A DNA stretch of 64,000 bases from Lysobacterales bacterium (GTDB lineage Bacteria > Pseudomonadota > Gammaproteobacteria > Xanthomonadales > SZUA-36): NCBI GenBank assembly GCA_013001885.1, contig JABDLD010000033.1:64709-128708 (forward strand), written 5' to 3'. The notes under the pieces are model-generated. The model had not been told where the DNA came from. It made no database searches and worked only from the letters and a program-made list of their open reading frames with translations. A program made the translations under genes and the position numbers. This document shows, in pieces, positions 1-64,000 of this stretch (positions are counted from its first letter, which is position 1; every line of letters starts with the position of its first letter).

Positions 1-1
1 G

Positions 2-1054
2 GACCGCGAGAACGAGGGGGACCTGGTGATGGCCGCATCCAAGGTCCGGCCCGAAGATATCAATTTCATGGCGCGGTTCGGGCGCGGCCTGATTTGCCTG
101 CCGCTGACCCGGGAGCGCTGCCGCCAACTTCAGTTGCCACTCATGGTGAGCAAGAACCAGGCACGTTTTTCGACCAATTTCACCGTTTCCATCGAAGCGG
201 CGGAAGGCGTCACCACCGGTATTTCCGCGTATGACCGGGCTCACACCATCCGCACAGCGGTCAAACCCGACGCCAGCCCTGCCGATATCTCGCAACCCGG
301 ACACGTGTTTCCTCTGATGGCCCAACCCGGAGGCGTTCTCGCGCGTGCCGGGCACACCGAGGCCAGCGTTGACATGGCCATGCTCGCCGGTCTCGAACCG
401 GCGGCTGTGCTGGTTGAAATTCTGAATGAAGACGGCAGCATGGCCAGACGGCCGGAACTGGAAGAATTCGCACGGGTTCACGAGCTGAAAATCGGCACGA
501 TTGCCGACCTGATCCATTATCGAATGCAGACGGAGAAGTCGATTGATCATATCTCGACGCACCAGGTGGATACGGACTACGGTTCTTTCACGCTACACAC
601 CTACCGGGACCAGATTGAAGACCGCCTGCACCTGGCGCTGATTCGAGGCGAAGCATGCCCTGACGAACCATTCCTGGTCAGGGTCCACGTGCAGAACCCG
701 CTGAGCGACGTACTGTCGATTCACCGCTCTGATTTCGGCATGCCGCTGCGTACCGCACTGGCCCAGATCGATGCAGCCGGGAGCGGCCTGGTCCTGGTTC
801 TGGGTGCGGATAAGGACGACGACGAGATCCTGCGCCAGATACAACAAAAACCGGCGCCAGCGTTCGAGCCCAACGGGGACAACAGGAATTCCAGGGAGCT
901 CAGGACTTACGGAATCGGTGCGCAGATAATCGCCGATCTGGGTGTAAGAAAAATGCGCGTTCTGAGCGCGCCCTGGAAACTGACCGGGCTTGCGGGCTTC
1001 GGTCTGGAGGTCGAAGCCTATATCGACACATTCCCCGAAAAGGCCGAGCGATGA
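2..1054 (+). CDS. ribBA: 3,4-dihydroxy-2-butanone-4-phosphate synthase with degenerate GTP cyclohydrolase II-like domain (5' end outside window)
   Basis: The N-terminal half is RibB, which converts ribulose 5-phosphate to 3,4-dihydroxy-2-butanone 4-phosphate for riboflavin synthesis. The frame is already open at base 2 and reads [12 protein letters not shown], the metal-binding acidic motif of RibB, so the true start lies upstream of the window. Further RibB motifs are TTGISAYDR, the GHVFPL stretch and [11 protein letters not shown]. The C-terminal ~170 residues align in layout with GTP cyclohydrolase II ([20 protein letters not shown]) but the three zinc cysteines of RibA are absent, so this half is probably not a cyclohydrolase. 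Such RibBX proteins are common in gammaproteobacteria. The stop overlaps the ribH start by 4 bases. Confident for RibB; loss of RibA activity is inferred from the missing residues. Confidence 0.93.
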
Positions 1055-1542
1055 AAGAGATCCAGCCGAATGATGCGGTCACCGACGTCAGGCTGGCTGT
1101 CGTAGCGGGCCGGTTTAACCAATTCATAGTGGACCAGCTGCTCTCTGGAGCCCGGGATGCCATGACCTGCAAAGGCATTGATGCCTCCCGGCAAGTACTG
1201 GTTTGGGTTCCCGGCGCATTCGAGATCCCGTTGGTAGCCAGCCAGTTGGCCGCTTCAGGGGCTTATGACGCCGTGATCGCCCTCGGCGCCGTTATTCGGG
1301 GCGGGACCCCGCATTTCGATTTCGTGGCCGGCGAATGCGCAAGCGGACTGACCCGCGTTGCCCTTGATTACGGTATCCCGGTTACTTTTGGCGTACTGAC
1401 CACGGACACGGTCGAACAGGCGCTGGAGCGGGCCGGCACCGGTGAGGGAAATAAGGGCTTTGATGCAGCTATGACAGCCATGGAAATGGTCCGGACGCTG
1501 CGCGCGCTGGATGGCCATCTGGATACCCTGACTGATGAGTAA
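1051..1542 (+). CDS. ribH: 6,7-dimethyl-8-ribityllumazine synthase
   Basis: Condenses 5-amino-6-ribitylamino-uracil with the RibB product to make the riboflavin precursor lumazine; the family forms icosahedral or pentameric cytoplasmic assemblies. The 163-residue length is typical. Visible family motifs are VVAGRFNQFIVDQLL near the N terminus, the VPGAFEIPL substrate loop (about residues 54-62), the ALGAVIRGGTPHFDFVA segment around residues 77-93 with its catalytic histidine, and GVLTTDTVEQALERAG. The ATG lies inside the ribBA stop (ATGA overlap), which implies translational coupling, and the end overlaps nusB by 8 bases. The adjacency ribBA-ribH-nusB-thiL is widely conserved in proteobacteria and supports the call. 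Confidence 0.97.
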   Translation: MKEIQPNDAVTDVRLAVVAGRFNQFIVDQLLSGARDAMTCKGIDASRQVLVWVPGAFEIPLVASQLAASGAYDAVIALGAVIRGGTPHFDFVAGECASGLTRVALDYGIPVTFGVLTTDTVEQALERAGTGEGNKGFDAAMTAMEMVRTLRALDGHLDTLTDE

Positions 1543-1972
1543 GGAAAGCCGGTTCGAACCGCGCCGCCGTGCGCGCCGAAGAGCACTGCAGGCCATCTAC
1601 CAGTGGCAGATTACCGGTCAGGACGCGGGTGATATTCTCAAACAATTTCGTGCAGCACAGGAAATGACGGGCGTTGACGAAGAGCATTTCGAGTCGCTGG
1701 TGCGCGGTGTCAGTGCTGGACAGAAGGTTTTGGATGAGCAACTGCAGCCTTTTCTGGACCGGCCTTTCGAGCAGGTTGATCTGATGGAACAGGTGGTGCT
1801 GCGAATCGGGGCCTTTGAATTGCTGAACTGCCCTGAACAACCGTTTCGGGTTGTGGTTGATGAATGCGTCGACCTGGCGCACCGTTTCGGCTCGGAGCAG
1901 GGTCATGCGTATGTCAACGCCGTCCTGGACAAGGCAGCCAGAGCCTGGCGGCCCGATGCGATAGATGTCTGA
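1535..1972 (+). CDS. nusB: Transcription antitermination factor NusB
   Basis: Small all-helical RNA-binding protein that, with NusE (S10), recognises boxA and supports rRNA antitermination. The 145-residue product has the RRRARRRALQAIYQW arginine-rich N terminus used for RNA contact, and the conserved C-terminal signature PFRVVVDECVDLAHRFGSEQGHAYVNAVLD. The start overlaps ribH by 8 bases and the stop overlaps thiL by 8 bases, the compact ribH-nusB-thiL arrangement seen in many gammaproteobacteria. No irregularity seen. Confidence 0.97.
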   Translation: MSKESRFEPRRRARRRALQAIYQWQITGQDAGDILKQFRAAQEMTGVDEEHFESLVRGVSAGQKVLDEQLQPFLDRPFEQVDLMEQVVLRIGAFELLNCPEQPFRVVVDECVDLAHRFGSEQGHAYVNAVLDKAARAWRPDAIDV

Positions 1973-2945
1973 ATTTGACCTGATCAACAGCCTCAGGGAA
2001 ATCATCTGCGCCCGTCCCGGGGATGAGGCCGCGCAGAGCGTGGTCGGAATTGGCGATGACGGCGCAGTCCTGTCTGTCCCTTCCGGCCGGGAACTCGTCG
2101 TCTGCACCGACACCCTGGTCGCCGGCGTACATTTTCCCTTGCCAACCCGACCTGACGCCATCGGATACAAAGCGCTTGCGGTCAATTTGAGCGATCTTGC
2201 GGCCATGGGTGCGCAACCTGCCTGGTTTTTCATGGCTCTGACCTTGCCGTTCGATAACCCTGATTGGATTGAATCATTTGCCGGCGGCATGGCAAAGTTG
2301 GCATCGGACGCTGCGGTCGAACTGGCAGGCGGGGATGTCACATCGGGGCCGCTGAGCATTACCGTCACTGCGCTTGGCCTGGTTGCAAAAGGCCAGTCCC
2401 TGCTGCGTTCGACAGCGGTGGCGGGCGACCTTGTCGTTGTCTCTGGCCGCCCGGGCGCCGCCGCGTACGCGCTGAAGCGTCTCCAGGAGGGCAGTCAGCC
2501 CGGAACCGCTGATCTGGCCGCCCTGAATTTTCCGGTTCCGCGGCTTGCGCTCGGCCGAATGCTGCCCGGATTGGCGACTGCCTGTATCGATATTTCTGAC
2601 GGCCTGGCCGCTGACCTTGGGCACATACTGGAGCAGTCAGGCGTTGGGGCCGTCATCGACCTGGACACTTTGCCTTGTCCGGACAGTCTTCGTTCGATGG
2701 CCGGTTCCGAGCGCTGGCCGCTGCAACTTGCGGGCGGGGATGACTACGAGCTGTGTTTTACCGTTCCGGCCGGGTCAAAAACCGAACTGATGGAACTCTC
2801 TGTCGCAGCCGGGGTTGAGTTGACGATCATTGGTGAGATCACACCCGGCCGGGAAATGGAATTCAAAACCGCCGACGGTAAATCGTACAGGCCAGCGATG
2901 GCCGGCTACAGGCATTTTGAGAATCCCGGGAACGGGGAGAAATGA
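1965..2945 (+). CDS. thiL: Thiamine-monophosphate kinase
   Basis: Phosphorylates thiamine monophosphate to the active cofactor thiamine diphosphate. At 326 residues it matches the family. The N-terminal AIRS-type ATP-binding fold shows VVGIGDDGAVL, the CTDTLVAGVHFP substrate motif and the KALAVNLSDLAAMGAQPAW signature; later motifs are ELAGGDVTSGPLSITVTALG, CIDISDGLAADLGHI and LAGGDDYELCFTVP. The ATG overlaps nusB, and the stop overlaps pgpA by 4 bases. Cofactor synthesis coupled to nusB and pgpA is the usual gammaproteobacterial order. Confidence 0.97.
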   Translation: MSEFDLINSLREIICARPGDEAAQSVVGIGDDGAVLSVPSGRELVVCTDTLVAGVHFPLPTRPDAIGYKALAVNLSDLAAMGAQPAWFFMALTLPFDNPDWIESFAGGMAKLASDAAVELAGGDVTSGPLSITVTALGLVAKGQSLLRSTAVAGDLVVVSGRPGAAAYALKRLQEGSQPGTADLAALNFPVPRLALGRMLPGLATACIDISDGLAADLGHILEQSGVGAVIDLDTLPCPDSLRSMAGSERWPLQLAGGDDYELCFTVPAGSKTELMELSVAAGVELTIIGEITPGREMEFKTADGKSYRPAMAGYRHFENPGNGEK

Positions 2946-3436
2946 AAAAACTGATTGATCAGGATCCTTTGGTCCGGCGAGTCGCGCTGAGCACACCGGC
3001 CGGTTTCCTGGCGTTTGGATTTGGGTCCGGGCTTTTCCGTCATGCCCCCGGAACGATGGGCACGGTGGCCGCCATCCCCTTTGCGCTGGTTCTGAAAATT
3101 CTGCCGGAGACAGTGTTCTGGATTGTGCTAGCCAGTACTTTTTTGGCGGGAATCCACATTTGTGGCGTGAGCAGTAAACGCCTTGGGCGCCACGATCCCG
3201 GCGGTATTGTCTGGGACGAAATGGTCGCTTACTGGCTGACCGTGGCATTCCTGCCGATGTCCTGGGGCTGGTGGCTAGCCGCTTTTCTGTTGTTCCGCTT
3301 CTTCGACATTGTGAAGCCCTGGCCGATCCGACAGTTGGAAAAACGCTTCGGTGGTGGTTTGGGTATCATGCTGGACGACGTCATCGCTGCGGTCTTCGCC
3401 ATGGTGATTCTCGCAGCAGCGGCACGGTTTATCTGA
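2942..3436 (+). CDS. pgpA: Phosphatidylglycerophosphatase A
   Basis: Inner-membrane phosphatase that dephosphorylates phosphatidylglycerol phosphate to phosphatidylglycerol. The 164-residue protein has hydrophobic segments around residues 40-70, 95-125 and 140-162. It carries the family motifs GFGSGLFRHAPGTMGTV near residues 26-42, DPGGIVWDEMVAYW and FFDIVKPWPIRQLEK. It begins inside the thiL stop and is the last gene of the rib-nus-thi operon. About 20 bases separate its stop from the convergent yraN stop, and no terminator hairpin was found there. Confidence 0.96.
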   Translation: MKKLIDQDPLVRRVALSTPAGFLAFGFGSGLFRHAPGTMGTVAAIPFALVLKILPETVFWIVLASTFLAGIHICGVSSKRLGRHDPGGIVWDEMVAYWLTVAFLPMSWGWWLAAFLLFRFFDIVKPWPIRQLEKRFGGGLGIMLDDVIAAVFAMVILAAAARFI

Positions 3437-3456
3437 TTCTGCCGTGCGGCGGCGCC

Positions 3457-3822
3457 TCAGCCCGTGTTGAAGGCGTCTTGTATCCAGTTCACGCGGGTAT
3501 CGCCGTTTTCAACTCCGATGGACAGCACGTCGAACCTGCAGGGACGCGTGCTGGTTTCGGGGTGACACTGGATGAACCGGCGCGCAGCGCTGATTATCCG
3601 GCGTTGCTTGGCGTGGGTCACGCTGTCGGCGCCGCTGCCGTGGCGGGTGTTGGCACGGTAGCGGACCTCCGCAAAAACGACGGTCTCGCCGTCCAGCATC
3701 ACCAGGTCGATTTCGCCAAAACGGGACAGGTAATTCCTTTCGATCGTTTTCAGGCCGCGACAATTCAGGAAGGATTCTGCGATTTTTTCCCAATAATCGC
3801 CGCGTTGGCGTGCGGTCACCAC
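3457..3822 (-). CDS. yraN: YraN family protein (UPF0102, endonuclease-like fold)
   Basis: 121-residue cytoplasmic protein of the UPF0102 family, which has a restriction-endonuclease-like fold and no settled function. Family features visible are the GDYWEKIAESFL N terminus, NYLSRFGEIDLVMLDGE with its acidic putative active-site residues, and VVFAEVRYRANTRHG. The reading frame begins with two consecutive GTG codons six bases after the lpoA stop. It is therefore almost certainly cotranscribed with lpoA, and lpoA-yraN beside divergent rsmI is a conserved gammaproteobacterial neighbourhood. Start is GTG; biochemical role is unknown. Confidence 0.92.
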   Translation of the reverse strand: MVTARQRGDYWEKIAESFLNCRGLKTIERNYLSRFGEIDLVMLDGETVVFAEVRYRANTRHGSGADSVTHAKQRRIISAARRFIQCHPETSTRPCRFDVLSIGVENGDTRVNWIQDAFNTG

Positions 3823-3828
3823 CCCGGA

Positions 3829-5748
3829 TTACGGGTGCGCCGGCTTTTCAGTTTCCAGTAGCGCCGCCGGCCGTCCCCGGCTGAACTCCGCCCAGGCCGG
3901 TTCACGCTGAAAATCAAGGCCGCCGGCCGACCAATAGGTACCTGACTGTCCGAAGTACCGGAAATCCGGGTCTTTCTGCATCAGTTCCAACCAGGTCAGA
4001 AGATTCCATGCGTCCTGGCCCAGTGCATACAATGAAGAGAGGCTGCCGCGCCTGATGCTGTGGAGATCTGGAATGTCTTCTTGTCTGGGGTGTTCCAGTT
4101 GCCAGGGAGTCGCCGTGAATCGGACCCCGTTAAGATCCTGGTTTTGCAGCGGGTCCGGCTGCCCGGCATAAATCCGGGCAGTGGCGTAAACCGGAATGTC
4201 ACCGGCATCGAGAAATTTGAGCTGCGGGCGGATCAGCTTGGCCTGGCCGGGGTTCGCCGCCAGGAAAATAATGTCTGCGTCGTTCCGCAGGACCGGCTCG
4301 AATTCAATCGGCATCCTCAGGGTATTCTCGAGGGCCCGCTTACGGGCTTTGCTTTCGTCAATTTTCAACAGGCGCTCCAGATTGGCACTGTGGTCATTTT
4401 GCGATTCAACGTAGCGTGCCGCAGCCACGATCTGCCGATCTTCCTGTAGGAATTCCGATTCGAAAGCCAGCGCCATCCTTTCTCCCCATGGGCTCTCCGG
4501 AGCGATAACCAACGCGCTTTTGTAGCCGGCCCTTGCGGCATGGGACGCCACGGCGGCAGCTTCTGCGTCCTGAGACAGCGAAATTCCCATGATCTGGCCG
4601 GTCATGCCCGGCGGTGGAACATAATTTTGCGGCAGTTGATTCAGGGCGAGTACCGGGGTAGAGAGCCCGGCAAGTCCGAGTAAAGCTTCCACAGACTCTT
4701 TTTCCAGCGGACCGATGATCCAGTCAACCCCCGCATCAAGCGCATTGAAGTAAGCTGAGATGACCGATTGCTGATCGTCGCCGGTTCCGAAAAACTGAAT
4801 TTCAGCCCCGCCCGGGTTGTCCAGGTAGGCGCTAAGCACTCCGTCCCGAATCGCAGCGCCGGCGGCACTCAGCCGGCCTGAGTCCGGCAGCAGTAACGCT
4901 ACCCGGCGCGGTGGCGCAAACTGCTGGCGATATTGAAGCCAGGTGTCGAGTGCTTGTTGGTCTGTCAGCAAGTGGTAAGGATGGCGTGCCTTCCAGGCTG
5001 CAACCGCATTTGTTACTCCCTCAGGATCGGCGAGATTGCGGCGGATCGTCAGCGTGAGGTCAAGCCAGCCGGCGAACTGCCGCTCACTCCTCGGATTCTC
5101 GGCGCGAATGGCCAGTTCACCGGAAGATACCCTTTCCAGTGCACGGACCAGTCGAAGCGAAGATTCAGGCTCATAGAATCGCATCTGGTCACTGAGATTC
5201 TTGGCGCTGGCAAGATCGCGGGAGCCGGGACTGGAAAGCTGCTGTAGAACTTTCGCGTAAAGACTCTCGTACCGATTCAAGACATCGGCAGGCAGTTGTG
5301 TTCGGGCCTGCTGCAAAAGCGTTTCAGCTTCACCCGGCATGCCGTTCTCCAGGGCCAGGCCGGCCAGTACAAGATCCAGCCTGGATTCGTCCTGTACCGA
5401 GAGTTCCTGCCGGTCAATCCAGCGCAGGGCACTTTCCGCAAGGTCGGGTTTTCCCGCCAGCAGCCATGCATCTGCAGCCCGAATCCGCAAGTTTGCGGCA
5501 CGTTCAGGGCTCGCATCGAGAGCCGCCTGTTGCCAGGCCTGCGCGGCCTGTTCGTAACGGCCCTGTTCGATCAGGGTCTCGGGCGTCATCCGATCTACCT
5601 GTTCCGGCGCCCGTGACGGGCCGCTCGATGCACAGGCAGAGAGTGCAAGCACGATCAGAATCATAAGTACTCTGGCGGGTAGAACACCCGGGAGGCGGCG
5701 CAAACCCGGGTGAATCGGAAGTCGGGTTTTTGTTCTGGCTTGGGACAT
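3829..5748 (-). CDS. lpoA: Outer-membrane lipoprotein activator of penicillin-binding protein 1A
   Basis: LpoA spans the periplasm from the outer membrane and stimulates the PBP1a peptidoglycan synthase. I choose the ATG at 5748 (639 aa, MSQARTKTR...); an in-frame ATG 21 bases upstream is less likely. The signal peptide ends in a lipobox, LSAC, around residues 37-40. An N-terminal helical repeat (TPR-like) region, roughly residues 55-270, is followed by a periplasmic-binding-protein-like fold beginning at RRVALLLPDSGRLSAAG, as in E. coli LpoA/YraM. It is divergent from rsmI and followed by yraN. The PBP1a gene it would activate is not in this window. Confidence 0.93.
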   Translation of the reverse strand: MSQARTKTRLPIHPGLRRLPGVLPARVLMILIVLALSACASSGPSRAPEQVDRMTPETLIEQGRYEQAAQAWQQAALDASPERAANLRIRAADAWLLAGKPDLAESALRWIDRQELSVQDESRLDLVLAGLALENGMPGEAETLLQQARTQLPADVLNRYESLYAKVLQQLSSPGSRDLASAKNLSDQMRFYEPESSLRLVRALERVSSGELAIRAENPRSERQFAGWLDLTLTIRRNLADPEGVTNAVAAWKARHPYHLLTDQQALDTWLQYRQQFAPPRRVALLLPDSGRLSAAGAAIRDGVLSAYLDNPGGAEIQFFGTGDDQQSVISAYFNALDAGVDWIIGPLEKESVEALLGLAGLSTPVLALNQLPQNYVPPPGMTGQIMGISLSQDAEAAAVASHAARAGYKSALVIAPESPWGERMALAFESEFLQEDRQIVAAARYVESQNDHSANLERLLKIDESKARKRALENTLRMPIEFEPVLRNDADIIFLAANPGQAKLIRPQLKFLDAGDIPVYATARIYAGQPDPLQNQDLNGVRFTATPWQLEHPRQEDIPDLHSIRRGSLSSLYALGQDAWNLLTWLELMQKDPDFRYFGQSGTYWSAGGLDFQREPAWAEFSRGRPAALLETEKPAHP

Positions 5749-5757
5749 CACAGCAAA

Positions 5758-5792
5758 ATGATACCGCAATAGACGTATCTTTGATCCATAAT
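5758..5792. promoter_or_regulatory. Candidate divergent -10 elements between lpoA and rsmI
   Basis: On the plus strand CATAAT (5787-5792) ends eight bases before the rsmI ATG. On the minus strand TATCAT (5763-5758) ends nine bases before the lpoA ATG. No Shine-Dalgarno sequence lies between either hexamer and its start codon, and no good -35 element was seen. If real, transcription would start at or within a few bases of both ATG codons. Hexamers this short arise by chance, so this is tentative. Confidence 0.35.
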
Positions 5793-5800
5793 ATGTTCGT

Positions 5801-6652
5801 ATGAATGAGGCCCGGCTCTATGTGGTAGCAACGCCAATCGGCAACCTGCAGGACATTACGCTGCGGGCACTTCAGGTTCTCGCTGCCGTTGATGTCATTG
5901 CCGCCGAAGATACGCGCCACACGAGGGTTCTGATGTCACGCCACGGATTGGACAGGCCCCTGGTCTCTTTGCAGGAACACAATGAAGAACGTCGGGCGCC
6001 CCAACTGGTGGAGCGCCTTCTTGGGGGCGAGTCAGTCGCGTTGGTGTCCGATGCCGGAACGCCCCTGCTGTCCGACCCGGGCTTCCGTTTTGTCCGGTTG
6101 GCCGCAGATGCCGGCATCGAGATCGTCGCAGTTCCCGGTGCGAGCGCCATCACCGCTGCCTTGTCAATCAGCGGCCTGGCAACCGACCGATTCGCGTTCG
6201 AGGGGTTTTTGCCCCAGCGGGCAGCAGCCCGGCTAAAACGCCTCTCCGAACTGAAACAGGAGTCACGAACACTGGTGTTTTTTGAATCGAGTCATCGCAT
6301 TCAGCAGAGCCTGGCCGACCTGTCCGGGGTATTTGGCCGGGACCGGCAGATTGCTGTTTGCCGCGAGATGACCAAGCAGTTCGAGACGGTATTGCGGGGC
6401 CCGCTCCCGGCCGTCATTGAGCGGATCGAGCAGGACCCGAACCAGCGCAAGGGGGAGTTCGTGCTGGTGGTTGCCGGTTGTGACCCGGCAGGTGACGAAT
6501 CATTCGCTGAAGCACTGCGCCTGGCGCAGGCTTTACTTGCGTATTTACCGGCCAGCCAGGCGGCCCGGGCCGCTGCAAATCTGCATGGGGTGTCGCGCCG
6601 TGACGTTTACAAGGCGCTTGAGCAGGCCGATGCTGCAAAGGCCGGAGAGTGA
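5801..6652 (+). CDS. rsmI: 16S rRNA (cytidine-1402-2'-O)-methyltransferase
   Basis: Uses S-adenosylmethionine to 2'-O-methylate C1402 in the ribosomal decoding centre. The RsmH partner that methylates the same base at N4 is encoded downstream at 7770. The 283-residue protein has the family signature LYVVATPIGNLQDITLRAL at residues 5-23, AAEDTRHTRVL, LVSDAGTPLLSDPG and VPGASAITAALSISGL. The start is fixed because the conserved core begins five residues after the only upstream ATG. No Shine-Dalgarno sequence precedes it. Confidence 0.97.
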   Translation: MNEARLYVVATPIGNLQDITLRALQVLAAVDVIAAEDTRHTRVLMSRHGLDRPLVSLQEHNEERRAPQLVERLLGGESVALVSDAGTPLLSDPGFRFVRLAADAGIEIVAVPGASAITAALSISGLATDRFAFEGFLPQRAAARLKRLSELKQESRTLVFFESSHRIQQSLADLSGVFGRDRQIAVCREMTKQFETVLRGPLPAVIERIEQDPNQRKGEFVLVVAGCDPAGDESFAEALRLAQALLAYLPASQAARAAANLHGVSRRDVYKALEQADAAKAGE

Positions 6653-6695
6653 TTCCGGGCTATGATTCCGCGCCTTATTGGAGGAAAATAGGGTT

Positions 6696-7061
6696 GGGAG
6701 TCGGCCAGGCAATCGCCCTGTATCGGACTTAGGTCTGTTGCGGGGAGGAAAGTCCGGGCTCCATAGGGCAGGGTGCCAGGTAATCCCTGGGGGGCGTGAG
6801 CCTACGGAAAGTGCAACAGAAAAGATACCGCCCCGCGTCGGCCTCGCTGGCGCCGGGGTAAGGGTGAAATGGTGCGGTAAGAGCGCACCGCGCAGGTGGT
6901 AACACGCTGCGGCAAGGTAAACCCCACCTGGAGCAAGACCAAATAGGAAAGCAATGCCGCGGCCCGCGGTGCTTTCGGGTAGGTTGCTTGAGGCCGCCGG
7001 TGACGGCGGTCCCAGATGAATGATTGCCCACGACAGAACCCGGCTTACCGGCCGGCTCCCC
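6696..7061 (+). ncRNA. rnpB: RNase P catalytic RNA, bacterial type A
   Basis: The highly conserved core GAGGAAAGTCCGGGCTCCAT occurs near 6745-6765, followed by the P4-type partner ending ACAGAACCCGGCTTA near 7034-7047. GTAAGGGTGAAAGGGTGCGGTAAGAGCGCACCGCG-like segments, the GGTAAACCCCACC stretch and AATAGGAAAGC are also present. The ends were placed by pairing GGGAGTCGGCC at 6697 with GGCCGGCTCCC ending at 7060 (helix P1). The RNA would form the ribozyme that trims tRNA 5' ends, with the RnpA protein encoded elsewhere. Location between rsmI and mraZ is the same as in Pseudomonas. Mature ends are estimates; no clear terminator follows. Confidence 0.96.
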
Positions 7062-7200
7062 CTTAAAATCACTCCCGCACCCGCAAACGCTGCGCGTTGT
7101 TTCTACCGTCAGTTCACTGAATTGCCCTTTTTCTGACTGCAGGGCGCCACCTGATTCCACTTCAATGTAATACGGATTGATATCTAAGTTGTTGTAGTGC

Positions 7201-7229
7201 TTGACATTCGCATTTCAAATCACTATCGT
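7201..7229 (+). promoter_or_regulatory. Predicted sigma-70 promoter of the dcw cluster
   Basis: TTGACA at 7201-7206 is a perfect -35 box, followed after 17 bases by TATCGT at 7224-7229 (four of six consensus positions). Transcription would begin near 7236, just before the MraZ-box repeats and about 45 bases before the mraZ GTG. This matches the known Pmra layout of E. coli. The remaining rnpB-mraZ spacer (7062-7200) shows no gene. Confidence 0.6.
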
Positions 7230-7237
7230 GCACTTTA

Positions 7238-7274
7238 GTGGGAATTTGTGGTAAATAGTGTCAATGTAGTGGGG
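7238..7274 (+). promoter_or_regulatory. MraZ-box operator: tandem GTGG repeats
   Basis: GTGGGA at 7238, GTGGTA at 7248, GTGTCA at 7258 (degenerate) and GTGGGG at 7269 recur with 10, 10 and 11 base spacing, placing each on the same face of the helix. E. coli MraZ represses the dcw operon by binding direct repeats of this kind (TGGGN spaced by five bases). The repeats lie between the predicted promoter and the mraZ start, so autorepression of the cluster is expected. Confidence 0.7.
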
Positions 7275-7279
7275 ATGCA

Positions 7280-7732
7280 GTGTTTTTTGGTGAAACCGCA
7301 ATCAACCTGGACGTCAAAGGGCGTCTGGCAATACCAATGCGCTACCGGGATTCGATCCAGGATCTCAGCAGCAGCCGGTTGGTGCTCACCTACAGTGCGT
7401 TCGATTCGGGGTCTTTGTATCTCTACCCGGAACAGGAATGGGAAAGGGTGCGTGACGAAGTGACCGGTTTAAGTACATTCAATCCGGGTCACCGCAGCCT
7501 TCAGAGAAGACTGGTGGGGAGTGCCAGTGCGATTGAACCGGACGCAAACGGCCGGATTCAGATACCGCAGACGCTGCGGCAGGTGGCAGGACTGGAGAAA
7601 CGGGTCGTGCTGCTTGGAATGGGTAACCGCTTCGAGATTTGGAATGAAACTGTTCTGAATCAGAAACGGGCAGAAGAAGAGCGCAGTCTTGACGAAACTG
7701 TGTCGGAAGAAATGACCCGCCTGGTGTTGTAG
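7280..7732 (+). CDS. mraZ: Transcriptional regulator MraZ
   Basis: First gene of the dcw cluster. MraZ is a ring-forming DNA-binding protein of the AbrB/SpoVT-like fold that represses the cluster. The 150-residue product begins FFGETAINLDVKGRLAIPM, matching the family N terminus. It has the second half-repeat SATSAIEPD-like segment at about residues 83-95 (ASAIEPDANGRIQIPQTLR) expected of the two-fold pseudo-repeat. The start is GTG at 7280, preceded by GGGGA, and it overlaps the last MraZ-box repeat's downstream flank. Gap to rsmH is 37 bases. Confidence 0.95.
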   Translation: MFFGETAINLDVKGRLAIPMRYRDSIQDLSSSRLVLTYSAFDSGSLYLYPEQEWERVRDEVTGLSTFNPGHRSLQRRLVGSASAIEPDANGRIQIPQTLRQVAGLEKRVVLLGMGNRFEIWNETVLNQKRAEEERSLDETVSEEMTRLVL

Positions 7733-7769
7733 GCGGGTGCAAGAGAGCCAGAGGTGCAGTACGGAGTAG

Positions 7770-8699
7770 ATGGGAGATTACCAACACCAGCCGGTTTTAC
7801 GGGAAGAAGTGTTGGAAGCTCTCAGCATCCGGCCCGACGGAAAATACGTCGACGGTACCTTTGGCCGAGGTGGACATAGCCGGGCGATTTTAGCCCGCTT
7901 GTCCGGGAAAGGCTGCTTGTTGTCCCTGGACAGGGACCCGGAGGCGATAGCCGCCGGAGAGGAATTGCAGAGCGAAGATTCGCGATTCTCGATCGTCCGG
8001 GGCAATTTTGCAGATTTGGAACGCTACGTCCGTGAATGGGGCGTTGAAGAAGGCCTGGACGGCATTTTGCTTGACATCGGGGTTTCATCACCGCAACTGG
8101 ACGATCCGGATCGGGGTTTCTCCTTTATGGGGGATGGTCCACTGGATATGCGTATGGACCCATTACAGGGTGTGTCAGCCAAAGAGTGGTTGGCTGAAGC
8201 ACCGGAACGGGAATTGACCCGCGTGTTTTGGGAGTTCGGAGAGGAGCGCTATGCGCGCAGGATTGCCAGGAACATCGTGATGTCCCGGCATAAGCAGCGG
8301 CTTGAAACGACGGGTCAGTTGGCGAGATTGATCGAGGAAACGATAGGCCGCCGGGAAAAGAAAAAACATCCAGCAACACGGTGTTTTCAGGCAATCCGAA
8401 TTTTTATAAATGATGAATTAACCAACCTGAAAAAAGGTTTGGATTCAGCAATAAGGTTGTTGCGCCCGGGAGGACGGCTGGTAGTGATCAGCTTTCATTC
8501 CCTCGAGGACCGCCTGGTCAAGCGGACGTTCAGAGAAGCCGTACGACCAGGAAAGGTCCGAAGGAATATACCGCAACACCCGGATCTTAAACCTGTGCTG
8601 AAACTGGTTGGTAAAGCTGTCAAAGCCTCTGAAACCGAACTCTCCGTCAATCCCCGTGCACGAAGCGCCGTCATGAGGGTTGCGGAGAAACTTGGTTGA
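7770..8699 (+). CDS. rsmH: 16S rRNA (cytosine-1402-N4)-methyltransferase
   Basis: SAM-dependent enzyme (formerly MraW) that methylates N4 of C1402 in 16S rRNA. At 309 residues it is standard. Motifs: HQPVLREEVLEAL at residues 6-18, DGTFGRGGHSRAIL (SAM-binding glycine loop), GILLDIGVSSPQLDDPDRGFSF and the C-terminal ISFHSLEDRLVKRTF and NPRARSAVMRVAEK. It follows mraZ, and the TTG start of ftsL overlaps its stop codon. Paired with rsmI upstream, the window holds both enzymes that modify C1402. Confidence 0.98.
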   Translation: MGDYQHQPVLREEVLEALSIRPDGKYVDGTFGRGGHSRAILARLSGKGCLLSLDRDPEAIAAGEELQSEDSRFSIVRGNFADLERYVREWGVEEGLDGILLDIGVSSPQLDDPDRGFSFMGDGPLDMRMDPLQGVSAKEWLAEAPERELTRVFWEFGEERYARRIARNIVMSRHKQRLETTGQLARLIEETIGRREKKKHPATRCFQAIRIFINDELTNLKKGLDSAIRLLRPGGRLVVISFHSLEDRLVKRTFREAVRPGKVRRNIPQHPDLKPVLKLVGKAVKASETELSVNPRARSAVMRVAEKLG

Positions 8700-8968
8700 A
8701 TGCTCGACTCATTGTTCTGATAATTGCCCTGGCTGCGGTCATATGCAGCGCGCTGGGCGTGGTCTATACCCGTCACGAAAGCCGCAGGGCTTCGGTACAG
8801 CTTGGTTTGCTTGAAGATGAGCGCGATGAGTATATCGCCGAGTGGAGCCGCCTGCAGCTTGAACAGGCCTGGCTGGCTGACGCAAGCCACATTGAAAGTA
8901 AAGCACGTGAGCAGCTTGGCATGCAGACTCCCGAAGAATCGGTGATTCTTGTGGTGGAGAAACCATGA
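8696..8968 (+). CDS. ftsL: Cell division protein FtsL
   Basis: Small bitopic divisome protein that forms the FtsQLB complex and activates FtsWI. The 90-residue product has one transmembrane segment at about residues 4-22 (LIVLIIALAAVICSALGVV) followed by a periplasmic coiled coil rich in heptad leucines (VQLGLLEDERDEYIAEWSRLQLEQAWL) and the IESKAREQLGM region. The only suitable start is TTG at 8696, overlapping the rsmH stop. Sequence conservation of FtsL is low; the call rests on topology and position between rsmH and ftsI. The stop overlaps ftsI (ATGA). Confidence 0.93.
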   Translation: MNARLIVLIIALAAVICSALGVVYTRHESRRASVQLGLLEDERDEYIAEWSRLQLEQAWLADASHIESKAREQLGMQTPEESVILVVEKP

Positions 8969-10674
8969 AGCCGGCGGAACAGAATATGGCGCCGGTAAGC
9001 AGGCTTTACGCATTTCTATTGATGTTTCTTCTGTGTTCGGTCGCGCTGGTGGCGCGCGCTGTCAATCTCCAGATAGTGGACACGGAATTTCTGCAGGACC
9101 AGGGTGAAGCCCGCTATCTTCGGGAAGTGGTGGTTCCAACCCGGCGCGGCAACATCCTGGACCGGAATGGCGAGCCGCTGGCGGTGAGCACGCCGGTGGA
9201 TTCGGTCTGGGTGAATCCCAAAATGTTGCTGCAGGCGCCGGAGGATATTTTGCCGCTGGCTGATGTGCTCGGTGTCGATGCGGACGAAATTGAACGGCGG
9301 CTGACTCAGCGTTCAACACGTGAATTTGTCTGGCTGCGGCGGCGGCTGCATCCGGATGTTGCCGCCCAGGTCGAGTCGCTCAGGCTTCAGGGGGTGTTCC
9401 TGCAAAAGGAATACCGGCGCTTTTATCCCGCCGGCGAAGTCACGTCACACGTTATCGGCTTTACCAACATCGATGATATCGGGCAGGAAGGGCTGGAACT
9501 CGCGTACAACGACTGGCTGCAGGGTAAGCCCGGGCTGAAGCGCATTATCAGGGACCGGCTGGGCCGCACCGTTGAGCATGTGGAGATGGTCCGGGAGTCA
9601 GAGCCGGGGCATGACCTCAGTCTTACGATTGATCGCCGCCTGCAATACCTCGCGTACCGGGAGCTCAAGCGTACCGTGCTGAAGCACGGTGCGCGCTCCG
9701 GTAGCGTGGTGTTGCTGGATGTTAAAACGGGCGAAGTACTGGCCATGGTCAACCAGCCCTCGTACAACCCCAACCATGCCAACATTGACAGCGAAGGCTT
9801 GCGTAACCGCGCCATTACCGATGTGTTCGAGCCCGGGTCGGTGATGAAGCCGTTCGCCGTCGCCTCGGCGCTTGAAACCGGAAGGTGGACGCCCACGACA
9901 CCGATTGACACGACTCCGGGCCGCATCAATATTTCCGGCCACACGATCAGTGATCATCATAATTACGGGCCGATCGACGTTACGCGGCTGATCACGAAGT
10001 CCTCGAACGTCGCTGCCACCAAGATCGCTCTCGACCTGGAACCCGGGCACATGTGGGATACCTATGACCGGTTCGGATTCGGGGATGTCACCGGTACCGG
10101 ATTCCCCGGCGAATCGGCCGGCGTGCTGAGAAATCATCGGCGCTGGCGCCGGGTCGAGCAGGCCACGCTATCTTACGGATACGGGATATCCGTTACGGTG
10201 TTGCAGCTGGCCGAAGCATTCGCAGCGCTGGCGGACGAGGGCCGCCTGCGCCGCCCCAGCCTGGTGATGGGGGCGGCGAATCCGCCAGCTTCCATCCTTG
10301 ATTCCAGAATTGCCCTGCAGGTCGCGGCCATGCTCGAAACCGTTACCGGCCCGGAGGGTACAGGCAAGAAAGCGCGGATTGACAACTATCGCGTTTCGGG
10401 TAAAACCGGCACCTCCCGCAAGGCCAGCGCCTCGGGTTATGCGTCGCGCTACATTGCAAGCTTTGCGGGATTTGCGCCTTCCAGCGATCCGCAGATTGTC
10501 GGCGTCGTTGTGATCAACGATCCGTCGGGTGAGGAATATTATGGCGGGTTGGTTGCGGCGCCGCTGTTTTCGGAAGTGATGGGCGGCGCACTGCGTCTGC
10601 TGAATGTTCCGCCGGATAATTATGAAGGAATGACAGTCAAGGCCGGCCAGCCGCTGCCGGGGGGTGGCCGATGA
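8965..10674 (+). CDS. ftsI: Septal peptidoglycan transpeptidase, penicillin-binding protein 3
   Basis: Class B PBP that cross-links septal peptidoglycan together with FtsW. The 569-residue protein has an N-terminal transmembrane segment (about residues 14-33), a pedestal domain containing RRGNILDRNGEPLA, and a transpeptidase domain with the catalytic serine in SVMK (S292), the second motif SSN (346-348) and KTG (480-482). It starts inside the ftsL stop and ends overlapping murE by 4 bases. All catalytic motifs are intact, so it should bind beta-lactams. Confidence 0.98.
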   Translation: MKPAEQNMAPVSRLYAFLLMFLLCSVALVARAVNLQIVDTEFLQDQGEARYLREVVVPTRRGNILDRNGEPLAVSTPVDSVWVNPKMLLQAPEDILPLADVLGVDADEIERRLTQRSTREFVWLRRRLHPDVAAQVESLRLQGVFLQKEYRRFYPAGEVTSHVIGFTNIDDIGQEGLELAYNDWLQGKPGLKRIIRDRLGRTVEHVEMVRESEPGHDLSLTIDRRLQYLAYRELKRTVLKHGARSGSVVLLDVKTGEVLAMVNQPSYNPNHANIDSEGLRNRAITDVFEPGSVMKPFAVASALETGRWTPTTPIDTTPGRINISGHTISDHHNYGPIDVTRLITKSSNVAATKIALDLEPGHMWDTYDRFGFGDVTGTGFPGESAGVLRNHRRWRRVEQATLSYGYGISVTVLQLAEAFAALADEGRLRRPSLVMGAANPPASILDSRIALQVAAMLETVTGPEGTGKKARIDNYRVSGKTGTSRKASASGYASRYIASFAGFAPSSDPQIVGVVVINDPSGEEYYGGLVAAPLFSEVMGGALRLLNVPPDNYEGMTVKAGQPLPGGGR

Positions 10675-12134
10675 GTTGCCCGATGAGCGTCCAGACCCTG
10701 CTTGAAGGCTGGTGTGATTCGGTTCCCAACGTGATCATCACCGGCATCGAATCGGATTCGCGGCGGGTGAAAAAAGGCCAGGCGTTCCTGGCGGTGGCGG
10801 GTGCATCGACTCATGGCATGAAGCATGTGGTTCAGGCCCAGGCCCGAGGTGCGGCGGTTGTGATCCATGACGGCCGGGCCAAGGTGCCGGAACTGAATGT
10901 ACCTGCGGTGGCCGTTCCCGAGCTTGGCAGTCTTCTCTCCAGCATCGCTGCCCGATTCTTTCATTCCCCGTCCGATCACTTGACCCTTGCAGGTGTAACA
11001 GGGACCAACGGCAAAACATCTACCGCGCATTTTATGGCTCAAGCCTGGCAGAGGACCAGCGCTGACGCGGGCATCATCGGCACAATCGGCTACGGTCCCC
11101 TGAAATTGCTGAAACCGGCGAATATGACGACTCCCGATCCCATCTCCCTGCAGGCGATGTTGTCCGGCTGCCTTGACCATGGCGTCGGTAAAGTGGCCAT
11201 GGAAGTATCGTCCCATGCGCTGGACCAGGGCAGGTGTAACGACGTTGCATTCGATGCTGCGGTGCTGACGAACCTGAGCCGCGACCACCTGGATTACCAC
11301 GGCACCATGGAGGCGTATGCGGCCGCCAAGCGGCGCCTGTTCATTGACGCCCACCCGCGCTTTGCCGTGATCAACCTGGATGATGCGTTCGGCAAAGTCC
11401 TGGCCGGTGAAATCAGCAACGGCACTGAAGTCTTCACATATGGCACCAACGGCTCCAGCGAATTGCGGGGATCTGTACTTCAGATGGACTCGCAGGGAAT
11501 GACGTTGAACCTTGCATCTCCGTGGGGCGGTGGCGAAGTTCGCACCGGCCTGCTCGGCGCGTTCAACGTGTCGAATCTGCTGGCAGTTGCCGGAACGCTG
11601 GCATTGCTGGGAATGCCCTGGAGCCAGGTCATGCATCAACTGGAAATCATGCATGCTGTTCCGGGCCGGATGCACTGCATGGGCGGAGAATTCACTCAAC
11701 CGGTTGTGGTCGTTGACTACGCCCATACACCAGACGCTTTGCAGAAAGCGCTGACCGCTCTGCGCTCGCATCTTCACGGCCGCCTGGTCTGCGTGTTCGG
11801 CTGCGGCGGGGATCGCGATTGCGGCAAGCGTCCGCTGATGGCCCGGGTTGCCGAATCACTTTCTGACCGAATCATCATGACCAGCGACAATCCCCGCGGC
11901 GAAGAGCCTGCCGCCATCATAAGGGACATGATCGCCGGCCTCGAAGGCCCGGAAAAGGCGCTCGTGATTGAAGATCGCGCCTCGGCGATCCGCCAGGCGG
12001 TTCTGGAGTGCGGACCAGGCGACATTATTCTGGTTGCCGGGAAAGGCCACGAAGCCTGGCAGGAACTGAACGGGCAGAAAATTCCGTTCAGTGACGAGGC
12101 CGCCGTGCACGCGGCCCTGGAGGAAGCGGCGTGA
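10671..12134 (+). CDS. murE: UDP-MurNAc-L-Ala-D-Glu:meso-diaminopimelate ligase
   Basis: Cytoplasmic Mur ligase adding the third stem-peptide residue. The 487-residue protein has the ATP-binding loop VTGTNGKTSTAHF at about residues 107-119, EVSSHALDQGR and NLSRDHLDYHGTME in the central domain. The C-terminal motif DNPR near residue 406 marks meso-diaminopimelate rather than lysine specificity, as expected of a Gram-negative. The ATG at 10671 overlaps ftsI; a second in-frame ATG lies four codons later. The stop overlaps the murF GTG start. Confidence 0.98.
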   Translation: MSCPMSVQTLLEGWCDSVPNVIITGIESDSRRVKKGQAFLAVAGASTHGMKHVVQAQARGAAVVIHDGRAKVPELNVPAVAVPELGSLLSSIAARFFHSPSDHLTLAGVTGTNGKTSTAHFMAQAWQRTSADAGIIGTIGYGPLKLLKPANMTTPDPISLQAMLSGCLDHGVGKVAMEVSSHALDQGRCNDVAFDAAVLTNLSRDHLDYHGTMEAYAAAKRRLFIDAHPRFAVINLDDAFGKVLAGEISNGTEVFTYGTNGSSELRGSVLQMDSQGMTLNLASPWGGGEVRTGLLGAFNVSNLLAVAGTLALLGMPWSQVMHQLEIMHAVPGRMHCMGGEFTQPVVVVDYAHTPDALQKALTALRSHLHGRLVCVFGCGGDRDCGKRPLMARVAESLSDRIIMTSDNPRGEEPAAIIRDMIAGLEGPEKALVIEDRASAIRQAVLECGPGDIILVAGKGHEAWQELNGQKIPFSDEAAVHAALEEAA

Positions 12135-13480
12135 TCCCTCTCCTGTTGAGTGAACTGGCCGAAGCCCTGAATTGCCCTGCACCGGCCGCAGATGTATCAA
12201 TAGATAATATTGTCACCGACAGCAGAAGCGTGCACCACGGAACTTTGTTCGCCGCGTTGCCCGGCAGTAACGTCGATGGCCACGACTTCGCCTTTTCCGC
12301 GGTCAAACTCGGCGCACCGGCACTTCTTGTCAGCCGTTCTCTGTCACTCGAAATTCCGCAGCTGGTCGTTGAGGATGTTTTGTTAGCCCTCGGTATATTG
12401 GCAAATCTGCTACGCACGCGCCTGGATCCGGTTGTTGTCGGGATTACCGGCAGTAACGGCAAAACCACAGTCAAGGAAATGGTGGCTGCCATATTAAGGC
12501 TCGAAGCCGATGTGCTTGCCACGCAGGGAAACTACAATAACGAGCTGGGAGTTCCCCTGAGTTTGTTCGGACTGGAAGCCCGGCATCGATTCGCTGTGAT
12601 TGAAATGGGCGCGGCGAAGGCCGGAGACATTGCTTACCTCGCAAGCATAGCAAAACCGGACCTGGGCCTTATCACCAACATAGGCCCGGCCCACCTGGGT
12701 GGTTTTGGGAGCGAGGAAGGTGTTGCACGCACTAAGGGTGAAATGTACGCGGCGCTTCCTGCCGAAGGAACTGCCGTTTTCAATGCAGACGAACCGTGGC
12801 TTGGATTGTGGAAAGAAATGAGTTGCGCGGAACGCTGTGTGACGTTCGGCATTCAGCCGGGTGCAGACGTCCGGCTGGTTGAACAGGGCTCCGGGCCGTC
12901 CATAGTCACGCCTGAGGGCACCATCAGACCCCGGCTGCTGCTGCCGGGAAGTCACAATCTGATCAATGCCGCCGCCGCAACAGCCGTGGCGCTCTCCATT
13001 GGAATCGACCTGGAAACCACTCAGCGGGGCCTCGAATCGGTTAAACCGGTGCCTGGCCGACTGAACCGCATTCAAACCGAAGCAGGCTGGACGGTCATAG
13101 ATGACACCTATAACGCCAATCCGGCCTCACTTTACTCCGCGCTACAGGTGCTGGCAGGCATGCAGGGGACTCCCTGGCTGGTGCTGGGCGACATGAAGGA
13201 ACTGGGTCAGGGCAGCCGTAAAATGCACCGGGAGGTCGGAGAAGCGGCAAAGGCCATGGGTGTGCGCCGGCTGTTCACGACCGGTGAAATGTCGGCCTTC
13301 ACGGCCGAAGCGTTTGGCGAAGGCGCACAGCATTTTGAACACCGCAATGACCTGGCAAAGACCCTTCTTTCTGTTCTGCGCCCCGACGTGAACTGCCTGG
13401 TCAAGGGCTCCAGGTCAATGGGTATGGAGGCGATCGTGGACGCCATTACCCGGGCGCCCGTCATGAGGGAGACAGGCTGA
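12131..13480 (+). CDS. murF: UDP-MurNAc-tripeptide:D-Ala-D-Ala ligase
   Basis: Completes the UDP-MurNAc-pentapeptide by adding the D-Ala-D-Ala made by Ddl, which is encoded downstream in the same cluster. The 449-residue product starts at GTG 12131, inside the murE stop. Motifs are [15 protein letters not shown] (P-loop, about residues 103-117), [35 protein letters not shown] and [11 protein letters not shown]. Its final base is the first base of the mraY start. Confidence 0.98.
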
Positions 13481-14562
13481 TGCTCTATTGGCTCTTCCAG
13501 CAACTGGCAGAATTCAACTCCGGGTTTGCCGTCTTTGGCTACATCACGCTGCGCACCATCCTGGGAGCGCTCACGGCGCTGGTGATTTCCCTGTTGCTGG
13601 GTCCCTGGTTCATCCGGCGGCTGGTCCAACAGCAGGTCGGACAGCCGATCAGGAAACTGGGACCTGAGAGCCACTTCTCGAAAGCGGGAACCCCGACCAT
13701 GGGCGGGGCTCTGATCCTGTTTTCCATTGTCGTTTCAACGCTGCTCTGGGCGGATCTGGCCAATCGTTACGTATGGGTCGTCATCATAGTGACTCTGGTT
13801 TTTGGCGCTATTGGCTGGGTGGATGACTACCGCAAACTAGTGCTTCAGGACTCAGCGGGGCTGCCGGCGAGATGGAAGTATCTCGGCCAGTCGGTGGCTG
13901 GCCTCGCCGCGGCCTGTTTCCTTTTTTATACTGCCGACGTTCCGTCCGCCACTGAGCTGATCGTGCCCTTTTTCAAGGATATTGCGATACCGCTGGGTCT
14001 TTTCTATATCGTTACGACTTACTTCATGGTGGTCGGCTTTTCGAACGCTGTGAACCTGACAGACGGACTGGATGGATTGGCGATCATGCCTTCGGTATTC
14101 GTTGCCTCGGCCCTGGGTGTTTTCGCGTACGTCACCGGGCATTCGGTGTTTTCAGAGTACCTGGCCATACCGTTTCTTCCCGGTTCCGGTGAACTCGCTA
14201 TTTTCTGCGGCGGCCTGGCGGGAGCCGGATTGGGCTTTCTGTGGTTCAACACATACCCGGCACAGATTTTCATGGGTGATATCGGCGCCCTGGCGGTGGG
14301 TGCGGCACTCGGCCTGATCGCCGTTATCGTTCGCCAGGAGTTGGTCTTCATTGTCATGGCCGGTGTTTTCGTGATGGAAACGGTCTCCGTGATTCTGCAG
14401 GTGGCTTCGTTCAAATTGACGGGAAAACGCATATTCAGAATGGCCCCGATCCACCATCACTTTGAACTCAAAGGTTGGCCCGAGCCGAGGGTGATCGTTC
14501 GATTCTGGATCATTTCAGTCGTGCTCGTTCTGGCCGGGCTGGCCACGCTGAAAATCAGGTGA
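13480..14562 (+). CDS. mraY: Phospho-MurNAc-pentapeptide transferase
   Basis: Polytopic inner-membrane enzyme that attaches phospho-MurNAc-pentapeptide to undecaprenyl phosphate, producing lipid I. The 360-residue protein has about ten hydrophobic segments. Catalytic motifs are present: GWVDDYRKL (Asp-Asp, about residues 111-119), [22 protein letters not shown] and the C-terminal [17 protein letters not shown] histidine motif. In most gammaproteobacteria murD follows directly; here only ten bases separate the stop from ftsW. Confidence 0.98.
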
Positions 14563-14572
14563 CGGCAAAGAC

Positions 14573-15793
14573 ATGAGAAAAATGACAGCGTCAATCAAGC
14601 ATCCCGCCACCCGGGGCCAGGCGTTCCAGGCCGGATCGATGCCGGTTCCGATCCGGCCGGACTCCTGGATTCTGTTGCCGGCGTTGCTGCTGCTGTCCAT
14701 TGGTATCGTGATGGTCGGTTCCGCCTCCATTGCGATTGCTGAAGGCCAGGGCGCCAGCACCTACCATTACCTGGCGCGGCACCTGGTGTTTATAGGCGCC
14801 GGAGTGTTTCTTGCCTCCATGCTCCGAGTCATACCGATGGCTTTTTTCGAGCGGATTAGCCGGCCGATGCTCGCATTATCCGTTCTGTTATTGCTGCTGG
14901 TTCTGGTGCCCGGAGTAGGGCATACGGTCAATGGAAGCACGCGTTGGGTGCGCATGGGTTTTGTCAATTTTCAGGTGGTGGAAGCCGTTAAGTTGATGGT
15001 CATTATTTACCTCGCCGGTTACCTCGCCAGAAAGGCACGGTTGGTCCAATCACGCTTTTTCGATACGTTCAAGCCCTTGATTTTCGCAGGAATTCTGTCG
15101 GCTATCCTGTTGTTGCAACCGGACATGGGCAGTGCCGCCGTCATTACGGCCATTGTCGCCGGAATGGTCTGGCTGGCAGGTGCGGCGTGGCGGCATATTC
15201 TCGTCCTCGGGCTGCTGACACTGCCGGCCTTTGGATTTGCTGCGATGGAACCTTACCGGTTGCGGCGGATCGTCAGTTTCATGGATCCCTGGGCAGACCC
15301 GTTTGCCAGCGGATTCCAGTTAACGCAGGCGCTGATTGCGGTGGGCCGCGGGGAGTTGTTTGGCGTAGGGATTGGCGCCAGCATACAGAAGCTGTTTTAC
15401 CTGCCGGAAGCTCACACCGACTTTATCTTCGCCGTGCTGGCAGAGGAGTTTGGGCTGGTTGGAGTGCTCGCCGTGCTCCTGTTGTTCCTGCTGCTGGTCA
15501 CGCGGATCATGGTTATCGGCGTCATGGCTCACCGCAAAGGCAAACCCTTTGCGGGTTTTGTCGCCTACGGGATCGGACTGTGGATAGGCCTCCAGGCATT
15601 AGTCAGTATCGGCGTCAATCTCGGTGTCCTTCCGACCAAGGGGCTCACGCTGCCCCTGATCAGTTCGGGCGGCAGCAGCATGCTCATGTCGCTTATCGCG
15701 GTCGGAATTGTCCTGCGGATCAAGTACGAAATGGACCAGGACAATGTAGTTTATTGCCGGGCCAGGAAAACCGTAAAGAAGGTGCCGAAATGA
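14573..15793 (+). CDS. ftsW: Septal SEDS peptidoglycan glycosyltransferase FtsW
   Basis: SEDS-family polymerase that works with FtsI to build the septum. The 406-residue protein has ten predicted membrane helices and family motifs VNGSTRWVRMGFVNFQ (about 120-135), LLLQPDMGSAAV and the C-terminal LISSGGSSMLMSLIAVG signature. The ATG at 14573 is followed by a polar N-terminal tail before the first helix at about residue 38. The stop overlaps the murG start. It sits directly after mraY, with no murD between. Confidence 0.97.
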   Translation: MRKMTASIKHPATRGQAFQAGSMPVPIRPDSWILLPALLLLSIGIVMVGSASIAIAEGQGASTYHYLARHLVFIGAGVFLASMLRVIPMAFFERISRPMLALSVLLLLLVLVPGVGHTVNGSTRWVRMGFVNFQVVEAVKLMVIIYLAGYLARKARLVQSRFFDTFKPLIFAGILSAILLLQPDMGSAAVITAIVAGMVWLAGAAWRHILVLGLLTLPAFGFAAMEPYRLRRIVSFMDPWADPFASGFQLTQALIAVGRGELFGVGIGASIQKLFYLPEAHTDFIFAVLAEEFGLVGVLAVLLLFLLLVTRIMVIGVMAHRKGKPFAGFVAYGIGLWIGLQALVSIGVNLGVLPTKGLTLPLISSGGSSMLMSLIAVGIVLRIKYEMDQDNVVYCRARKTVKKVPK

Positions 15794-16878
15794 ACGCGGC
15801 GCGGCGCGAGGTCCTGATCATGGCCGGCGGAACGGGCGGCCATATCTTTCCCGGGCTCGCGGTGGCCGACAGCCTCCGCGGCAGCGGTGTCGAGGTACGC
15901 TGGCTGGGTGCGCGAGGCGGAATGGAGTGCCAGAAAGTTCCCGAAGCACGGATTCAGCTCGACGTGGTCGATATAACCGGTCTGCGCGGTAAAGGCGCTG
16001 CGCGCTGGCTTTTGATGCCGTGGAAGCTCGTGCGCGCCGTATTCCAGGCTTTCAGATTACTCGGGCGACACCGTCCCGCCTGTGCAATCAGCTTTGGTGG
16101 ATATGCGGCGGGACCGGGCGGTCTTGCCGCCAGGCTCAGGGGAATCCCGCTGCTTGTGCACGAACAAAATCGTATTCCCGGCATGACGAACAAGGTTCTC
16201 GCCAGGCTGGCCGGCAAGGTTCTACAGGCCTTTCCTGGGACCTGGGCGCTGAAGCTGCACCCAGTGACCTGCGGAAACCCCGTTCGGCAGCCGGTCGCGG
16301 ACCTGCCGGCTCCGGCCCATCGCATGAGCGGGCGTGAGGGTGCAGTTCGGGTGCTCATCACCGGCGGAAGTCAGGGCGCCCGTGCTTTGAACCGGATTGT
16401 TCCCGGGGCCCTGGCGCAGTTGCGGGGCTGCCCGGGTTTAGAGATAAGGCACCAGGCAGGAAAAGGGTGGGCGGAAGAGACGACGCAGGCATACCGTGCC
16501 GCGCCTCTGGATGCGGAGGTTACCGAATTTATCGAGGATATGGCAGGTGCATACGCGTGGGCGGACATCGTGGTTTGCCGCTCCGGCGCGTTGACGGTAT
16601 CGGAATTGGCCGCCGCGGGCGTGGCCGCTGTATTGGTTCCATTTCCGTTTGCCGTGGATGACCACCAGACGCGAAATGCAGAGTTCCTGGTCGAGGCGGG
16701 AGCCGCCCTGCTGCTGCCGGAAAACCGGTTGGATGCAGCAACATTGGCCCACACGCTGGAGCCCCTGGTGAGCGAACGCGGAAAACTTGTTGTCATGGCT
16801 GAATGCGCTCGTTCTGTTGCTGTACCGGATTCGGCTGACCGGGTTGCCCGGCTCTGCAGGGAGTACCTTTCGAAATGA
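15790..16878 (+). CDS. murG: UDP-GlcNAc:lipid I N-acetylglucosaminyltransferase
   Basis: Membrane-associated GT28 enzyme that makes lipid II from lipid I. I choose the ATG at 15790 (362 aa), which overlaps the ftsW stop, and reject the long upstream extension of the frame because it only mirrors ftsW in another frame. Motifs are MAGGTGGHIFPGLAVA at about residues 11-26, ISFGGYAAGPGG, HEQNRIPGMTNK, ITGGSQGARALN, and CRSGALTVSELAAAG in the C-terminal UDP-GlcNAc site. The stop overlaps murC. Confidence 0.97.
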   Translation: MNAARREVLIMAGGTGGHIFPGLAVADSLRGSGVEVRWLGARGGMECQKVPEARIQLDVVDITGLRGKGAARWLLMPWKLVRAVFQAFRLLGRHRPACAISFGGYAAGPGGLAARLRGIPLLVHEQNRIPGMTNKVLARLAGKVLQAFPGTWALKLHPVTCGNPVRQPVADLPAPAHRMSGREGAVRVLITGGSQGARALNRIVPGALAQLRGCPGLEIRHQAGKGWAEETTQAYRAAPLDAEVTEFIEDMAGAYAWADIVVCRSGALTVSELAAAGVAAVLVPFPFAVDDHQTRNAEFLVEAGAALLLPENRLDAATLAHTLEPLVSERGKLVVMAECARSVAVPDSADRVARLCREYLSK

Positions 16879-18308
16879 AAAGCCGTGGCTCACATTTGCG
16901 GCCGATGAGGCGGATGCAGCGGATCCATTTCGTGGGAATCGGCGGCGCCGGAATGAGCGGTATTGCTGAAGTCCTCGTGAATCAGGGGTTCAGGGTGACC
17001 GGGTCTGACAGAGTCCAAAGCCGGGCGACCCGCCACCTGGAAAAGCTGGGCGCCAAGGTATTTACCGGACATGACGCCTCTCACGTGGAAGGAGCCGATG
17101 TGCTGGTCGTTTCCAGCGCAATTTCAAGCCAGAATGCCGAGGTGCTGGCCGCTCGTGAGCTTAGAATCCCCATCGTTCCCCGCGCCGAGATGCTGGCTGA
17201 ACTGATGCGGTTCCGGCGTGGAATCGCTGTTGCCGGCACGCACGGAAAAACCACCACGACCAGCCTGACCGCCAGTCTGCTGGCAGAAGCGGATTTAGAT
17301 CCGACCTTCGTTATAGGTGGTCTGCTGAATGCCTGGGGCAGCAACGCCCGGCTGGGTGAAGGCGAATACCTTGTCGCCGAAGCCGACGAAAGCGACGGTT
17401 CGTTTCTGTTGCTGCAGCCGGTTGTCGCACTGATTACGAACATCGACCGGGATCATCTTGAAGCCTACGAACACAGCTTTGACAACCTCAAAAAGGCCTT
17501 TCTCGAATTTTTGCATCATCTGCCTTTCTACGGCGCGGCCGTGCTTTGCCTCGATGATGAGCAGGTTGCAGAAATGATTCCTTCGGTAACCCGGGCCGTG
17601 GTGACCTACGGCTTGTCCGAGGGTGCAGACATCCGCGGTTCGGATCTGGTTCAGGATGGCCGGTCGATGCGCTTCAAAGCGCATTTACCCAATCAGGCCG
17701 AGGCACTGGATGTGAGCCTGAACCTGCCCGGGGTTCATAATGTCCGCAATGCCCTGGGGGCGATAGCCATTGCCTGGGAATTGGGCCTGGACCTGCGCCC
17801 CATCCTCGGCAGTCTGGGTTCTTTCCAGGGGATCGGAAGGCGGTTTGCAGATGTTGGACAGTTTTCCGTTCCCGATGGCGAGGTCAAGGTTGTGGAAGAC
17901 TATGGCCACCATCCGTCGGAACTTGAGGCCACGATCAGCGCTGCCCGCTCGGGCTGGCCTGACCAGCGGATAGTCGCGGTTTTCCAACCTCATCGCTACA
18001 CCCGCACTCGTGACCTGTTCGATGAATTTTCCCAGGTGCTCGCCGCTGCGGACGTCGTTGTGCTGACGGACATCTACCCCGCCGGTGAGGAAGCCATTGA
18101 CGGGATCAACAGCAGCGCATTATGCCAGTCCATCCGCGCCAGGGGGCGGGCTAATCCAATATTGATCTCCGATGTATCGAGCATCCCCCTCGAGCTTCCT
18201 GCGATGCTCGAGAATGGCGACCTCGTGTTGTTGCTGGGCGCCGGAAATATCGGCCAGGTCGCCCAGGACATCCGGGAGCAGGGATTCTCAAAGGAGATCT
18301 CCGGATGA
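16875..18308 (+). CDS. murC: UDP-N-acetylmuramate:L-alanine ligase
   Basis: Adds the first stem-peptide residue to UDP-MurNAc. The 477-residue product carries the Rossmann motif HFVGIGGAGMSGIAEVL at about residues 17-33, the ATP loop VAGTHGKTTTTS, EADESDGSFL, NIDRDHLEAY and HHPSE in the C-terminal domain. The ATG overlaps the murG stop by 4 bases. An alternative start at the ATG ten codons later would remove a short basic tail; the overlap favours the first. The stop overlaps ddlB. Confidence 0.97.
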   Translation: MKSRGSHLRPMRRMQRIHFVGIGGAGMSGIAEVLVNQGFRVTGSDRVQSRATRHLEKLGAKVFTGHDASHVEGADVLVVSSAISSQNAEVLAARELRIPIVPRAEMLAELMRFRRGIAVAGTHGKTTTTSLTASLLAEADLDPTFVIGGLLNAWGSNARLGEGEYLVAEADESDGSFLLLQPVVALITNIDRDHLEAYEHSFDNLKKAFLEFLHHLPFYGAAVLCLDDEQVAEMIPSVTRAVVTYGLSEGADIRGSDLVQDGRSMRFKAHLPNQAEALDVSLNLPGVHNVRNALGAIAIAWELGLDLRPILGSLGSFQGIGRRFADVGQFSVPDGEVKVVEDYGHHPSELEATISAARSGWPDQRIVAVFQPHRYTRTRDLFDEFSQVLAAADVVVLTDIYPAGEEAIDGINSSALCQSIRARGRANPILISDVSSIPLELPAMLENGDLVLLLGAGNIGQVAQDIREQGFSKEISG

Positions 18309-19246
18309 GGCGGCTGACCCGACTGCGTATTACAAACGCCGAGCGTTTCGGCCGTGTTGGACTGGTGGTCGGCGGCGACAGCGCGGAGCGGGAAGTCTCT
18401 TTGCGTGGCGGCAGGGATGTGCGCCTGGCGATGGAGCGCATGGGGATTGACGTTCAGGTATTCGATGGAGCGCTGTCTCTGTTCGATGCAATCAGGCGCG
18501 GTGAAATCGATCGCGTGTTCAACCTGATTCATGGCCCAGGCGGTGAAGACGGCTCGTTGCAGGGTGCGCTGCAACTGATGAATGTTCCGGTTACGGGTTC
18601 AGATCTTGCCTCGTCAGCACTCTCCATGGACAAGGTTCGCTCCAAATGGGTCTGGGAGTGCAACGGAATAGCCACACCGCCCTTTGAAGCCTTTGGGCCG
18701 GGCGACGAGGATTACTCCCGCGCCGCCGACAAATTCGGATTGCCTCTGTTTGTCAAGCCAACCGGACTGGGTTCCAGCATTGGCATTTCTCGTGTTGCGC
18801 AGCCTGATGACCTGGGGTCTGCAGTTGAACTGGCTATGACCTACGGCGACACAGTGATCATTGAGCCTGAAATTGGAGGAAAGGAGTATTTCGCCGGTGT
18901 GATCGGAAGGGACATGCTCCCCCTGATCCGGGTAGAGACGCCAAATGAGTTTTATGACTATGAGGCCAAATACGAGTCCGATGAAACCCGCTATTTCTGT
19001 CCCTGCGGGCTCGATTCAACGAGGGAAACGGAGCTTCAAAACCTGTCACTGAAGGCATTTGATCTTCTCGGGGCTTCGGGCTGGGGCAGGGTTGATTTTT
19101 TGCTGGACGAAGCGGACAAACCCTGGTTTCTCGAGGTCAACACCACGCCCGGCATGACGGATCACAGCCTGGTTCCGCAGGCGGCGGCAGAAGTCGGTGT
19201 AGGTTTTGACGAGTTGGTCTGGCGCATCCTGGAGTCGAGCCTGTGA
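18305..19246 (+). CDS. ddlB: D-alanine:D-alanine ligase B
   Basis: ATP-grasp enzyme making the D-Ala-D-Ala dipeptide used by MurF. The 313-residue protein has VGGDSAEREVSLRGG in the N-terminal domain (about residues 21-35), HGPGGEDGSLQGALQ, PLFVKPTGLGSSIGIS and the C-terminal metal site FLEVNTTPGMTDHSLVP. The N terminus is about 15 residues longer than in E. coli DdlB, but the ATGA overlap with murC supports the chosen start. Its stop overlaps the ftsQ GTG. Confidence 0.97.
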   Translation: MRRLTRLRITNAERFGRVGLVVGGDSAEREVSLRGGRDVRLAMERMGIDVQVFDGALSLFDAIRRGEIDRVFNLIHGPGGEDGSLQGALQLMNVPVTGSDLASSALSMDKVRSKWVWECNGIATPPFEAFGPGDEDYSRAADKFGLPLFVKPTGLGSSIGISRVAQPDDLGSAVELAMTYGDTVIIEPEIGGKEYFAGVIGRDMLPLIRVETPNEFYDYEAKYESDETRYFCPCGLDSTRETELQNLSLKAFDLLGASGWGRVDFLLDEADKPWFLEVNTTPGMTDHSLVPQAAAEVGVGFDELVWRILESSL

Positions 19247-20004
19247 ACCGTTATCAGCAGAAAAACCAACAGGGCAGTCGAGGCTTCGCCAACGGCATGC
19301 TCGTCGTGGTTATGCTGTTTGTCCTGTCCGTCGGTGGTCTGGCCTGGGTCTCGCTCGGTATTTTGGCGAATGACCGCTGGCCGATCCGGTGGCTTGATCT
19401 CAATGGCGCCTTCCAACGGGTAAGCGCAGAACAACTGCGGGCTGCCATGACACCGCTGATCGAAGAGAGTTTTTTCACTCTTGATCTGCAGGAACTGGAT
19501 CAGGCAGCGAGACGAATTTCATGGGTTTCATCCGTTCGGATTCAAAAGGAATGGCCCGACACCGTCAGGGTGACGATCGAAGAATACGTACCGATAGCGC
19601 ACTGGAACCGGGGCGAACTGATCTCCGAGCAGGGCGATGCTTTTGCGATTGCGGAGGCTGACGATTTACAGGGTTTGCCGTGGCTCGAGGGACCGGAAGA
19701 AAGGCTTAACGAAGTGCTGCTCAACTGGTCTGAATTCAGCGACGCCATGGCGTCTTTCGGTCTGGAGATCGTAGCGCTGAGGCTGGACCGGCGCGGCGCC
19801 TGGTCGATGCGGCTGAATAATGGAACCCGCGTCCAACTGGGCCGTGACTCCGCCAGAGAGCGGTTCTCGCGGCTGTTGAACAGCTGGGAATCGCTCACTC
19901 GCGGTCAGGCTCTGCCGCCGCAGGACGTTGATTTGAGGTACACCAATGGATTCGCGGTTCTCTGGCCGCAAACTCCGCAAGAGGCAAAAGGGACTGATAG
20001 CTGA
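19243..20004 (+). CDS. ftsQ: Cell division protein FtsQ
   Basis: Bitopic divisome scaffold that links early and late division proteins through FtsB and FtsL. The 253-residue protein starts at GTG 19243, overlapping ddlB. One transmembrane helix lies at about residues 17-39 (FANGMLVVVMLFVLSVGGLA). A POTRA domain follows (VSAEQLRAAMTPLIEESFFTLDL, then WVSSVRIQKEWPDTVRVTIEE), and then the beta domain ending near residue 240. The stop abuts the ftsA ATG without a gap. Confidence 0.96.
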   Translation: MNRYQQKNQQGSRGFANGMLVVVMLFVLSVGGLAWVSLGILANDRWPIRWLDLNGAFQRVSAEQLRAAMTPLIEESFFTLDLQELDQAARRISWVSSVRIQKEWPDTVRVTIEEYVPIAHWNRGELISEQGDAFAIAEADDLQGLPWLEGPEERLNEVLLNWSEFSDAMASFGLEIVALRLDRRGAWSMRLNNGTRVQLGRDSARERFSRLLNSWESLTRGQALPPQDVDLRYTNGFAVLWPQTPQEAKGTDS

Positions 20005-21237
20005 ATGAAGGCCAAGAAAACAGAAAAATCGCTGGTTGTTGGACTGGACGTCGGGACATCCAAAATCGTAGCCATCGTCGGAGAAAGTCATCCGGACGGG
20101 TCAGTGGAAGTGATTGGACTCGGCTCACACCCTTCAACCGGTTTGCGGCGCGGAGTGGTGGTTGACATGGCTTCGACCGAGCAGGCGATTCAGCGTGCCG
20201 TCGAGGAAGCCGAACTGATGGCCGGGTGCGAAATCCATTCCGTTTACGCCGGGATTTCAGGAAGCCATATCCGAAGCCTGAATTCCGACGGAACGGTTGC
20301 CATCAAGGACAAAGAGGTATCGGAAGGTGACGTCGAGCGGGTGCTCGAAGCGGCGCGCGCGGTGCCTGTAGCCGCCGACCAGAAAGTTTTGCATGTGCTG
20401 CCGCAGGAATACGTGATTGACAACCAGGACGGTATTCGCCAGCCGATCGGGATGGCGGGCGTTCGTCTTGAGGCCCACGTGCACGTGGTCACTGCGGCTC
20501 TGAGTGCAACACAGAACATCAGCAAATGCGTGGCGCGGTGCGGGTTGAGTGTTGACGAGCTGATCATGCAGCCGCTGGCTGCGAGCTTCGCGGTATTGAC
20601 TGATGACGAGAAAGATCTGGGTGTCTGCCTTGTCGACATTGGCGCCGGCACGACCGACATCGCGGTGTTCACCGACGGCGCGATTCGTCACACGGCATGT
20701 ATTCCCATTGCGGGCGACCAGGTGACGAATGATATTGCGGTGGCTCTGCGCACACCGACCCAGCATGCAGAGGACATCAAGATCAAATATGCCTGCGCGC
20801 TGGAACAACTGGCACGGAACGACGAAAGCATCCAGGTGCCCAGTGTTGGGGACCGCACTTCGCGGCACCTGGCGCGACAAACCCTGGCACAGGTAGTGGA
20901 AGCCCGCTACCGGGAGCTGTTTTCGCTGATCCAGGCTGAATTGAGGCGCAGCGGATTCGAAAACATGATTGCAGCCGGACTGGTCATGACCGGCGGGGCC
21001 TCGCGCATCGAGGGTGCGGAGGAATTGGCGGAGGAACTGTTTCACATGCCGGTGCGGCTAGCCACACCCAGCTATGTGACCGGTCTTTCCGAAGTAGTGA
21101 ACAACGCCATTCACGCAACCGGCGTTGGATTGTTGTTGTATGGGAGCCAGGCCGATCCGGGTAGTAACCTGTTGACGGCCGGTAGTGGAGAAACTTTTGT
21201 AGATCGGGTCCGGAGTTGGTTTCGGGGCGAATTTTAA
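20005..21237 (+). CDS. ftsA: Cell division protein FtsA
   Basis: Actin-like ATPase that tethers FtsZ to the membrane through a C-terminal amphipathic helix. The 410-residue product shows VVGLDVGTSKIVAIVGE (phosphate 1 loop, residues 11-27), the 1C-domain segment ISGSHIRSLNSDGTVAIKD, DIGAGTTDIAVF (phosphate 2) and GLVMTGGASRIEG (adenosine motif). The C terminus TFVDRVRSWFRGEF fits the membrane-targeting helix. It directly follows ftsQ and precedes ftsZ by 34 bases. Confidence 0.98.
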   Translation: MKAKKTEKSLVVGLDVGTSKIVAIVGESHPDGSVEVIGLGSHPSTGLRRGVVVDMASTEQAIQRAVEEAELMAGCEIHSVYAGISGSHIRSLNSDGTVAIKDKEVSEGDVERVLEAARAVPVAADQKVLHVLPQEYVIDNQDGIRQPIGMAGVRLEAHVHVVTAALSATQNISKCVARCGLSVDELIMQPLAASFAVLTDDEKDLGVCLVDIGAGTTDIAVFTDGAIRHTACIPIAGDQVTNDIAVALRTPTQHAEDIKIKYACALEQLARNDESIQVPSVGDRTSRHLARQTLAQVVEARYRELFSLIQAELRRSGFENMIAAGLVMTGGASRIEGAEELAEELFHMPVRLATPSYVTGLSEVVNNAIHATGVGLLLYGSQADPGSNLLTAGSGETFVDRVRSWFRGEF

Positions 21238-21271
21238 TGATAACTACGGCGAGCGAGAGGAGCACTAAAAA

Positions 21272-22447
21272 ATGTTTGAACTAGTAGAAAACTATACACC
21301 GAGCGCAACGATAAAAGTCATCGGTGTGGGCGGAGGCGGCGGCAATGCCGTGGCCCAGATGATCGATGCCAGCATTGATGGCGTGGAATTCATAGCGGCC
21401 AACACCGATGCCCAGGCCTTGCGGCAGTTCAAGGGCAAGACCATCCTGCAAATCGGTTCCAGCGTGACCAAGGGTCTGGGTGCCGGCGCCAACCCGGAAG
21501 TCGGGCGGCAGGCCGCACTCGAAGACCGCGACCACATCATGGAAATGCTGGCCGGCGCTGATATGGTCTTCATCACTGCCGGCATGGGCGGCGGTACCGG
21601 CACGGGCGCGGCCCCGGTCATCGCTCAAGCCGCCAAGGAACTGGGTATTCTCACCGTGGCGGTTGTCACCAAGCCATTCCATTTCGAGGCGAGGCGCCGC
21701 ATGCAGATTGCTGAAAAAGGTATCGAGGAACTGGCTGCGCATGTTGATTCCCTGATTACGATTCCCAATTCGAAGCTGGGCGACGTTCTGGGCGGTGAGA
21801 CGCTGCTGCTCAATGCATTCAAGGCGGCCAACGATGTTCTGCAGGGAGCCGTGCAGGGTATTGCAGAGCTCATTACCCGTCCGGGCCTCATCAACGTGGA
21901 TTTTGCCGATGTCAGAACCGTGATGTCGGAAATGGGTATGGCCATGATGGGATCGGGCCAGGCATCCGGCGATGACCGCGCGATCATGGCCGCCCAGGCG
22001 GCGATTGGCAGCCCGTTGCTCGAAGACATCAACCTGTCAGGGGCTTGCGGCATTCTGGTGAATATCACTGCAGGCACCAACCTGACCATGAAAGAGTTCG
22101 AGGAAGTCGGCAGCACCGTGTCTGACCTGGCTTCGGAGGACGCGACAGTCGTCATGGGCACCGTCATCGATGCGGAACTGGGGGATGATCTACGCGTAAC
22201 GGTCGTGGCAACTGGGCTGGGAGAGCCGGTTCGCAGTTCCCTGACGCGGGAGCGTCCGATGCGACTGGTGGCCAATGGAACTACTGGCCGACCGGAAATG
22301 GTGGCAAGCGAAGACGTACAGGAGGAAGAAACTGACAGGGATTACAGCCAGGAGTTTTCCGACGCCGGACGCAGGGACCTGTTCGAGAGGCAGAAAGATA
22401 TCGACTATCTCGATATCCCATCGTTTCTCCGGACTCAGGCCGACTGA
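21272..22447 (+). CDS. ftsZ: Cell division GTPase FtsZ
   Basis: Tubulin homologue that forms the Z ring. The 391-residue protein has [15 protein letters not shown] near residue 16, the tubulin signature [11 protein letters not shown] at about residues 104-114, and the synergy-loop region [11 protein letters not shown]. The acidic variable linker ends in the conserved tail [14 protein letters not shown], which binds FtsA, ZipA and MinC. A strong ribosome-binding site, GAGAGGAG, lies about 10 bases before the ATG, fitting the high expression expected. It is the last gene of the dcw cluster; structured intergenic sequence follows. Confidence 0.99.
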
Positions 22448-22454
22448 ACAGGAC

Positions 22455-22484
22455 CGCTGGCGCAACCCTCTCAACGCGCCAGCG
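22455..22484 (+). repeat. Inverted repeat directly after ftsZ
   Basis: CGCTGGCGC (22455-22463) and GCGCCAGCG (22476-22484) are perfect 9-base arms around a 12-base loop, beginning 8 bases after the ftsZ stop. No U-tract follows, so it is not a standard intrinsic terminator. It could stabilise the ftsZ 3' end or assist Rho-dependent ending. Confidence 0.7.
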
Positions 22485-22496
22485 TCCGGCTATGAA

Positions 22497-22566
22497 GTCC
22501 GGTAACCGGGGACCCCGACTCGCCGTGCCGGCCTGCTGCCAGGCCGGCGTCCTCCGGTTACCGGAC
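22497..22566 (+). repeat. Large nested inverted repeat between ftsZ and lpxC
   Basis: Outer arms GTCCGGTAACCGG (22497-22509) and CCGGTTACCGGAC (22554-22566) are a perfect 13-base match. They enclose a second perfect hairpin, GCCGGCCTG (22527-22535) and CAGGCCGGC (22540-22548) with a CTGC loop. The result is a two-level stem or cruciform. It may be a transcript-end structure for the dcw operon; no T-run follows. Confidence 0.75.
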
Positions 22567-22579
22567 AGGGATCGAAATC

Positions 22580-22607
22580 AACGGTGTAACTATTGCGTTA
22601 CACCGTT
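22580..22607 (+). repeat. 11-base perfect inverted repeat upstream of lpxC
   Basis: AACGGTGTAAC (22580-22590) and GTTACACCGTT (22597-22607) flank the loop TATTGC. It lies about 75 bases before the candidate lpxC -10 element and is followed by AT-rich sequence without a long T-run. It could be a terminator stem or a protein-binding operator. Confidence 0.65.
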
Positions 22608-22614
22608 GTTAAAA

Positions 22615-22632
22615 TGTTGTTAAATTACAACA
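22615..22632 (+). repeat. Short inverted repeat upstream of lpxC
   Basis: TGTTGT (22615-22620) and ACAACA (22627-22632) surround TAAATT. The arms are only six bases, so chance is possible. It is noted because it is the fourth dyad in a row in this spacer. Confidence 0.4.
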
Positions 22633-22680
22633 ACTGTGGTTTAAATACCGATTCAACGGCTATCAAGTTCAGTGATGTTG

Positions 22681-22689
22681 TGCTAGTAT
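22681..22689 (+). promoter_or_regulatory. Candidate extended -10 promoter for lpxC
   Basis: TGCTAGTAT has an extended -10 TG motif and TAGTAT (22684-22689). No good -35 box is visible at 16-18 bases upstream. Transcription would begin near 22696, leaving a leader of about 28 bases that contains GGAG before the lpxC ATG. Confidence 0.4.
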
Positions 22690-22723
22690 GCCGCTGATTT
22701 TGGGGACCTTGCGGAGTCTCATA

Positions 22724-23638
22724 ATGATAAATCAACGCACCCTCAAGAACGTCATTCGCGCCACCGGGGTTGGAATTCATACCGGTGAAAAAGTATTCAT
22801 GACATTGCGCCCTGCGCCGGTCAATACCGGCATCATATTCCGGCGCACGGATCTCGATCCGGTCATGGAAGTGCCGGCATTTGCGACTCATGTCGGCGAT
22901 ACCAGCATGAATACTTCGCTGGAACAGAATGGGGTTCGGGTTTCGACTGTTGAACACCTGATGTCTGCCTTCGCGGGTCTTGGCATCGACAATGCCTACG
23001 TCGACCTCAGCAATGCTGAGGTTCCGATCATGGATGGCAGTGCCGGGCCTTTTGTGTTCCTGATCCAGTCGGCCGGTATCGAGGAACAATCGGCAGCCAA
23101 GAGATTCATCCGCATCATCGAGCCGGTGGAAGTGCGCCTGGAAGACAAGTGGGCGAGGTTCGACCCGTTCGACGGTTTTCGAGTCTCCTTCAAGATTGAC
23201 TTCAACCACCCGGTTTTCAGATCTCACCAGTCGTTTGCATCGGTAGACTTTTCGACAACCTCTTACCTGAAGGAGATTGCGCGAGCCCGGACATTCGGTT
23301 TCCTGCGGGATATTGAAATGCTGCGTGAGCGCAATCTGGTACTCGGTGGCAGCATGGACAACGCGGTCGTGCTGGATGATTACCGGATCCTGAATGAAGA
23401 CGGCCTGCGTTACGAAGACGAATTCGTCAAGCACAAGGTGCTGGATGCGATTGGTGACCTTTACCTGCTGGGCCACGGTTTGATCGGGGCATTTTCAGGT
23501 TACAAGTCCGGTCATGAATTGAACAATCTGCTGTTGCGGGATCTTCTGGAGAAACCTTCCGCCTGGGAAGAAGTTACTTTCGATGATTCAGAGTCAATTC
23601 CGGTCTCGTACGCTCACCCTGCGCACGCGGCGGCCTGA
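22724..23638 (+). CDS. lpxC: UDP-3-O-acyl-N-acetylglucosamine deacetylase
   Basis: Zinc enzyme for the committed step of lipid A synthesis. I choose the ATG at 22724 (304 aa, [23 protein letters not shown]), which has GGAG about 9 bases upstream and matches the family N terminus; an ATG 36 bases earlier would overlap the candidate promoter. Motifs are [18 protein letters not shown] with a zinc histidine (about residues 74-91), [27 protein letters not shown] and the [19 protein letters not shown] zinc and catalytic region. The gene between ftsZ and secA is in its classic place. Confidence 0.98.
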
Positions 23639-23665
23639 CAACCCGGCTTGACCTAAATTCACGAC

Positions 23666-23679
23666 AAATCAGCTGATTT
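23666..23679. repeat. 14-base perfect palindrome between convergent lpxC and dciA
   Basis: AAATCAGCTGATTT is a perfect palindrome with no loop, in the 47-base gap between the two stops. It is AT-rich with weak terminator character. Possible shared transcript end; function unknown. Confidence 0.35.
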
Positions 23680-23685
23680 CTGATA

Positions 23686-24147
23686 TTATCCGCCGTCCGT
23701 GGAGTCAGACGGAGTGTCTGACCTCTTGCTGTCTTCGTTATCGGCTTCAATTTCGGCAATGATATCGAGGGCCTGACGTGCAGCGGGTGAGAGTTCTCTC
23801 TTTTTTCTCGCGGCAGGACGTTGTTCGGTAAGCGGGGCCACCCGGATATCGATATGTTCGATTTCCGAGTGACCGGCACGATGAAGGGTTCCGATCATTT
23901 GCGGGGCCTGCATCTTGAGCCGGGTAGCCCAGGATGCAGACGGTGAAATCAAGATTAGCCTGTTTTCCCTGATAGCCGCCACCTGAAAGTGGCTGGCCAG
24001 ATCTGCCTCCAGAGCACCGGCCAGCAAGCGTTCGACCTGCATCAGCAGGTTCGCGCGCTGCAACAGGATTCCGAGCGAAGAACCGTGATCGGTAATGACT
24101 TCGGAAATGCGAAATATCTTTTTACCGGACTGAGGAACACGAGCCAT
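23686..24147 (-). CDS. dciA: DUF721/DciA-family protein, probable helicase-loading factor
   Basis: DciA is the ancestral loader or activator of the replicative helicase DnaB in bacteria lacking DnaC. The 153-residue product (ATG at 24147, MARVPQSGKK) has the DUF721 domain from about residue 10 to 100, including LLQRANLLMQVERLLAGAL and the segment LILISPSASWATRLKMQAPQMI. A low-complexity acidic tail rich in Glu, Asp and Ser follows. An upstream ATG at 24171 is possible. It is convergent with lpxC and divergent from the M23 gene, whose ATG is only two bases away. A DUF721 gene near secA is typical of this lineage. Role is taken from the family. Confidence 0.8.
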   Translation of the reverse strand: MARVPQSGKKIFRISEVITDHGSSLGILLQRANLLMQVERLLAGALEADLASHFQVAAIRENRLILISPSASWATRLKMQAPQMIGTLHRAGHSEIEHIDIRVAPLTEQRPAARKKRELSPAARQALDIIAEIEADNEDSKRSDTPSDSTDGG

Positions 24148-24149
24148 AT

Positions 24150-25079
24150 ATGCAGCGTACTTCAGCAACATCAACCATTACCAGCCCCGGTGCTTTCAGG
24201 GGGCTGTCAAGCCGGGTCAAAATCCAGCGTGTTTTGCTGCTGGCGGCGTTCTGCGGCTGCGGCGCCCTGATGTTTCTGTTCGGCAGAAGCACAGCCCCTG
24301 CTCAAACCGAAATCGTCAGGTCCATCAGTATGTTGCAGGCTCAAATTCAGCAGCAACAGGGAAAAGTGGATCGACTCAGCAAAGAAAGTCAGCAGAATGT
24401 AAATGCGCTCGCAGCGCGGGTGGCGGAGCTTCAGGCCGCCTCAACACGCCTGGATGCGCTAGGTGAACGTCTCGCAAACATGGGACAGTTGTCCTTGGAC
24501 GAATTTGATTTCAGCGAGCCTGCGCCTCTGGGCGGACCCGGTGATGACGAACCCGTTGCCCAGACCGGCGAGGACGACCTCGGTTTTGCAATAGCTGCGC
24601 TGGGTAACAAGCTGCGGCGCCAGTCTTCGCAACTGGACACGCTGCAGTTCCTGATGGCAAACAGGCAGCTGGAAAATGATCTGACACCGGCAGGCTGGCC
24701 GGTTCGGAAAGGCTGGATTTCCTCCAGGTACGGCGAACGTAATGACCCTTTCACCGGCGAGCGGGAAAAACACTCCGGTCTCGATTTTGCAGGCACGCGT
24801 GGCACGGAAGTCCTGAGCGTTGCCAGCGGTGTCGTTATCTGGGCGGCCAATCGGTCCGGCTACGGAAAGACCGTGGAAATTGACCACGGTAACGGTTATC
24901 GCACCCGTTATGCCCACAGTGACGAATTGATTGTCAGAGCCGGCGAGCATGTAAACGCCGGGCAGGTCATTGCGCTGATGGGCAGTACCGGGAGGGCATC
25001 GGCCCCGCACGTTCACTTTGAAGTTCTGAAAAACGGATCACGGATAAATCCTGCCCGCTTCGTCAGCGATCTCCGCTAG
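24150..25079 (+). CDS. M23-family metallopeptidase (LytM domain), membrane-anchored
   Basis: 309-residue protein with an N-terminal membrane helix at about residues 28-46 (VLLLAAFCGCGALMFLFG), a predicted coiled coil at about 55-110 (MLQAQIQQQQGKVDRL) and a C-terminal peptidase M23 domain at about 200-305. The zinc site is intact: HSGLDFAGTRGTEV, with HSGLD at about 206, the central GNGYRTRYAH and APHVHFEVLKNG. It may therefore cut peptidoglycan cross-links, unlike catalytically dead EnvC/NlpD types. The ATG at 24150 has GAGGAA 12 bases upstream. It lies before secA, as in Pseudomonas and Xanthomonas. The physiological target is unknown. Confidence 0.9.
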   Translation: MQRTSATSTITSPGAFRGLSSRVKIQRVLLLAAFCGCGALMFLFGRSTAPAQTEIVRSISMLQAQIQQQQGKVDRLSKESQQNVNALAARVAELQAASTRLDALGERLANMGQLSLDEFDFSEPAPLGGPGDDEPVAQTGEDDLGFAIAALGNKLRRQSSQLDTLQFLMANRQLENDLTPAGWPVRKGWISSRYGERNDPFTGEREKHSGLDFAGTRGTEVLSVASGVVIWAANRSGYGKTVEIDHGNGYRTRYAHSDELIVRAGEHVNAGQVIALMGSTGRASAPHVHFEVLKNGSRINPARFVSDLR

Positions 25080-25098
25080 CCGAAATTGCCCGTTTCGG
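25080..25098 (+). repeat. Small hairpin after the M23 gene
   Basis: CCGAAA (25080-25085) and TTTCGG (25093-25098) flank TTGCCCG, starting at the base after the M23 stop. No T-run follows, so termination is doubtful. The rest of the 82-base spacer before secA shows no clear promoter. Confidence 0.35.
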
Positions 25099-25161
25099 CT
25101 TGCAACGGAATGTGATTGCCCCCAAATATCCATCGGCCCGAAGTCATGAAGAAAACCCCAG

Positions 25162-27882
25162 ATGCTCAATAAGCTGATCACAAAATTAGTCGGCAGCCGG
25201 AATGACCGGCTGGTCCGTAAAATGGCGAAGGCTGTACAGAAGATCAACGATCTGGAAGAGTCCACGAAGGCGCTTTCGGACGATGACCTGAAGGCGAAAA
25301 CGCTTGAGTACCGTCAGCGTCACGAGAACGGCGAGTCGCTCGAGGCTCTGCTGCCCGAAGCTTTCGCGCTGGTCAGAGAAGCATCCTGGCGTACCCTCGA
25401 GCTGCGGCACTATGACGTGCAGTTGATCGGTGGCATGGTGCTGCACCAGGGCAAAATCGCTGAAATGAAGACGGGTGAGGGTAAGACACTGATGGCGACC
25501 CTTGCTGTCTACCTGAATACCCTGACCGGCAAGAGTGCGCATGTAGTAACGGTCAATGAGTACCTGGCGCGACGCGACGCGGAGTGGATGAAGCCGATTT
25601 ACGAAGCGCTCGGCCTGACGGTTGGCGTTGCCATTCCCGGAATGACTCCGGCAGCCAAGCGGGCCGCTTACGCCTGCGATGTCGTTTACGCCACAAACAA
25701 CGAACTCGGGTTCGACTATCTTCGCGACAACATGGCGTTCTCCAGTGACCAGAAGGTTCAGCGTGACCGCTATTTCGCCATCGTGGATGAAGTCGACTCC
25801 ATCCTGATTGACGAGGCGAGAACGCCCCTGATTATCTCGGGGCCGGCCGATGAAACACCCCAGTTGTACGTTCGTATCAACCAGTTGATTCCGAACCTGA
25901 AAAGGGCTGAAATTCTGAGTGAGGAAGAAGGTGAGGCAGGCGACGGCGATTTCACCATTGACGAAAAACAGAAACAGGTCTACCTCACCGAGGACGGCAT
26001 GGCCCATGTCGAGGACTTGATGGTCAAGTCGGGACTGTTGAAAGATGACGATAGCCTGTACAACGCCCAAAACCTCAACCTGGTGCACCACCTGAATGCG
26101 GGCTTGCGGGCGCATCACTTGTTCAATAAAGACGTGGATTACATCATCAAGGATGGCGAAATCGTTATCGTTGATGAATTTACCGGCCGCACGCTGGCCG
26201 GCCGGCGCTGGTCCGAGGGCCTGCACCAGGCCATTGAAGCCAAGGAAGGAGTCCCTATTCAGCGTGAAAACCAGACCCTGGCTTCGATCACGTTTCAGAA
26301 CTACTTCCGGCTTTATGACAAGTTGTCCGGCATGACCGGCACTGCCGATACGGAGGCTTACGAGTTCCAGTCCATTTACGGTCTGGAAGTGGTTGTCATA
26401 CCGACAGCGAAACCGATGATCCGCGATGACAAGGACGATCTGGTTTTCCTGAAGGAGGAGGCCAAGTTCGACGCCATCATCGATGATATCAAGGATTGCG
26501 TTAAACGCGGACAGCCCGTGCTGGTCGGCACAACTTCTATCGAAACATCAGAACTGCTCTCCGGGCTGCTCAAGAAGAGAAAAATAAAGCACGAGGTGCT
26601 TAATGCGAAACAGCATGAGCGTGAAGCGGCTATCGTGGAAAATGCCGGGCGCCCCGAAGCGGTCACAATTGCCACCAACATGGCGGGCCGCGGAACGGAT
26701 ATCGTGCTCGGCGGCAGCCTGGCGGCGGAATTGGCTGCACTTCCGGAAGACGTGGGCAAGGATCAGCGTGAAGCAGTCAGGCAAGCGTGGCAGAAACGCC
26801 ATGAACAGGTGGTCGAGGCGGGCGGGTTGCACATTATCGGAACCGAACGCCACGAATCGCGACGGATCGACAACCAGCTGAGGGGTCGCTCCGGACGCCA
26901 GGGTGATCCGGGGTCATCACGTTTTTACCTTTCCCTGGAAGACAACCTGATGCGGATCTTTGCGTCCGATCGTATGTCCATGCTGATGCAGCGTTTTGGC
27001 ATGAAGGAAGACGAGGCAATCGAGGCGGGCATGCTCAACCGCGCGATCGAAAACGCCCAGCGCAAAGTCGAGGCGCACAACTTCGATGTCAGAAAACACC
27101 TGCTCGATTATGACGACGTTGCGAACGATCAACGCCGGGTCATCTATCAGCAGCGCAATGAACTGATGGAAGCCGATGAGATCGGCGACACGATTATGGA
27201 AATGCGCCACGATGTTTTCAATGATGTCATCAGCCAGTTCATTCCGCCCGGCAGTATCGATGAGCAGTGGGAAGCCGCCGCGCTCGAAAAAGCGCTGGAT
27301 GGAGAATTCGGCATCGATTTGCCGATTACCGCCTGGCTGGCCAAGGAAGAGGATATTCACGAGGAAGTGTTGCGTGAGCGCATCGTTGAATCCGTCGACA
27401 CCCACTTTACCGGTAAAGAGGAGATGACCGGAATCGACGTGATGCGTCATTTTGAGAAAGCGCTGATGCTCAACGTGCTGGATCAAAAGTGGAAAGATCA
27501 CCTGGCCAGCATGGACTACCTGCGCCAGGGAATTGGCCTGCGCGGCTACGCCCAGAAACAACCGATGCAGGAATACAAGCGCGAGTCCTACGAGATGTTC
27601 ACCGAATTGCTGGACAACATCAAACATGAAGTCGTGCGAATTCTTGCCCGTGTACAGGTTCAGGCCGAGGAAGATGTTGAAGCGGTAGAAGCTCGCCGCC
27701 GCAGTGAAGCACAGATGGAGTATCGCCACGATGAGGCCTCTCCAGCCGCGGCAGGGCCAGCGGGTGACGGTGAAGCTGCTCCGGAAACCTATGTCCGCGA
27801 GGGCCGGAAAGTAGGAAGAAACGAACCCTGCCCGTGCGGTTCAGGCAATAAATACAAACATTGCCACGGCAAACTCAGCTAG
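25162..27882 (+). CDS. secA: Preprotein translocase ATPase SecA
   Basis: Motor that drives unfolded precursor proteins through SecYEG. The 906-residue protein has Walker A MKTGEGKT with the lysine at position 108, the DEAD-like [21 protein letters not shown], the preprotein cross-linking domain, [15 protein letters not shown] in the second nucleotide fold, and [10 protein letters not shown]. The C-terminal zinc and SecB-binding tail [18 protein letters not shown] is complete. No good Shine-Dalgarno sequence precedes the ATG, and an 8-codon frame overlaps the start (see findings). The stop overlaps the convergent coaE by 8 bases. mutT, often next, is absent. Confidence 0.99.
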
Positions 27883-28489
27883 AGGACTGACTCAGGCTCA
27901 GATACTTTTCATGCAGTGATTTGACTTTCTCCGGCAGTTCGGAGCGTTTTCCGCTGTTTTCAATGATGTCGTCGGCCAGTGCAAGGCGGGTCTCCCGGCT
28001 GGCCTGTGAATTCAAGATAGCGCTAGCCTGATCGCGACTGATCCGGTCGCGCGCCATGACACGCTCAATTTGCAGCTCCTCGCTGACGTCGACCACCAGC
28101 ACCCGGTCAATCCATGCATAGGATGATGATTCGGCATACAACGGGATGACGATGATGCAGTAGGGCGCGTCCAGAGCTCTTACCCGGCGCAATACCTCTT
28201 CGCCAATGCGTGGATGAAGAATGGCCTCGAGTCGGGTTTTCTGTTTCGGATCGGAAAATATTTCCTGCCGCATTCTGCTGCGGTTCAGGCCGCCATTCGA
28301 ATCCAGGAAGTCCTTACCGAATTCGTCGGCAATGTGCTTCAGCGCCGGCTTGCCCGGTTGCACCACTTCCCGTGCGATCCTGTCGGTGTCCACGACAGGG
28401 GTTCCCAGTTGTTCGAAACAGTCAGACACGGCCGATTTACCGGACGCGATACCGCCAGTGAGAACGACCGTGAAAATACCGTATTTCAA
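27875..28489 (-). CDS. coaE: Dephospho-CoA kinase
   Basis: Last step of coenzyme A synthesis, phosphorylating the 3'-hydroxyl of the ribose. The 204-residue protein has the P-loop [14 protein letters not shown] at about residues 10-23, [13 protein letters not shown], and the lid-region [13 protein letters not shown]. Located three bases after pilD and coexpressed with the pil genes, the same coaE-pilD-pilC-pilB order known in Pseudomonas and Xanthomonas. It converges on secA with an 8-base overlap of the two coding ends. Confidence 0.97.
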
Positions 28490-28491
28490 GC

Positions 28492-29358
28492 CTAGCCAAA
28501 TCCACCGGAGCGGATATAGGAATCAATGATCTGCTGCCCCCAGATGAGCGCAATCCATCCTGCCGCCGCTATGAATGGGCCGAAGGGCATCGGCTTGTCT
28601 TTCTTCAGCCGCCCCGTTCCCATCAGGGTCAGGCCGACAACTGCGCCGACCACAGAAGACAACAGCACGATCAGCGGCAGCATCTGCCACCCCATCCAGG
28701 CGCCCAACGCGGCCAGAAGCTTGAAATCACCATACCCCATGCCTTCCTTTCCGGTCAGCAGGCGAAAAAGGTGATAGATCGACCACAGGACCAGGTAGCC
28801 CGCAATCGCGCCGATGACACTGGTCGCGAGCCCGATATGGATCGACCAGAAACTGATCAGGATACCGGCCCACATCAGAGGGATGGTCATGTTGTCGGGA
28901 AGCAGCTGGTGGTCGATATCAATCCCGGCCAGCGCAATTAGTACCGCCGTCAGAAAAAGGGCGGTCAGGCCCTGAAAAGTCGGCCCGAAGTGCCAGATGG
29001 TGATCACGAACAGGAGCGCGGTGAGAAGCTCGATAATCGGGTATCGCGGCGAGATTCGCGCTTTGCAGGCGGAACAGCGCCCGCGCAGTGCGAGATAGGA
29101 TACCAAGGGGATATTTTCATGGGCCCTGATGCCGTGCCCGCATTTCGTGCAGTGTGAGCGCGAAAAAACCAGGCCTGGCGGACGCTCTTCTTCAGCGGCC
29201 TCCATTTCCAGCAGGTCCCGGCACTGGCATCTCCAGTCGTATTCCAGCAACGGCGGGATTCTGAGAATGACGACGTTCAGGAAGCTGCCGATGAGCGCCC
29301 CAAAAACGAACACCCCTGCGTAAAGCAGGGGCGCCGATTCAAAAATAATGTCCAGCAT
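28492..29358 (-). CDS. pilD: Type IV prepilin peptidase / N-methyltransferase
   Basis: Integral membrane aspartyl protease that removes prepilin leaders and N-methylates the new N-terminal Phe. The 288-residue protein has about eight hydrophobic segments. The cytoplasmic loop holds two CXXC pairs (HCTKCGHG and GRCSACKAR, about residues 69-98) required for methylation. The catalytic aspartates lie in AGIDIDHQLLPD and in the GYGD motif GYGDFKLLAALGAWMGW. Substrates in the window are the two pilins at 32.4 and 33.1 kb. It lies 25 bases downstream of pilC. Confidence 0.97.
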   Translation of the reverse strand: MLDIIFESAPLLYAGVFVFGALIGSFLNVVILRIPPLLEYDWRCQCRDLLEMEAAEEERPPGLVFSRSHCTKCGHGIRAHENIPLVSYLALRGRCSACKARISPRYPIIELLTALLFVITIWHFGPTFQGLTALFLTAVLIALAGIDIDHQLLPDNMTIPLMWAGILISFWSIHIGLATSVIGAIAGYLVLWSIYHLFRLLTGKEGMGYGDFKLLAALGAWMGWQMLPLIVLLSSVVGAVVGLTLMGTGRLKKDKPMPFGPFIAAAGWIALIWGQQIIDSYIRSGGFG

Positions 29359-29383
29359 ATTGTGCGAGATGCCTCAGTCCGCC

Positions 29384-30604
29384 TTAAATGACGGCAGCCA
29401 TCTTGAAGATCGGCAGGTACATGGCAATTACCATCGTACCCACGATAACGCCGATAAATATGATGATCAGCGGTTCCAGAAGGCTGCTCAGCGCATCCAC
29501 AGCGTTACTCACTTCCTCCTCGTACGCTTCGGCGACCTTGATCAACATCTCGTCCAGTGAACCCGCCTCTTCACCAATGGCGGCCATCTGGATCACCATG
29601 CTGGGAAACACACCAACTTGTTGCATGGCCATTTGCAGCTGATGTCCCACGGCCACGTCTTCCCGGATTCTTGCAGCGGCCAGGTCGAATACCCGGTTGC
29701 CGGTAGCACCCGAAACGATTCTCAACGCGTCCACCAGCGGTACGCCGGCCGCGAAGGTAATGGCGAGCGTGCGGCAAAAACGGGCGATGGCGGCCTGCTC
29801 CAGAATTTTACCGACTATCGGAATTTTCAGGGAAGTCCGATCAATCCAATGGGCGAATTTCGTCGATCGTTTCTTGGCCATGATGAGGCCGGTAACGACC
29901 GCTATAAAACCGACCAGTACATAAAGGCCGTTGGCTCTGAGATATCGCGAGGCATTGACCACCATCTTGGTGAATGCGGGCAGGTCGGCGCCAAAACTTT
30001 TGAAAATTCCTTCAAACTGGGGAATCACATAGATCAGCAGAATAGAGGAAACGATGATGGCAACCGCGATCACGGCAGCCGGGTAGTACAAGGCCTTCTT
30101 GATTTTTCCCTTGATGCTCTCGATTCGCTCTTTGTGCGTCGCAATGTCATCGAGGATCGTATCGAGCACACCGGCACTCTCGCCGGCTTTCACCAGGTTG
30201 GTATAAAGCTCGTCGAACTGGACCGGGTACTCTTCCAGGGCTTCGTGCAGCGAGCTGCCAGACTCGACATCGGCACGAATCTTGTCCACCATCGCCCGCA
30301 TTTTTGCGTTCTTGACGCCCCCGGAAATGATCTGAAAAGCAGTGACCAGCGGCACGCCAGATTTGAGCATGGTGGCCAGTTGGCGGCTGAACACGGCGAT
30401 GTCTTTTGCGCTGATCCGGCCGCCGGCCCCGCCGAACAGTGGCTTGGGCTTCTTCTTGACGCTGATAGGGTTAATGCCCTGGCGCCGCAATTCTGCGCGG
30501 ACGAGATTGGGCGTTGTGGCGATTTGCTGGCCTTTCAGCTTGGTGCCACGTTTGTCCCTGCCTTGCCAGAGAAAGACGGTTGGTTGTACTTGAGTCGTTG
30601 CCAT
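29384..30604 (-). CDS. pilC: Type IV pilus inner-membrane platform protein
   Basis: Platform that couples the PilB and PilT motors to pilin extraction. The 406-residue protein shows two repeats of the T2SS_F domain (about residues 75-195 and 275-400) with hydrophobic segments at about 170-195, 215-240 and 375-400. Characteristic sequences are FSRQLATMLKSGVPL and FCRTLAITFAAGVPLVDAL, followed by IGEEAGSLDEMLIKVA. It sits three bases after pilB. Nothing unusual. Confidence 0.97.
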   Translation of the reverse strand: MATTQVQPTVFLWQGRDKRGTKLKGQQIATTPNLVRAELRRQGINPISVKKKPKPLFGGAGGRISAKDIAVFSRQLATMLKSGVPLVTAFQIISGGVKNAKMRAMVDKIRADVESGSSLHEALEEYPVQFDELYTNLVKAGESAGVLDTILDDIATHKERIESIKGKIKKALYYPAAVIAVAIIVSSILLIYVIPQFEGIFKSFGADLPAFTKMVVNASRYLRANGLYVLVGFIAVVTGLIMAKKRSTKFAHWIDRTSLKIPIVGKILEQAAIARFCRTLAITFAAGVPLVDALRIVSGATGNRVFDLAAARIREDVAVGHQLQMAMQQVGVFPSMVIQMAAIGEEAGSLDEMLIKVAEAYEEEVSNAVDALSSLLEPLIIIFIGVIVGTMVIAMYLPIFKMAAVI

Positions 30605-30607
30605 AAC

Positions 30608-32320
30608 CTAATCCTTGGTTACACGGTTAATTTCAATCAGATCTGTGATTCCCTTTGAAACTTTATTTAAAGCAGATTGCCTCAGATCGATAATTCCTTC
30701 TTTCCTGGCCTGCTCGGCAATGCGCAGTGCGTTGCCTTCTTCCAGAATGATCCGGGCAATGTCATCCGTTATCGGCATGACTTCGAAAATGCCCGTCCGG
30801 CCCCGGTAGCCCTCATTGCATTCGCTGCAGCCGCCGGGCTGGTAAAGCGTCAGGTCCTCCAGTTCGTGCTTCTGAAACCCTGCCTGGAGAAGAGCCTCCG
30901 GCGGAAGTTCCAGTTTTTTCTTGCACGTATGCAGGGTTCTGAGAAGCCGCTGCGCCACGACAATATTCACTGCCGAGGTAATGTTATAACTTGGGACACC
31001 CATGTTCATCAAGCGCGTGATGGATTGTGGAGCGTCGTTGGTATGCAGGGTGGACAAGACCAGGTGGCCGGTTTGTGCTGCCTTGATCGCGATTTCCGCG
31101 GTTTCGATGTCGCGTATCTCCCCCACCATGATTACATCAGGATCCTGGCGCAGGAACGCCCGGAGCGCGCGAGCGAAGGTCATGCCCTGCTTGGTGTTTT
31201 GCTGGACCTGATTGATGCCGTGCACCCGAATTTCAACGGGATCCTCAACCGTTGAGATGTTTCTGCCTTCATCGTTGAGCAATTGCAGGGCGGTATAGAG
31301 GGATACCGTCTTACCGCTTCCCGTCGGACCGGTGGATAGCACCATGCCGTAGGGCTTCTTGACTGCCTCGTAATAAATTTTCTGCTGGTCCTTGTCGAAA
31401 CCCAGTTGCTCAATGCCCAGCTTGGTGGCTGAGGAATCCAGGATACGAAGCACAACCTTTTCGCCAAACAGCGTCGGACAGGTGCTCGCCCTGAAATCAA
31501 TGCTCTTGCTGCGGGAAAGGTTTAGCTTGATACGGCCGTCCTGCGGCACGCGCTTTTCCGCGATGTCGAGACCAGCCATAACCTTGAGCCTGGATGACAA
31601 TCGGCGTGACATCTGGATGGGCGGACCGGCGACGTTTTTCAGCACGCCATCGAGGCGGTAGCGAATCCGGTAGCGTGCCTCGTACGGCTCAAAGTGAATG
31701 TCGGACGCGCCTTTTCTTATGGCATCCAGCAATACTTTGTTGATAAAGCGCACCACCGGCGTCTCATCGACCGCCGGATCGCCACTGTCATCGGTGGTTT
31801 CTGTGTCGAGCTGAAAACCGACGTCTTCAAGGCCTTCTTCGTCTTCGAATTCGTCAAAGGCGGGGCTGGTGGCGTCCATTGCCCGCTGGATGGCTGACTC
31901 GACCTGGTCTGCGGCAATCAGTATGGGCTCGACATGGAAGCCCGAGCTGAATGCTATTTCATCGATCAGTTCGTGATCCGTCGGATCTTTCATCCCGATG
32001 AACAGCTGGTTCCCGCGCAGATGCAGCGGCAGGGCCTGGTGCTTTTCGATTAAGGCTTCGCTAACCAAGCCTATCGGCGCCTGGTTCAAATCGAATGCAG
32101 CGATATCAATCAGTGGAATTCCGTATTCTTCCGCTGCGGCCGACGCAAGAGCCGCGGCGTCAGCTGCGCCGGTCTTGATCAGCCATCCCAACAGTGTCTT
32201 GTTTTTCTTGTTGGACTGGGTGCAGGCGTTTTCAGCCGCAACCGCATCCAGGATGTTCTCCTCCACCAAGCGGCGGGCGAGACCATTCAAATTGCTGGTG
32301 ACCTTTAATTCAGTGTTCAT
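30608..32320 (-). CDS. pilB: Type IV pilus assembly ATPase
   Basis: Hexameric cytoplasmic motor that drives pilus extension. The 570-residue protein has an N-terminal MshEN/T2SSE_N domain, then the secretion ATPase core with Walker A GPTGSGKTVSLYT near residue 330, Walker B PDVIMVGEIRD and the His box LVLSTLHTNDA. A zinc-binding tetracysteine set follows (HTCKKK ... GGCSECNEGYRGRTG) at about residues 460-510. It lies downstream of the first pilin, with a candidate promoter in the 91-base gap, and is followed by pilC and pilD. Confidence 0.98.
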   Translation of the reverse strand: MNTELKVTSNLNGLARRLVEENILDAVAAENACTQSNKKNKTLLGWLIKTGAADAAALASAAAEEYGIPLIDIAAFDLNQAPIGLVSEALIEKHQALPLHLRGNQLFIGMKDPTDHELIDEIAFSSGFHVEPILIAADQVESAIQRAMDATSPAFDEFEDEEGLEDVGFQLDTETTDDSGDPAVDETPVVRFINKVLLDAIRKGASDIHFEPYEARYRIRYRLDGVLKNVAGPPIQMSRRLSSRLKVMAGLDIAEKRVPQDGRIKLNLSRSKSIDFRASTCPTLFGEKVVLRILDSSATKLGIEQLGFDKDQQKIYYEAVKKPYGMVLSTGPTGSGKTVSLYTALQLLNDEGRNISTVEDPVEIRVHGINQVQQNTKQGMTFARALRAFLRQDPDVIMVGEIRDIETAEIAIKAAQTGHLVLSTLHTNDAPQSITRLMNMGVPSYNITSAVNIVVAQRLLRTLHTCKKKLELPPEALLQAGFQKHELEDLTLYQPGGCSECNEGYRGRTGIFEVMPITDDIARIILEEGNALRIAEQARKEGIIDLRQSALNKVSKGITDLIEINRVTKD

Positions 32321-32348
32321 CAGCGGGTCGCTCCATGTTCCCGATTGT

Positions 32349-32379
32349 ATTATACCTATTTATCACTTGATGTCTGCAA
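32349..32379 (-). promoter_or_regulatory. Candidate sigma-70 promoter for pilB
   Basis: On the minus strand TTGCAG (32379-32374) is followed after 19 bases by a perfect TATAAT (32354-32349). A transcript would start near 32342 and reach the pilB ATG at 32320 with GGAG in its leader. The long spacer makes this moderate evidence, but it would let pilB-pilC-pilD-coaE be transcribed apart from the pilins. Confidence 0.45.
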
Positions 32380-32411
32380 GTTATTGTGGAATATGAATAA
32401 ACGCTTCGACC

Positions 32412-32894
32412 TCAGCTTCTGCAACTGTTGGGCAGCAGCCAGTTCGGGGTATTGCTGCTTGAACACTTCCACTCAAACTTGCCAGATCCTGCCGTCAAGT
32501 CCCCGGTCATCAGAAGAACCGGGTCAGGTGACTGCCCGGTGTTCTTTGTGGTGACTGTAATCAACGGACTGCGGCACGGGCCCCTGACCTGAATGTCGGC
32601 GACGTAATCTTCGGCATCGGTACCCTCGCTAAAACCGTAACCCACCATGCTATTGTCAGCGATGTTCAGTAGCGGGTCTTCGATACAGGCACTGCTGACC
32701 GCGGTTTTGGTGGAATTGGCCAGGCTCAGCCCCTCTGTAACTTTCGCGCGGATGGTGTAGTTGGAATATACCGGCAATGCGAGTGCCAGTATAATGGCGA
32801 CGATCGCGATCACGATCATCAGTTCGATCAGTGTGAACCCGCGGTAATGCAGCAGATTACGCGTAAATGCATTTGGATGGTTTTTCGCTGTCAT
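32412..32894 (-). CDS. pilA: Type IV major-pilin-like protein (first of tandem pair)
   Basis: Prepilin with the type IVa signature: leader ending in Gly, then [22 protein letters not shown] with the invariant Glu5. From the ATG at 32894 the product is 160 aa, with a 19-residue leader (longer than the usual 6-7) and a 141-residue mature part. An upstream extension of the frame is not pilin-like and is rejected. Four cysteines are present, and the last two enclose a 13-residue D-loop before a C-terminal Arg-Ser. It is paralogous to the pilin at 33.1 kb, sharing [12 protein letters not shown] and the cysteine pattern. A strong terminator separates the two, so this copy probably has its own, perhaps weaker, expression. 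Confidence 0.9.
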
Positions 32895-32921
32895 TGGACT
32901 CAACTGCCCCATTTGATCATA

Positions 32922-32940
32922 TTGGAACCCCATGTTCCAA
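32922..32940. repeat. Perfect inverted repeat upstream of the first pilin
   Basis: TTGGAAC (32922-32928) and GTTCCAA (32934-32940) surround CCCAT, 28 bases before the pilin ATG on the minus strand. This is the size and symmetry of an operator for a dimeric regulator, but it could also be a 5'-leader hairpin. Confidence 0.4.
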
Positions 32941-33023
32941 ATTTTTAGAAAAAGGTTGTCTTTTTTTAGTCTTGAATTTTCTTGTGAGTAAGACAACTAC
33001 GAAACTGCTGGATCTTCAGGCAA

Positions 33024-33055
33024 AAAAAACCCCCGAGTTGGGTCGGGGGTTTTTT
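33024..33055 (-). terminator. Strong intrinsic terminator downstream of the second pilin
   Basis: CCCCCGA and TCGGGGG form a perfect GC-rich stem around GTTGGG, flanked by A-runs on one side and T-runs on the other (33024-33055), so it would work in both directions. It lies 15 bases past the pilin stop at 33070 and before the next pilin gene. It should end most transcripts from the sigma-54 pilin promoter. Confidence 0.88.
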
Positions 33056-33069
33056 CCATGCTTTTAAAA

Positions 33070-33519
33070 TTATGAACGGCATGAAGTTGGTACGTGCTGC
33101 GGAAGTCCTGCCGTGGTCGTGCAGTCCCATTCGATCTGTCCGGAACCGACTTGAACATCGCCAGTCAGCAACAGGGTAGGATTGGTCGCGGCGCCCGTAT
33201 TCTGGGTTACGACTGTTACGGTAGGTGCAGCGCAAGTTCCACCGACCGTGACGCTGGCAACGTAATCATCATCATCGGCTCCAGCGACGAAGACGTAGCC
33301 TGAGTCGTCAGCAGGAGTGGCCAGCGGGTCTGACTGGCAGGTTTCGGACACCGCAAGTTTCGGTGAAGCCGCCACTGACAAACCTTCAGTCACTTTGGCA
33401 CGAATGGTGTAGTCCTGGTACGCGGGCAGAGCCAGCGCCAGCAGAATGGCGACGATCGCGATAACGATCATCAGTTCGATCAAGGTAAAACCTTTTGAAA
33501 CGCGTTTCATGTTTTTCAC
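33070..33519 (-). CDS. pilA: Type IV major pilin (second of tandem pair, sigma-54 promoter)
   Basis: Prepilin with leader ending KRVSKG and mature N terminus [23 protein letters not shown] choose GTG at 33519 because AGGAGGG (33533-33527) is seven bases upstream; an in-frame ATG three codons later would shorten the leader from 10 to 7 residues. Mature length is about 139. Four cysteines match those of the neighbouring pilin, with a 13-residue C-terminal loop ending in SCRS. An excellent ribosome-binding site, a near-consensus sigma-54 promoter and a private terminator mark it as the highly expressed major pilin. Cleavage would be by PilD. Confidence 0.95.
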
Positions 33520-33606
33520 AAAATTACCCTCCTGGTAAATAATAAAGTGGACGTTGACGACCACTTCTCAAATATCCCTTTTAAATCGGGATCGCGGGAA
33601 ATAAGA

Positions 33607-33622
33607 AGCAAATTATGTGCCA
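33607..33622 (-). promoter_or_regulatory. Sigma-54 promoter of the major pilin
   Basis: On the minus strand TGGCAC (33622-33617), five bases, then TTGCT (33611-33607) matches the -24/-12 consensus TGGCAC-N5-TTGCW completely. Transcription would begin near 33596, about 77 bases before the pilin start. TGTC-containing, T-rich sites upstream at 33711-33708 and 33686-33683 resemble PilR-binding sequences. PilR itself is encoded at 35.3-36.7 kb. No gene lies in the 200-base spacer 33520-33718. Confidence 0.9.
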
Positions 33623-33718
33623 GATAATCGGTTTCAATAAAATCAATAAGATAGAGAAATTATTATGAGTTGTTTCAAAATCGACATTATTATTTTTGGC
33701 ACATTGTGACAAAAAACG

Positions 33719-35338
33719 TCAGTTGTTGACCCCGTTGTGCACGTTGTAGAGCCGGCAAACCTTGGAGTCCTGCCAAATTCTCGGCCACATGGACGCTCCC
33801 GGCTCGAGTAATTCTGACCGGCTCTTCATGGTTTGCAATTCATGAGTGCCAAGAGCGACTAGGAATGAAGCGAGCAGCAGTCCGGGCAGCAGGCGCCACC
33901 TGGCCACCGGCCGATGTTTTTTCGCTCTGGTCGGAAACAGGCCGACCAGCATTCCGCAGGTCAGAAGCCCCGTTACCTGGCTGGCCGGCATCACCAGGAC
34001 ACCGCTGAGGCAGGCATGCAGCGCAGCAGCCAGGATTCCAGTGAGCAACAGCCCGGCCAGGAGGGCATCATCCGGATGATCGAATCGTTTGTTTCTGATT
34101 CCGGCAACGGCGTACCCGCAGAAAAAGACGAACAGGCCGGCAATCGCCAGTGCAACCGGGACGCCCCATTCGGCGGCCAGTTGCAGCGGAAAATTGTGCG
34201 GGTGTCCGATTCTCTTGTTGCTGGTGCACGCATAATTCATCGGTCCAATGCCGGCCAGCGGATAATCACGAACGTCCTCCAGCGCCGACCGCCACATCCA
34301 GGTTCTGCCTGAAGTGTGCGTCATGGGACGTCCAACCGATTGCTTGAAGAAACTGCTTTCTCCACCTGAAATCTGACCTTGCCCGGCACCTCTGTCTGCT
34401 TCGCGAATAACCGAGGGTTTCGCCGTCTGCGCCGTTCCTTCTGGCTTTTCGGCGTTTTTGCCCGCCTCGAAACTGAGCAGGACCAGGCTAAAAACCAGCG
34501 CACCAATCACGAAACCCGTGGCTTGCCAGGCGGCGAGACGCACACGTATTCGAGGAACGAGAACGAGGGCCAGAATGATCGCTGCGCCCACACTGACGAA
34601 CGTTCCCCGGGCGCCGGTCATCAGGATGATGTACCACTGAAGCCCCAGCACCAGCCCACACAGAATGAAACTCATGAGGTAACGCGAAAAAAGCAGGGGC
34701 AGGGCCACCAGAACGGGAACCACCCAGCTCTGTACCTGGTTGTAGAACCGGGGCCACGAAAAATGCAGCAGCGAAACGCGAAAATTGAAATCAACGCCGG
34801 CGTTGTGTGCGGCGAACACGCCGATCAGCTCCTGTAAGCCCACGGCCAGCCCGGTCATCGCCAGCAATCCAACAGCCAGCCGATCGAATGACCTTCCGCC
34901 AATCCGCCTGCAGGCTCCGACCACAAGGGTTCCAATGGCCAGGGCAGTCAACAAAGCAACCTCGGAAAACGAATTCAGGGCATGCATCAGGCTTTGCGCA
35001 TTTATGGCCACGGACAGCAGGCCCCAGGCAAAAACCGCCAGCAGCGTGGCCTTGGTCCAGGCTGGAATCATGTCCAGCAGGTCTGCGAATTCCGCGCGGA
35101 TTTTCCGATTGATCATCGGCACCAAAAACAGGACAAGCAGCAGCAGGAATTGCAGCATGCGTTTACCATCGTACGGCCAGATTCCGGGGATCAGGTTGGT
35201 CGTGGAGGTCAACAGAAGGTATGCGCCGGCCAGCCCTGCTATCAGCAGGCTGAGCAGAACCGCCGGATCGCGCAGGTCTGCAATGGGATCAGCGGTGTTC
35301 CTGGTGGAATTTTTCGGGTTCGCCAAAGGCCCGGTCAC
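33719..35338 (-). CDS. O-antigen-ligase family membrane protein, possible pilin oligosaccharyltransferase
   Basis: 539-residue polytopic membrane protein with about 12 hydrophobic segments. A large periplasmic loop near residues 290-400 contains the Wzy_C motif IGHPHNFPLQLAAEWGVP (His-Asn with downstream Glu). This domain occurs in O-antigen ligases (WaaL), polymerases (Wzy) and the O-oligosaccharyltransferases PglL and TfpO. The start overlaps the pilR stop by 4 bases and the pilin gene follows, so a TfpO-like role in adding glycan to pilin is plausible, supported by the C-terminal Ser on both pilins. Other possibilities are lipopolysaccharide ligase or polymerase. Family is secure; substrate is inference. 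Confidence 0.8.
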   Translation of the reverse strand: MTGPLANPKNSTRNTADPIADLRDPAVLLSLLIAGLAGAYLLLTSTTNLIPGIWPYDGKRMLQFLLLLVLFLVPMINRKIRAEFADLLDMIPAWTKATLLAVFAWGLLSVAINAQSLMHALNSFSEVALLTALAIGTLVVGACRRIGGRSFDRLAVGLLAMTGLAVGLQELIGVFAAHNAGVDFNFRVSLLHFSWPRFYNQVQSWVVPVLVALPLLFSRYLMSFILCGLVLGLQWYIILMTGARGTFVSVGAAIILALVLVPRIRVRLAAWQATGFVIGALVFSLVLLSFEAGKNAEKPEGTAQTAKPSVIREADRGAGQGQISGGESSFFKQSVGRPMTHTSGRTWMWRSALEDVRDYPLAGIGPMNYACTSNKRIGHPHNFPLQLAAEWGVPVALAIAGLFVFFCGYAVAGIRNKRFDHPDDALLAGLLLTGILAAALHACLSGVLVMPASQVTGLLTCGMLVGLFPTRAKKHRPVARWRLLPGLLLASFLVALGTHELQTMKSRSELLEPGASMWPRIWQDSKVCRLYNVHNGVNN

Positions 35339-36720
35339 TCGATCCCGTATTTTTTCAGCTTGTAGCGAAAGGACCGGAAACTGATGCCCAGCAGTTCGGC
35401 CGCGCGCGTCTTGTTATACCGTGCGTTGCGCAGCGCATCCTCGAGCATTTTCCTCTCGATCTCCTCCATATAGGTGTCAAGCGACTGATCGTCCTGCTTT
35501 TCGGTTTCCGTCGGGGCCGAGTCGTGGACCTCGACGTGCTCCAACAAGAGATCGGCCGGCTGGATCACGTTGCCCTCACACATCGTGACGGCACGTTGCA
35601 ATATGTTGATGAGTTCGCGGACGTTGCCCGTATAGTTATGGTGCTTCAATGTTTCCATCGCAGCGTCCGAGATTTCTGGCGCCCGGTCGCCTTCCCACTG
35701 CTCCGTGATCTCCGCCAGGAAGCGGTTGGCCAATTCGGGGATGTCTTCCACGCGATCCTGCAGCCCGGGCATTGGGAGTTCAATGACGTTGAGGCGGAAA
35801 TAAAGGTCACTCCGGAACTTGCCGCTTTCCACCAGCGGCTTGAGCGGTTTGTGCGTGGCGCTGAGAATGCGCACATCCACCGGCACTTCCGCCCGTGCCC
35901 CGATGGGCATCACGGCTTTTTCCTGAATCACCCGCAGCAGCTTGACCTGCATGTGCAGCGGCAGGTCAGCCACCTCGTCGAGCATCAGAGTGCCGCCGTC
36001 AGCAGCCTGGAACAGGCCGTCCTTGTCGCCGGCCGCACCGGTGAAACTGCCTTTGCGGTGTCCAAAAAACTCGCTCTCCATCAATTCGGTCGGAATGGCG
36101 CCGCAGTTGACCGGAATGAAAGGGCCGTCAGCCCGCGGGCCCAGGTCATGAATCAGGCGCGCGGCGAGTTCTTTGCCTGAACCTGAGTCACCGCTGACCA
36201 GGACCGGCGCCTGGCTGCGGGCCAGTTTGGCGATCATTGCCTTGCATTGTTTGATCGCCGGAGATGAGCCCGTGAGTTTGTCCAGCGCGGAATCAGGTTT
36301 GCCGGCGGCCTTGTCCTCGCCACGGTCAGCTTCTCCAGAATCACTCTTGCGAATTTTCAGTGCGGTGTTTACGAGTTTGCGAAGTACCGCCAGGTCGACC
36401 GGCTTGGAGACAAAATCAAAGGCGCCAATTTTCAGGGCATAAACGGCGTCCTCGATTTTTCCGTGAGCTGTAATCACGGCGATGGGCAGGTTGGGATATC
36501 GCTCGGAAACCTCTTCAACCAAATCCAGGCCATTACCGTCGGGCAGGCGCATGTCCGTCAGGCAAAAGCTGAACGCCTGCGATTGCATCGCCCGGCGTGC
36601 CTCCCCGAGATCCTCAGCCGTGGTTACATCCAGGCCCATGCGGGATAAGGTCAGGTGCAGTAGCTCCCTGATATCCGGTTCGTCGTCAACTACAAGAACA
36701 TGCTGCGAGATATCGTTCAT
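35335..36720 (-). CDS. pilR: Sigma-54-dependent response regulator PilR
   Basis: NtrC-type activator of pilin transcription. The 461-residue protein has a receiver domain (residues about 8-120, VVDDEPDIREL with phospho-acceptor Asp in CLTDMRLPDGNGL), and an AAA+ domain with Walker A GDSGSGKELAAR and the sigma-54-contact loop HRKGSFTGAAGD. The Walker B-like GGTLMLDEVADL follows, and a Fis-type helix-turn-helix lies at the C terminus (TRAAELLGISFRSFRYKLKKYGIE). It is 44 bases downstream of pilS and overlaps the ligase gene. Its expected target promoter is at 33.6 kb. Confidence 0.97.
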   Translation of the reverse strand: MNDISQHVLVVDDEPDIRELLHLTLSRMGLDVTTAEDLGEARRAMQSQAFSFCLTDMRLPDGNGLDLVEEVSERYPNLPIAVITAHGKIEDAVYALKIGAFDFVSKPVDLAVLRKLVNTALKIRKSDSGEADRGEDKAAGKPDSALDKLTGSSPAIKQCKAMIAKLARSQAPVLVSGDSGSGKELAARLIHDLGPRADGPFIPVNCGAIPTELMESEFFGHRKGSFTGAAGDKDGLFQAADGGTLMLDEVADLPLHMQVKLLRVIQEKAVMPIGARAEVPVDVRILSATHKPLKPLVESGKFRSDLYFRLNVIELPMPGLQDRVEDIPELANRFLAEITEQWEGDRAPEISDAAMETLKHHNYTGNVRELINILQRAVTMCEGNVIQPADLLLEHVEVHDSAPTETEKQDDQSLDTYMEEIERKMLEDALRNARYNKTRAAELLGISFRSFRYKLKKYGIE

Positions 36721-36764
36721 GTATTCCTCATAACATCAGCTATCTTTTCGGTCGCTGGATTCCA

Positions 36765-38387
36765 TTACTGTTTTGCCGAAGCGTGCGCCAGGGCGAGGCG
36801 AATGTGGAAAAACGCCCCGCTGCCGGGTTCGGAGTCTACCGTAAGTTCGGCCTGGTTTGCTTCACAAAGTTGCTTTGCGATGTAAAGGCCCAGCCCGGAG
36901 CCTTCTTTTCGCGTGGTGTAAAATGGTTCAAAAATCTTGCTTAACTGCTCTTTGTTGATGCCGGGCCCGTTATCGGCAACGGTAATGATACAAAAACCGG
37001 ACTCCTCGTGCCGAGCCAAAGCGAGCCTGACGCTGGGCTTTGAACGATCCCGGCTGGCATGGTCCACCGCATTGTCCAGCAGTTTCCAGAGGCATTGGCT
37101 CAACTGGCTCTTGTCGTAAAGCACATAGGTTTCTTCTTCCAACTGGACGGCCGCCTTGAAATCCAGTTGGCGATTGACCTGCGAAGATTGGAATTCGCTG
37201 GCGAACTCCGGAAGGAAGAGGTGCAGCGGCACCAGTTCGGGCTGGGATTGCTCCCGTCGCGACAACTGCAGAATATTTTCGATGATCCCATTCATCCGCT
37301 TAGCGTGGTTCTGGATGATATTGATCAGGCGCATTTCCGGCAGGCGTATTTGCGGTGACTCCTCGAGCAATTGCGATGCATGGTTCAACGCGGCCAGCGG
37401 GTTGCGGATTTCGTGCGCGATACTGCCGGATAATTTGGCCAGCGAATTCACCGAGAGTTCAACAGCGCGGCGCGCAACGACATTGTTGTCGGTCAGAAAA
37501 ATCATTGCGCCGATGCCATCGTTGCCCGGCAGTGCGACGAAACCCGGCAGCACCTGCGCCTGGCTCGGTTCCAAGACAACCGGACGTGGGTCCGACGTCG
37601 TGTCGTTTTTCCATTCATCGAGCGCCTTGGCCAGTCGCGGCGTGATTGACTTGAGTGATCGCTCGCGCACGGACGGGCTGCCCAGCGCGAACCAGGCGGA
37701 CTCGTTCATGACCCGGATCAGCCCCGTTTCGTCAACCGCGATCACACCGGTTCTCATCCTGCGAATGATCAGCTCATTCACCTGTTCCAGTTCAGTTAAA
37801 GTTTCCTTCTGCTTTTCCGCGATCAGCCGGTAATCCCGCGCCCAGTAGGCGAGCTGATTGGCCATGATGGTCGAGACCATCGCGGTCACGCTGAAAAAAG
37901 CGGCCTGCAGCATCGCTTCCGCCGTACCGTTTCCAAAATAGAAACTCCACAAACCGGTGCCCACCATAGCCAGGCTTGCGAACGATGCCAGAAGAAGGGC
38001 AAGGCGCAACGGCAGCAGAACTGCGGCTACGGCACTGGCGAATACCAGCAGGATTCCGAGCCCGCCCCCGATCCCGGCGAATACCACGACCAGCAGGGAA
38101 AGAGAGAAGATATCGCTGAACAGTGACCAGACGGCCACACGGAAAAAGTTTGCGTCCTCGCGCCGGGCGCTGATCAGGTGAAAGGCGGCGAACAGGAAAT
38201 AAAAGACCAGTACAAGAGTGGCCGCGATGGAGGATTGCGGCGCCATGCTCGCGCTGAGGAGACCGCTGAAATAGGCGATTGCCAGGACGGCAGCAATGAT
38301 CAGGCGATAAATGTTCAAGTAATTGACCACCCTTCGGGTCAGCGTGGCTGACAATGGATAGGCGGTGTACTTGATTGCTTTGCTCAT
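36765..38387 (-). CDS. pilS: Membrane sensor histidine kinase PilS
   Basis: Partner of PilR. The 540-residue protein has six N-terminal membrane helices (about residues 25-190), a PAS-like region (IAVDETGLIRVMNESAWFALG), a HisKA domain with the phospho-acceptor in GSIAHEIRNPLAALNHASQLL near residue 325, and a HATPase domain with ITVADNGPGINKEQL and EGSGLGLYIAKQLCE. In Pseudomonas PilS senses pilin levels within the membrane. The 193-base spacer to divergent sucC (38388-38580) holds no gene and no promoter I can assign with confidence. Confidence 0.96.
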   Translation of the reverse strand: MSKAIKYTAYPLSATLTRRVVNYLNIYRLIIAAVLAIAYFSGLLSASMAPQSSIAATLVLVFYFLFAAFHLISARREDANFFRVAVWSLFSDIFSLSLLVVVFAGIGGGLGILLVFASAVAAVLLPLRLALLLASFASLAMVGTGLWSFYFGNGTAEAMLQAAFFSVTAMVSTIMANQLAYWARDYRLIAEKQKETLTELEQVNELIIRRMRTGVIAVDETGLIRVMNESAWFALGSPSVRERSLKSITPRLAKALDEWKNDTTSDPRPVVLEPSQAQVLPGFVALPGNDGIGAMIFLTDNNVVARRAVELSVNSLAKLSGSIAHEIRNPLAALNHASQLLEESPQIRLPEMRLINIIQNHAKRMNGIIENILQLSRREQSQPELVPLHLFLPEFASEFQSSQVNRQLDFKAAVQLEEETYVLYDKSQLSQCLWKLLDNAVDHASRDRSKPSVRLALARHEESGFCIITVADNGPGINKEQLSKIFEPFYTTRKEGSGLGLYIAKQLCEANQAELTVDSEPGSGAFFHIRLALAHASAKQ

Positions 38388-38580
38388 ATTTTCACGGTTC
38401 GGGGCTATTCCGTGTTCCCGGATGTGTTTTGCTGATTATCGCATGCCGGAGCAGTATATCACTCACATAATTGACTTTGATTTAACAACGCAATCAAGGG
38501 AAAATGATAAACTTCAAAGCGTCCCGAAACCGGGTGAGAACCCCCTGAACACGAGCAGCATCCATCCTTGAGGAGAAAGC

Positions 38581-39741
38581 ATGAATTTTCATGAATACCA
38601 GGCGAAAAAATTATTCGCCCAATACGGAATTCCTGTGCCGGCCGGCACGGTTGCAGCGACACCGCTGGCTGCCGTTGAAGCCGCCCGTGAACTGGGCGGA
38701 AACATGTGGGTGGTCAAAGCCCAGGTCCATGCAGGCGGACGAGGCAAGGCAGGTGGCGTCAAGCTGGCCAAAAGTCTGGAAGAGGTCAGGGTCGAATCCG
38801 AGCGCATGCTCAGCATGAAAATCAGCACCTACCAGACCGGCGGCCTCGAGTTGCCTGTAGAAAGCGTGTTGATCGCAGAAGCGGTCGACATCGAGAGCGA
38901 GCTTTATCTCTCCGCGCTGGTGGATCGTGCACACCGCTGTGTAACGTTCATGGGCTCTGCGGCTGGCGGGGTGGACATCGAGCAGGTCGCTCAAACTGAG
39001 CCGGAGAAAATCTTTACGGTCAATATCAACAACACCGCAGGCCTGCAACCTTACCAGTCCCGCAAAATGGGGTTCGGCATGGGACTGAACGGCACCCAGG
39101 TCCGCCAGTTGGGCAAAATCATGTCCGGACTCTACCGTCTGTTCCGGGACAAGGATCTGAGCCTGATCGAAGTGAACCCCCTGATTATCGACAAGGCCGG
39201 AAACCTGCTGGCGCTGGATGCCAAAATCAACGCTGATGACAATGCGCTGTTCCGTCACCCGGAACTGGCCTCGATGCGTGATGAAGCCCAGGAAGACCCG
39301 ACCGAGGTGGCCGCCAGCAAGCACGATCTCAATTACGTCACGCTGGATGGAAATATCGGCTGCATGGTAAATGGCGCCGGCCTGGCCATGGCCACGATGG
39401 ATGTCATCAAGTTGAACGGCGGCGAGCCGGCCAATTTCCTCGACGTGGGTGGTGGTTCGAATGCCAGCCGCGTAAAAGAGGCTTTCAAGCTGATTCTGTC
39501 TAGTACTAACCTGGAGTCCATCCTGGTCAATATTTTTGGCGGCATTGTCCGCTGTGACGAGATCGCCGAGGGTATCATCGCCGCGATTCGTGAGGTCGGG
39601 GTGACTGTGCCGGTGGTGGTCAGGCTGGAAGGGACCAATGTCGAGAAAGGAAAGACGTTGCTGAATGAGAGCGGTCTGGCGATTATCGCGGCCAATGATC
39701 TGAATGACGCGGCGCAAAAAGCCGTCGCTGCAGCAGCCTGA
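38581..39741 (+). CDS. sucC: Succinyl-CoA synthetase (ADP-forming) beta subunit
   Basis: Citrate-cycle enzyme that makes ATP or GTP while converting succinyl-CoA to succinate. The 386-residue subunit begins [20 protein letters not shown], has an ATP-grasp domain with [18 protein letters not shown] at about residues 42-59, [20 protein letters not shown], and the C-terminal power-helix and ligase domain with [22 protein letters not shown] four bases before the ATG (38571-38576) is a clear ribosome-binding site. sucD follows after 19 bases. Here the pair is apart from sucAB and next to pilSR. Confidence 0.98.
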
Positions 39742-39760
39742 GGGAACGGAGCACAGTAAA

Positions 39761-40636
39761 ATGAGCGTATTGATCGACAGCACGACCAAAGTGATTTGCC
39801 AGGGCTTCACCGGAAACCAGGGCACTTTTCATTCCCAGCAGGCACTCGATTACGGCACCAACATCGTCGGCGGCGTGACACCCGGCAAAGGCGGGCAGAA
39901 ACATCTCGATTTGCCGGTTTTCGATACGGTGGCCGACGCCGTTGCCGAAACGGGCGCTGATGCGAGCGTCATTTACGTGCCGCCGCCGTTTGCTGCTGAT
40001 GCCATACTCGAGGCCGCTGACGCAGGAGTCCGGGTCATCGTGGCCATCACCGAAGGCATTCCGGTGCAGGATATGATGACGGTTAAGGCGGTTATCAGCG
40101 AAATGCAGGATACCTGGCTCATCGGCCCGAATTGCCCCGGAATCATCACTCCTGGTGAGTGCAAGATTGGCATTATGCCGGGCCAGATTCACAGCAAGGG
40201 GCGCGTCGGGGTCGTTTCACGTTCCGGTACGCTGACCTACGAGGCGGTCTACCAGACGACTCTGGCAGGCCTCGGCCAGTCGACCTGTATCGGGATCGGC
40301 GGGGATCCGATCCAGGGCATGAATTTCGTCGATGTAATGCGTCTGTTCCAGGACGATGAAGAGACGGAGGGCATCATCATGGTAGGGGAAATCGGCGGAT
40401 CCGCCGAAGAGGATGCCGCGCAGTTCATATCCGAATACGTGACCAAACCGGTCGCTGCCTACATTGCCGGCGTTACGGCGCCCGCAGGCAAACGAATGGG
40501 GCATGCCGGCGCCATTATCGCCGGCGGTAAGGGAACTGCTGAAGCGAAGTTCGAAGCTCTCGAAGCGGCCGGTGTGACCACAGTTCGTTCGCCGGCAGAC
40601 CTGGGCAAGGCTATCCTGGAGAAGCTCTGCGATTGA
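39761..40636 (+). CDS. sucD: Succinyl-CoA synthetase alpha subunit
   Basis: Binds CoA and carries the phosphohistidine. The ATG at 39761 gives the standard 291 residues ([27 protein letters not shown]); an earlier in-frame ATG overlapping sucC is rejected. Motifs are the CoA-binding Rossmann start, [20 protein letters not shown], and [17 protein letters not shown] with the active-site histidine near residue 247. Its stop overlaps the TTG start of nadE by three bases, which suggests coupling. Confidence 0.98.
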
Positions 40637-42249
40637 TTACCCTGGCGCTGGCACAACACGATTTCCTTGTTGGTGACATCAAGGGTAATCTGCGCAAGGC
40701 GATCGCTGTTCTGAATGACGCCCGTGATGCGGGCGCCGACCTCCTGCTTTTTCCTGAACTGGCGCTGACCGGCTATCCGCCTGAGGACCTGCTGCTTCGG
40801 CCGGGCTTCCTCGAGGCATGCGACGACGCGGTCGAGGCCCTGGCCAGCCAGGTGCGGGGAATCGATGTCGTGTTTGGGCATCCTCGTGTCGAGGACGGCA
40901 AAAGGTTCAATGCCGTCAGCTGGATGCGCGATGGCCGGATCATCGGCCGGTATGCAAAGCAACTGCTGCCGAACTATGCCGTGTTTGACGAACAGCGTTA
41001 TTTCAGCCCGGGTTCGGAGTCGCTGGTGGTCGAATTGGCGGGGGTCCGCATCGGTGTCATCATCTGCGAGGACGCATGGGAAGCTGCGCCTGCCCTGCAA
41101 GCCAAACGCGATGGCGCCCAGTTGTTGCTGGTGCCAAACGCCTCCCCCTACCGGGATGACAAGCTCGAGGCGCGGGGGCGAATGTTCGAACAGCGTTTCC
41201 GGGAAACCGGTTTGCCTGTGGCTTACTGCAACCTGGTCGGGGGGCAGGACGAACTCGTTTTTGACGGGCGCAGCATGCTGATGGATGCGCAAGGCAGGCT
41301 GTCCGCACCCGGCCCCTTGTGCGAGGAAACGCTGTTGCTGGCCGAGTTCAGTCCCAAAAGCGGCGCGCTCGAGGGATGCGGCTGGAAGCCGGCACCGGCA
41401 GATCAGCTCGAAGAAATTTACGCGGTCATTACCCGGGGGCTGCGCGATTACGTTCGCAAAAACGGTTTCAGCGACGTTGTTTTCGGCCTGTCCGGCGGGA
41501 TTGATTCGGGTCTGATGCTGGCGCTTGCCGTCGACGCTCTCGGTCCCGAACGCGTGCACACGGTCATGATGCCGTCACGGCACACGTCCGGATTGAGCAT
41601 CGAACTTGCCCAGGAACAGGCCGTGCAACTTGGCGTGGACCACCGCTGCATTTCGATCGAGCCCGCCTACGAAATGATGATGAACCTGTTGACCCCGTCA
41701 TTCGGAGACCGGGAGCCTGACATCACCGAAGAAAATTTGCAGGCGCGGATCCGCGGCGACATCGTGATGGCCCTGTCGAACAAATTTGGCTGGCTGCCCC
41801 TGGCGACCAGCAACAAGAGCGAACTGGCTGTTGGGTACTGCACCATATACGGCGACATGTGCGGCGGCTTCGGTCCGTTGCTCGATTGTTTCAAGATGCG
41901 GGTTTATGCCCTGGCCCGTTACCGCAACAGCCTGTCGCCCGCCATTCCGGAAAACGTCATCACGCGGCCGCCATCCGCCGAGTTGCGGCCGGATCAATCC
42001 GATCAGGATTCTCTGCCGCCTTATGAACAGCTCGACGCTATCCTGAGCCGCTACGTCGAGCGGGATTGGTCCATCGCTCAAATTGTGGAGGAGGGTTTCG
42101 ACGAACCCACGGTCAGGCGCGTGGCCGGCCTGGTGCTGTTGAACGAGTATAAAAGGCGCCAGGCTCCGCCCGGAGTCCGGGTCACACACCGCGCGTTCGG
42201 ACGTGATCGCCGTTACCCGATCACCTCGGGCTGGAAAGACAGTCAGTAG
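40633..42249 (+). CDS. nadE: Glutamine-dependent NAD+ synthetase
   Basis: Makes NAD from nicotinic acid adenine dinucleotide using ammonia from glutamine. The 538-residue protein has an N-terminal carbon-nitrogen hydrolase (glutaminase) domain with Glu in [16 protein letters not shown] and Cys in VIICEDAWE (about residues 145-153), and a C-terminal synthetase domain with the P-loop [15 protein letters not shown]. The start is TTG at 40633, overlapping the sucD stop; no ATG is available before the conserved core. Cotranscription with sucCD seems likely. Confidence 0.96.
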
Positions 42250-42267
42250 GTCAGAGTTTCGGGGTCT

Positions 42268-43098
42268 TCAGTCAAACGGCCAGAGACGGTCAGCCCAGCT
42301 GCGCTTTTTCTTCTTGCCGAGCACGTAATAGTTGTCCGGGTAGTTCAGCGCAAGCACAGCCATCGAACTCTCGGCCAGATCAGGCAAATCCAGCTCGGTG
42401 TAGGCTTTGTGCAGAACAATCAGCGCCTGGGCATTTTGCGGCGTGTTGGGATAAGTCTCCAGGGCGTAACGGGCCCGGTTAGCCGCTGCGATATAGGCTT
42501 TGCGCCGCATGTAATACTCGGCGACCGTAATTTCATAAGCCGCGAGGTTGTTGCGCAGGAAAATCATGCGCTGGCGCGCATCCGGAACATACCGGCTGTC
42601 CGGAAAGCGGCGTATGAGTTCGCTGAAATCCATGAAGGAATCGCTGGCCATGGACTGATCCCGGTCACGGACCCTCTCGGGCATCATTTTTTCAAGGAAA
42701 CCCAGGTTCTGTTCGTAATTCACCAGACCTTTCAGATAGTAGGCATAGTCGACGCTTGGATGAGCCGGGTAAGTTCGGATAAACCGGTCCAGGGTGGACA
42801 GCGCATTTTCGGGTTGGCCGCCTTTGAAATATACGTAGGACAGATCGAGCATTGATTGCTCTGTATAGCGCCCGAAAGGATAACGTGTCTGCAGGGCCTT
42901 GTAGGCAGAAGCGGCTCTTCCCCAGTTCCTGGCGTTCAATGATTTCGTTGCCTGCTGGTAAAGTTCCTCCGCGCTCATTTCACCCTGGAAGTCTTTGTCC
43001 TTACGGCAGCCGGAGACACACAGCACGAGGCCGAGCATGGACAGAGCAAGAATCCGCGTCCAACGGACGTTGCGAAACAAAACGGAGTGATGGAGCAT
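42268..43098 (-). CDS. bamD: Outer-membrane protein assembly lipoprotein BamD
   Basis: Essential BAM-complex lipoprotein that helps insert beta-barrel proteins. From the ATG at 43098 it has 276 residues (MLHHSVLFRNVRWTR); an ATG 54 bases upstream is possible. The signal peptide ends in a lipobox CVSGC near residue 31. Five TPR-like repeats follow, with the family sequences AYKALQTRYPFGRYTEQSMLDLSYVYFKGGQPENALSTLDRFIRTYP and MDFSELIRRFPDSRYVPDARQRM. It is divergent from rluD, as comL is from rluD in many gammaproteobacteria. Confidence 0.96.
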   Translation of the reverse strand: MLHHSVLFRNVRWTRILALSMLGLVLCVSGCRKDKDFQGEMSAEELYQQATKSLNARNWGRAASAYKALQTRYPFGRYTEQSMLDLSYVYFKGGQPENALSTLDRFIRTYPAHPSVDYAYYLKGLVNYEQNLGFLEKMMPERVRDRDQSMASDSFMDFSELIRRFPDSRYVPDARQRMIFLRNNLAAYEITVAEYYMRRKAYIAAANRARYALETYPNTPQNAQALIVLHKAYTELDLPDLAESSMAVLALNYPDNYYVLGKKKKRSWADRLWPFD

Positions 43099-43222
43099 CG
43101 ATACAACCCAATAACAGACGAGAGCGGAATGATAACGGAATACGGACGGCAAAAGAAGAGAAGCCGGTTTCGGATTGTGTGAAAATGAGGGTCTCTCGGG
43201 CGTGACGGGTTATCGATCGGGT

Positions 43223-44182
43223 ATGCCGAATAAAAACGAAAAAATTACACAATCTGCACAGGTGGACAGCAGTCATGCCGGGCTGCGCCTGGACCAGGCG
43301 GCGGCTGCACTGTTTTTGGACTTTTCAAGGGCGCGCCTGCAGAAATGGATCCGCAGCGGTGAACTGACTGTAGACGGCCACAAGGCACGCCCAACCTACC
43401 GTATTGAGGGGTTCGAAGTCCTCAGGCTTGATGCGGTGGCAGAACTCAGTCAATCGGTGGCGCCGCAGGACATACCGCTGGATATCATTCATGCAGACAG
43501 CGACCTCATTATCATCAATAAACCGGCTGGACTCGTCGTTCATCCCGCCGCCGGTAATCCGGACGGAACCTTGCAGAATGCCTTGCTGCACTATGACCAG
43601 AACCTGGCTGCATTGCCCCGGTCTGGAATCGTGCATCGGCTGGACAAGGACACCAGTGGGGTCATGGTCGTGGCCAGGAGCCTCAGGGCACATACCAGCC
43701 TGGTAAACCAGCTGCAAAGCAGGGAGATGAGCCGTATTTATCGGGCCGTGGCCAAAGGGGACATCGTGGCCGGCGGAACCGTGGACGCACCCATCGGCCG
43801 GCACCCCAGGGACCGAAAACGCATGGCGGTGGTCCATTCGGGTAAACCCGCTGTCAGTCATTATCGCGTGCTGAAACGGTACCACGGCGCCACTTACCTG
43901 GAAGTCTCTCTGGAATCGGGCCGCACGCACCAGATTCGCGTTCACATGGCGCACGTCGGGCATCCTCTGGCGGGAGACGCTGTCTACGGCAGGTCCATGA
44001 AAATGAGGAAAGGGTTTTCAGCTTCAGTGATTGAAGCCATGCGTTCTTTTCCACGCCAGGCGCTGCATGCGCGCAGACTTTGCCTGCAGCATCCCGCATC
44101 CTCGCGGAAAGCTGAATACGAAGCGCCTCTGCCGGAGGATTTCATTCGACTGCTCAGCACACTCGACGCATGCGCAAACTGA
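43223..44182 (+). CDS. rluD: 23S rRNA pseudouridine(1911/1915/1917) synthase
   Basis: Makes three pseudouridines in helix 69 of 23S rRNA. From the ATG at 43223 the protein has 319 residues; the frame's earlier ATG adds 16 unconserved residues. It has an S4 RNA-binding domain (LRLDQAAAALFLDFSRARLQKWI, about residues 18-40) and the catalytic domain with HRLDKDTSGVMVVAR, whose Asp is the nucleophile, then the LESGRTHQIRVHMAHVGHPLAGDAVYG motif. It overlaps pgeF by 13 bases. Confidence 0.96.
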   Translation: MPNKNEKITQSAQVDSSHAGLRLDQAAAALFLDFSRARLQKWIRSGELTVDGHKARPTYRIEGFEVLRLDAVAELSQSVAPQDIPLDIIHADSDLIIINKPAGLVVHPAAGNPDGTLQNALLHYDQNLAALPRSGIVHRLDKDTSGVMVVARSLRAHTSLVNQLQSREMSRIYRAVAKGDIVAGGTVDAPIGRHPRDRKRMAVVHSGKPAVSHYRVLKRYHGATYLEVSLESGRTHQIRVHMAHVGHPLAGDAVYGRSMKMRKGFSASVIEAMRSFPRQALHARRLCLQHPASSRKAEYEAPLPEDFIRLLSTLDACAN

Positions 44183-44928
44183 ACGCGAAATGTATTTATC
44201 CGGACTGGCCGGCGCCTGACAATGTGCGTGGGTTTACCACGACGCGCGGCGGCGGCGTCAGCAGCGGATGCTGGTCGAGCTTCAACCTGGGTGACCACTG
44301 CGGAGATGATCCGGCTGACGTGAAATCGAACCGGGCGATGCTGGATGCCCTTTTGCCGTCACCGGCTAACTGGCTGCGCCAGGTGCACGGCACCCAGGCT
44401 CTGAAGATCCCGGGCAAGCAAGAAACGATTCCGCAGGGTGACGCTCTGGTTACAGTCACGCCGGGCCAGGTTTGCGCGGTTCTTACAGCGGATTGCCTGC
44501 CCGTATTCCTGTGCAACCGGCGGGGTGACCGCGTGGGAGTCGCGCATGCCGGCTGGCGCGGTCTGGCGAACGGCATTTTGCCGGCCGCCGTCCGTGCCAT
44601 GGACGAGGATCCGGGCGAATTACTCGCATGGCTGGGGCCCGCGATCGGTCCGCAGGCCTACGAGGTGGGCCCGGATGTCGCTGCGGCCTTCGCCGGCGAG
44701 TTTCCCGCGGGATTTTTGGCCAGGGGCGATCGTTTCCTGATGGATATTTATGCCCTTGCCCGGCTGAAATTGGCGGCCGCGGGGGTCCGGTCCGTCTATG
44801 GCGGCGGATTCTGCACGTTTACCGAATCCACCCGGTTTTTTTCCTACCGCAGGGATGGCGTTACCGGGCGGATGGCGAGCCTGATCTGGTTCGACCGGGG
44901 ACCGGAAGATCAGTTTGCGGGTGCATAA
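44170..44928 (+). CDS. pgeF: Peptidoglycan editing factor PgeF (YfiH / LACC1 family)
   Basis: 252-residue member of the multicopper-oxidase-like YfiH family. In E. coli it clears wrongly made UDP-MurNAc-L-Ser, while related LACC1 enzymes act on purine nucleosides. Family motifs are FTTTRGGGVSSG near residue 22, NWLRQVHGTQAL, LTADCLPVFLCNRRGDRVGVAHAGWRGL with metal-binding Cys and His, LGPAIGPQAYEVG and the C-terminal FFSYRRDGVTGRMASLIW. It overlaps rluD and is likely cotranscribed with it. Its 3' end overlaps the convergent cytochrome gene by 19 bases. Confidence 0.94.
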   Translation: MRKLNAKCIYPDWPAPDNVRGFTTTRGGGVSSGCWSSFNLGDHCGDDPADVKSNRAMLDALLPSPANWLRQVHGTQALKIPGKQETIPQGDALVTVTPGQVCAVLTADCLPVFLCNRRGDRVGVAHAGWRGLANGILPAAVRAMDEDPGELLAWLGPAIGPQAYEVGPDVAAAFAGEFPAGFLARGDRFLMDIYALARLKLAAAGVRSVYGGGFCTFTESTRFFSYRRDGVTGRMASLIWFDRGPEDQFAGA

Positions 44929-47120
44929 CGCTCCTGCAGCAGCCTGAGCTTTTCCACTTCGCCCAGCTGTTGATAATAGCTGGCGAGCGCGGAGACCAAG
45001 TCCCGGTCGCCGGGGTAGGTTTGGAGCACCGATTCGAGGTTTGTGACGGCCTGACCTCGTTTTCCGGCCTCCCACAACGCAACGGAATAAACGTAGTTGT
45101 AGCGTGCGTTGATCGGCACGTCCCGTGCAGCGATTTCCAGGTGCGGAAGCGCTTTTGCCATATCCCCCTGCCTGATCCGGAGCAGCCCCATCGCGTGCTG
45201 AACAGATGCCTGGCCGGGAGCCATTTTGATGGCTCTCAGCAGCAACGGCTCAGCCTGCGGGTCCAGGCCGTTTGCGCGGTAGAGGTCCGCCAGGTTCAGC
45301 ATGGCCGGTACATAGGCCGGCGCAAGCTGGAGCGCACGCCGATAAGCCTTTTCAGCTGCAACCATGTCACCGGTTGAACTGAAAAACAGGCCCAGGTTCA
45401 TCTGGTCTTCCGGCATGTCGGCATTCAGCTGCAGGGACTCGAGATACTCTTGCCACAGTGTTTTGAGTTCAGCGGCCGAAGCCGGGGGCAGCTGATCTGC
45501 CGGTATTCCGGAAAGTTGCCGGGCGACGGCGAGGCGTACTGCTCTGCTTTTATCACTGATCAGGTCCCGCAGCATCGCGTATCTTTGGGCTTCCGGCACC
45601 CAATCCATCGCACGAACTGCAGACGCCTTCAACAACGGATCCTCCGTAAGCAGCAGTTGCTGAATCCCGGCCAAGGCCTCTTGCGAAGGATAATTCTGCG
45701 CGGCGAGAATCGCGCTGGCCCGAAGCATGGCCGGCTGCGCGGGCTGGTTGGCCAGTGCCAGCAAACCCGGCAAAGCGCCCGGCTGACCCGACCAGGCCGC
45801 ATTCAGTATGGCTGCATGACCTGCGCGAACATCGCGCGACACGCCCCAGGATGCCAGCGCATCAGCGGCCCACTGAGCGTCCTGGTCCTGGTGGCACTGG
45901 TTACAGGAATTGGGCACGCCGAGGGCCAGGGTCAGGCGTGGTTCCGGGATGCGGAATGAGTGATCCCGGCGGTCATCGACCACCATGTAGGTTTTTGCCG
46001 GCATGTGGCAATTCACGCAGGCTGAGCCGGCGTTGTCAGCTGCATGGTGGTGATGTTCCGGCCTGTCGAACACGCTGGCGGAATGGCACTGTGCGCACAG
46101 GGAATTGTCGTTCGCGAGAAGCCGGTTGCTGTGCGGATCATGGCAATTCGTGCAGACCACGCCTGCCTGGTGCATTTTGCTCTGGATGAATGAACCGTAA
46201 ACGTATACTTCATCGTTGATCTGCCCATCGGGGAAATACATCCCCGGCTCGACCAGGGTTAACCGGTACTGGTCGTTGAACGGCTGACCGGCCTGGTAGT
46301 GCGCAATTTCGCTGCGCCTGGAATGACAGGCCGCGCAGGTTTCTACCTGGACGGTCGGCTGTTTGCCGTCGACTCGCCGCATCGTGCCGGACGAATGGTC
46401 TCCGACCGGTGCGAAAGCACCGCTGTCGGCGAGAGAAAACGAAAAGCCACGGCCGGCTTCCTGCTGGTCGCCCGTGGTCCAATCGACATGGCCGGATGCG
46501 GGTCCGTGGCAGGCCTCGCAGGCAACGTTGACCTCTTCCCAGGACGTGTTGTAGCGGTCGGTCGTGCCGGAGTAGTTTTTCTCCAGACCGGTCGAATGGC
46601 AGACGGCGCAGCGGGAATTCCAGTTTTGCAGAGACCCCGTCCAATGGACGGCGTCCTCGTGGGTGACCGGCTCACCCGGATACAGGTGAATCCAGCGCTG
46701 CCCGCCCTGGCTTTGCGGCCGGCTATCCCAGACGATACTCAACGCCTGCAGTCTGCCGTCCTCAAACGGAACCAGATACTGTTGCAAAGGGTAAAAGCCG
46801 AAGGTGTAGGCGATTTCAAATTCCTGCAGTTCACCGAGCCGGTTGTCCGTTTCCACAAAGTACTTGCCGCCCTTTCGATAAAAACGGCTGGTAACGCCGC
46901 CATACTCAAACGTCTGGTCGGAGAAATTTCCGGCGACATTTTCAGGCGTTGCCGGCAGCATGGCCTGGTAGTGATGAGACTCTGTCCAGGATGCATAAGC
47001 CTGCTCATGGCAGGCCTCGCATTGCTTACTGCCCACGAAGGATTGCGCCAGCGCACTCGCGGGCATGCAAGCAATCAGAAGCAGGGACAGTTTGAATGAT
47101 CGGAGCCAAATGGTATTCAT
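44910..47120 (-). CDS. Periplasmic octaheme cytochrome c with HEAT and TPR repeats
   Basis: From the ATG at 47120 (GGAAAA upstream) the protein has 736 residues and a signal peptide (LSLLLIACMPASALA). Eight CXXCH heme-binding motifs lie at about residues 30-407: CEACH, CAVCH, CEACH, CAACH, CTNCH, CAQCH, CVNCH and CNQCH. Several have histidines nearby that could be distal ligands, for example HHHHA. HEAT-like repeats at about 420-530 and TPR repeats at about 560-730 follow. The layout matches cytochrome c-554-related/paired-CXXCH proteins with TPR tails, many uncharacterised. It probably moves electrons in the periplasm; the substrate is unknown. It follows the aldolase gene by 29 bases. Confidence 0.88.
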   Translation of the reverse strand: MNTIWLRSFKLSLLLIACMPASALAQSFVGSKQCEACHEQAYASWTESHHYQAMLPATPENVAGNFSDQTFEYGGVTSRFYRKGGKYFVETDNRLGELQEFEIAYTFGFYPLQQYLVPFEDGRLQALSIVWDSRPQSQGGQRWIHLYPGEPVTHEDAVHWTGSLQNWNSRCAVCHSTGLEKNYSGTTDRYNTSWEEVNVACEACHGPASGHVDWTTGDQQEAGRGFSFSLADSGAFAPVGDHSSGTMRRVDGKQPTVQVETCAACHSRRSEIAHYQAGQPFNDQYRLTLVEPGMYFPDGQINDEVYVYGSFIQSKMHQAGVVCTNCHDPHSNRLLANDNSLCAQCHSASVFDRPEHHHHAADNAGSACVNCHMPAKTYMVVDDRRDHSFRIPEPRLTLALGVPNSCNQCHQDQDAQWAADALASWGVSRDVRAGHAAILNAAWSGQPGALPGLLALANQPAQPAMLRASAILAAQNYPSQEALAGIQQLLLTEDPLLKASAVRAMDWVPEAQRYAMLRDLISDKSRAVRLAVARQLSGIPADQLPPASAAELKTLWQEYLESLQLNADMPEDQMNLGLFFSSTGDMVAAEKAYRRALQLAPAYVPAMLNLADLYRANGLDPQAEPLLLRAIKMAPGQASVQHAMGLLRIRQGDMAKALPHLEIAARDVPINARYNYVYSVALWEAGKRGQAVTNLESVLQTYPGDRDLVSALASYYQQLGEVEKLRLLQERYAPAN

Positions 47121-47149
47121 TTCATTTTCCGGGCGGGCACGACGGCATG

Positions 47150-48181
47150 TCACGCTGTCAACGCGCTACAGAGCGCTTCTGTTTGCGACTCATCGGTGCA
47201 GTAAGAGAACACGAAGCGCGCCAGGTCGTCGCGGCCCGGCCAGGTCAAAAACTGCACTCCGGCATCTTCCAGCCGCTCGAAGCCCCCCGGCGACCAACGG
47301 ACAAAAACTTCATTGGCATGGACCGAATATTCAAGGCTGGCTTCCGAATGGTTGCTGACCGCGTCGGCAAACCGAGCGGCCTGGCGGTTGGCGTTGCCCG
47401 CCATCTGCAGCCACAAATTGTCGTCGATATAGGCGAGCAACTGGGCCGAAACGAATCGCATCTTGCTGAGCAAATGCCCGGAGCGCTTGCGCAGCCGTTC
47501 CGCTTTTTCCTGCAGCCCGTGGTCGCCAAAAAACAGCAGTGCCTCGGCGGCTAAACAGCCATTTTTGCTCGCGCCGAACGAAAGCATTTGCACGCCCACG
47601 CGCCAGGTGATGTCGCCGGGGTGACAGGCCAGACTGGCGACGGCGTTGGCAAATCGAGCGCCATCCATATGGGTGGCCATACTGTGCAGCCGGGCTTTTT
47701 CGCATATGGCGCCGACTTCATCAGGACGATAGACTGTGCCGGACTCCGAGCTCTGGGTAATGCTCACCGCAGACGGATGAAAACTGTGGACTCCATGGCC
47801 TTCGTTTGCGCGAACCAGACGGTCCATATCCTCAGCCGTGAATTTCCCGTCCGGACCGTCCACCGGCACCAGTCGCAGCCCGTTTCCATAAAACTCCGGC
47901 GCCCCGCCTTCATCGTTGAGAATATGCGCGTTGCGGTGGCAGTAGACCGAGCCCCAGGGCGGCGTCACGGCCGCGAGCGCGATGCTGTTGGCTGCGGTGC
48001 CGGTGCTGATGGGGAGCACGGTGGTCTGCGTGTCGAACAACTCTGAGAAGGCATCATCGAGTCGCGCTGACCAGGGGTCGTCCGCATAGGCCCAGGCGGC
48101 GCCGTGATTGGCCTGTTCCAGCGCGGCAAGGATGGCCGGAGCCGCCGGCGATTCGTTGTCACTTCTGAAATTGAGTTCCAT
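47150..48181 (-). CDS. ltaE: Threonine-aldolase family pyridoxal-phosphate enzyme
   Basis: 343-residue fold-type I PLP enzyme of the beta-eliminating lyase/threonine aldolase family. These enzymes typically cleave L-threonine or L-allo-threonine to glycine and acetaldehyde. Visible features are FRSDNESPAAPAILAAL at the N terminus, the ISTGTAANSIALAA PLP-phosphate region (about residues 60-73), the HMDGARFANAVA segment with the PLP-pairing Asp, and LSFGASKNGCLAAE with the Schiff-base lysine. The ATG at 48181 is preferred; the frame extends one codon upstream with TTG. Substrate specificity cannot be read from sequence, so the symbol is tentative. The cytochrome gene lies just downstream. Confidence 0.82.
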   Translation of the reverse strand: MELNFRSDNESPAAPAILAALEQANHGAAWAYADDPWSARLDDAFSELFDTQTTVLPISTGTAANSIALAAVTPPWGSVYCHRNAHILNDEGGAPEFYGNGLRLVPVDGPDGKFTAEDMDRLVRANEGHGVHSFHPSAVSITQSSESGTVYRPDEVGAICEKARLHSMATHMDGARFANAVASLACHPGDITWRVGVQMLSFGASKNGCLAAEALLFFGDHGLQEKAERLRKRSGHLLSKMRFVSAQLLAYIDDNLWLQMAGNANRQAARFADAVSNHSEASLEYSVHANEVFVRWSPGGFERLEDAGVQFLTWPGRDDLARFVFSYCTDESQTEALCSALTA

Positions 48182-48188
48182 CAAACGA

Positions 48189-48226
48189 ATTATACGGATC
48201 AGCGTTACCCGAGTCTCGACTATAAT
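48189..48226. promoter_or_regulatory. Divergent perfect -10 boxes between the aldolase and hrpA
   Basis: TATAAT occurs on the minus strand at 48194-48189, seven bases before the aldolase ATG. It occurs on the plus strand at 48221-48226, eight bases before the hrpA ATG. Neither start has a Shine-Dalgarno sequence between the box and the ATG, and the whole spacer is 53 bases. Transcripts would start at or next to the ATG codons. -35 elements are weak. Confidence 0.55.
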
Positions 48227-48234
48227 TTACGCCC

Positions 48235-51200
48235 ATGGAATCGCACGCTCTTACCGCCAAAGCCCGGGCGCAGCTTGACAATATTCTGGCCAGAGACGCT
48301 GCCTGGTGCAGAAAGCGCCTGTCGGAAATACAGCGGCGGCTGAAGCGGGGCCAGGCGGCCGATCGTCTTCTGAACCAGGTTCTGCAGCGGATCGAGCGTT
48401 CCGGCCTCAAGGTAGAGCAACGCAGGGCCGGCCTGCCGCGACCGGTTTACCCGGAAGAACTGCCGATAACGCAGCACCGCGACGAGATCCTCGAATCCAT
48501 CGGCGAGCACCAGGTCGTCATTGTCGCGGGCGAGACCGGGTCGGGAAAAACCACCCAGCTACCCAAGTTTTGCCTGCAGGCGGGCCGCGGCACCCGGGGG
48601 CTGATCGCCTGCACCCAACCGCGGCGAATTGCCGCCCGGGCCATGGCGGAACGCGTGGCGGAAGAACTCCAGAGCAAGCTGGGGGGATTCGTTGGATACC
48701 AGGTCCGGTTCAGGGAACGCAGCAGCCCGGAAGGTTATATCAAGTTCATGACGGACGGCATTCTGCTGGCGGAGTCGCTGACTGACCGCTACCTCGATGC
48801 CTATGACACCATCATCATTGACGAGGCGCACGAGCGCAGCCTGAATATTGACTTCCTGCTGGGTTACCTCAAGTCGCTGCTGCCGAAGCGGCCGGATCTC
48901 AAACTCCTGATCACGTCCGCCACGATCGATACCGGCAAATTTTCCCGGCATTTTGGCGATGCGCCGGTGATCGAAGTATCGGGCAGGGGTTACCCGGTGG
49001 AATGCGTATATCAGCCGCTTTCTGAGGAGTCCGACAAGTCCGAAAGGGCAGACCGGGATCTCTACCAGGGGATCGCTGACGCCGTCAGGCGGCTGGGCCG
49101 AATCGATCCCCGCGGGGATATCCTGGTGTTCCTGTCCGGGGAGCGGGAAATACGGGAGGCCGGGGATTTTTTGCAACGGCAAAGTCTGCGCGGCGGGTCA
49201 GGAGGAACGGAAATACTGCCTTTGTACGCGAGGTTGTCTGCTGCTGAACAACGGCGCGTGTTTCATCCCGGCAGCACCCGGCGGATCATTCTCTCCACCA
49301 ATGTGGCCGAAACCTCTCTGACCGTGCCGGGCATTCGTTTTGTCGTCGATTCGGGACTGGCGAGAATCAGCCGGTATTCCCACCGCAGCCGAATTCAACG
49401 GCTGCCGATCGAACCGATTTCGCAGGCCAGCGCCAACCAGCGGGCCGGCCGCTGCGGGCGCCTGGGCCCGGGCACCTGCGTTCGCCTCTACAGCGAGGAA
49501 GACTTCGCATCAAGGCCCGAGTTTACCGAGCCGGAAATTCTGCGAACTTCGCTGGCTTCGGTCATTCTGCGCATGCTGACGATGGGCCTCGGCTCAGTGG
49601 AGGATTTTCCGTTTGTCGACCGCCCCGCACCGCGCATGATCAACGACGCCTACCAGTTGCTGTTCGAACTGGAGGCGATAGACGAGGATCGTTGCACCAC
49701 CAACCTGGGCAAGTCTCTTGCCCGCTGGCCGCTGGATGTTCGCCTGGCCCGCATGGTCGAGGCCGGCTCTGCGGCAGGCTGCCTGGAGGACATGATGGTG
49801 CTGGCGTCAGCGCTCAGTATCCAGGACCCGCGTGAGCGGCCGCTCGAAGCCCAGGCGGCTGCAGACGAAGCCCACCGGCGGTTCGCCGATGACAAATCTG
49901 ACTTTGCTACGTTGCTGGAACTCTGGCGGTATCTGAAGCAGAAAAGAAAAGAATTTTCCGGCAACCAGTTTCGAAAATTGTGCCGCAGGGAGTTCCTCAA
50001 CTGGCAGCGTGTGCTGGAGTGGTTCGACGTCTATCAGCAATTGCGCGACCAGGCCCGGGAAGACCGCAGGAAGCTTTCAGGCCATCACGGTGATTTCGAA
50101 CAGGTGCACCAATGCCTGCTGGCCGGGTTGCTGAGTCACTGCGGCCGAAAGCATCCGGAAGATCCGGGTTATACCGGCACGCGATCCAGCTCCTACCATA
50201 TTTTCCCCGGCTCAGGGCTTTTCGGAAGTTCGCCACAATGGCTGATGTCAGCGGAAATCGTCGAGACCAGTAAACCCTACGCGCGCATCAATGCAGCGAT
50301 CAGGCCCGAGTGGATCGAGCGGCAGGGTAGCCACTTGCTGAAGCGCCATTATTCCGCCCCCCACTGGTCACGGCGCAAAGGCGCTGTTTACGCCTGGGAA
50401 CAAGTCTCGCTTTATGGCATGGTCATCGTCGAAAAGCGCCGGGTCAACTACGGGCCAATCGACCCGCCCGCCGCCCGCCGCATTTTCATCATGGAGGCCC
50501 TGGTCAGGGGCGAGCTCGATACGCGTGCGGCATTCAGGGAGCACAACCGGAAAATCAGGGCCGAGGTTGAGTTGCTGGAGCACAAGCGGCGTAAACGTGA
50601 TGTGCTGGTTGATGAACAGACGCTGTACGAATTTTTTGATGCGCGAATTCCCGAACGCGTCACCAGCGCAAAATCTTTCGAAAAATGGCTGTCCGGGCTG
50701 GAGCCGGAAAAAAGAGACCTGTTGTACCTGGGGCACGATGTTCTGATGCAGGAAAATGCCGGGGCGGCGCCACGTGAACAATTTCCGGATCAGATGGAGT
50801 CGGGTGGACGCACGTTTTCCCTGGGCTATCATTTTGATCCGGGAAGCCCGGATGACGGGGTCCAGATCACAGTGCCCCTGGTGGCGCTCAACACCTTGCA
50901 ACCGGGCCGGCTGGAGTGGCTGGTGCCGGGATTGCTGCGTGACAAGCTGGTCGCACTCATCAGGCAGTTGCCCAAACCGCTGCGTCGTTCGCTGACGCCC
51001 GTGCCCGAATTTGCCGATGCGCTGATGGCGTCCATTCAACACCGGGCGGAGGAGCCCATGCTGGAAGTCTGCGCCGATGAACTGCAACGCATGACCGGCT
51101 TGCCGGTAGCTGCTGAAGACCTCGATGAAAACTCGATTGACGACCATTTCCGGTTCCTGGTGACAGTGGTGAACGACAGCGGCGAAACGATCGACAGCGG

Positions 51201-52125
51201 CCGGGACCTGGCGGCCATCCAGGAAAGGCTGGGAAGCACGGCCCAAAGAAGTTTCATGGATCAGCAGGGCGAGGCCTTCAATCGGGACGGCGAGACCCAA
51301 TGGGTTTTCGGCTCCCTGAGCAGCCAGATCCAAACCGAAGACGGGGCCACGGCGTGGCCGGCACTGGTCGACCAGGGCGACGCCGCCGGTTTGCGTTTGT
51401 TCGACACCTGGGATGAGGCCGTGCTGTCTCACATCGATGGTGTACTGCGACTGGTCCGGTTGGCGATTCCGGATAAAATGAATTACCTGGAAAAGCACCA
51501 TGGCCTGTCACGGGATGCGCTGCTCGCCTGGAGCGCGTTGGGGAGCGCAGACCAACTGGTGCGGGACGTATTGCGGCAGAGCCTGGCGGACTGTGCCGGT
51601 GATATCAGCATGGTCCGGGATGCGGACAGCTTCAGTGCGCTTTGCCAGCTGGTGCGAAATAAAATTGGAAATGCCTGCCGGCAGCGCGCAACCCTGCTGA
51701 ACGAGGTGCTCTTGGTTTATTCGAAGGTGGCCAGGCAGATCAACAGAAGACTGGAAGGTCGCTTGCCGGGCGTTTTCGAGGATGTGTCCGCGCAACTGGA
51801 GGACCTGATCTATCCCGGGTTCCTCTCGGATCTGGAACCGGGACGACTCGAGCATTATCCGCGTTATTTGCAGGCTGTCGAAGAACGGCTATTGCAACTG
51901 GAACAGGACCCCGTTCGTGATGCGGGCCGGATGGCCAGCGTGGCCCCGTGGTGGGACCGTTACCGGGCTGCACTCGAGGGCGGCTGCCTCTATGATGAGG
52001 CTATGGATACGTTTCGCTGGCTGATCGAAGAGTACCGTGTGTCGCTTTTTGCACAACGCCTGGGCACGGCAGAGCGCGTTTCGGAAAAACGCTTGGCGGA
52101 TGCCTGGGAAAAAACAGGATGTTGA
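48235..52125 (+). CDS. hrpA: ATP-dependent RNA helicase HrpA (DEAH box)
   Basis: 1296-residue DEAH/RHA helicase, the usual length of E. coli HrpA, which acts in mRNA processing and rescue of stalled ribosomes. Motif I GETGSGKTTQLPKF lies near residue 98, motif II DEAH near 195, SATI motif III follows, then the Q-rich motif VI NQRAGRCGRLGPG. After it come the HA2/winged-helix region, an OB-fold, and the long C-terminal DUF3418 region with the conserved LPKPLRRSLTPVPEF. No truncation. The start ATG sits eight bases after a perfect TATAAT. Confidence 0.97.
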   Translation: MESHALTAKARAQLDNILARDAAWCRKRLSEIQRRLKRGQAADRLLNQVLQRIERSGLKVEQRRAGLPRPVYPEELPITQHRDEILESIGEHQVVIVAGETGSGKTTQLPKFCLQAGRGTRGLIACTQPRRIAARAMAERVAEELQSKLGGFVGYQVRFRERSSPEGYIKFMTDGILLAESLTDRYLDAYDTIIIDEAHERSLNIDFLLGYLKSLLPKRPDLKLLITSATIDTGKFSRHFGDAPVIEVSGRGYPVECVYQPLSEESDKSERADRDLYQGIADAVRRLGRIDPRGDILVFLSGEREIREAGDFLQRQSLRGGSGGTEILPLYARLSAAEQRRVFHPGSTRRIILSTNVAETSLTVPGIRFVVDSGLARISRYSHRSRIQRLPIEPISQASANQRAGRCGRLGPGTCVRLYSEEDFASRPEFTEPEILRTSLASVILRMLTMGLGSVEDFPFVDRPAPRMINDAYQLLFELEAIDEDRCTTNLGKSLARWPLDVRLARMVEAGSAAGCLEDMMVLASALSIQDPRERPLEAQAAADEAHRRFADDKSDFATLLELWRYLKQKRKEFSGNQFRKLCRREFLNWQRVLEWFDVYQQLRDQAREDRRKLSGHHGDFEQVHQCLLAGLLSHCGRKHPEDPGYTGTRSSSYHIFPGSGLFGSSPQWLMSAEIVETSKPYARINAAIRPEWIERQGSHLLKRHYSAPHWSRRKGAVYAWEQVSLYGMVIVEKRRVNYGPIDPPAARRIFIMEALVRGELDTRAAFREHNRKIRAEVELLEHKRRKRDVLVDEQTLYEFFDARIPERVTSAKSFEKWLSGLEPEKRDLLYLGHDVLMQENAGAAPREQFPDQMESGGRTFSLGYHFDPGSPDDGVQITVPLVALNTLQPGRLEWLVPGLLRDKLVALIRQLPKPLRRSLTPVPEFADALMASIQHRAEEPMLEVCADELQRMTGLPVAAEDLDENSIDDHFRFLVTVVNDSGETIDSGRDLAAIQERLGSTAQRSFMDQQGEAFNRDGETQWVFGSLSSQIQTEDGATAWPALVDQGDAAGLRLFDTWDEAVLSHIDGVLRLVRLAIPDKMNYLEKHHGLSRDALLAWSALGSADQLVRDVLRQSLADCAGDISMVRDADSFSALCQLVRNKIGNACRQRATLLNEVLLVYSKVARQINRRLEGRLPGVFEDVSAQLEDLIYPGFLSDLEPGRLEHYPRYLQAVEERLLQLEQDPVRDAGRMASVAPWWDRYRAALEGGCLYDEAMDTFRWLIEEYRVSLFAQRLGTAERVSEKRLADAWEKTGC

Positions 52126-52140
52126 CTCGTTACCGCAATA

Positions 52141-54357
52141 ATGAACAGATTTGAAGACAATCCAGGCGGCCTCTCGCGGGCCGTGACAGCTGGGCCGCGC
52201 GGCCGGGAAGAACTCGATCGCTGGATGTCGTCTTACCGTGTTTCGGTGGGGCCGGCAGCCGATTCCTGCGAGCAGCTGTTGCGGGATTTGCTGAAACACA
52301 AAGCGCTGCCGGGGACATCCATCGAGCCGTTGCTCGAACTGCTGGAAGTGCTCGAGGTGCTGTCGGCGGATCCGGTTACCGTAAGCTGCGCGATTCTGCA
52401 TGTCGCCGGGCAGCATGAAGAGCTGCCGGCCGGGATCATCGGGCAACTGCCCCGCGAAGTGGTAAGGCAGTTCGCAGAGCTTAACAAGCTGAAACATTAC
52501 GAATCGGGGCAATCGGATAACAGCACCGAGCGCAGCGCAGAAGGCCTGCGCCGCCTGCTGCTTGCGTTGGTCAAGGATGTGCGAGTGGTGTTGATTGACC
52601 TTTCCTGGCAACTTGTCCTGCTGCGCCGGGCCAAGTCGGAAAAGACCTTGAGCCAGTCGCTTGCCCGGGAAACCATGCTGATCCATGCACCGCTGGCCAA
52701 CCGGCTGGGTGTGTGGCAGCTCAAATGGGAGTTGGAGGACCTGGCTTTCCGTTACCAGGAACCCGAGCAGTACCGGAAAATTGCGCTGCTGGTCGCCGAG
52801 CACCGGGCCGAACGAGAGCGATTCATCGCCTCGTTCATGGATAAGCTGTCCCAGGCGCTGGAAGAGGCAGGAGTTTCTGCGGAAGTCAAAGGGCGTCCCA
52901 AGCACATCTACAGCATCTGGAAAAAGATGCAGCGCAAAGGGCTGGATTTCCACCAGTTGTTCGATGTTCGGGCCGTCCGTGTGCTGGTTGACGACCTGCC
53001 TGCCTGCTATGCCGCTCTTGGACTCGTGCACGCCCTGTGGCAGCCGGTGCCGGGCGAGTTCGACGACTACATCACGACGCCAAAAGGAAACAACTACCAG
53101 TCTCTGCACACGGCCGTAGCCGATCGCGAGGGCCGGGCGGTTGAAATCCAGATTCGTACCCGGGAAATGCACGAGCATGCCGAGCTCGGTGTCGCGGCTC
53201 ACTGGCGCTACAAAGAGGGCGGTCCCACGGATCCCGCGTTCGACAACAAGATTGCCATCATGCGCCAATTGCTGGATTCCAGCGAGGAGGACCTTGATGA
53301 TCAGAGCCTGCTGGACAGTTTCCAGTCCGCCACGTCCGAAGACCGCGTATACGTTTTGACTCCCCGCGGCCAGGTGGTGGACATGACGGCTGGTTCCACG
53401 GTTCTGGATTTTGCCTACCAGGTCCATACGGAAGTCGGTCACCGCTGTCGTGGCGCCAAGGTTAATGGACGCATCGTCCCCTTGACCCACGTGGTCAATA
53501 CCGGTGACCGCGTGGAAATTCTGACCGGCAAAGTTCCCAAACCCAGTCGCGACTGGCTGAACCCTCGACTGGGCTACATCAACGGCGCCCGCGCCCGGGC
53601 AAAAGTCAGGCAGTGGTATAAACGCGAGAGCCATGACGACAACCTCAGGGCCGGAAAAGAGGCACTGGAGTCGGAGGCGCGCAGAGTGAGCGTCGAGCTT
53701 TCCGATCTGAAGGAAATTTACGAGCGCTTCAACATGAAGTCGGCGGACGATCTGTATGTTGCGGTTGGCAACGGCGATCTGACGACCGGGCAGATTTTCA
53801 ATGCCCTGGATCGTATGAAGGCGGAGCAGGTTGCACCCCAGGCGGAGGACCTGGTCACCCGGGCTTCTGTCCGTGAACGCAAGACCAGGCCCAGGTCAAA
53901 GGACGACATCATCATCGAGGGTGTCGGCAACCTGATGACCCACATGGCTAAATGCTGCCGCCCGGTCCCGGGCGATCCGGTAGCGGGCTACATCACGCAG
54001 GGCCGAGGCGTGACGATCCACCGGGAAGATTGCGGACAGGTCGTGCACTGGCGAGCAGAAAACAGTCCCCGTTTATTGAAGGTCCAATGGGGAGCAAAAC
54101 AGGAGACCCGTTACTCGGTTGAGATTCTTGTCAGGGCTTTCGACCGAAGGGATCTGATCAGGGATATTTCCACCGTACTTTCAACCTCGGAAACGCAAGT
54201 GACGGATATCAGCAGCAGGCTCGATGAGACGCTCGACGAGGTGACCATCCGGCTTAAAGTGCGGGTCAGGGACTACGTGCAGCTGAGCGATCTCCTGAGC
54301 CGGCTTGGCAGCGTCTCCAACGTGATCGAGGTCAGAAGGCTGCGCCAGGGTGTCTGA
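52141..54357 (+). CDS. relA: GTP pyrophosphokinase RelA (ppGpp synthetase)
   Basis: Ribosome-associated stringent-response synthetase. The 738-residue protein has an N-terminal pseudo-hydrolase domain without the HD dyad (ILHVAGQ in its place), so it should not degrade ppGpp. The synthetase domain (about residues 230-370) contains KGRPKHIYSIWKKMQRK and the RelA-type acidic motif in PGEFDDYITTPKGNNYQSLH. TGS (RVYVLTPRGQVVDM ... GHRCRGAKVNG), the zinc-finger MAKCCRPVPGDPV with HREDC, and a C-terminal ACT domain follow. It lies 15 bases after hrpA. A SpoT homologue would be needed elsewhere. Confidence 0.96.
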   Translation: MNRFEDNPGGLSRAVTAGPRGREELDRWMSSYRVSVGPAADSCEQLLRDLLKHKALPGTSIEPLLELLEVLEVLSADPVTVSCAILHVAGQHEELPAGIIGQLPREVVRQFAELNKLKHYESGQSDNSTERSAEGLRRLLLALVKDVRVVLIDLSWQLVLLRRAKSEKTLSQSLARETMLIHAPLANRLGVWQLKWELEDLAFRYQEPEQYRKIALLVAEHRAERERFIASFMDKLSQALEEAGVSAEVKGRPKHIYSIWKKMQRKGLDFHQLFDVRAVRVLVDDLPACYAALGLVHALWQPVPGEFDDYITTPKGNNYQSLHTAVADREGRAVEIQIRTREMHEHAELGVAAHWRYKEGGPTDPAFDNKIAIMRQLLDSSEEDLDDQSLLDSFQSATSEDRVYVLTPRGQVVDMTAGSTVLDFAYQVHTEVGHRCRGAKVNGRIVPLTHVVNTGDRVEILTGKVPKPSRDWLNPRLGYINGARARAKVRQWYKRESHDDNLRAGKEALESEARRVSVELSDLKEIYERFNMKSADDLYVAVGNGDLTTGQIFNALDRMKAEQVAPQAEDLVTRASVRERKTRPRSKDDIIIEGVGNLMTHMAKCCRPVPGDPVAGYITQGRGVTIHREDCGQVVHWRAENSPRLLKVQWGAKQETRYSVEILVRAFDRRDLIRDISTVLSTSETQVTDISSRLDETLDEVTIRLKVRVRDYVQLSDLLSRLGSVSNVIEVRRLRQGV

Positions 54358-54373
54358 CTGCCTGAAGCCGGTC

Positions 54374-57300
54374 TCAGCTCAGGGATTTCAGCAATGCCCG
54401 CAAACCCAGCCTTGCTGTTTCAACGGAGAAATACTGGCGCACATTTTCCAACCCCGCTATTGAGACTTTGTCCCACAGTTTTTCATCCTGGTAAAGGCGG
54501 ATCACAGCCTCGGCAAAGTCTTCGGCAGATTCAGCCACCAGCACATCGCGACCGGATTTCGCGAACATGCCCTCTACCGCCATCGGGGTCGCGACAACCG
54601 GCTGCCCCCGGCTCATGCTCATATTGACTTTGCCCTTGATGCCTGCGCCGTAACGCAACGGGGCCACCGCCAGCCTGCAGCCGTCAAGCCACGGATCGAG
54701 CGTCTTGACGAAACCGTGGAAGCGCACGCCGTTGCCCTGCAGCGCCCGTACCTCTTCCGAGGCCTTACTGCCTATCAGGTGAAACTCCATTTCAGGCAGT
54801 TCCTTGTGCACCAGCGGCCAGATTTTGCTGACGAACCATTTTGCCGCGTCGACATTGGGGGGGTGCTGATACCCGCCAACGAAGAAGATGTCCTTGCGTT
54901 CCGCGAACGGACGCTGACTGCCCACTACTTCGTGGATATTGGAAATGACGTGCACGCGGGCTTCGGGCGCAGCTTCTTCCAAAACCGTTTTTTCAACCGG
55001 GCTTACGACGATCGTCGCGTCGGCGGAGTCGATGACGGACAGCTCGGATCTGCGGGTCTGCGCTGCGCTTCGCCTCAATGGCAGGCTGTCCTCCAGTTCT
55101 GCCATCCGTTCCTCCCGGAGGTAGTGCAAGTCAACGGTGTCGAAAATGAATTTTGCGTCCGGGCAATGGCGCCTAAGCAGCGACTCGTATTTCGAAGCTA
55201 CGTAATGCCTGCTGATCATGACAAAATCGAATTCACTCCCGCGCTCGCTAAAAAACCGCTGCAGCGAGTCCAGCCAGGGATCATAAACAACCTCGATTCC
55301 GGCCTGTTGCAGCTCAGTCGTGTAGCGGCCCGCATGCGTGCGGTTGTCGGCCATGAATGTGACGCCGTAACCCAGCTTCATCATGCAGTCCATCAGGTAA
55401 CACAGGCGGACACTGCCTGAATCCTGGTCCGGCTCCGGCGTATAGGCATCGATCACCAGGATCCGGCCGCTCAGGCGGTGATCCCTGGCGCGTCGAATTT
55501 CGACGGCGTTACCCGGATCGTTGACCGGCCCGGGATGGGTCGCCAGCTGTTGCCGCCAGCGTTGCATGAATTTTTCGCGATTCACCTCCTGGTAACGCTT
55601 GGTGCCTGCATTGAGATCGGTGCCCGACGTGATGCCTTCGTGGTGCACGATGGTGGCGGCAGGCTGTACCCGCACTTTGAGCCCTTGTGCCCGGACCCTG
55701 AACCCCAGGTCGGTGTCCTCGTAGTAGGCGGGAGCGTAGTGACTGTCGAAGCCGCCCAGTTCGCGAAAAAGAGCGGTTTTCAGCATGATGCAGGCGCCTG
55801 AGCAGTAGTCCGCCTCACGGATATACTGGTACTCCGGGCGGGCCTGGCTGTCGCCTTTGCCGTAATTCCAGCCGGAACCGTCATTGAAAATGATACCGCC
55901 GGCTTCCTGCAGCGTTCCGTCCGGATACACGAGCACGGCGCCGGCAATCCCGGTATCGGGGTGGCGTTCGAACGTGTCGACCAGGGCGTCAAGCCAGCCG
56001 TCCGTGACCTGCGTGTCATTATTCAGCATGACGATGTAGCGACCCCGGGCAGCCTCGGCACCCCGGTTGCTACTGCCGACAAATCCGAGATTATGCTCAT
56101 TTCGAAGGTTGATCAGGCCCTGTATCCCGTCCAGCCGTTCTGCCGTCTCGTCAGAGGATTGATCGTCCACGACAATCACTTCGAACCGTGCCCGGTTTTC
56201 AGTCTCAGCCAGCGAACGCAGACACGCAGCCGTGTAAGCCCACTTGTTGTATACCGGAATGACAATGGACACGTCCGGATCACCGGAATCTTCAAAGCCT
56301 GCCGGCGGGGTTGGATCGCCGACCGTTTCGACCGAGCCGGAATCAATGATTTCCGGCCGGTACGGCTGGGTGCGGGTGGCCTGCGAACGTTCCAGCGCGC
56401 CGCCGAATCCCTGCGTGCTAACGGTGCGAATGGCCTGTGACAGCAGCAGCGGCCAGCGCAGCGGATTCCAGGCCCGCGCTCTCCCCGCGTTTTTAAGCAG
56501 CCTGCCGAGAACGCGGAATGGCCGGGTGAAACGCCAGGATGCGGTGCCCAGCACCCATTCGTGCACGGATTCCACGTTCTCCAGCCTGAGGTTGGTTTGC
56601 CGGTGGGCGGTCTGTTCGTGTTCCAGCGCAGCCTCGGTACGCTGCAGCACACCCTCGGTTCTCTGTAACCGGCCTTCCAGTTCGGAAACCCAGCGAATCC
56701 GCCTCTCGACTTCGATCTTACGTTCCCTTTCGCGGGCCTCGGCCCATTCGGTACGTTTCTCGACTTCCGTCTGTAATGACTTTGATTGGAGGGCCAGGGC
56801 GCGGTTACTGGCGGTGAGATCGGTATTTTGAAAGGCGAGGGCGGCGGCCTGTGCGGAACCCAGGTCCTGAGACCCTGCCAGCGACCTGGCGGATGTTCGT
56901 GGCGCACAGATTTCCCGATATTTTGCCGCCATCTGACCGGTGCCGGGCAGTTCGAGCATTTTGAGGTGGTCACGCACGTTCCGAAGATCAGCAGGATCAC
57001 CGGCCAACGAACGGACACGTTCCACCAGTGCTTTGGGGTCCGCGCTGATCAGCCACCCGGTTTTACCGTCTGTAATGCGCTCCTCCAGGCTTCCTACCCG
57101 GGTTGCGATCACGGGGATATTCAACTGCTGCATTTCAGACAATGTGTAACTGAAAGTTTCCGGCACCACGGACAGCAGCCCGGCGACATGGGGGCCGATG
57201 GTCGTAAGCAATTGGTGCAAGTCCTCCCGCCGATACTGGACGATCACATCCACTCCCGGGATGCCGAAGAAGGCTTCTCCCTCCTTGCCTGCGCCCAACA

Positions 57301-58732
57301 GGTAAACCTGGGCAAACTCAGTCAGCTCCGGGAGCGCCTGCAGCAAAAGCTGTCGCCCCTTTCCGTCCTGGATCCGCCCGGGGATCACCAGCCGCAGACG
57401 GCCGTCTTCGCGCGGGCGTGGATCGACGGCCGTTTGACCCGGCAGTTCCGGCAGGCCGTGAGGAACGATGCGGGTTTCAATGCTCTCCCAGGCCGGATCG
57501 AGTCGCGCGAACAAATGGGCCACGGAACGGCTCGGCGCAATCACGTTTACGTTGTGGGCTGCTATTGCCTCCCGCCATTGTATTCCCAGCGCGATCCAGC
57601 CCTCTGCATCCCGGTCGCGAAAACCGGGTAAGAGACGGTGTTCCCGAAGGGCTGCTTTCAGAGCATGCTCCGTTCCGTGCGAAAGGTAAGGCTCCGGGTG
57701 AATTCCCAGCAGCGGCCAAAGCGGGTAATAGTCGTGCAGAACTTCAACTGTAGGAAGCCCGGTTGCAAGCGCATCGAGGCTGTGGCCGACCAGGGACGAT
57801 ATGATCAGCCTGCCGACACCAAAGCGCGCCAGCACCTCAAGCAGAACGTCGCGGTACTGGTCGTGCTTTGCCGCCGTCGAGCGTATCGGGGGCTGTACCC
57901 ACCAGGTGGCAATTGCTGCATTGAGCTGATTGCCGAGGTAAAGAGAGAATCGCTGGCCGTATCCCTCTCCCGATTCAGGCTCTTCGGAACGCAGCTGGAG
58001 ATTGATCCCGTCCCGTTCCGCCCCGATGAAGGATTCCACCCAGTTGGCGATGCCGCCGCCCCAACTGTGGGTAATATGCAGGGTGACCGGCTGCTCCGCG
58101 CGCCGAAAATCGGATACGGACTTTGCCCAGTTCGCCCTGTTCGCGTCGGCCCCAGGTTCCAGCCAGTGGGCCAGCCGCTGCCGTAACTGTCCCCAGGCGG
58201 CCGGCCGCCGGCTTTCATGCGGCTCCAGCGGCTTGGCGAAAAACAGGTCAGATGCGGAATCGAACAGAAAGATGCTGTCGGCCAACAGCAGTTGCCCGCC
58301 GGCAGCGCGCAAACGGCTCAAGGCCTTATCTTCCGTCATACCGGGCACCGCGAGAAGTTCCACTGCTTCCGCGGAAAACAGGGCCAAATGCCCGGGCCAA
58401 ATATTCCATTCCAATAACCGGCCCGGAGCCAGCAATTGAACCAGCCCTTCAAGCAGTTCCGGGTCCGGCCTGGAGGTTTCCGTTCCGGCCAGCCCGGAGT
58501 ACGGGTTTAATCCGGCCCCGGCGTTGCTCAGCGCCGTCAAGACAATCGGGCCGCCGTGTTCAGCCTGCGCCTTTGTCAGCAGCTGGTAAATCGCAGTTTC
58601 CATGGCCCCTGAGAGCGCCAGTCCCTTTTTCAGGGCAAGCAGCGGCACACCCGGGTTTTGCTGCCGGTGTTCGATCAGGAGCGCCCCGAGTGAATTGGGC
58701 TCGTTTCCTTGGTCTGGTAAAGTCGTGGTCAT
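54374..58732 (-). CDS. Very large three-module glycosyltransferase (GT4-GT2-GT4 with coiled coil)
   Basis: From the ATG at 58732 the protein has 1452 residues; an ATG 30 bases upstream is also possible. Modules, with approximate positions: an N-terminal region of unknown fold (1-270); a GT4-like domain (about 300-600) with LRLVIPGRIQDGKGRQLLLQAL and the ETFSYTLSEMQ acidic site; a charged coiled coil (634-724) ending in SWRFTRPFRVLG; a GT2 domain (820-1030) with VSIVIPVYNKWAY, VVDDQSSD, LNNDTQV and YYEDTDLGFRVRAQG; and a second GT4-like domain (1090-1452) with DIFFVGGYQHPPNVD. No membrane helix was seen. Such fused enzymes usually sit in polysaccharide clusters; this one stands alone between relA and divergent mrcB. 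Sugar and acceptor are unknown. Confidence 0.85.
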   Translation of the reverse strand: MTTTLPDQGNEPNSLGALLIEHRQQNPGVPLLALKKGLALSGAMETAIYQLLTKAQAEHGGPIVLTALSNAGAGLNPYSGLAGTETSRPDPELLEGLVQLLAPGRLLEWNIWPGHLALFSAEAVELLAVPGMTEDKALSRLRAAGGQLLLADSIFLFDSASDLFFAKPLEPHESRRPAAWGQLRQRLAHWLEPGADANRANWAKSVSDFRRAEQPVTLHITHSWGGGIANWVESFIGAERDGINLQLRSEEPESGEGYGQRFSLYLGNQLNAAIATWWVQPPIRSTAAKHDQYRDVLLEVLARFGVGRLIISSLVGHSLDALATGLPTVEVLHDYYPLWPLLGIHPEPYLSHGTEHALKAALREHRLLPGFRDRDAEGWIALGIQWREAIAAHNVNVIAPSRSVAHLFARLDPAWESIETRIVPHGLPELPGQTAVDPRPREDGRLRLVIPGRIQDGKGRQLLLQALPELTEFAQVYLLGAGKEGEAFFGIPGVDVIVQYRREDLHQLLTTIGPHVAGLLSVVPETFSYTLSEMQQLNIPVIATRVGSLEERITDGKTGWLISADPKALVERVRSLAGDPADLRNVRDHLKMLELPGTGQMAAKYREICAPRTSARSLAGSQDLGSAQAAALAFQNTDLTASNRALALQSKSLQTEVEKRTEWAEARERERKIEVERRIRWVSELEGRLQRTEGVLQRTEAALEHEQTAHRQTNLRLENVESVHEWVLGTASWRFTRPFRVLGRLLKNAGRARAWNPLRWPLLLSQAIRTVSTQGFGGALERSQATRTQPYRPEIIDSGSVETVGDPTPPAGFEDSGDPDVSIVIPVYNKWAYTAACLRSLAETENRARFEVIVVDDQSSDETAERLDGIQGLINLRNEHNLGFVGSSNRGAEAARGRYIVMLNNDTQVTDGWLDALVDTFERHPDTGIAGAVLVYPDGTLQEAGGIIFNDGSGWNYGKGDSQARPEYQYIREADYCSGACIMLKTALFRELGGFDSHYAPAYYEDTDLGFRVRAQGLKVRVQPAATIVHHEGITSGTDLNAGTKRYQEVNREKFMQRWRQQLATHPGPVNDPGNAVEIRRARDHRLSGRILVIDAYTPEPDQDSGSVRLCYLMDCMMKLGYGVTFMADNRTHAGRYTTELQQAGIEVVYDPWLDSLQRFFSERGSEFDFVMISRHYVASKYESLLRRHCPDAKFIFDTVDLHYLREERMAELEDSLPLRRSAAQTRRSELSVIDSADATIVVSPVEKTVLEEAAPEARVHVISNIHEVVGSQRPFAERKDIFFVGGYQHPPNVDAAKWFVSKIWPLVHKELPEMEFHLIGSKASEEVRALQGNGVRFHGFVKTLDPWLDGCRLAVAPLRYGAGIKGKVNMSMSRGQPVVATPMAVEGMFAKSGRDVLVAESAEDFAEAVIRLYQDEKLWDKVSIAGLENVRQYFSVETARLGLRALLKSLS

Positions 58733-58811
58733 GGGGGTGCTTTCAGCACGAAATCCCTTCATTATGGTCAAAGGCCCGGGCGATGTCACCCGCGGCGAGA
58801 CAATTACGTTA

Positions 58812-61160
58812 ATGGGTGAACGCGTAAAAAAGAAAGCGGCAACACGAAAAAAATCCGGCAAGGCGACGTCGCCGGGCTGGACGGGCAGGCTATGGCGGCT
58901 CGGCCTGCTCCTTACGGGAATCTCCCTGGGGCTGCTCGTGCCATGGGTCGTCTATCTCAATTACCAGGTAACCACTGAGTTCGAGGGCAGAAAGTGGGAT
59001 CTGCCCAGCCGTGTCTATGCCCGCGCCCTGGACCTCTATCCCGGCGCAACGATAACTTCGGCGGACCTGGAGACTGAACTGGAGTTGTCCGGATACCGCA
59101 GGAGCAACCCCGTCTCACAACCCGGTCAGTACCGGATTTCCGGTAGCAGCTTCGAGATTTTCCGGCGGCCTTTCCGTTTTCACGACGGAGCGGAAGACGC
59201 AGTCCGCTTTCGCGTGCGGATTTCCGCGGACACTGTCGCTGATATCACGGCTGTGCCGGACGGCCGCCCGCTGGATCTGGCGCGGCTGGATCCAGCAGAG
59301 ATTGCCTCGATTTATCCTCTGCAGAAAGAGGACCGCACGCTGGTAAAGATTGAAGACGTCCCTCCGCTGCTGGTTACCGGCCTGCAGGCGGTTGAGGACC
59401 GGAATTTCAAACACCACCCCGGCGTAGACCTGCGCGGTGTGCTCCGAGCGGTGCTGGCCAATTTGCGGGCGGGCAAAGCAGTGCAGGGGGGCAGTACGCT
59501 GACGCAACAGCTGGTCAAAAACTATTTCCTGACGCACGATCGCACCCTGGCCCGTAAATTCAATGAAGCGATCATGGCCGTATTGCTTGAAATCCACTAC
59601 CCCAAATCGGAGATTCTCGAGGCCTATATCAACGAGGTGTTTCTCGGCCAGCAGGGCGCGTATGCCGTGCACGGCTTCGGGCAGGCCAGCCTGTTTTATT
59701 TTGACCAACCGCTTGAGCAGTTGGCGCCACGCCAGCTTGCATTGCTGATTGGGCTGGTGAAAGGAGCGTCCTACTATAATCCGAGACGACATCCCAAGCG
59801 CGCCCTGGCTCGGCGCAACCAGGTTCTGGCTGCGTTTGCCGAGACCGGGCTGTTGACCGGACCCGAGGCCGAACGGGCATCGTCCGCCAATCTCGGAGTT
59901 ACACCCACTCCGCGGTCGCGGGGCACCCGCTACCACGCTTTTGTTGACCTGGTTCGGCGTCAACTGGCGCAGGTTTATCGCGAAGAGGACCTGAAGACCG
60001 AGGGCCTGAAGGTTTACACGACCCTGGCGCCTTCCATCCAGGAAAAAGCGCAACGGGCAGTGGCCACCGGCGTTCAGAAACTCGAAGACCGGGGCTTGTC
60101 TGCCGAACTCCAGGCGGCAATGGTCGTGGCCGATGTAGCCACTGGTGAAGTACGGGCGATGGTGGGCGACAGAAACCCCGATCGCTCCGGCTTCAACCGG
60201 GCGATCCATGCGCGCCGGCAGATCGGCTCCATTATCAAGCCCCTGGTCTACCTGCTGGCGCTGGAACACAGCGACGACTACAGCCTGGTGACGCAGATCA
60301 AAGATGAACCACTCACTTTGAAACAGGCGGACGGCAGTAACTGGTCGCCCTCGAATTACGACGGCAAGTCCCACGGTACGGTTACATTGCTGGAGGCGCT
60401 GACCCGATCCTACAACCAGGCGACGGTGAGACTGGGACTGAACATCGGGGTCAAAAATCTTATCAACCGGATCCAACAGCTGGGCGTCACTGCGGAGGTG
60501 GATGCCGTGCCTTCAGTTTTTCTGGGCGCGGTTGAACTCACGCCGCTCGAAGTGACCCAGATTTACCAGTCTCTTGCGGCGGGCGGGTACAGCGTACCGC
60601 TGCGGTCGGTTATTGCCGTGCAGACTGAAGCCGGAGAGGAACTGGTGCGGTATCCCCTCAGGATGCTGCCGCAGCCCCGGCGCGAAGCCATCGGTGTTCT
60701 GAATTTCGCGCTGACACAGGTTGTGGAGCAGGGCACCGCAAAGGCCCTGCCGGGCTTACTGGGCCGGACGGCAATAATATCCGGCAAAACCGGCACGACG
60801 AACGACCGCCGCGACAGCTGGTTTGTCGGATATACTCGTGACCATGTTGCGGTGAGCTGGGTTGGGCGGGATGACAATCAGCCCGCCGGGGTTACCGGCA
60901 GCAATGCGGCGATGCATTTGTGGGCAGACTTGTTCAGCCAAATGCCGTTCCAGTCGGTTGACCTGCGTATGCCGGATAACGCTTTTTGGCTTTGGGTCGA
61001 CCGTGACAGCGGTTATCGCACCGGCCGGACATGCGAAGGGGCGGTTGAAATACCGTTTGTGGAAGGCTCCGAACCGCTCAAATCAACTCCTTGCCTGGGC
61101 GAGCAGGAAAAAGATGAAGAATCATTCTGGAGAAAATTGTTTGGTAAGAAAAAGCGGTAA
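58812..61160 (+). CDS. mrcB: Bifunctional peptidoglycan synthase PBP1b
   Basis: Class A PBP with glycosyltransferase and transpeptidase activities. From the ATG at 58812 it has 782 residues; the longer frame upstream is antisense to the glycosyltransferase and is rejected. One transmembrane helix (about residues 32-55) is followed by a UB2H-like segment (DLYPGATITSADLETELELSGYR), GT51 with catalytic Glu in EDRNFKHHPGVDL and GGSTLTQQLVKNYFL. The transpeptidase has the SIIK, SYN and KTGTTND motifs. Retention of UB2H suggests regulation by an outer-membrane lipoprotein, and the next gene encodes a good candidate. Confidence 0.96.
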   Translation: MGERVKKKAATRKKSGKATSPGWTGRLWRLGLLLTGISLGLLVPWVVYLNYQVTTEFEGRKWDLPSRVYARALDLYPGATITSADLETELELSGYRRSNPVSQPGQYRISGSSFEIFRRPFRFHDGAEDAVRFRVRISADTVADITAVPDGRPLDLARLDPAEIASIYPLQKEDRTLVKIEDVPPLLVTGLQAVEDRNFKHHPGVDLRGVLRAVLANLRAGKAVQGGSTLTQQLVKNYFLTHDRTLARKFNEAIMAVLLEIHYPKSEILEAYINEVFLGQQGAYAVHGFGQASLFYFDQPLEQLAPRQLALLIGLVKGASYYNPRRHPKRALARRNQVLAAFAETGLLTGPEAERASSANLGVTPTPRSRGTRYHAFVDLVRRQLAQVYREEDLKTEGLKVYTTLAPSIQEKAQRAVATGVQKLEDRGLSAELQAAMVVADVATGEVRAMVGDRNPDRSGFNRAIHARRQIGSIIKPLVYLLALEHSDDYSLVTQIKDEPLTLKQADGSNWSPSNYDGKSHGTVTLLEALTRSYNQATVRLGLNIGVKNLINRIQQLGVTAEVDAVPSVFLGAVELTPLEVTQIYQSLAAGGYSVPLRSVIAVQTEAGEELVRYPLRMLPQPRREAIGVLNFALTQVVEQGTAKALPGLLGRTAIISGKTGTTNDRRDSWFVGYTRDHVAVSWVGRDDNQPAGVTGSNAAMHLWADLFSQMPFQSVDLRMPDNAFWLWVDRDSGYRTGRTCEGAVEIPFVEGSEPLKSTPCLGEQEKDEESFWRKLFGKKKR

Positions 61161-61680
61161 ACCGGTTCAGTCAGGGCGTTATTTCCGGCTGTGTCTGGCC
61201 TTCGGCGCCGTTCTGTTGCTGGGTGCCTGTGCCAGCACCCCGGACAGCGGATCGGTTCCGCAAGACCGGGAGGTTGACGCGCGAGTGCGTGAACCGGCAA
61301 AACAGGACAGTGAGGGCGTGCAGGTATTCCCGTTGCAGAATCCAGCGGTCAAGGAACTGCTTGCTTCAGCCGGAAATGCCGAGTCGAACGGTGACTTCGG
61401 CCAGGCAGCAACCTTACTGGAACGCGCCCTCAGGATTCAGCCGCGAGACCCCGAAATTCTCCAGAGCATGGCGGAAGTTCAGCTGCAGATGAAAGACTAT
61501 GGCCAGGCGCTGAATTTCGCGTCACGCTCCTACGATGTGGGTCCGAGAGTGGGCGAGATCTGCAGCCGTAACTGGCGAACCATCAGCGTTTCGCGAGAGC
61601 ATCTTGGTGATCACGGCGGGGCGGCGGAAGCGGAGCAAAAAGCCATGGTCTGCATGAAGACCAAACCCAGGAGTCTTTGA
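61114..61680 (+). CDS. lpoP: TPR lipoprotein, LpoP-like activator of PBP1b
   Basis: 188-residue lipoprotein from ATG 61114 (AGGA five bases upstream); TTG at 61141 with GGAG is an alternative. The signal peptide ends in the lipobox LLGAC, then a Ser/Pro/Asp-rich linker and two TPR-like units (NAESNGDFGQAATLLERALRI, MAEVQLQMKDYGQALNFASR). The gene overlaps the end of mrcB by 47 bases, so the two are cotranslated. In Pseudomonas aeruginosa the TPR lipoprotein LpoP is encoded with PBP1b and activates it; size, fold and position here agree. Function is inferred from that precedent, not from motif conservation. Confidence 0.78.
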   Translation: MKNHSGENCLVRKSGKPVQSGRYFRLCLAFGAVLLLGACASTPDSGSVPQDREVDARVREPAKQDSEGVQVFPLQNPAVKELLASAGNAESNGDFGQAATLLERALRIQPRDPEILQSMAEVQLQMKDYGQALNFASRSYDVGPRVGEICSRNWRTISVSREHLGDHGGAAEAEQKAMVCMKTKPRSL

Positions 61681-61687
61681 CAGAAAC

Positions 61688-63625
61688 GTGACTGATTTAC
61701 CCAGCCGCAGCGCCGCTCTGCTGGAGTCCGGCGGACCGTTTGCCGAAGCCTTGCAGAGTTTTGCGCCGCGCGATGCACAGATCAAGATGGCCGGCGCGGT
61801 CGAGGCTGCTTTGGCACAGGGCAGCGCACTGGTGGTCGAGGCCGGAACGGGGATCGGTAAAACGCTTGCTTACCTGGTGCCCGCACTACTCAGCGGTGAG
61901 CGTGTCATTATCTCGACCGGTACCAAGACACTGCAGGACCAGTTGTTTTTCAGGGATATTCCGCTCGTGCAGAAGGCGCTCGGGCTGAGCGTCAAGTGCG
62001 CCTTGCTGAAAGGGCGCGGCAATTACCTGTGCCTGCACCGCATGCAGATCGCGCGTACCGAGGGGCGGTTGCCGACCCGGGAGGCAGTTGCTGAACTTGA
62101 AGCGGTTTTCGACTGGTCTGCACAGACCGTTGACGGCGATCTGTCCATCGCCGGAGTGATTACCGAAGACAGCGGACTGCTTCCGCTCGTGACCTCTACC
62201 GCGGACAACTGCATGGGCGGTGAATGTCCTCGTTTTGAGGAGTGCTACGTGGGCCGGGCTCGCAACGAGGCGCAGGAAGCCGACGTGGTGGTCGTCAACC
62301 ATCACTTGCTTTTTGCGGACATGGCCATCAAGCAGAGCGGATTTGGCGAAGTTCTCCCGGGCGCCTCGGCATTCATCATCGACGAAGCACACCAGGCGCC
62401 CGAAACAGCGACCCGCTTTTTCAGCGTTTCCCTCAGTTCCCGGCAGGTGACGGAGCTTTGCAGGGACTTTCTGGCCGAGTCTTCCGGGGTCAGCGGCGCC
62501 ATGGGAATCCTGCGGGAGCCGGTGTCGGACTGTCTGCAGACAGTTAAGGAAATCCAGTTGGTGTTCTCTCAGCGCATGCCGGAGCGCGGACCCTGGGCCG
62601 ACCTCGTGCGCGATGAACAGGCCCGCAGCGCGCTGCAGGCACTCGACCAGGCAATCAACGGACTGGAAGCGGGCGTAGCCAGGCTGGCGGGCAGCGCCCG
62701 CGGGATGGATGGCTGTATCGACCGGCTCAAGGATATTCAGGGCCGGTTGGATCGATTCGATGCAGAGAAAACCGGAGACGAGGTGCGCTGGTTCGAAATC
62801 CGGGGCCGGGGGTTTGCCCTGAACATCACACCACTGGAGGTTTCGGGCGTATTCAATGACTTCAGAAAGTCGGTGGAGGCAGCCTGGATATTTACTTCCG
62901 CCACACTCTCGGTGCGGGGCGATTTTTCACACTTTACCGGTTCCATGGGCCTTGATGATGCCTTGACCCTGCAACTGGAATCTCCGTTCGACTATGAAAA
63001 CAATGCCTTGCTGTGGATACCGGACGACCTGCCTGAGCCGCGGGATGCGGGCTTTGTGCCCGCGCTGCTGCGGCAGGTGGTTCCGTTGCTCGAGGCGAGC
63101 CGAGGCAGGGCTTTTTTATTGTTTACTTCGCACCGCGCGCTGCGGCGAGCTGCCGAAATTCTCGCAGAAAAAGTGAATTTTCCGCTGTTCGTTCAGGGTC
63201 AGCAGCCGCGTAGTCTTTTGCTGGAGAAATTCAGGGAGTCCGGACAGGGCGTGCTGCTGGGCTCTTCCAGTTTCTGGGAGGGTGTCGATGTGATTGGCGA
63301 TGCGCTGTCGCTGGTGGTGATCGACAAGCTGCCTTTTGCTGCGCCCGATGACCCGGTCATGGAAGCACGCAGCGAGTCACTGCGCCGTGCGGGCGGAAAC
63401 CCTTTCATGCAGCTGTATCTTCCGCAGGCAGTGATTTCCCTGAAGCAGGGCGCCGGCCGCCTGATTCGGGATGTGAATGACCGCGGCGCACTGGTAGTGT
63501 GTGATCCGAGGATCAAAACAAAATCGTACGGCCGTGTTTTCCTGGAGAGTCTGCCGCCGATGAAAGTCGCTGCGGACCGGGCCGAACTTGAGAGGTTTTT
63601 TGATGACCAGACTGCTGGCTGTTGA
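61688..63625 (+). CDS. yoaA: DinG/YoaA-family ATP-dependent DNA helicase
   Basis: 645-residue XPD/DinG-like superfamily 2 helicase with an iron-sulphur domain. E. coli YoaA works with the polymerase III chi subunit at damaged forks. Motif I EAGTGIGKTLAYLVPAL lies at about residues 50-66. Four cysteines for the 4Fe-4S cluster are seen: one in GRGNYLCLHR and three in NCMGGECPRFEECYVG. Motif II is IIDEAHQAPE, and the C-terminal SSSFWEGVDVIGD and LKQGAGRLIRD are motifs V and VI. The start is GTG at 61688. The neighbour tsaB, as in E. coli (yoaA-yoaB-tsaB), supports YoaA over DinG. Confidence 0.93.
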   Translation: MTDLPSRSAALLESGGPFAEALQSFAPRDAQIKMAGAVEAALAQGSALVVEAGTGIGKTLAYLVPALLSGERVIISTGTKTLQDQLFFRDIPLVQKALGLSVKCALLKGRGNYLCLHRMQIARTEGRLPTREAVAELEAVFDWSAQTVDGDLSIAGVITEDSGLLPLVTSTADNCMGGECPRFEECYVGRARNEAQEADVVVVNHHLLFADMAIKQSGFGEVLPGASAFIIDEAHQAPETATRFFSVSLSSRQVTELCRDFLAESSGVSGAMGILREPVSDCLQTVKEIQLVFSQRMPERGPWADLVRDEQARSALQALDQAINGLEAGVARLAGSARGMDGCIDRLKDIQGRLDRFDAEKTGDEVRWFEIRGRGFALNITPLEVSGVFNDFRKSVEAAWIFTSATLSVRGDFSHFTGSMGLDDALTLQLESPFDYENNALLWIPDDLPEPRDAGFVPALLRQVVPLLEASRGRAFLLFTSHRALRRAAEILAEKVNFPLFVQGQQPRSLLLEKFRESGQGVLLGSSSFWEGVDVIGDALSLVVIDKLPFAAPDDPVMEARSESLRRAGGNPFMQLYLPQAVISLKQGAGRLIRDVNDRGALVVCDPRIKTKSYGRVFLESLPPMKVAADRAELERFFDDQTAGC

Positions 63626-64000
63626 GACGTCTGCCGAGGCCTGCTCGGTCGCCCTGCATTGCAGGGGTGAAACGCGGATTTATTTCGAGCACGCCCCGAT
63701 GCGTCACGCCGAACTCCTGCTGCCCGCAGTGAAAATGCTGCTGGAACAGGAAGGTGTGAAATTGAACCAGCTGGACGCCATAGCCTTTGGCCGCGGACCG
63801 GGCAGCTTCACCAGCCTTCGCATCGGAATCGGCGTGGTGCAGGGTCTGGCCTGGGGCGCGGGCCTGCCGGTTGTGCCGGTCTCTTCACTCGCCGCCGCCG
63901 CCCAGGACGCTTGCGATGCGAAAAGCGGTAACGGCCTGCCCATCTGCGTGGCGCTGGATGCCAGGATGAACGAGGTGTATACGGCTAACTTTCGCTGCGG
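63603..64000 (+). CDS. tsaB: tRNA threonylcarbamoyladenosine modification protein TsaB (3' end outside window)
   Basis: TsaB is the partner of TsaD in making t6A37 on ANN-decoding tRNAs. The ATG at 63603 overlaps the end of yoaA by 23 bases, and 132 codons are open to the window edge. The N terminus TRLLAVETSAEACSVAL, the APMRHAELLLPAV segment and the signature DAIAFGRGPGSFTSLRIGIG are diagnostic, as is LDARMNEVY near the end. The overlap suggests cotranscription with the helicase. The gene continues beyond the window. Confidence 0.96.
   Translation, partial: MTRLLAVETSAEACSVALHCRGETRIYFEHAPMRHAELLLPAVKMLLEQEGVKLNQLDAIAFGRGPGSFTSLRIGIGVVQGLAWGAGLPVVPVSSLAAAAQDACDAKSGNGLPICVALDARMNEVYTANFRC

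Follow-up and report, generated by a model that had tools for sequence, protein, structure and literature searches.

The question raised by this locus is what an exported octaheme cytochrome with a long tail of helical repeats might act on. The gene lies on the minus strand of the 64,000-nucleotide stretch of DNA analysed here (the window), where an ATG at 47120 and a stop at 44910 delimit 736 codons for amino acids; a GTG at 47153, present in the mechanical open reading frame, is a possible earlier start. The first-pass annotation had described a signal peptide, eight CXXCH motifs and then helical repeats, and this layout is borne out by the translation, by Pfam and by structural modelling, with the export signal, ending near residue 26, read by eye rather than by a signal-peptide program (Table 1). 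The repeats, which had been put at about 330 residues, are indeed there but extend over about 300. The Pfam families above their cut-offs are Cytochrome_C554, Cytochrome_C7, HEAT_2 and several TPR families. The sole cysteine outside the CXXCH motifs, C18, lies in the signal, leaving the mature protein without any other.

Table 1. Features of the octaheme cytochrome gene, in window coordinates
Feature	Position	Strand	Basis
Octaheme c-type cytochrome with HEAT and TPR repeats, 736 aa	44910..47120	-	Translation, Pfam
N-terminal export signal, residues 1-26	47043..47120	-	By eye, hydrophobic N terminus; model helix 3-17
Heme domain, residues 27-430, OcwA/MccA-like fold	45831..47042	-	AlphaFold2 model
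Heme 1 motif CEACH, residues 34-38	47007..47021	-	Translation
Beta-sheet insert between hemes 1 and 2, residues 54-145	46686..46961	-	Strands in model
Heme 2 motif CAVCH, residues 171-175, likely open catalytic heme	46596..46610	-	Alignment to OcwA heme 2
Heme 3 motif CEACH, residues 201-205	46506..46520	-	Translation
Heme 4 motif CAACH, residues 262-266	46323..46337	-	Translation
Heme 5 motif CTNCH, residues 323-327	46140..46154	-	Translation; by order the sixth heme of OcwA
Heme 6 motif CAQCH, residues 342-346	46083..46097	-	Translation
Heme 7 motif CVNCH, residues 368-372	46005..46019	-	Translation
Heme 8 motif CNQCH, residues 406-410	45891..45905	-	Translation
HEAT repeats, residues 465-536 (best stretch)	45513..45728	-	PF13646
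TPR repeats, residues 573-704, with conserved N575 and N609	45009..45404	-	PF14559, other TPR families

The heme domain was modelled separately because a fold search with the whole protein filled with TPR proteins and was uninformative on the hemes. Folded alone by AlphaFold2 (pLDDT 92.9), the domain superposes in VIA-align on OcwA, the nonaheme cytochrome of Thermincola potens (6i5b), with Z 21.8 and 3.0 A over 326 residues, on 6qvm with Z 14.0, on MccA, the octaheme sulfite reductase of Wolinella (4rkm), with Z 9.4 and 4.8 A over 286 residues, and on NrfA with Z of about 6. Foldseek gives E 1.3e-12 for OcwA, whose sequence also matches at E 2e-22 with the eight motifs of the window protein aligned in order. 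Judged by its modelled fold, the domain belongs to the NrfA/c554/MccA/OcwA superfamily, and the cytochrome c-554-like kinship assigned at first pass is upheld by the Pfam match to Cytochrome_C554 as well as by these fold matches. The protein has in common with MccA its eight hemes, a related fold and the beta-sheet insert, a beta-sheet domain being said to be shared by OcwA and MccA in the available text of PMC6703420. It differs from MccA in its HEAT/TPR tail and in having no extra cysteines when mature, and from OcwA, a cell-surface terminal reductase, in having eight hemes rather than nine and HEAT/TPR repeats where OcwA has a C-terminal three-helix bundle.

Across 81 sequences, only six histidines outside the motifs, plus the methionines M316 and M379, are invariant for the eight hemes. 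Heme 2 pairs in the sequence alignment with heme 2 of OcwA, which the accessible part of PMC6703420 describes as open and as the substrate-binding site. Thus one heme is likely, from sequence comparison, to lack a distal His, and heme 2 is the candidate. The heme that by order corresponds to the fifth of OcwA appears to be missing from the window protein, a loss deduced with OcwA residues 210-285 outside the displayed alignment. Retention of heme 2 with absence of the heme matching OcwA heme 5 is also the pattern given for MccA, whereas octaheme hydroxylamine oxidoreductase (HAO) is given as having lost heme 2 and kept the heme 5 position (both in the portion of PMC6703420 available). By this rule the presence of heme 2 and the apparent absence of heme 5, as aligned to OcwA and not to HAO, speak against an HAO; the absence of HAO among the best 50 structural matches listed for the heme domain excludes nothing.

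MccA binds Cu through Cys, whereas the mature protein here has no cysteines outside its heme motifs. Moreover, inspection of the recurring neighbour clusters by eye revealed no gene for the respiration of nitrogen compounds or sulfur oxyanions, and a respiratory reductase would leave the tie to sulfatases described below unexplained. It is therefore quite improbable that the protein serves in detoxification or is a reductase resembling OcwA, with nitrite, hydroxylamine or sulfur oxyanions as its substrate, despite the fold common to OcwA, MccA and NrfA; OcwA itself reduces nitrite and hydroxylamine and not sulfite, according to the text available of PMC6703420.

The tail (residues about 430 to 736) is helical, with a model mean pLDDT of 92.2, and its repeats pass the gathering scores, PF13646 with 31.4 bits against 27.7 and PF14559 with 46.2 bits against 25. 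Two TPR asparagines are conserved among relatives, N575 in 62 of 80 and N609 in 68 of 79, and they make plausible, at the level of sequence, the docking of a partner that had been suggested for the tail at first pass.

The family is uniform, and its members occur in Proteobacteria, Planctomycetota and other phyla. Eight CXXCH motifs in nearly the same spacing occur in 79 of 80 relatives from other genomes (L064 shows seven), so the octaheme architecture is not due to chance. The neighbours in the window, judged from their sequences, are presumably SucCD, NAD synthase, BamD-like, RluD-like, YfiH-like, threonine aldolase, HrpA-like and SpoT-like proteins, and the local gene order is retained in three genus relatives (L129-L131). 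The first-pass view of this as the least core-like gene of its surroundings fits such housekeeping neighbours but sits less well with the gene being kept in 32 of the 39 genomes of the window's taxonomic family. Two sets of neighbours elsewhere were considered and set aside: a MoxR/Bat operon as partner, which is adjacent in just a subset of relatives (L137, L140, L141, L144, L145), and HAD phosphatase or DUF3604 genes as a pathway clue, whose recurrence is limited to part of the loci.

Electron carriage is a common task of multiheme cytochromes, and the protein could be a plain periplasmic carrier, or could receive electrons that a Rieske/cytochrome b complex draws from quinol, with respiratory partners docked by the tail. 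In the window's family, those relatives that are TM-anchored adjoin Rieske and/or cytochrome b genes in all eight of their loci (both genes in L149, L152, L153 and L157, Rieske only in L150 and L155, cytochrome b only in L151 and L154; the protein families of these neighbours were checked for L153). However, this branch is a separate clade (five tree rows) with different heme spacing, partners of this kind were not seen next to the window gene, and electron carriage leaves the sulfatase tie unexplained, so that a carrier role is unlikely. Taken by themselves, the Rieske and cytochrome b genes beside the TM-anchored branch point to respiratory electron transfer and count against the maturation role proposed below.

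The survey of gene neighbourhoods in relatives that had been suggested at first pass finds recurrent Cys-type sulfatases in part of the loci and none at the window gene. A gene of the sulfatase cluster lies within 10 kb of the cytochrome gene in 23 of 80 loci. When the count is confined to the 35 loci that span 20 kb or more, a sulfatase lies within 10 kb in 14 of them, where 1.37 would be expected from each genome's own sulfatase count (P about 9e-13), and 21 have no neighbouring sulfatase. The single PF00884 match at 1e-20 in each of Rhodoplanes, Marinobacter sediminicola and Zoogloea is, by coordinates, the neighbour of the cytochrome, and an annotated sulfatase lies within about 3 kb in nine of nine plasmid loci read, which were hand-picked from 146 records. 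The sulfatase-neighbour label appears at scattered points of the family tree (18 changes, with Pseudomonas rows left out), the label being set by hand from locus maps, with L019, L023 and L025 unlabelled despite a sulfatase-cluster gene within 7 kb in wider loci. Near the window gene there is no sulfatase, since the eight PF00884 matches of its genome all lie off its own contig, C52, and by the tree labels its subclade has none beside the cytochrome. Its genome holds four Cys-type sulfatase matches and, in a search for this one maturation enzyme, no formylglycine-generating enzyme (FGE); one genome with the cytochrome (G069) has no PF00884 match at 1e-20.

Type I sulfatases are active only after a cysteine or serine has been converted to formylglycine, for which two enzyme systems are known (PMC3920027, in the text available). 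The 34 members of the sulfatase cluster comprise 32 with the Cys motif, two unread and none of Ser type. In loci picked for closeness, the sulfatases by or near the cytochrome are Cys-type in 15 of 15 cases, those by FGE likewise (7/7), but those by the anaerobic sulfatase-maturing enzyme (anSME, TIGR03942) Ser-type (7/7). The parallel with FGE (PF03781) extends to homologous sulfatases, since related ones (44-50% identical) adjoin the cytochrome in some genomes and FGE in others, with sulfatases mapped to genes by tblastn at the Pseudomonas loci. Yet FGE is a copper enzyme of an unrelated family and anSME a radical SAM protein, whereas heme is the cofactor here, and the FGE domain is absent among the 22 Pfam families matching the window protein at E up to 1. 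The tie to Cys-type sulfatases, missed by the first-pass annotation, thus supplies a candidate substrate for the cytochrome.

Sulfatase neighbours could also indicate a redox enzyme of sulfated-compound breakdown, which would act on the sulfatase product (an alcohol, phenol or sugar) and need no contact with the sulfatase. A polysaccharide-type locus on a Pseudoalteromonas carrageenovora plasmid, with sulfatase, GH16 and TonB receptor genes, and the DUF3604 and HAD genes of some cytochrome loci are in keeping with this, as are planctomycete-specific-type cytochromes that also adjoin sulfatases in Verrucomicrobia (in the part of PMC5615132 available). These verrucomicrobial cytochromes form another family. 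A breakdown role is rather unlikely, however, as the neighbouring sulfatases are diverse in motif and length and include subfamilies about 30% identical, the co-occurrence of cytochrome and sulfatase persists with the genes far apart, and the role does not predict the presence of FGE or anSME where the cytochrome is missing.

That last pattern is seen in the Pseudomonadaceae. Among 198 genomes the cytochrome is present in 83, an AtsA-like sulfatase in 72 and both in 67 (Fisher 6e-31, a P value that, like the others given here, overstates independence, the genomes being related); Cys type was read in fetched loci and taken by homology for the other AtsA-like matches. Neither FGE nor anSME was detected in 57 of the 72 sulfatase genomes, and all 57 have the cytochrome, compared with 10 of the 15 that have FGE or anSME. 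The five cytochrome-free genomes, on which the replacement argument rests, all have FGE or anSME. Without three genomes whose only sulfatase match is Ser-type, the counts are 60 with cytochrome only, five with cytochrome and FGE, four with FGE only and none with neither (Fisher 1.5e-4). Sixteen of the 83 cytochrome-bearing genomes have no AtsA-like sulfatase; in three of them a different, full Cys-type sulfatase lies within 8 kb of the cytochrome, in two there is a Cys-type match at that distance that is short and weak, and in eleven there is neither.

The PF03781 score alone fails to identify FGE, matches without the cysteine pair (G237, G211) having outscored two true FGEs, and FGE was therefore called by the paired-cysteine motif in PF03781 matches. 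The reading covered matches at 1e-30 in sulfatase-bearing genomes and in a minority of the sulfatase-negative ones; nine genomes were positive, and the motif was absent at all match loci in 28 other genomes with cytochrome, sulfatase and PF03781 at that threshold. Across many phyla, 35 cytochrome-bearing genomes include two with full FGE and two with anSME above cut-off; the 30 match loci read in this set contain true FGEs at L220 and L221, and at L229 the motif in an unrelated-looking frame. The genomic distribution of the cytochrome is what one would expect if it stood in for FGE.

We propose, at about an even chance, that the protein works in the periplasm as an octaheme oxidoreductase, of the OcwA/MccA/NrfA superfamily, in the service of Cys-type sulfatases, whose maturation is its most likely task. 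A newly exported, unfolded sulfatase would be held by the HEAT/TPR tail, and two electrons would pass from the active-site cysteine of the sulfatase (C-x-P/A-x-R) to open heme 2, with formylglycine and sulfide as products, whilst the other seven hemes would relay these electrons to the respiratory chain in the periplasm. We infer this reaction, the open heme, the binding of sulfatase by the tail and an equal role for the window copy and its relatives. MauG, too, is a c-type protein with more than one heme, and it modifies residues in a second protein, though it has two hemes, another fold and another target. There are also TPR proteins known to handle heme-protein substrates in the unfolded state (CcmH/NrfG), and the TPR tail and the pairing with Cys-type sulfatases would suit a protein that acts on sulfatases without making formylglycine, either by helping them to fold or by guarding the active-site cysteine in its reduced form until another enzyme modifies it. 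The other enzyme would then also be unknown in the 57 genomes with sulfatase and cytochrome but no detected FGE or anSME, and we regard such a helper or guard as very improbable. The maturation reading, extended to the family as a whole, would make it a third, heme-based class of sulfatase-maturing enzyme, periplasmic, respiration-coupled and unrelated to FGE and anSME, in which the tail binds unfolded sulfatase and the open heme makes formylglycine; this we hold tentatively, at a little short of even.

No link between a multiheme cytochrome and sulfatase maturation appears among the matches listed in the open-licence full-text literature. Benjdia et al., as cited in PMC6189696, reportedly gave in 2007 the first indication that prokaryotes have a third such system, found in E. 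coli. The cytochrome gene has no DNA match in an E. coli collection, although such a search can miss distant proteins, and the family is probably not the E. coli system; the sulfatase maturation machinery of E. coli is called elusive in the text available of PMC6189696, which also credits S. meliloti with a putative FGE. The family is nevertheless a concrete and widespread candidate for an additional sulfatase-maturation system. If it is one, it could aid the production of difficult marine sulfatases, one of which failed when made in E. coli, apparently through aberrant cysteine maturation (PMC6923384, in the part available), and heme would join aldehyde-tag chemistry. It would also account for sulfatase activation in many environmental bacteria, in which an oxidative protein modification would feed electrons into the respiratory chain.

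The octaheme heme domain with a HEAT/TPR tail that the first-pass annotation had proposed for the window gene was borne out by translation and Pfam. Behind an export signal predicted by eye, the product carries eight CXXCH motifs followed by a tail of helical repeats; Cytochrome_C554, Cytochrome_C7, HEAT_2 and TPR families are above the Pfam cut-off, and none of the 25 NCBIfam models listed for it attains its own. The gene overlaps, tail to tail, the last 19 bases of what we take to be a YfiH-like gene, and begins 29 bases past the end of an upstream, presumably threonine-aldolase-like, gene on the same strand. This gene order is conserved in the genus relatives L129-L131.

Coordinates of individual genes discussed in the text
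Feature	Locus	Position	Strand	Remark
Window octaheme gene	Window	44910-47120	minus	736 residues
Octaheme match on a Vibrio plasmid	L290	8001-9171		In four pieces, apparently broken; arylsulfatase still nearby
Cytochrome-side sulfatase	L261 (genome G197)	4856-6499		Unusual motif C-S-V-S-R

A match at 1e-30 is found in 32 of 39 genomes of the window's family, and a scan of named genomes gave at least 437 relatives from 592 candidate stretches. The best 80 of these, many from MAGs, come from alpha-, beta- and gammaproteobacteria, Planctomycetota, Aminicenantes, Gemmatimonadetes, Bacteroidales and others; 79 have eight heme motifs, and number and spacing are near constant. Within the window's family, a second branch (L030-L035) differs in heme spacing and carries what by eye is an N-terminal membrane anchor. 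Of the eight wider loci of this membrane-anchored octaheme HEAT/TPR branch (L149-L155, L157), four have both a Rieske and a cytochrome b gene adjoining, two (at contig ends) have just the Rieske gene and two just the cytochrome b gene, apparently an alternative bc-type complex; the family assignments were confirmed for L153, whose cytochrome b is ExtP-like. In some relatives, a MoxR/DUF58/VWA/BatD-like operon adjoins the octaheme gene (L137, L140, L141, L144, L145), and HAD-type phosphatase and/or DUF3604 genes lie near it in L044, L053, L057, L147 and L286, mostly within sulfatase clusters.

The first-pass annotation had called for a survey of gene neighbourhoods in relatives. When genes around the 80 loci were clustered, type I sulfatases were the one neighbour family that stood out (23 of 80 loci, some on short contigs). 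The genomes of the 35 loci spanning 20 kb or more were scanned in full with PF00884 at 1e-20, and the size of each genome and its number of sulfatases gave the expectation for a 22-kb stretch; 14 loci with a neighbouring sulfatase were observed by gene clustering, versus 1.37 expected. In three genomes the neighbouring sulfatase is, by coordinates, the sole PF00884 match. Against the link, the remaining 21 long loci have no sulfatase within 10 kb, and one genome (G069, chromosomal locus L102) has the octaheme gene and no PF00884 match at 1e-20. Of the 34 sequences in the sulfatase cluster (window-family loci included), the 32 that were read all have the Cys-type motif, and none is Ser-type. 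The octaheme family also occurs in 146 plasmid records, and an annotated sulfatase lies within about 3 kb in all nine plasmid loci read, which were chosen non-randomly for variety (two from Rhizobium and one each from Sinorhizobium, Methylosinus, Methylocystis, Alisedimentitalea, another Rhodobacteraceae, Pseudoalteromonas carrageenovora and Vibrio). On a FastTree phylogeny of 138 rows, the sulfatase-neighbour label, which we assigned ourselves, requires 18 changes once the Pseudomonas rows are set aside, and it is absent from the window gene's own subclade.

The relationship with known maturases was followed in 198 Pseudomonadaceae genomes, which are related and hence non-independent. The cytochrome (1e-60) is present in 83, an AtsA-like sulfatase (1e-30) in 72 and both in 67; true FGE, recognised by its paired cysteines, is present in nine, and anSME is above cut-off in seven. 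In 57 of the 72 genomes with the sulfatase, the cytochrome is present and neither known maturase was found; 10 have it together with FGE or anSME, five have one or both known maturases without it (G162, G173, G180, G184, G203), and none is without all three. The replacement argument stands on the five genomes that lack the cytochrome, and in one of them, G180, the only sulfatase match is Ser-type. Also against the link, as are the 10 genomes with both kinds, 16 cytochrome-bearing genomes have no AtsA-like sulfatase at 1e-30. In five of these 16 a Cys-type sequence lies within 8 kb of the cytochrome: a different, full sulfatase in three, and in two a weak, short match (29-30% across some 160 residues); the other 11 have none there. 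Many Pseudomonas genomes also encode a PF03781 protein about 280 residues long that ends in RGGGC, with a single Cys, and is not FGE (L200, L202-L206, L219, L315, L316, L318, L319, L322, L323, L326, L327, L331, L332).

In loci selected for closeness of the genes, sulfatases accompanied by anSME are Ser-type (7/7), and those accompanied by FGE (7/7) or lying within about 5 kb of the cytochrome (15/15) are Cys-type; one of the 15, in G197, bears the motif C-S-V-S-R. AtsA-like sulfatases from the cytochrome side and the FGE side are 44-50% identical, and the large cytochrome-side sulfatases of genomes G157 and G212 share 47% identity with the FGE-side one of G208. In G197 one sulfatase adjoins the cytochrome and another adjoins FGE, and in G148 each of two cytochromes has its own sulfatase within 2 kb. 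Absence of the cytochrome goes with presence of FGE, and the sulfatase class is the same, as would be expected if the cytochrome were an alternative maturation factor. If the cytochrome were instead a catabolic partner of the sulfatases, this pairing of its absence with FGE would be hard to obtain.

Wider genomes were also examined. Among 35 diverse cytochrome-bearing genomes, two have full FGE scores (>430 bits, cysteine pair read), the next best match to the FGE profile being 148 bits and lacking the pair, and two have anSME above cut-off. For the window's genome together with 22 relatives, the highest FGE-profile score is 103 bits. The window's genome has eight PF00884 matches; Cys motifs were read in four of them and a Ser motif in none. 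The PF03781 matches of this genome lack the cysteine pair. As regards Cys-type sulfatases and FGE, the window's genome therefore fits the pattern. Against the link, none of the eight PF00884 matches lies on the contig of the window gene, so that no sulfatase is near it.

The whole-protein model, built from 81 sequences, has a mean pLDDT of 92.2 (92.9 for the heme domain alone). The heme-domain model most resembles the nonaheme cytochrome OcwA (Z 21.8, 3.0 A, 326 residues). Lower scores go to a cytochrome of the S-layer with eleven hemes (Z 14.0), to MccA, an octaheme sulfite reductase (Z 9.4), and to NrfA proteins (Z about 6). When PDB sequences were searched with a profile, OcwA was again matched, at 2e-22, and in this alignment the eight motifs pair with OcwA hemes 1-4 and 6-9, the latter four from their order. 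In OcwA, hemes 1, 3, 4, 6, 7 and 8 have bis-His ligation and heme 9 has His/Met ligation, while the sites at hemes 2 and 5 are open; loss of heme 5 in MccA-type octahemes is raised as a possibility by its authors (PMC6703420). The heme set of the window protein is thus of the MccA kind. Outside the motifs, only H50, H211, H330, H356, H359 and H387 are invariant histidines across the 81 sequences, and M316 and M379 invariant methionines. All six histidines align on OcwA histidines, H356 on the first of a His-His pair (placed by numbering offset) that in OcwA caps the missing heme 5, and the ligand of one heme is therefore questionable. The simplest, unproven, reading would leave heme 2 open, with His/Met ligation at one heme and bis-His ligation at the other six. 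The earlier suggestion that structure prediction might reveal a heme without a distal His is partly supported by an OcwA/MccA-type fold and six invariant non-motif histidines for eight hemes.

Two sulfatase maturation systems are described (PMC3920027), and a third was first reported, as evidence from E. coli, in 2007 (a title cited in PMC6189696); among the papers listed by full-text searches of an open-licence library, none links a multiheme cytochrome to sulfatase maturation. A periplasmic location would suit a maturation role, and an N-terminal hydrophobic segment was also seen by eye in five of nine Pseudomonas FGEs read. In the repeat tail, N575 and N609 are well conserved in the family. 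TPR superhelices that bind extended peptides, such as that of OGT, have Asn at the corresponding places. If the octaheme protein does mature Cys-type sulfatases, its putatively open heme 2 may be where the cysteine is oxidised.
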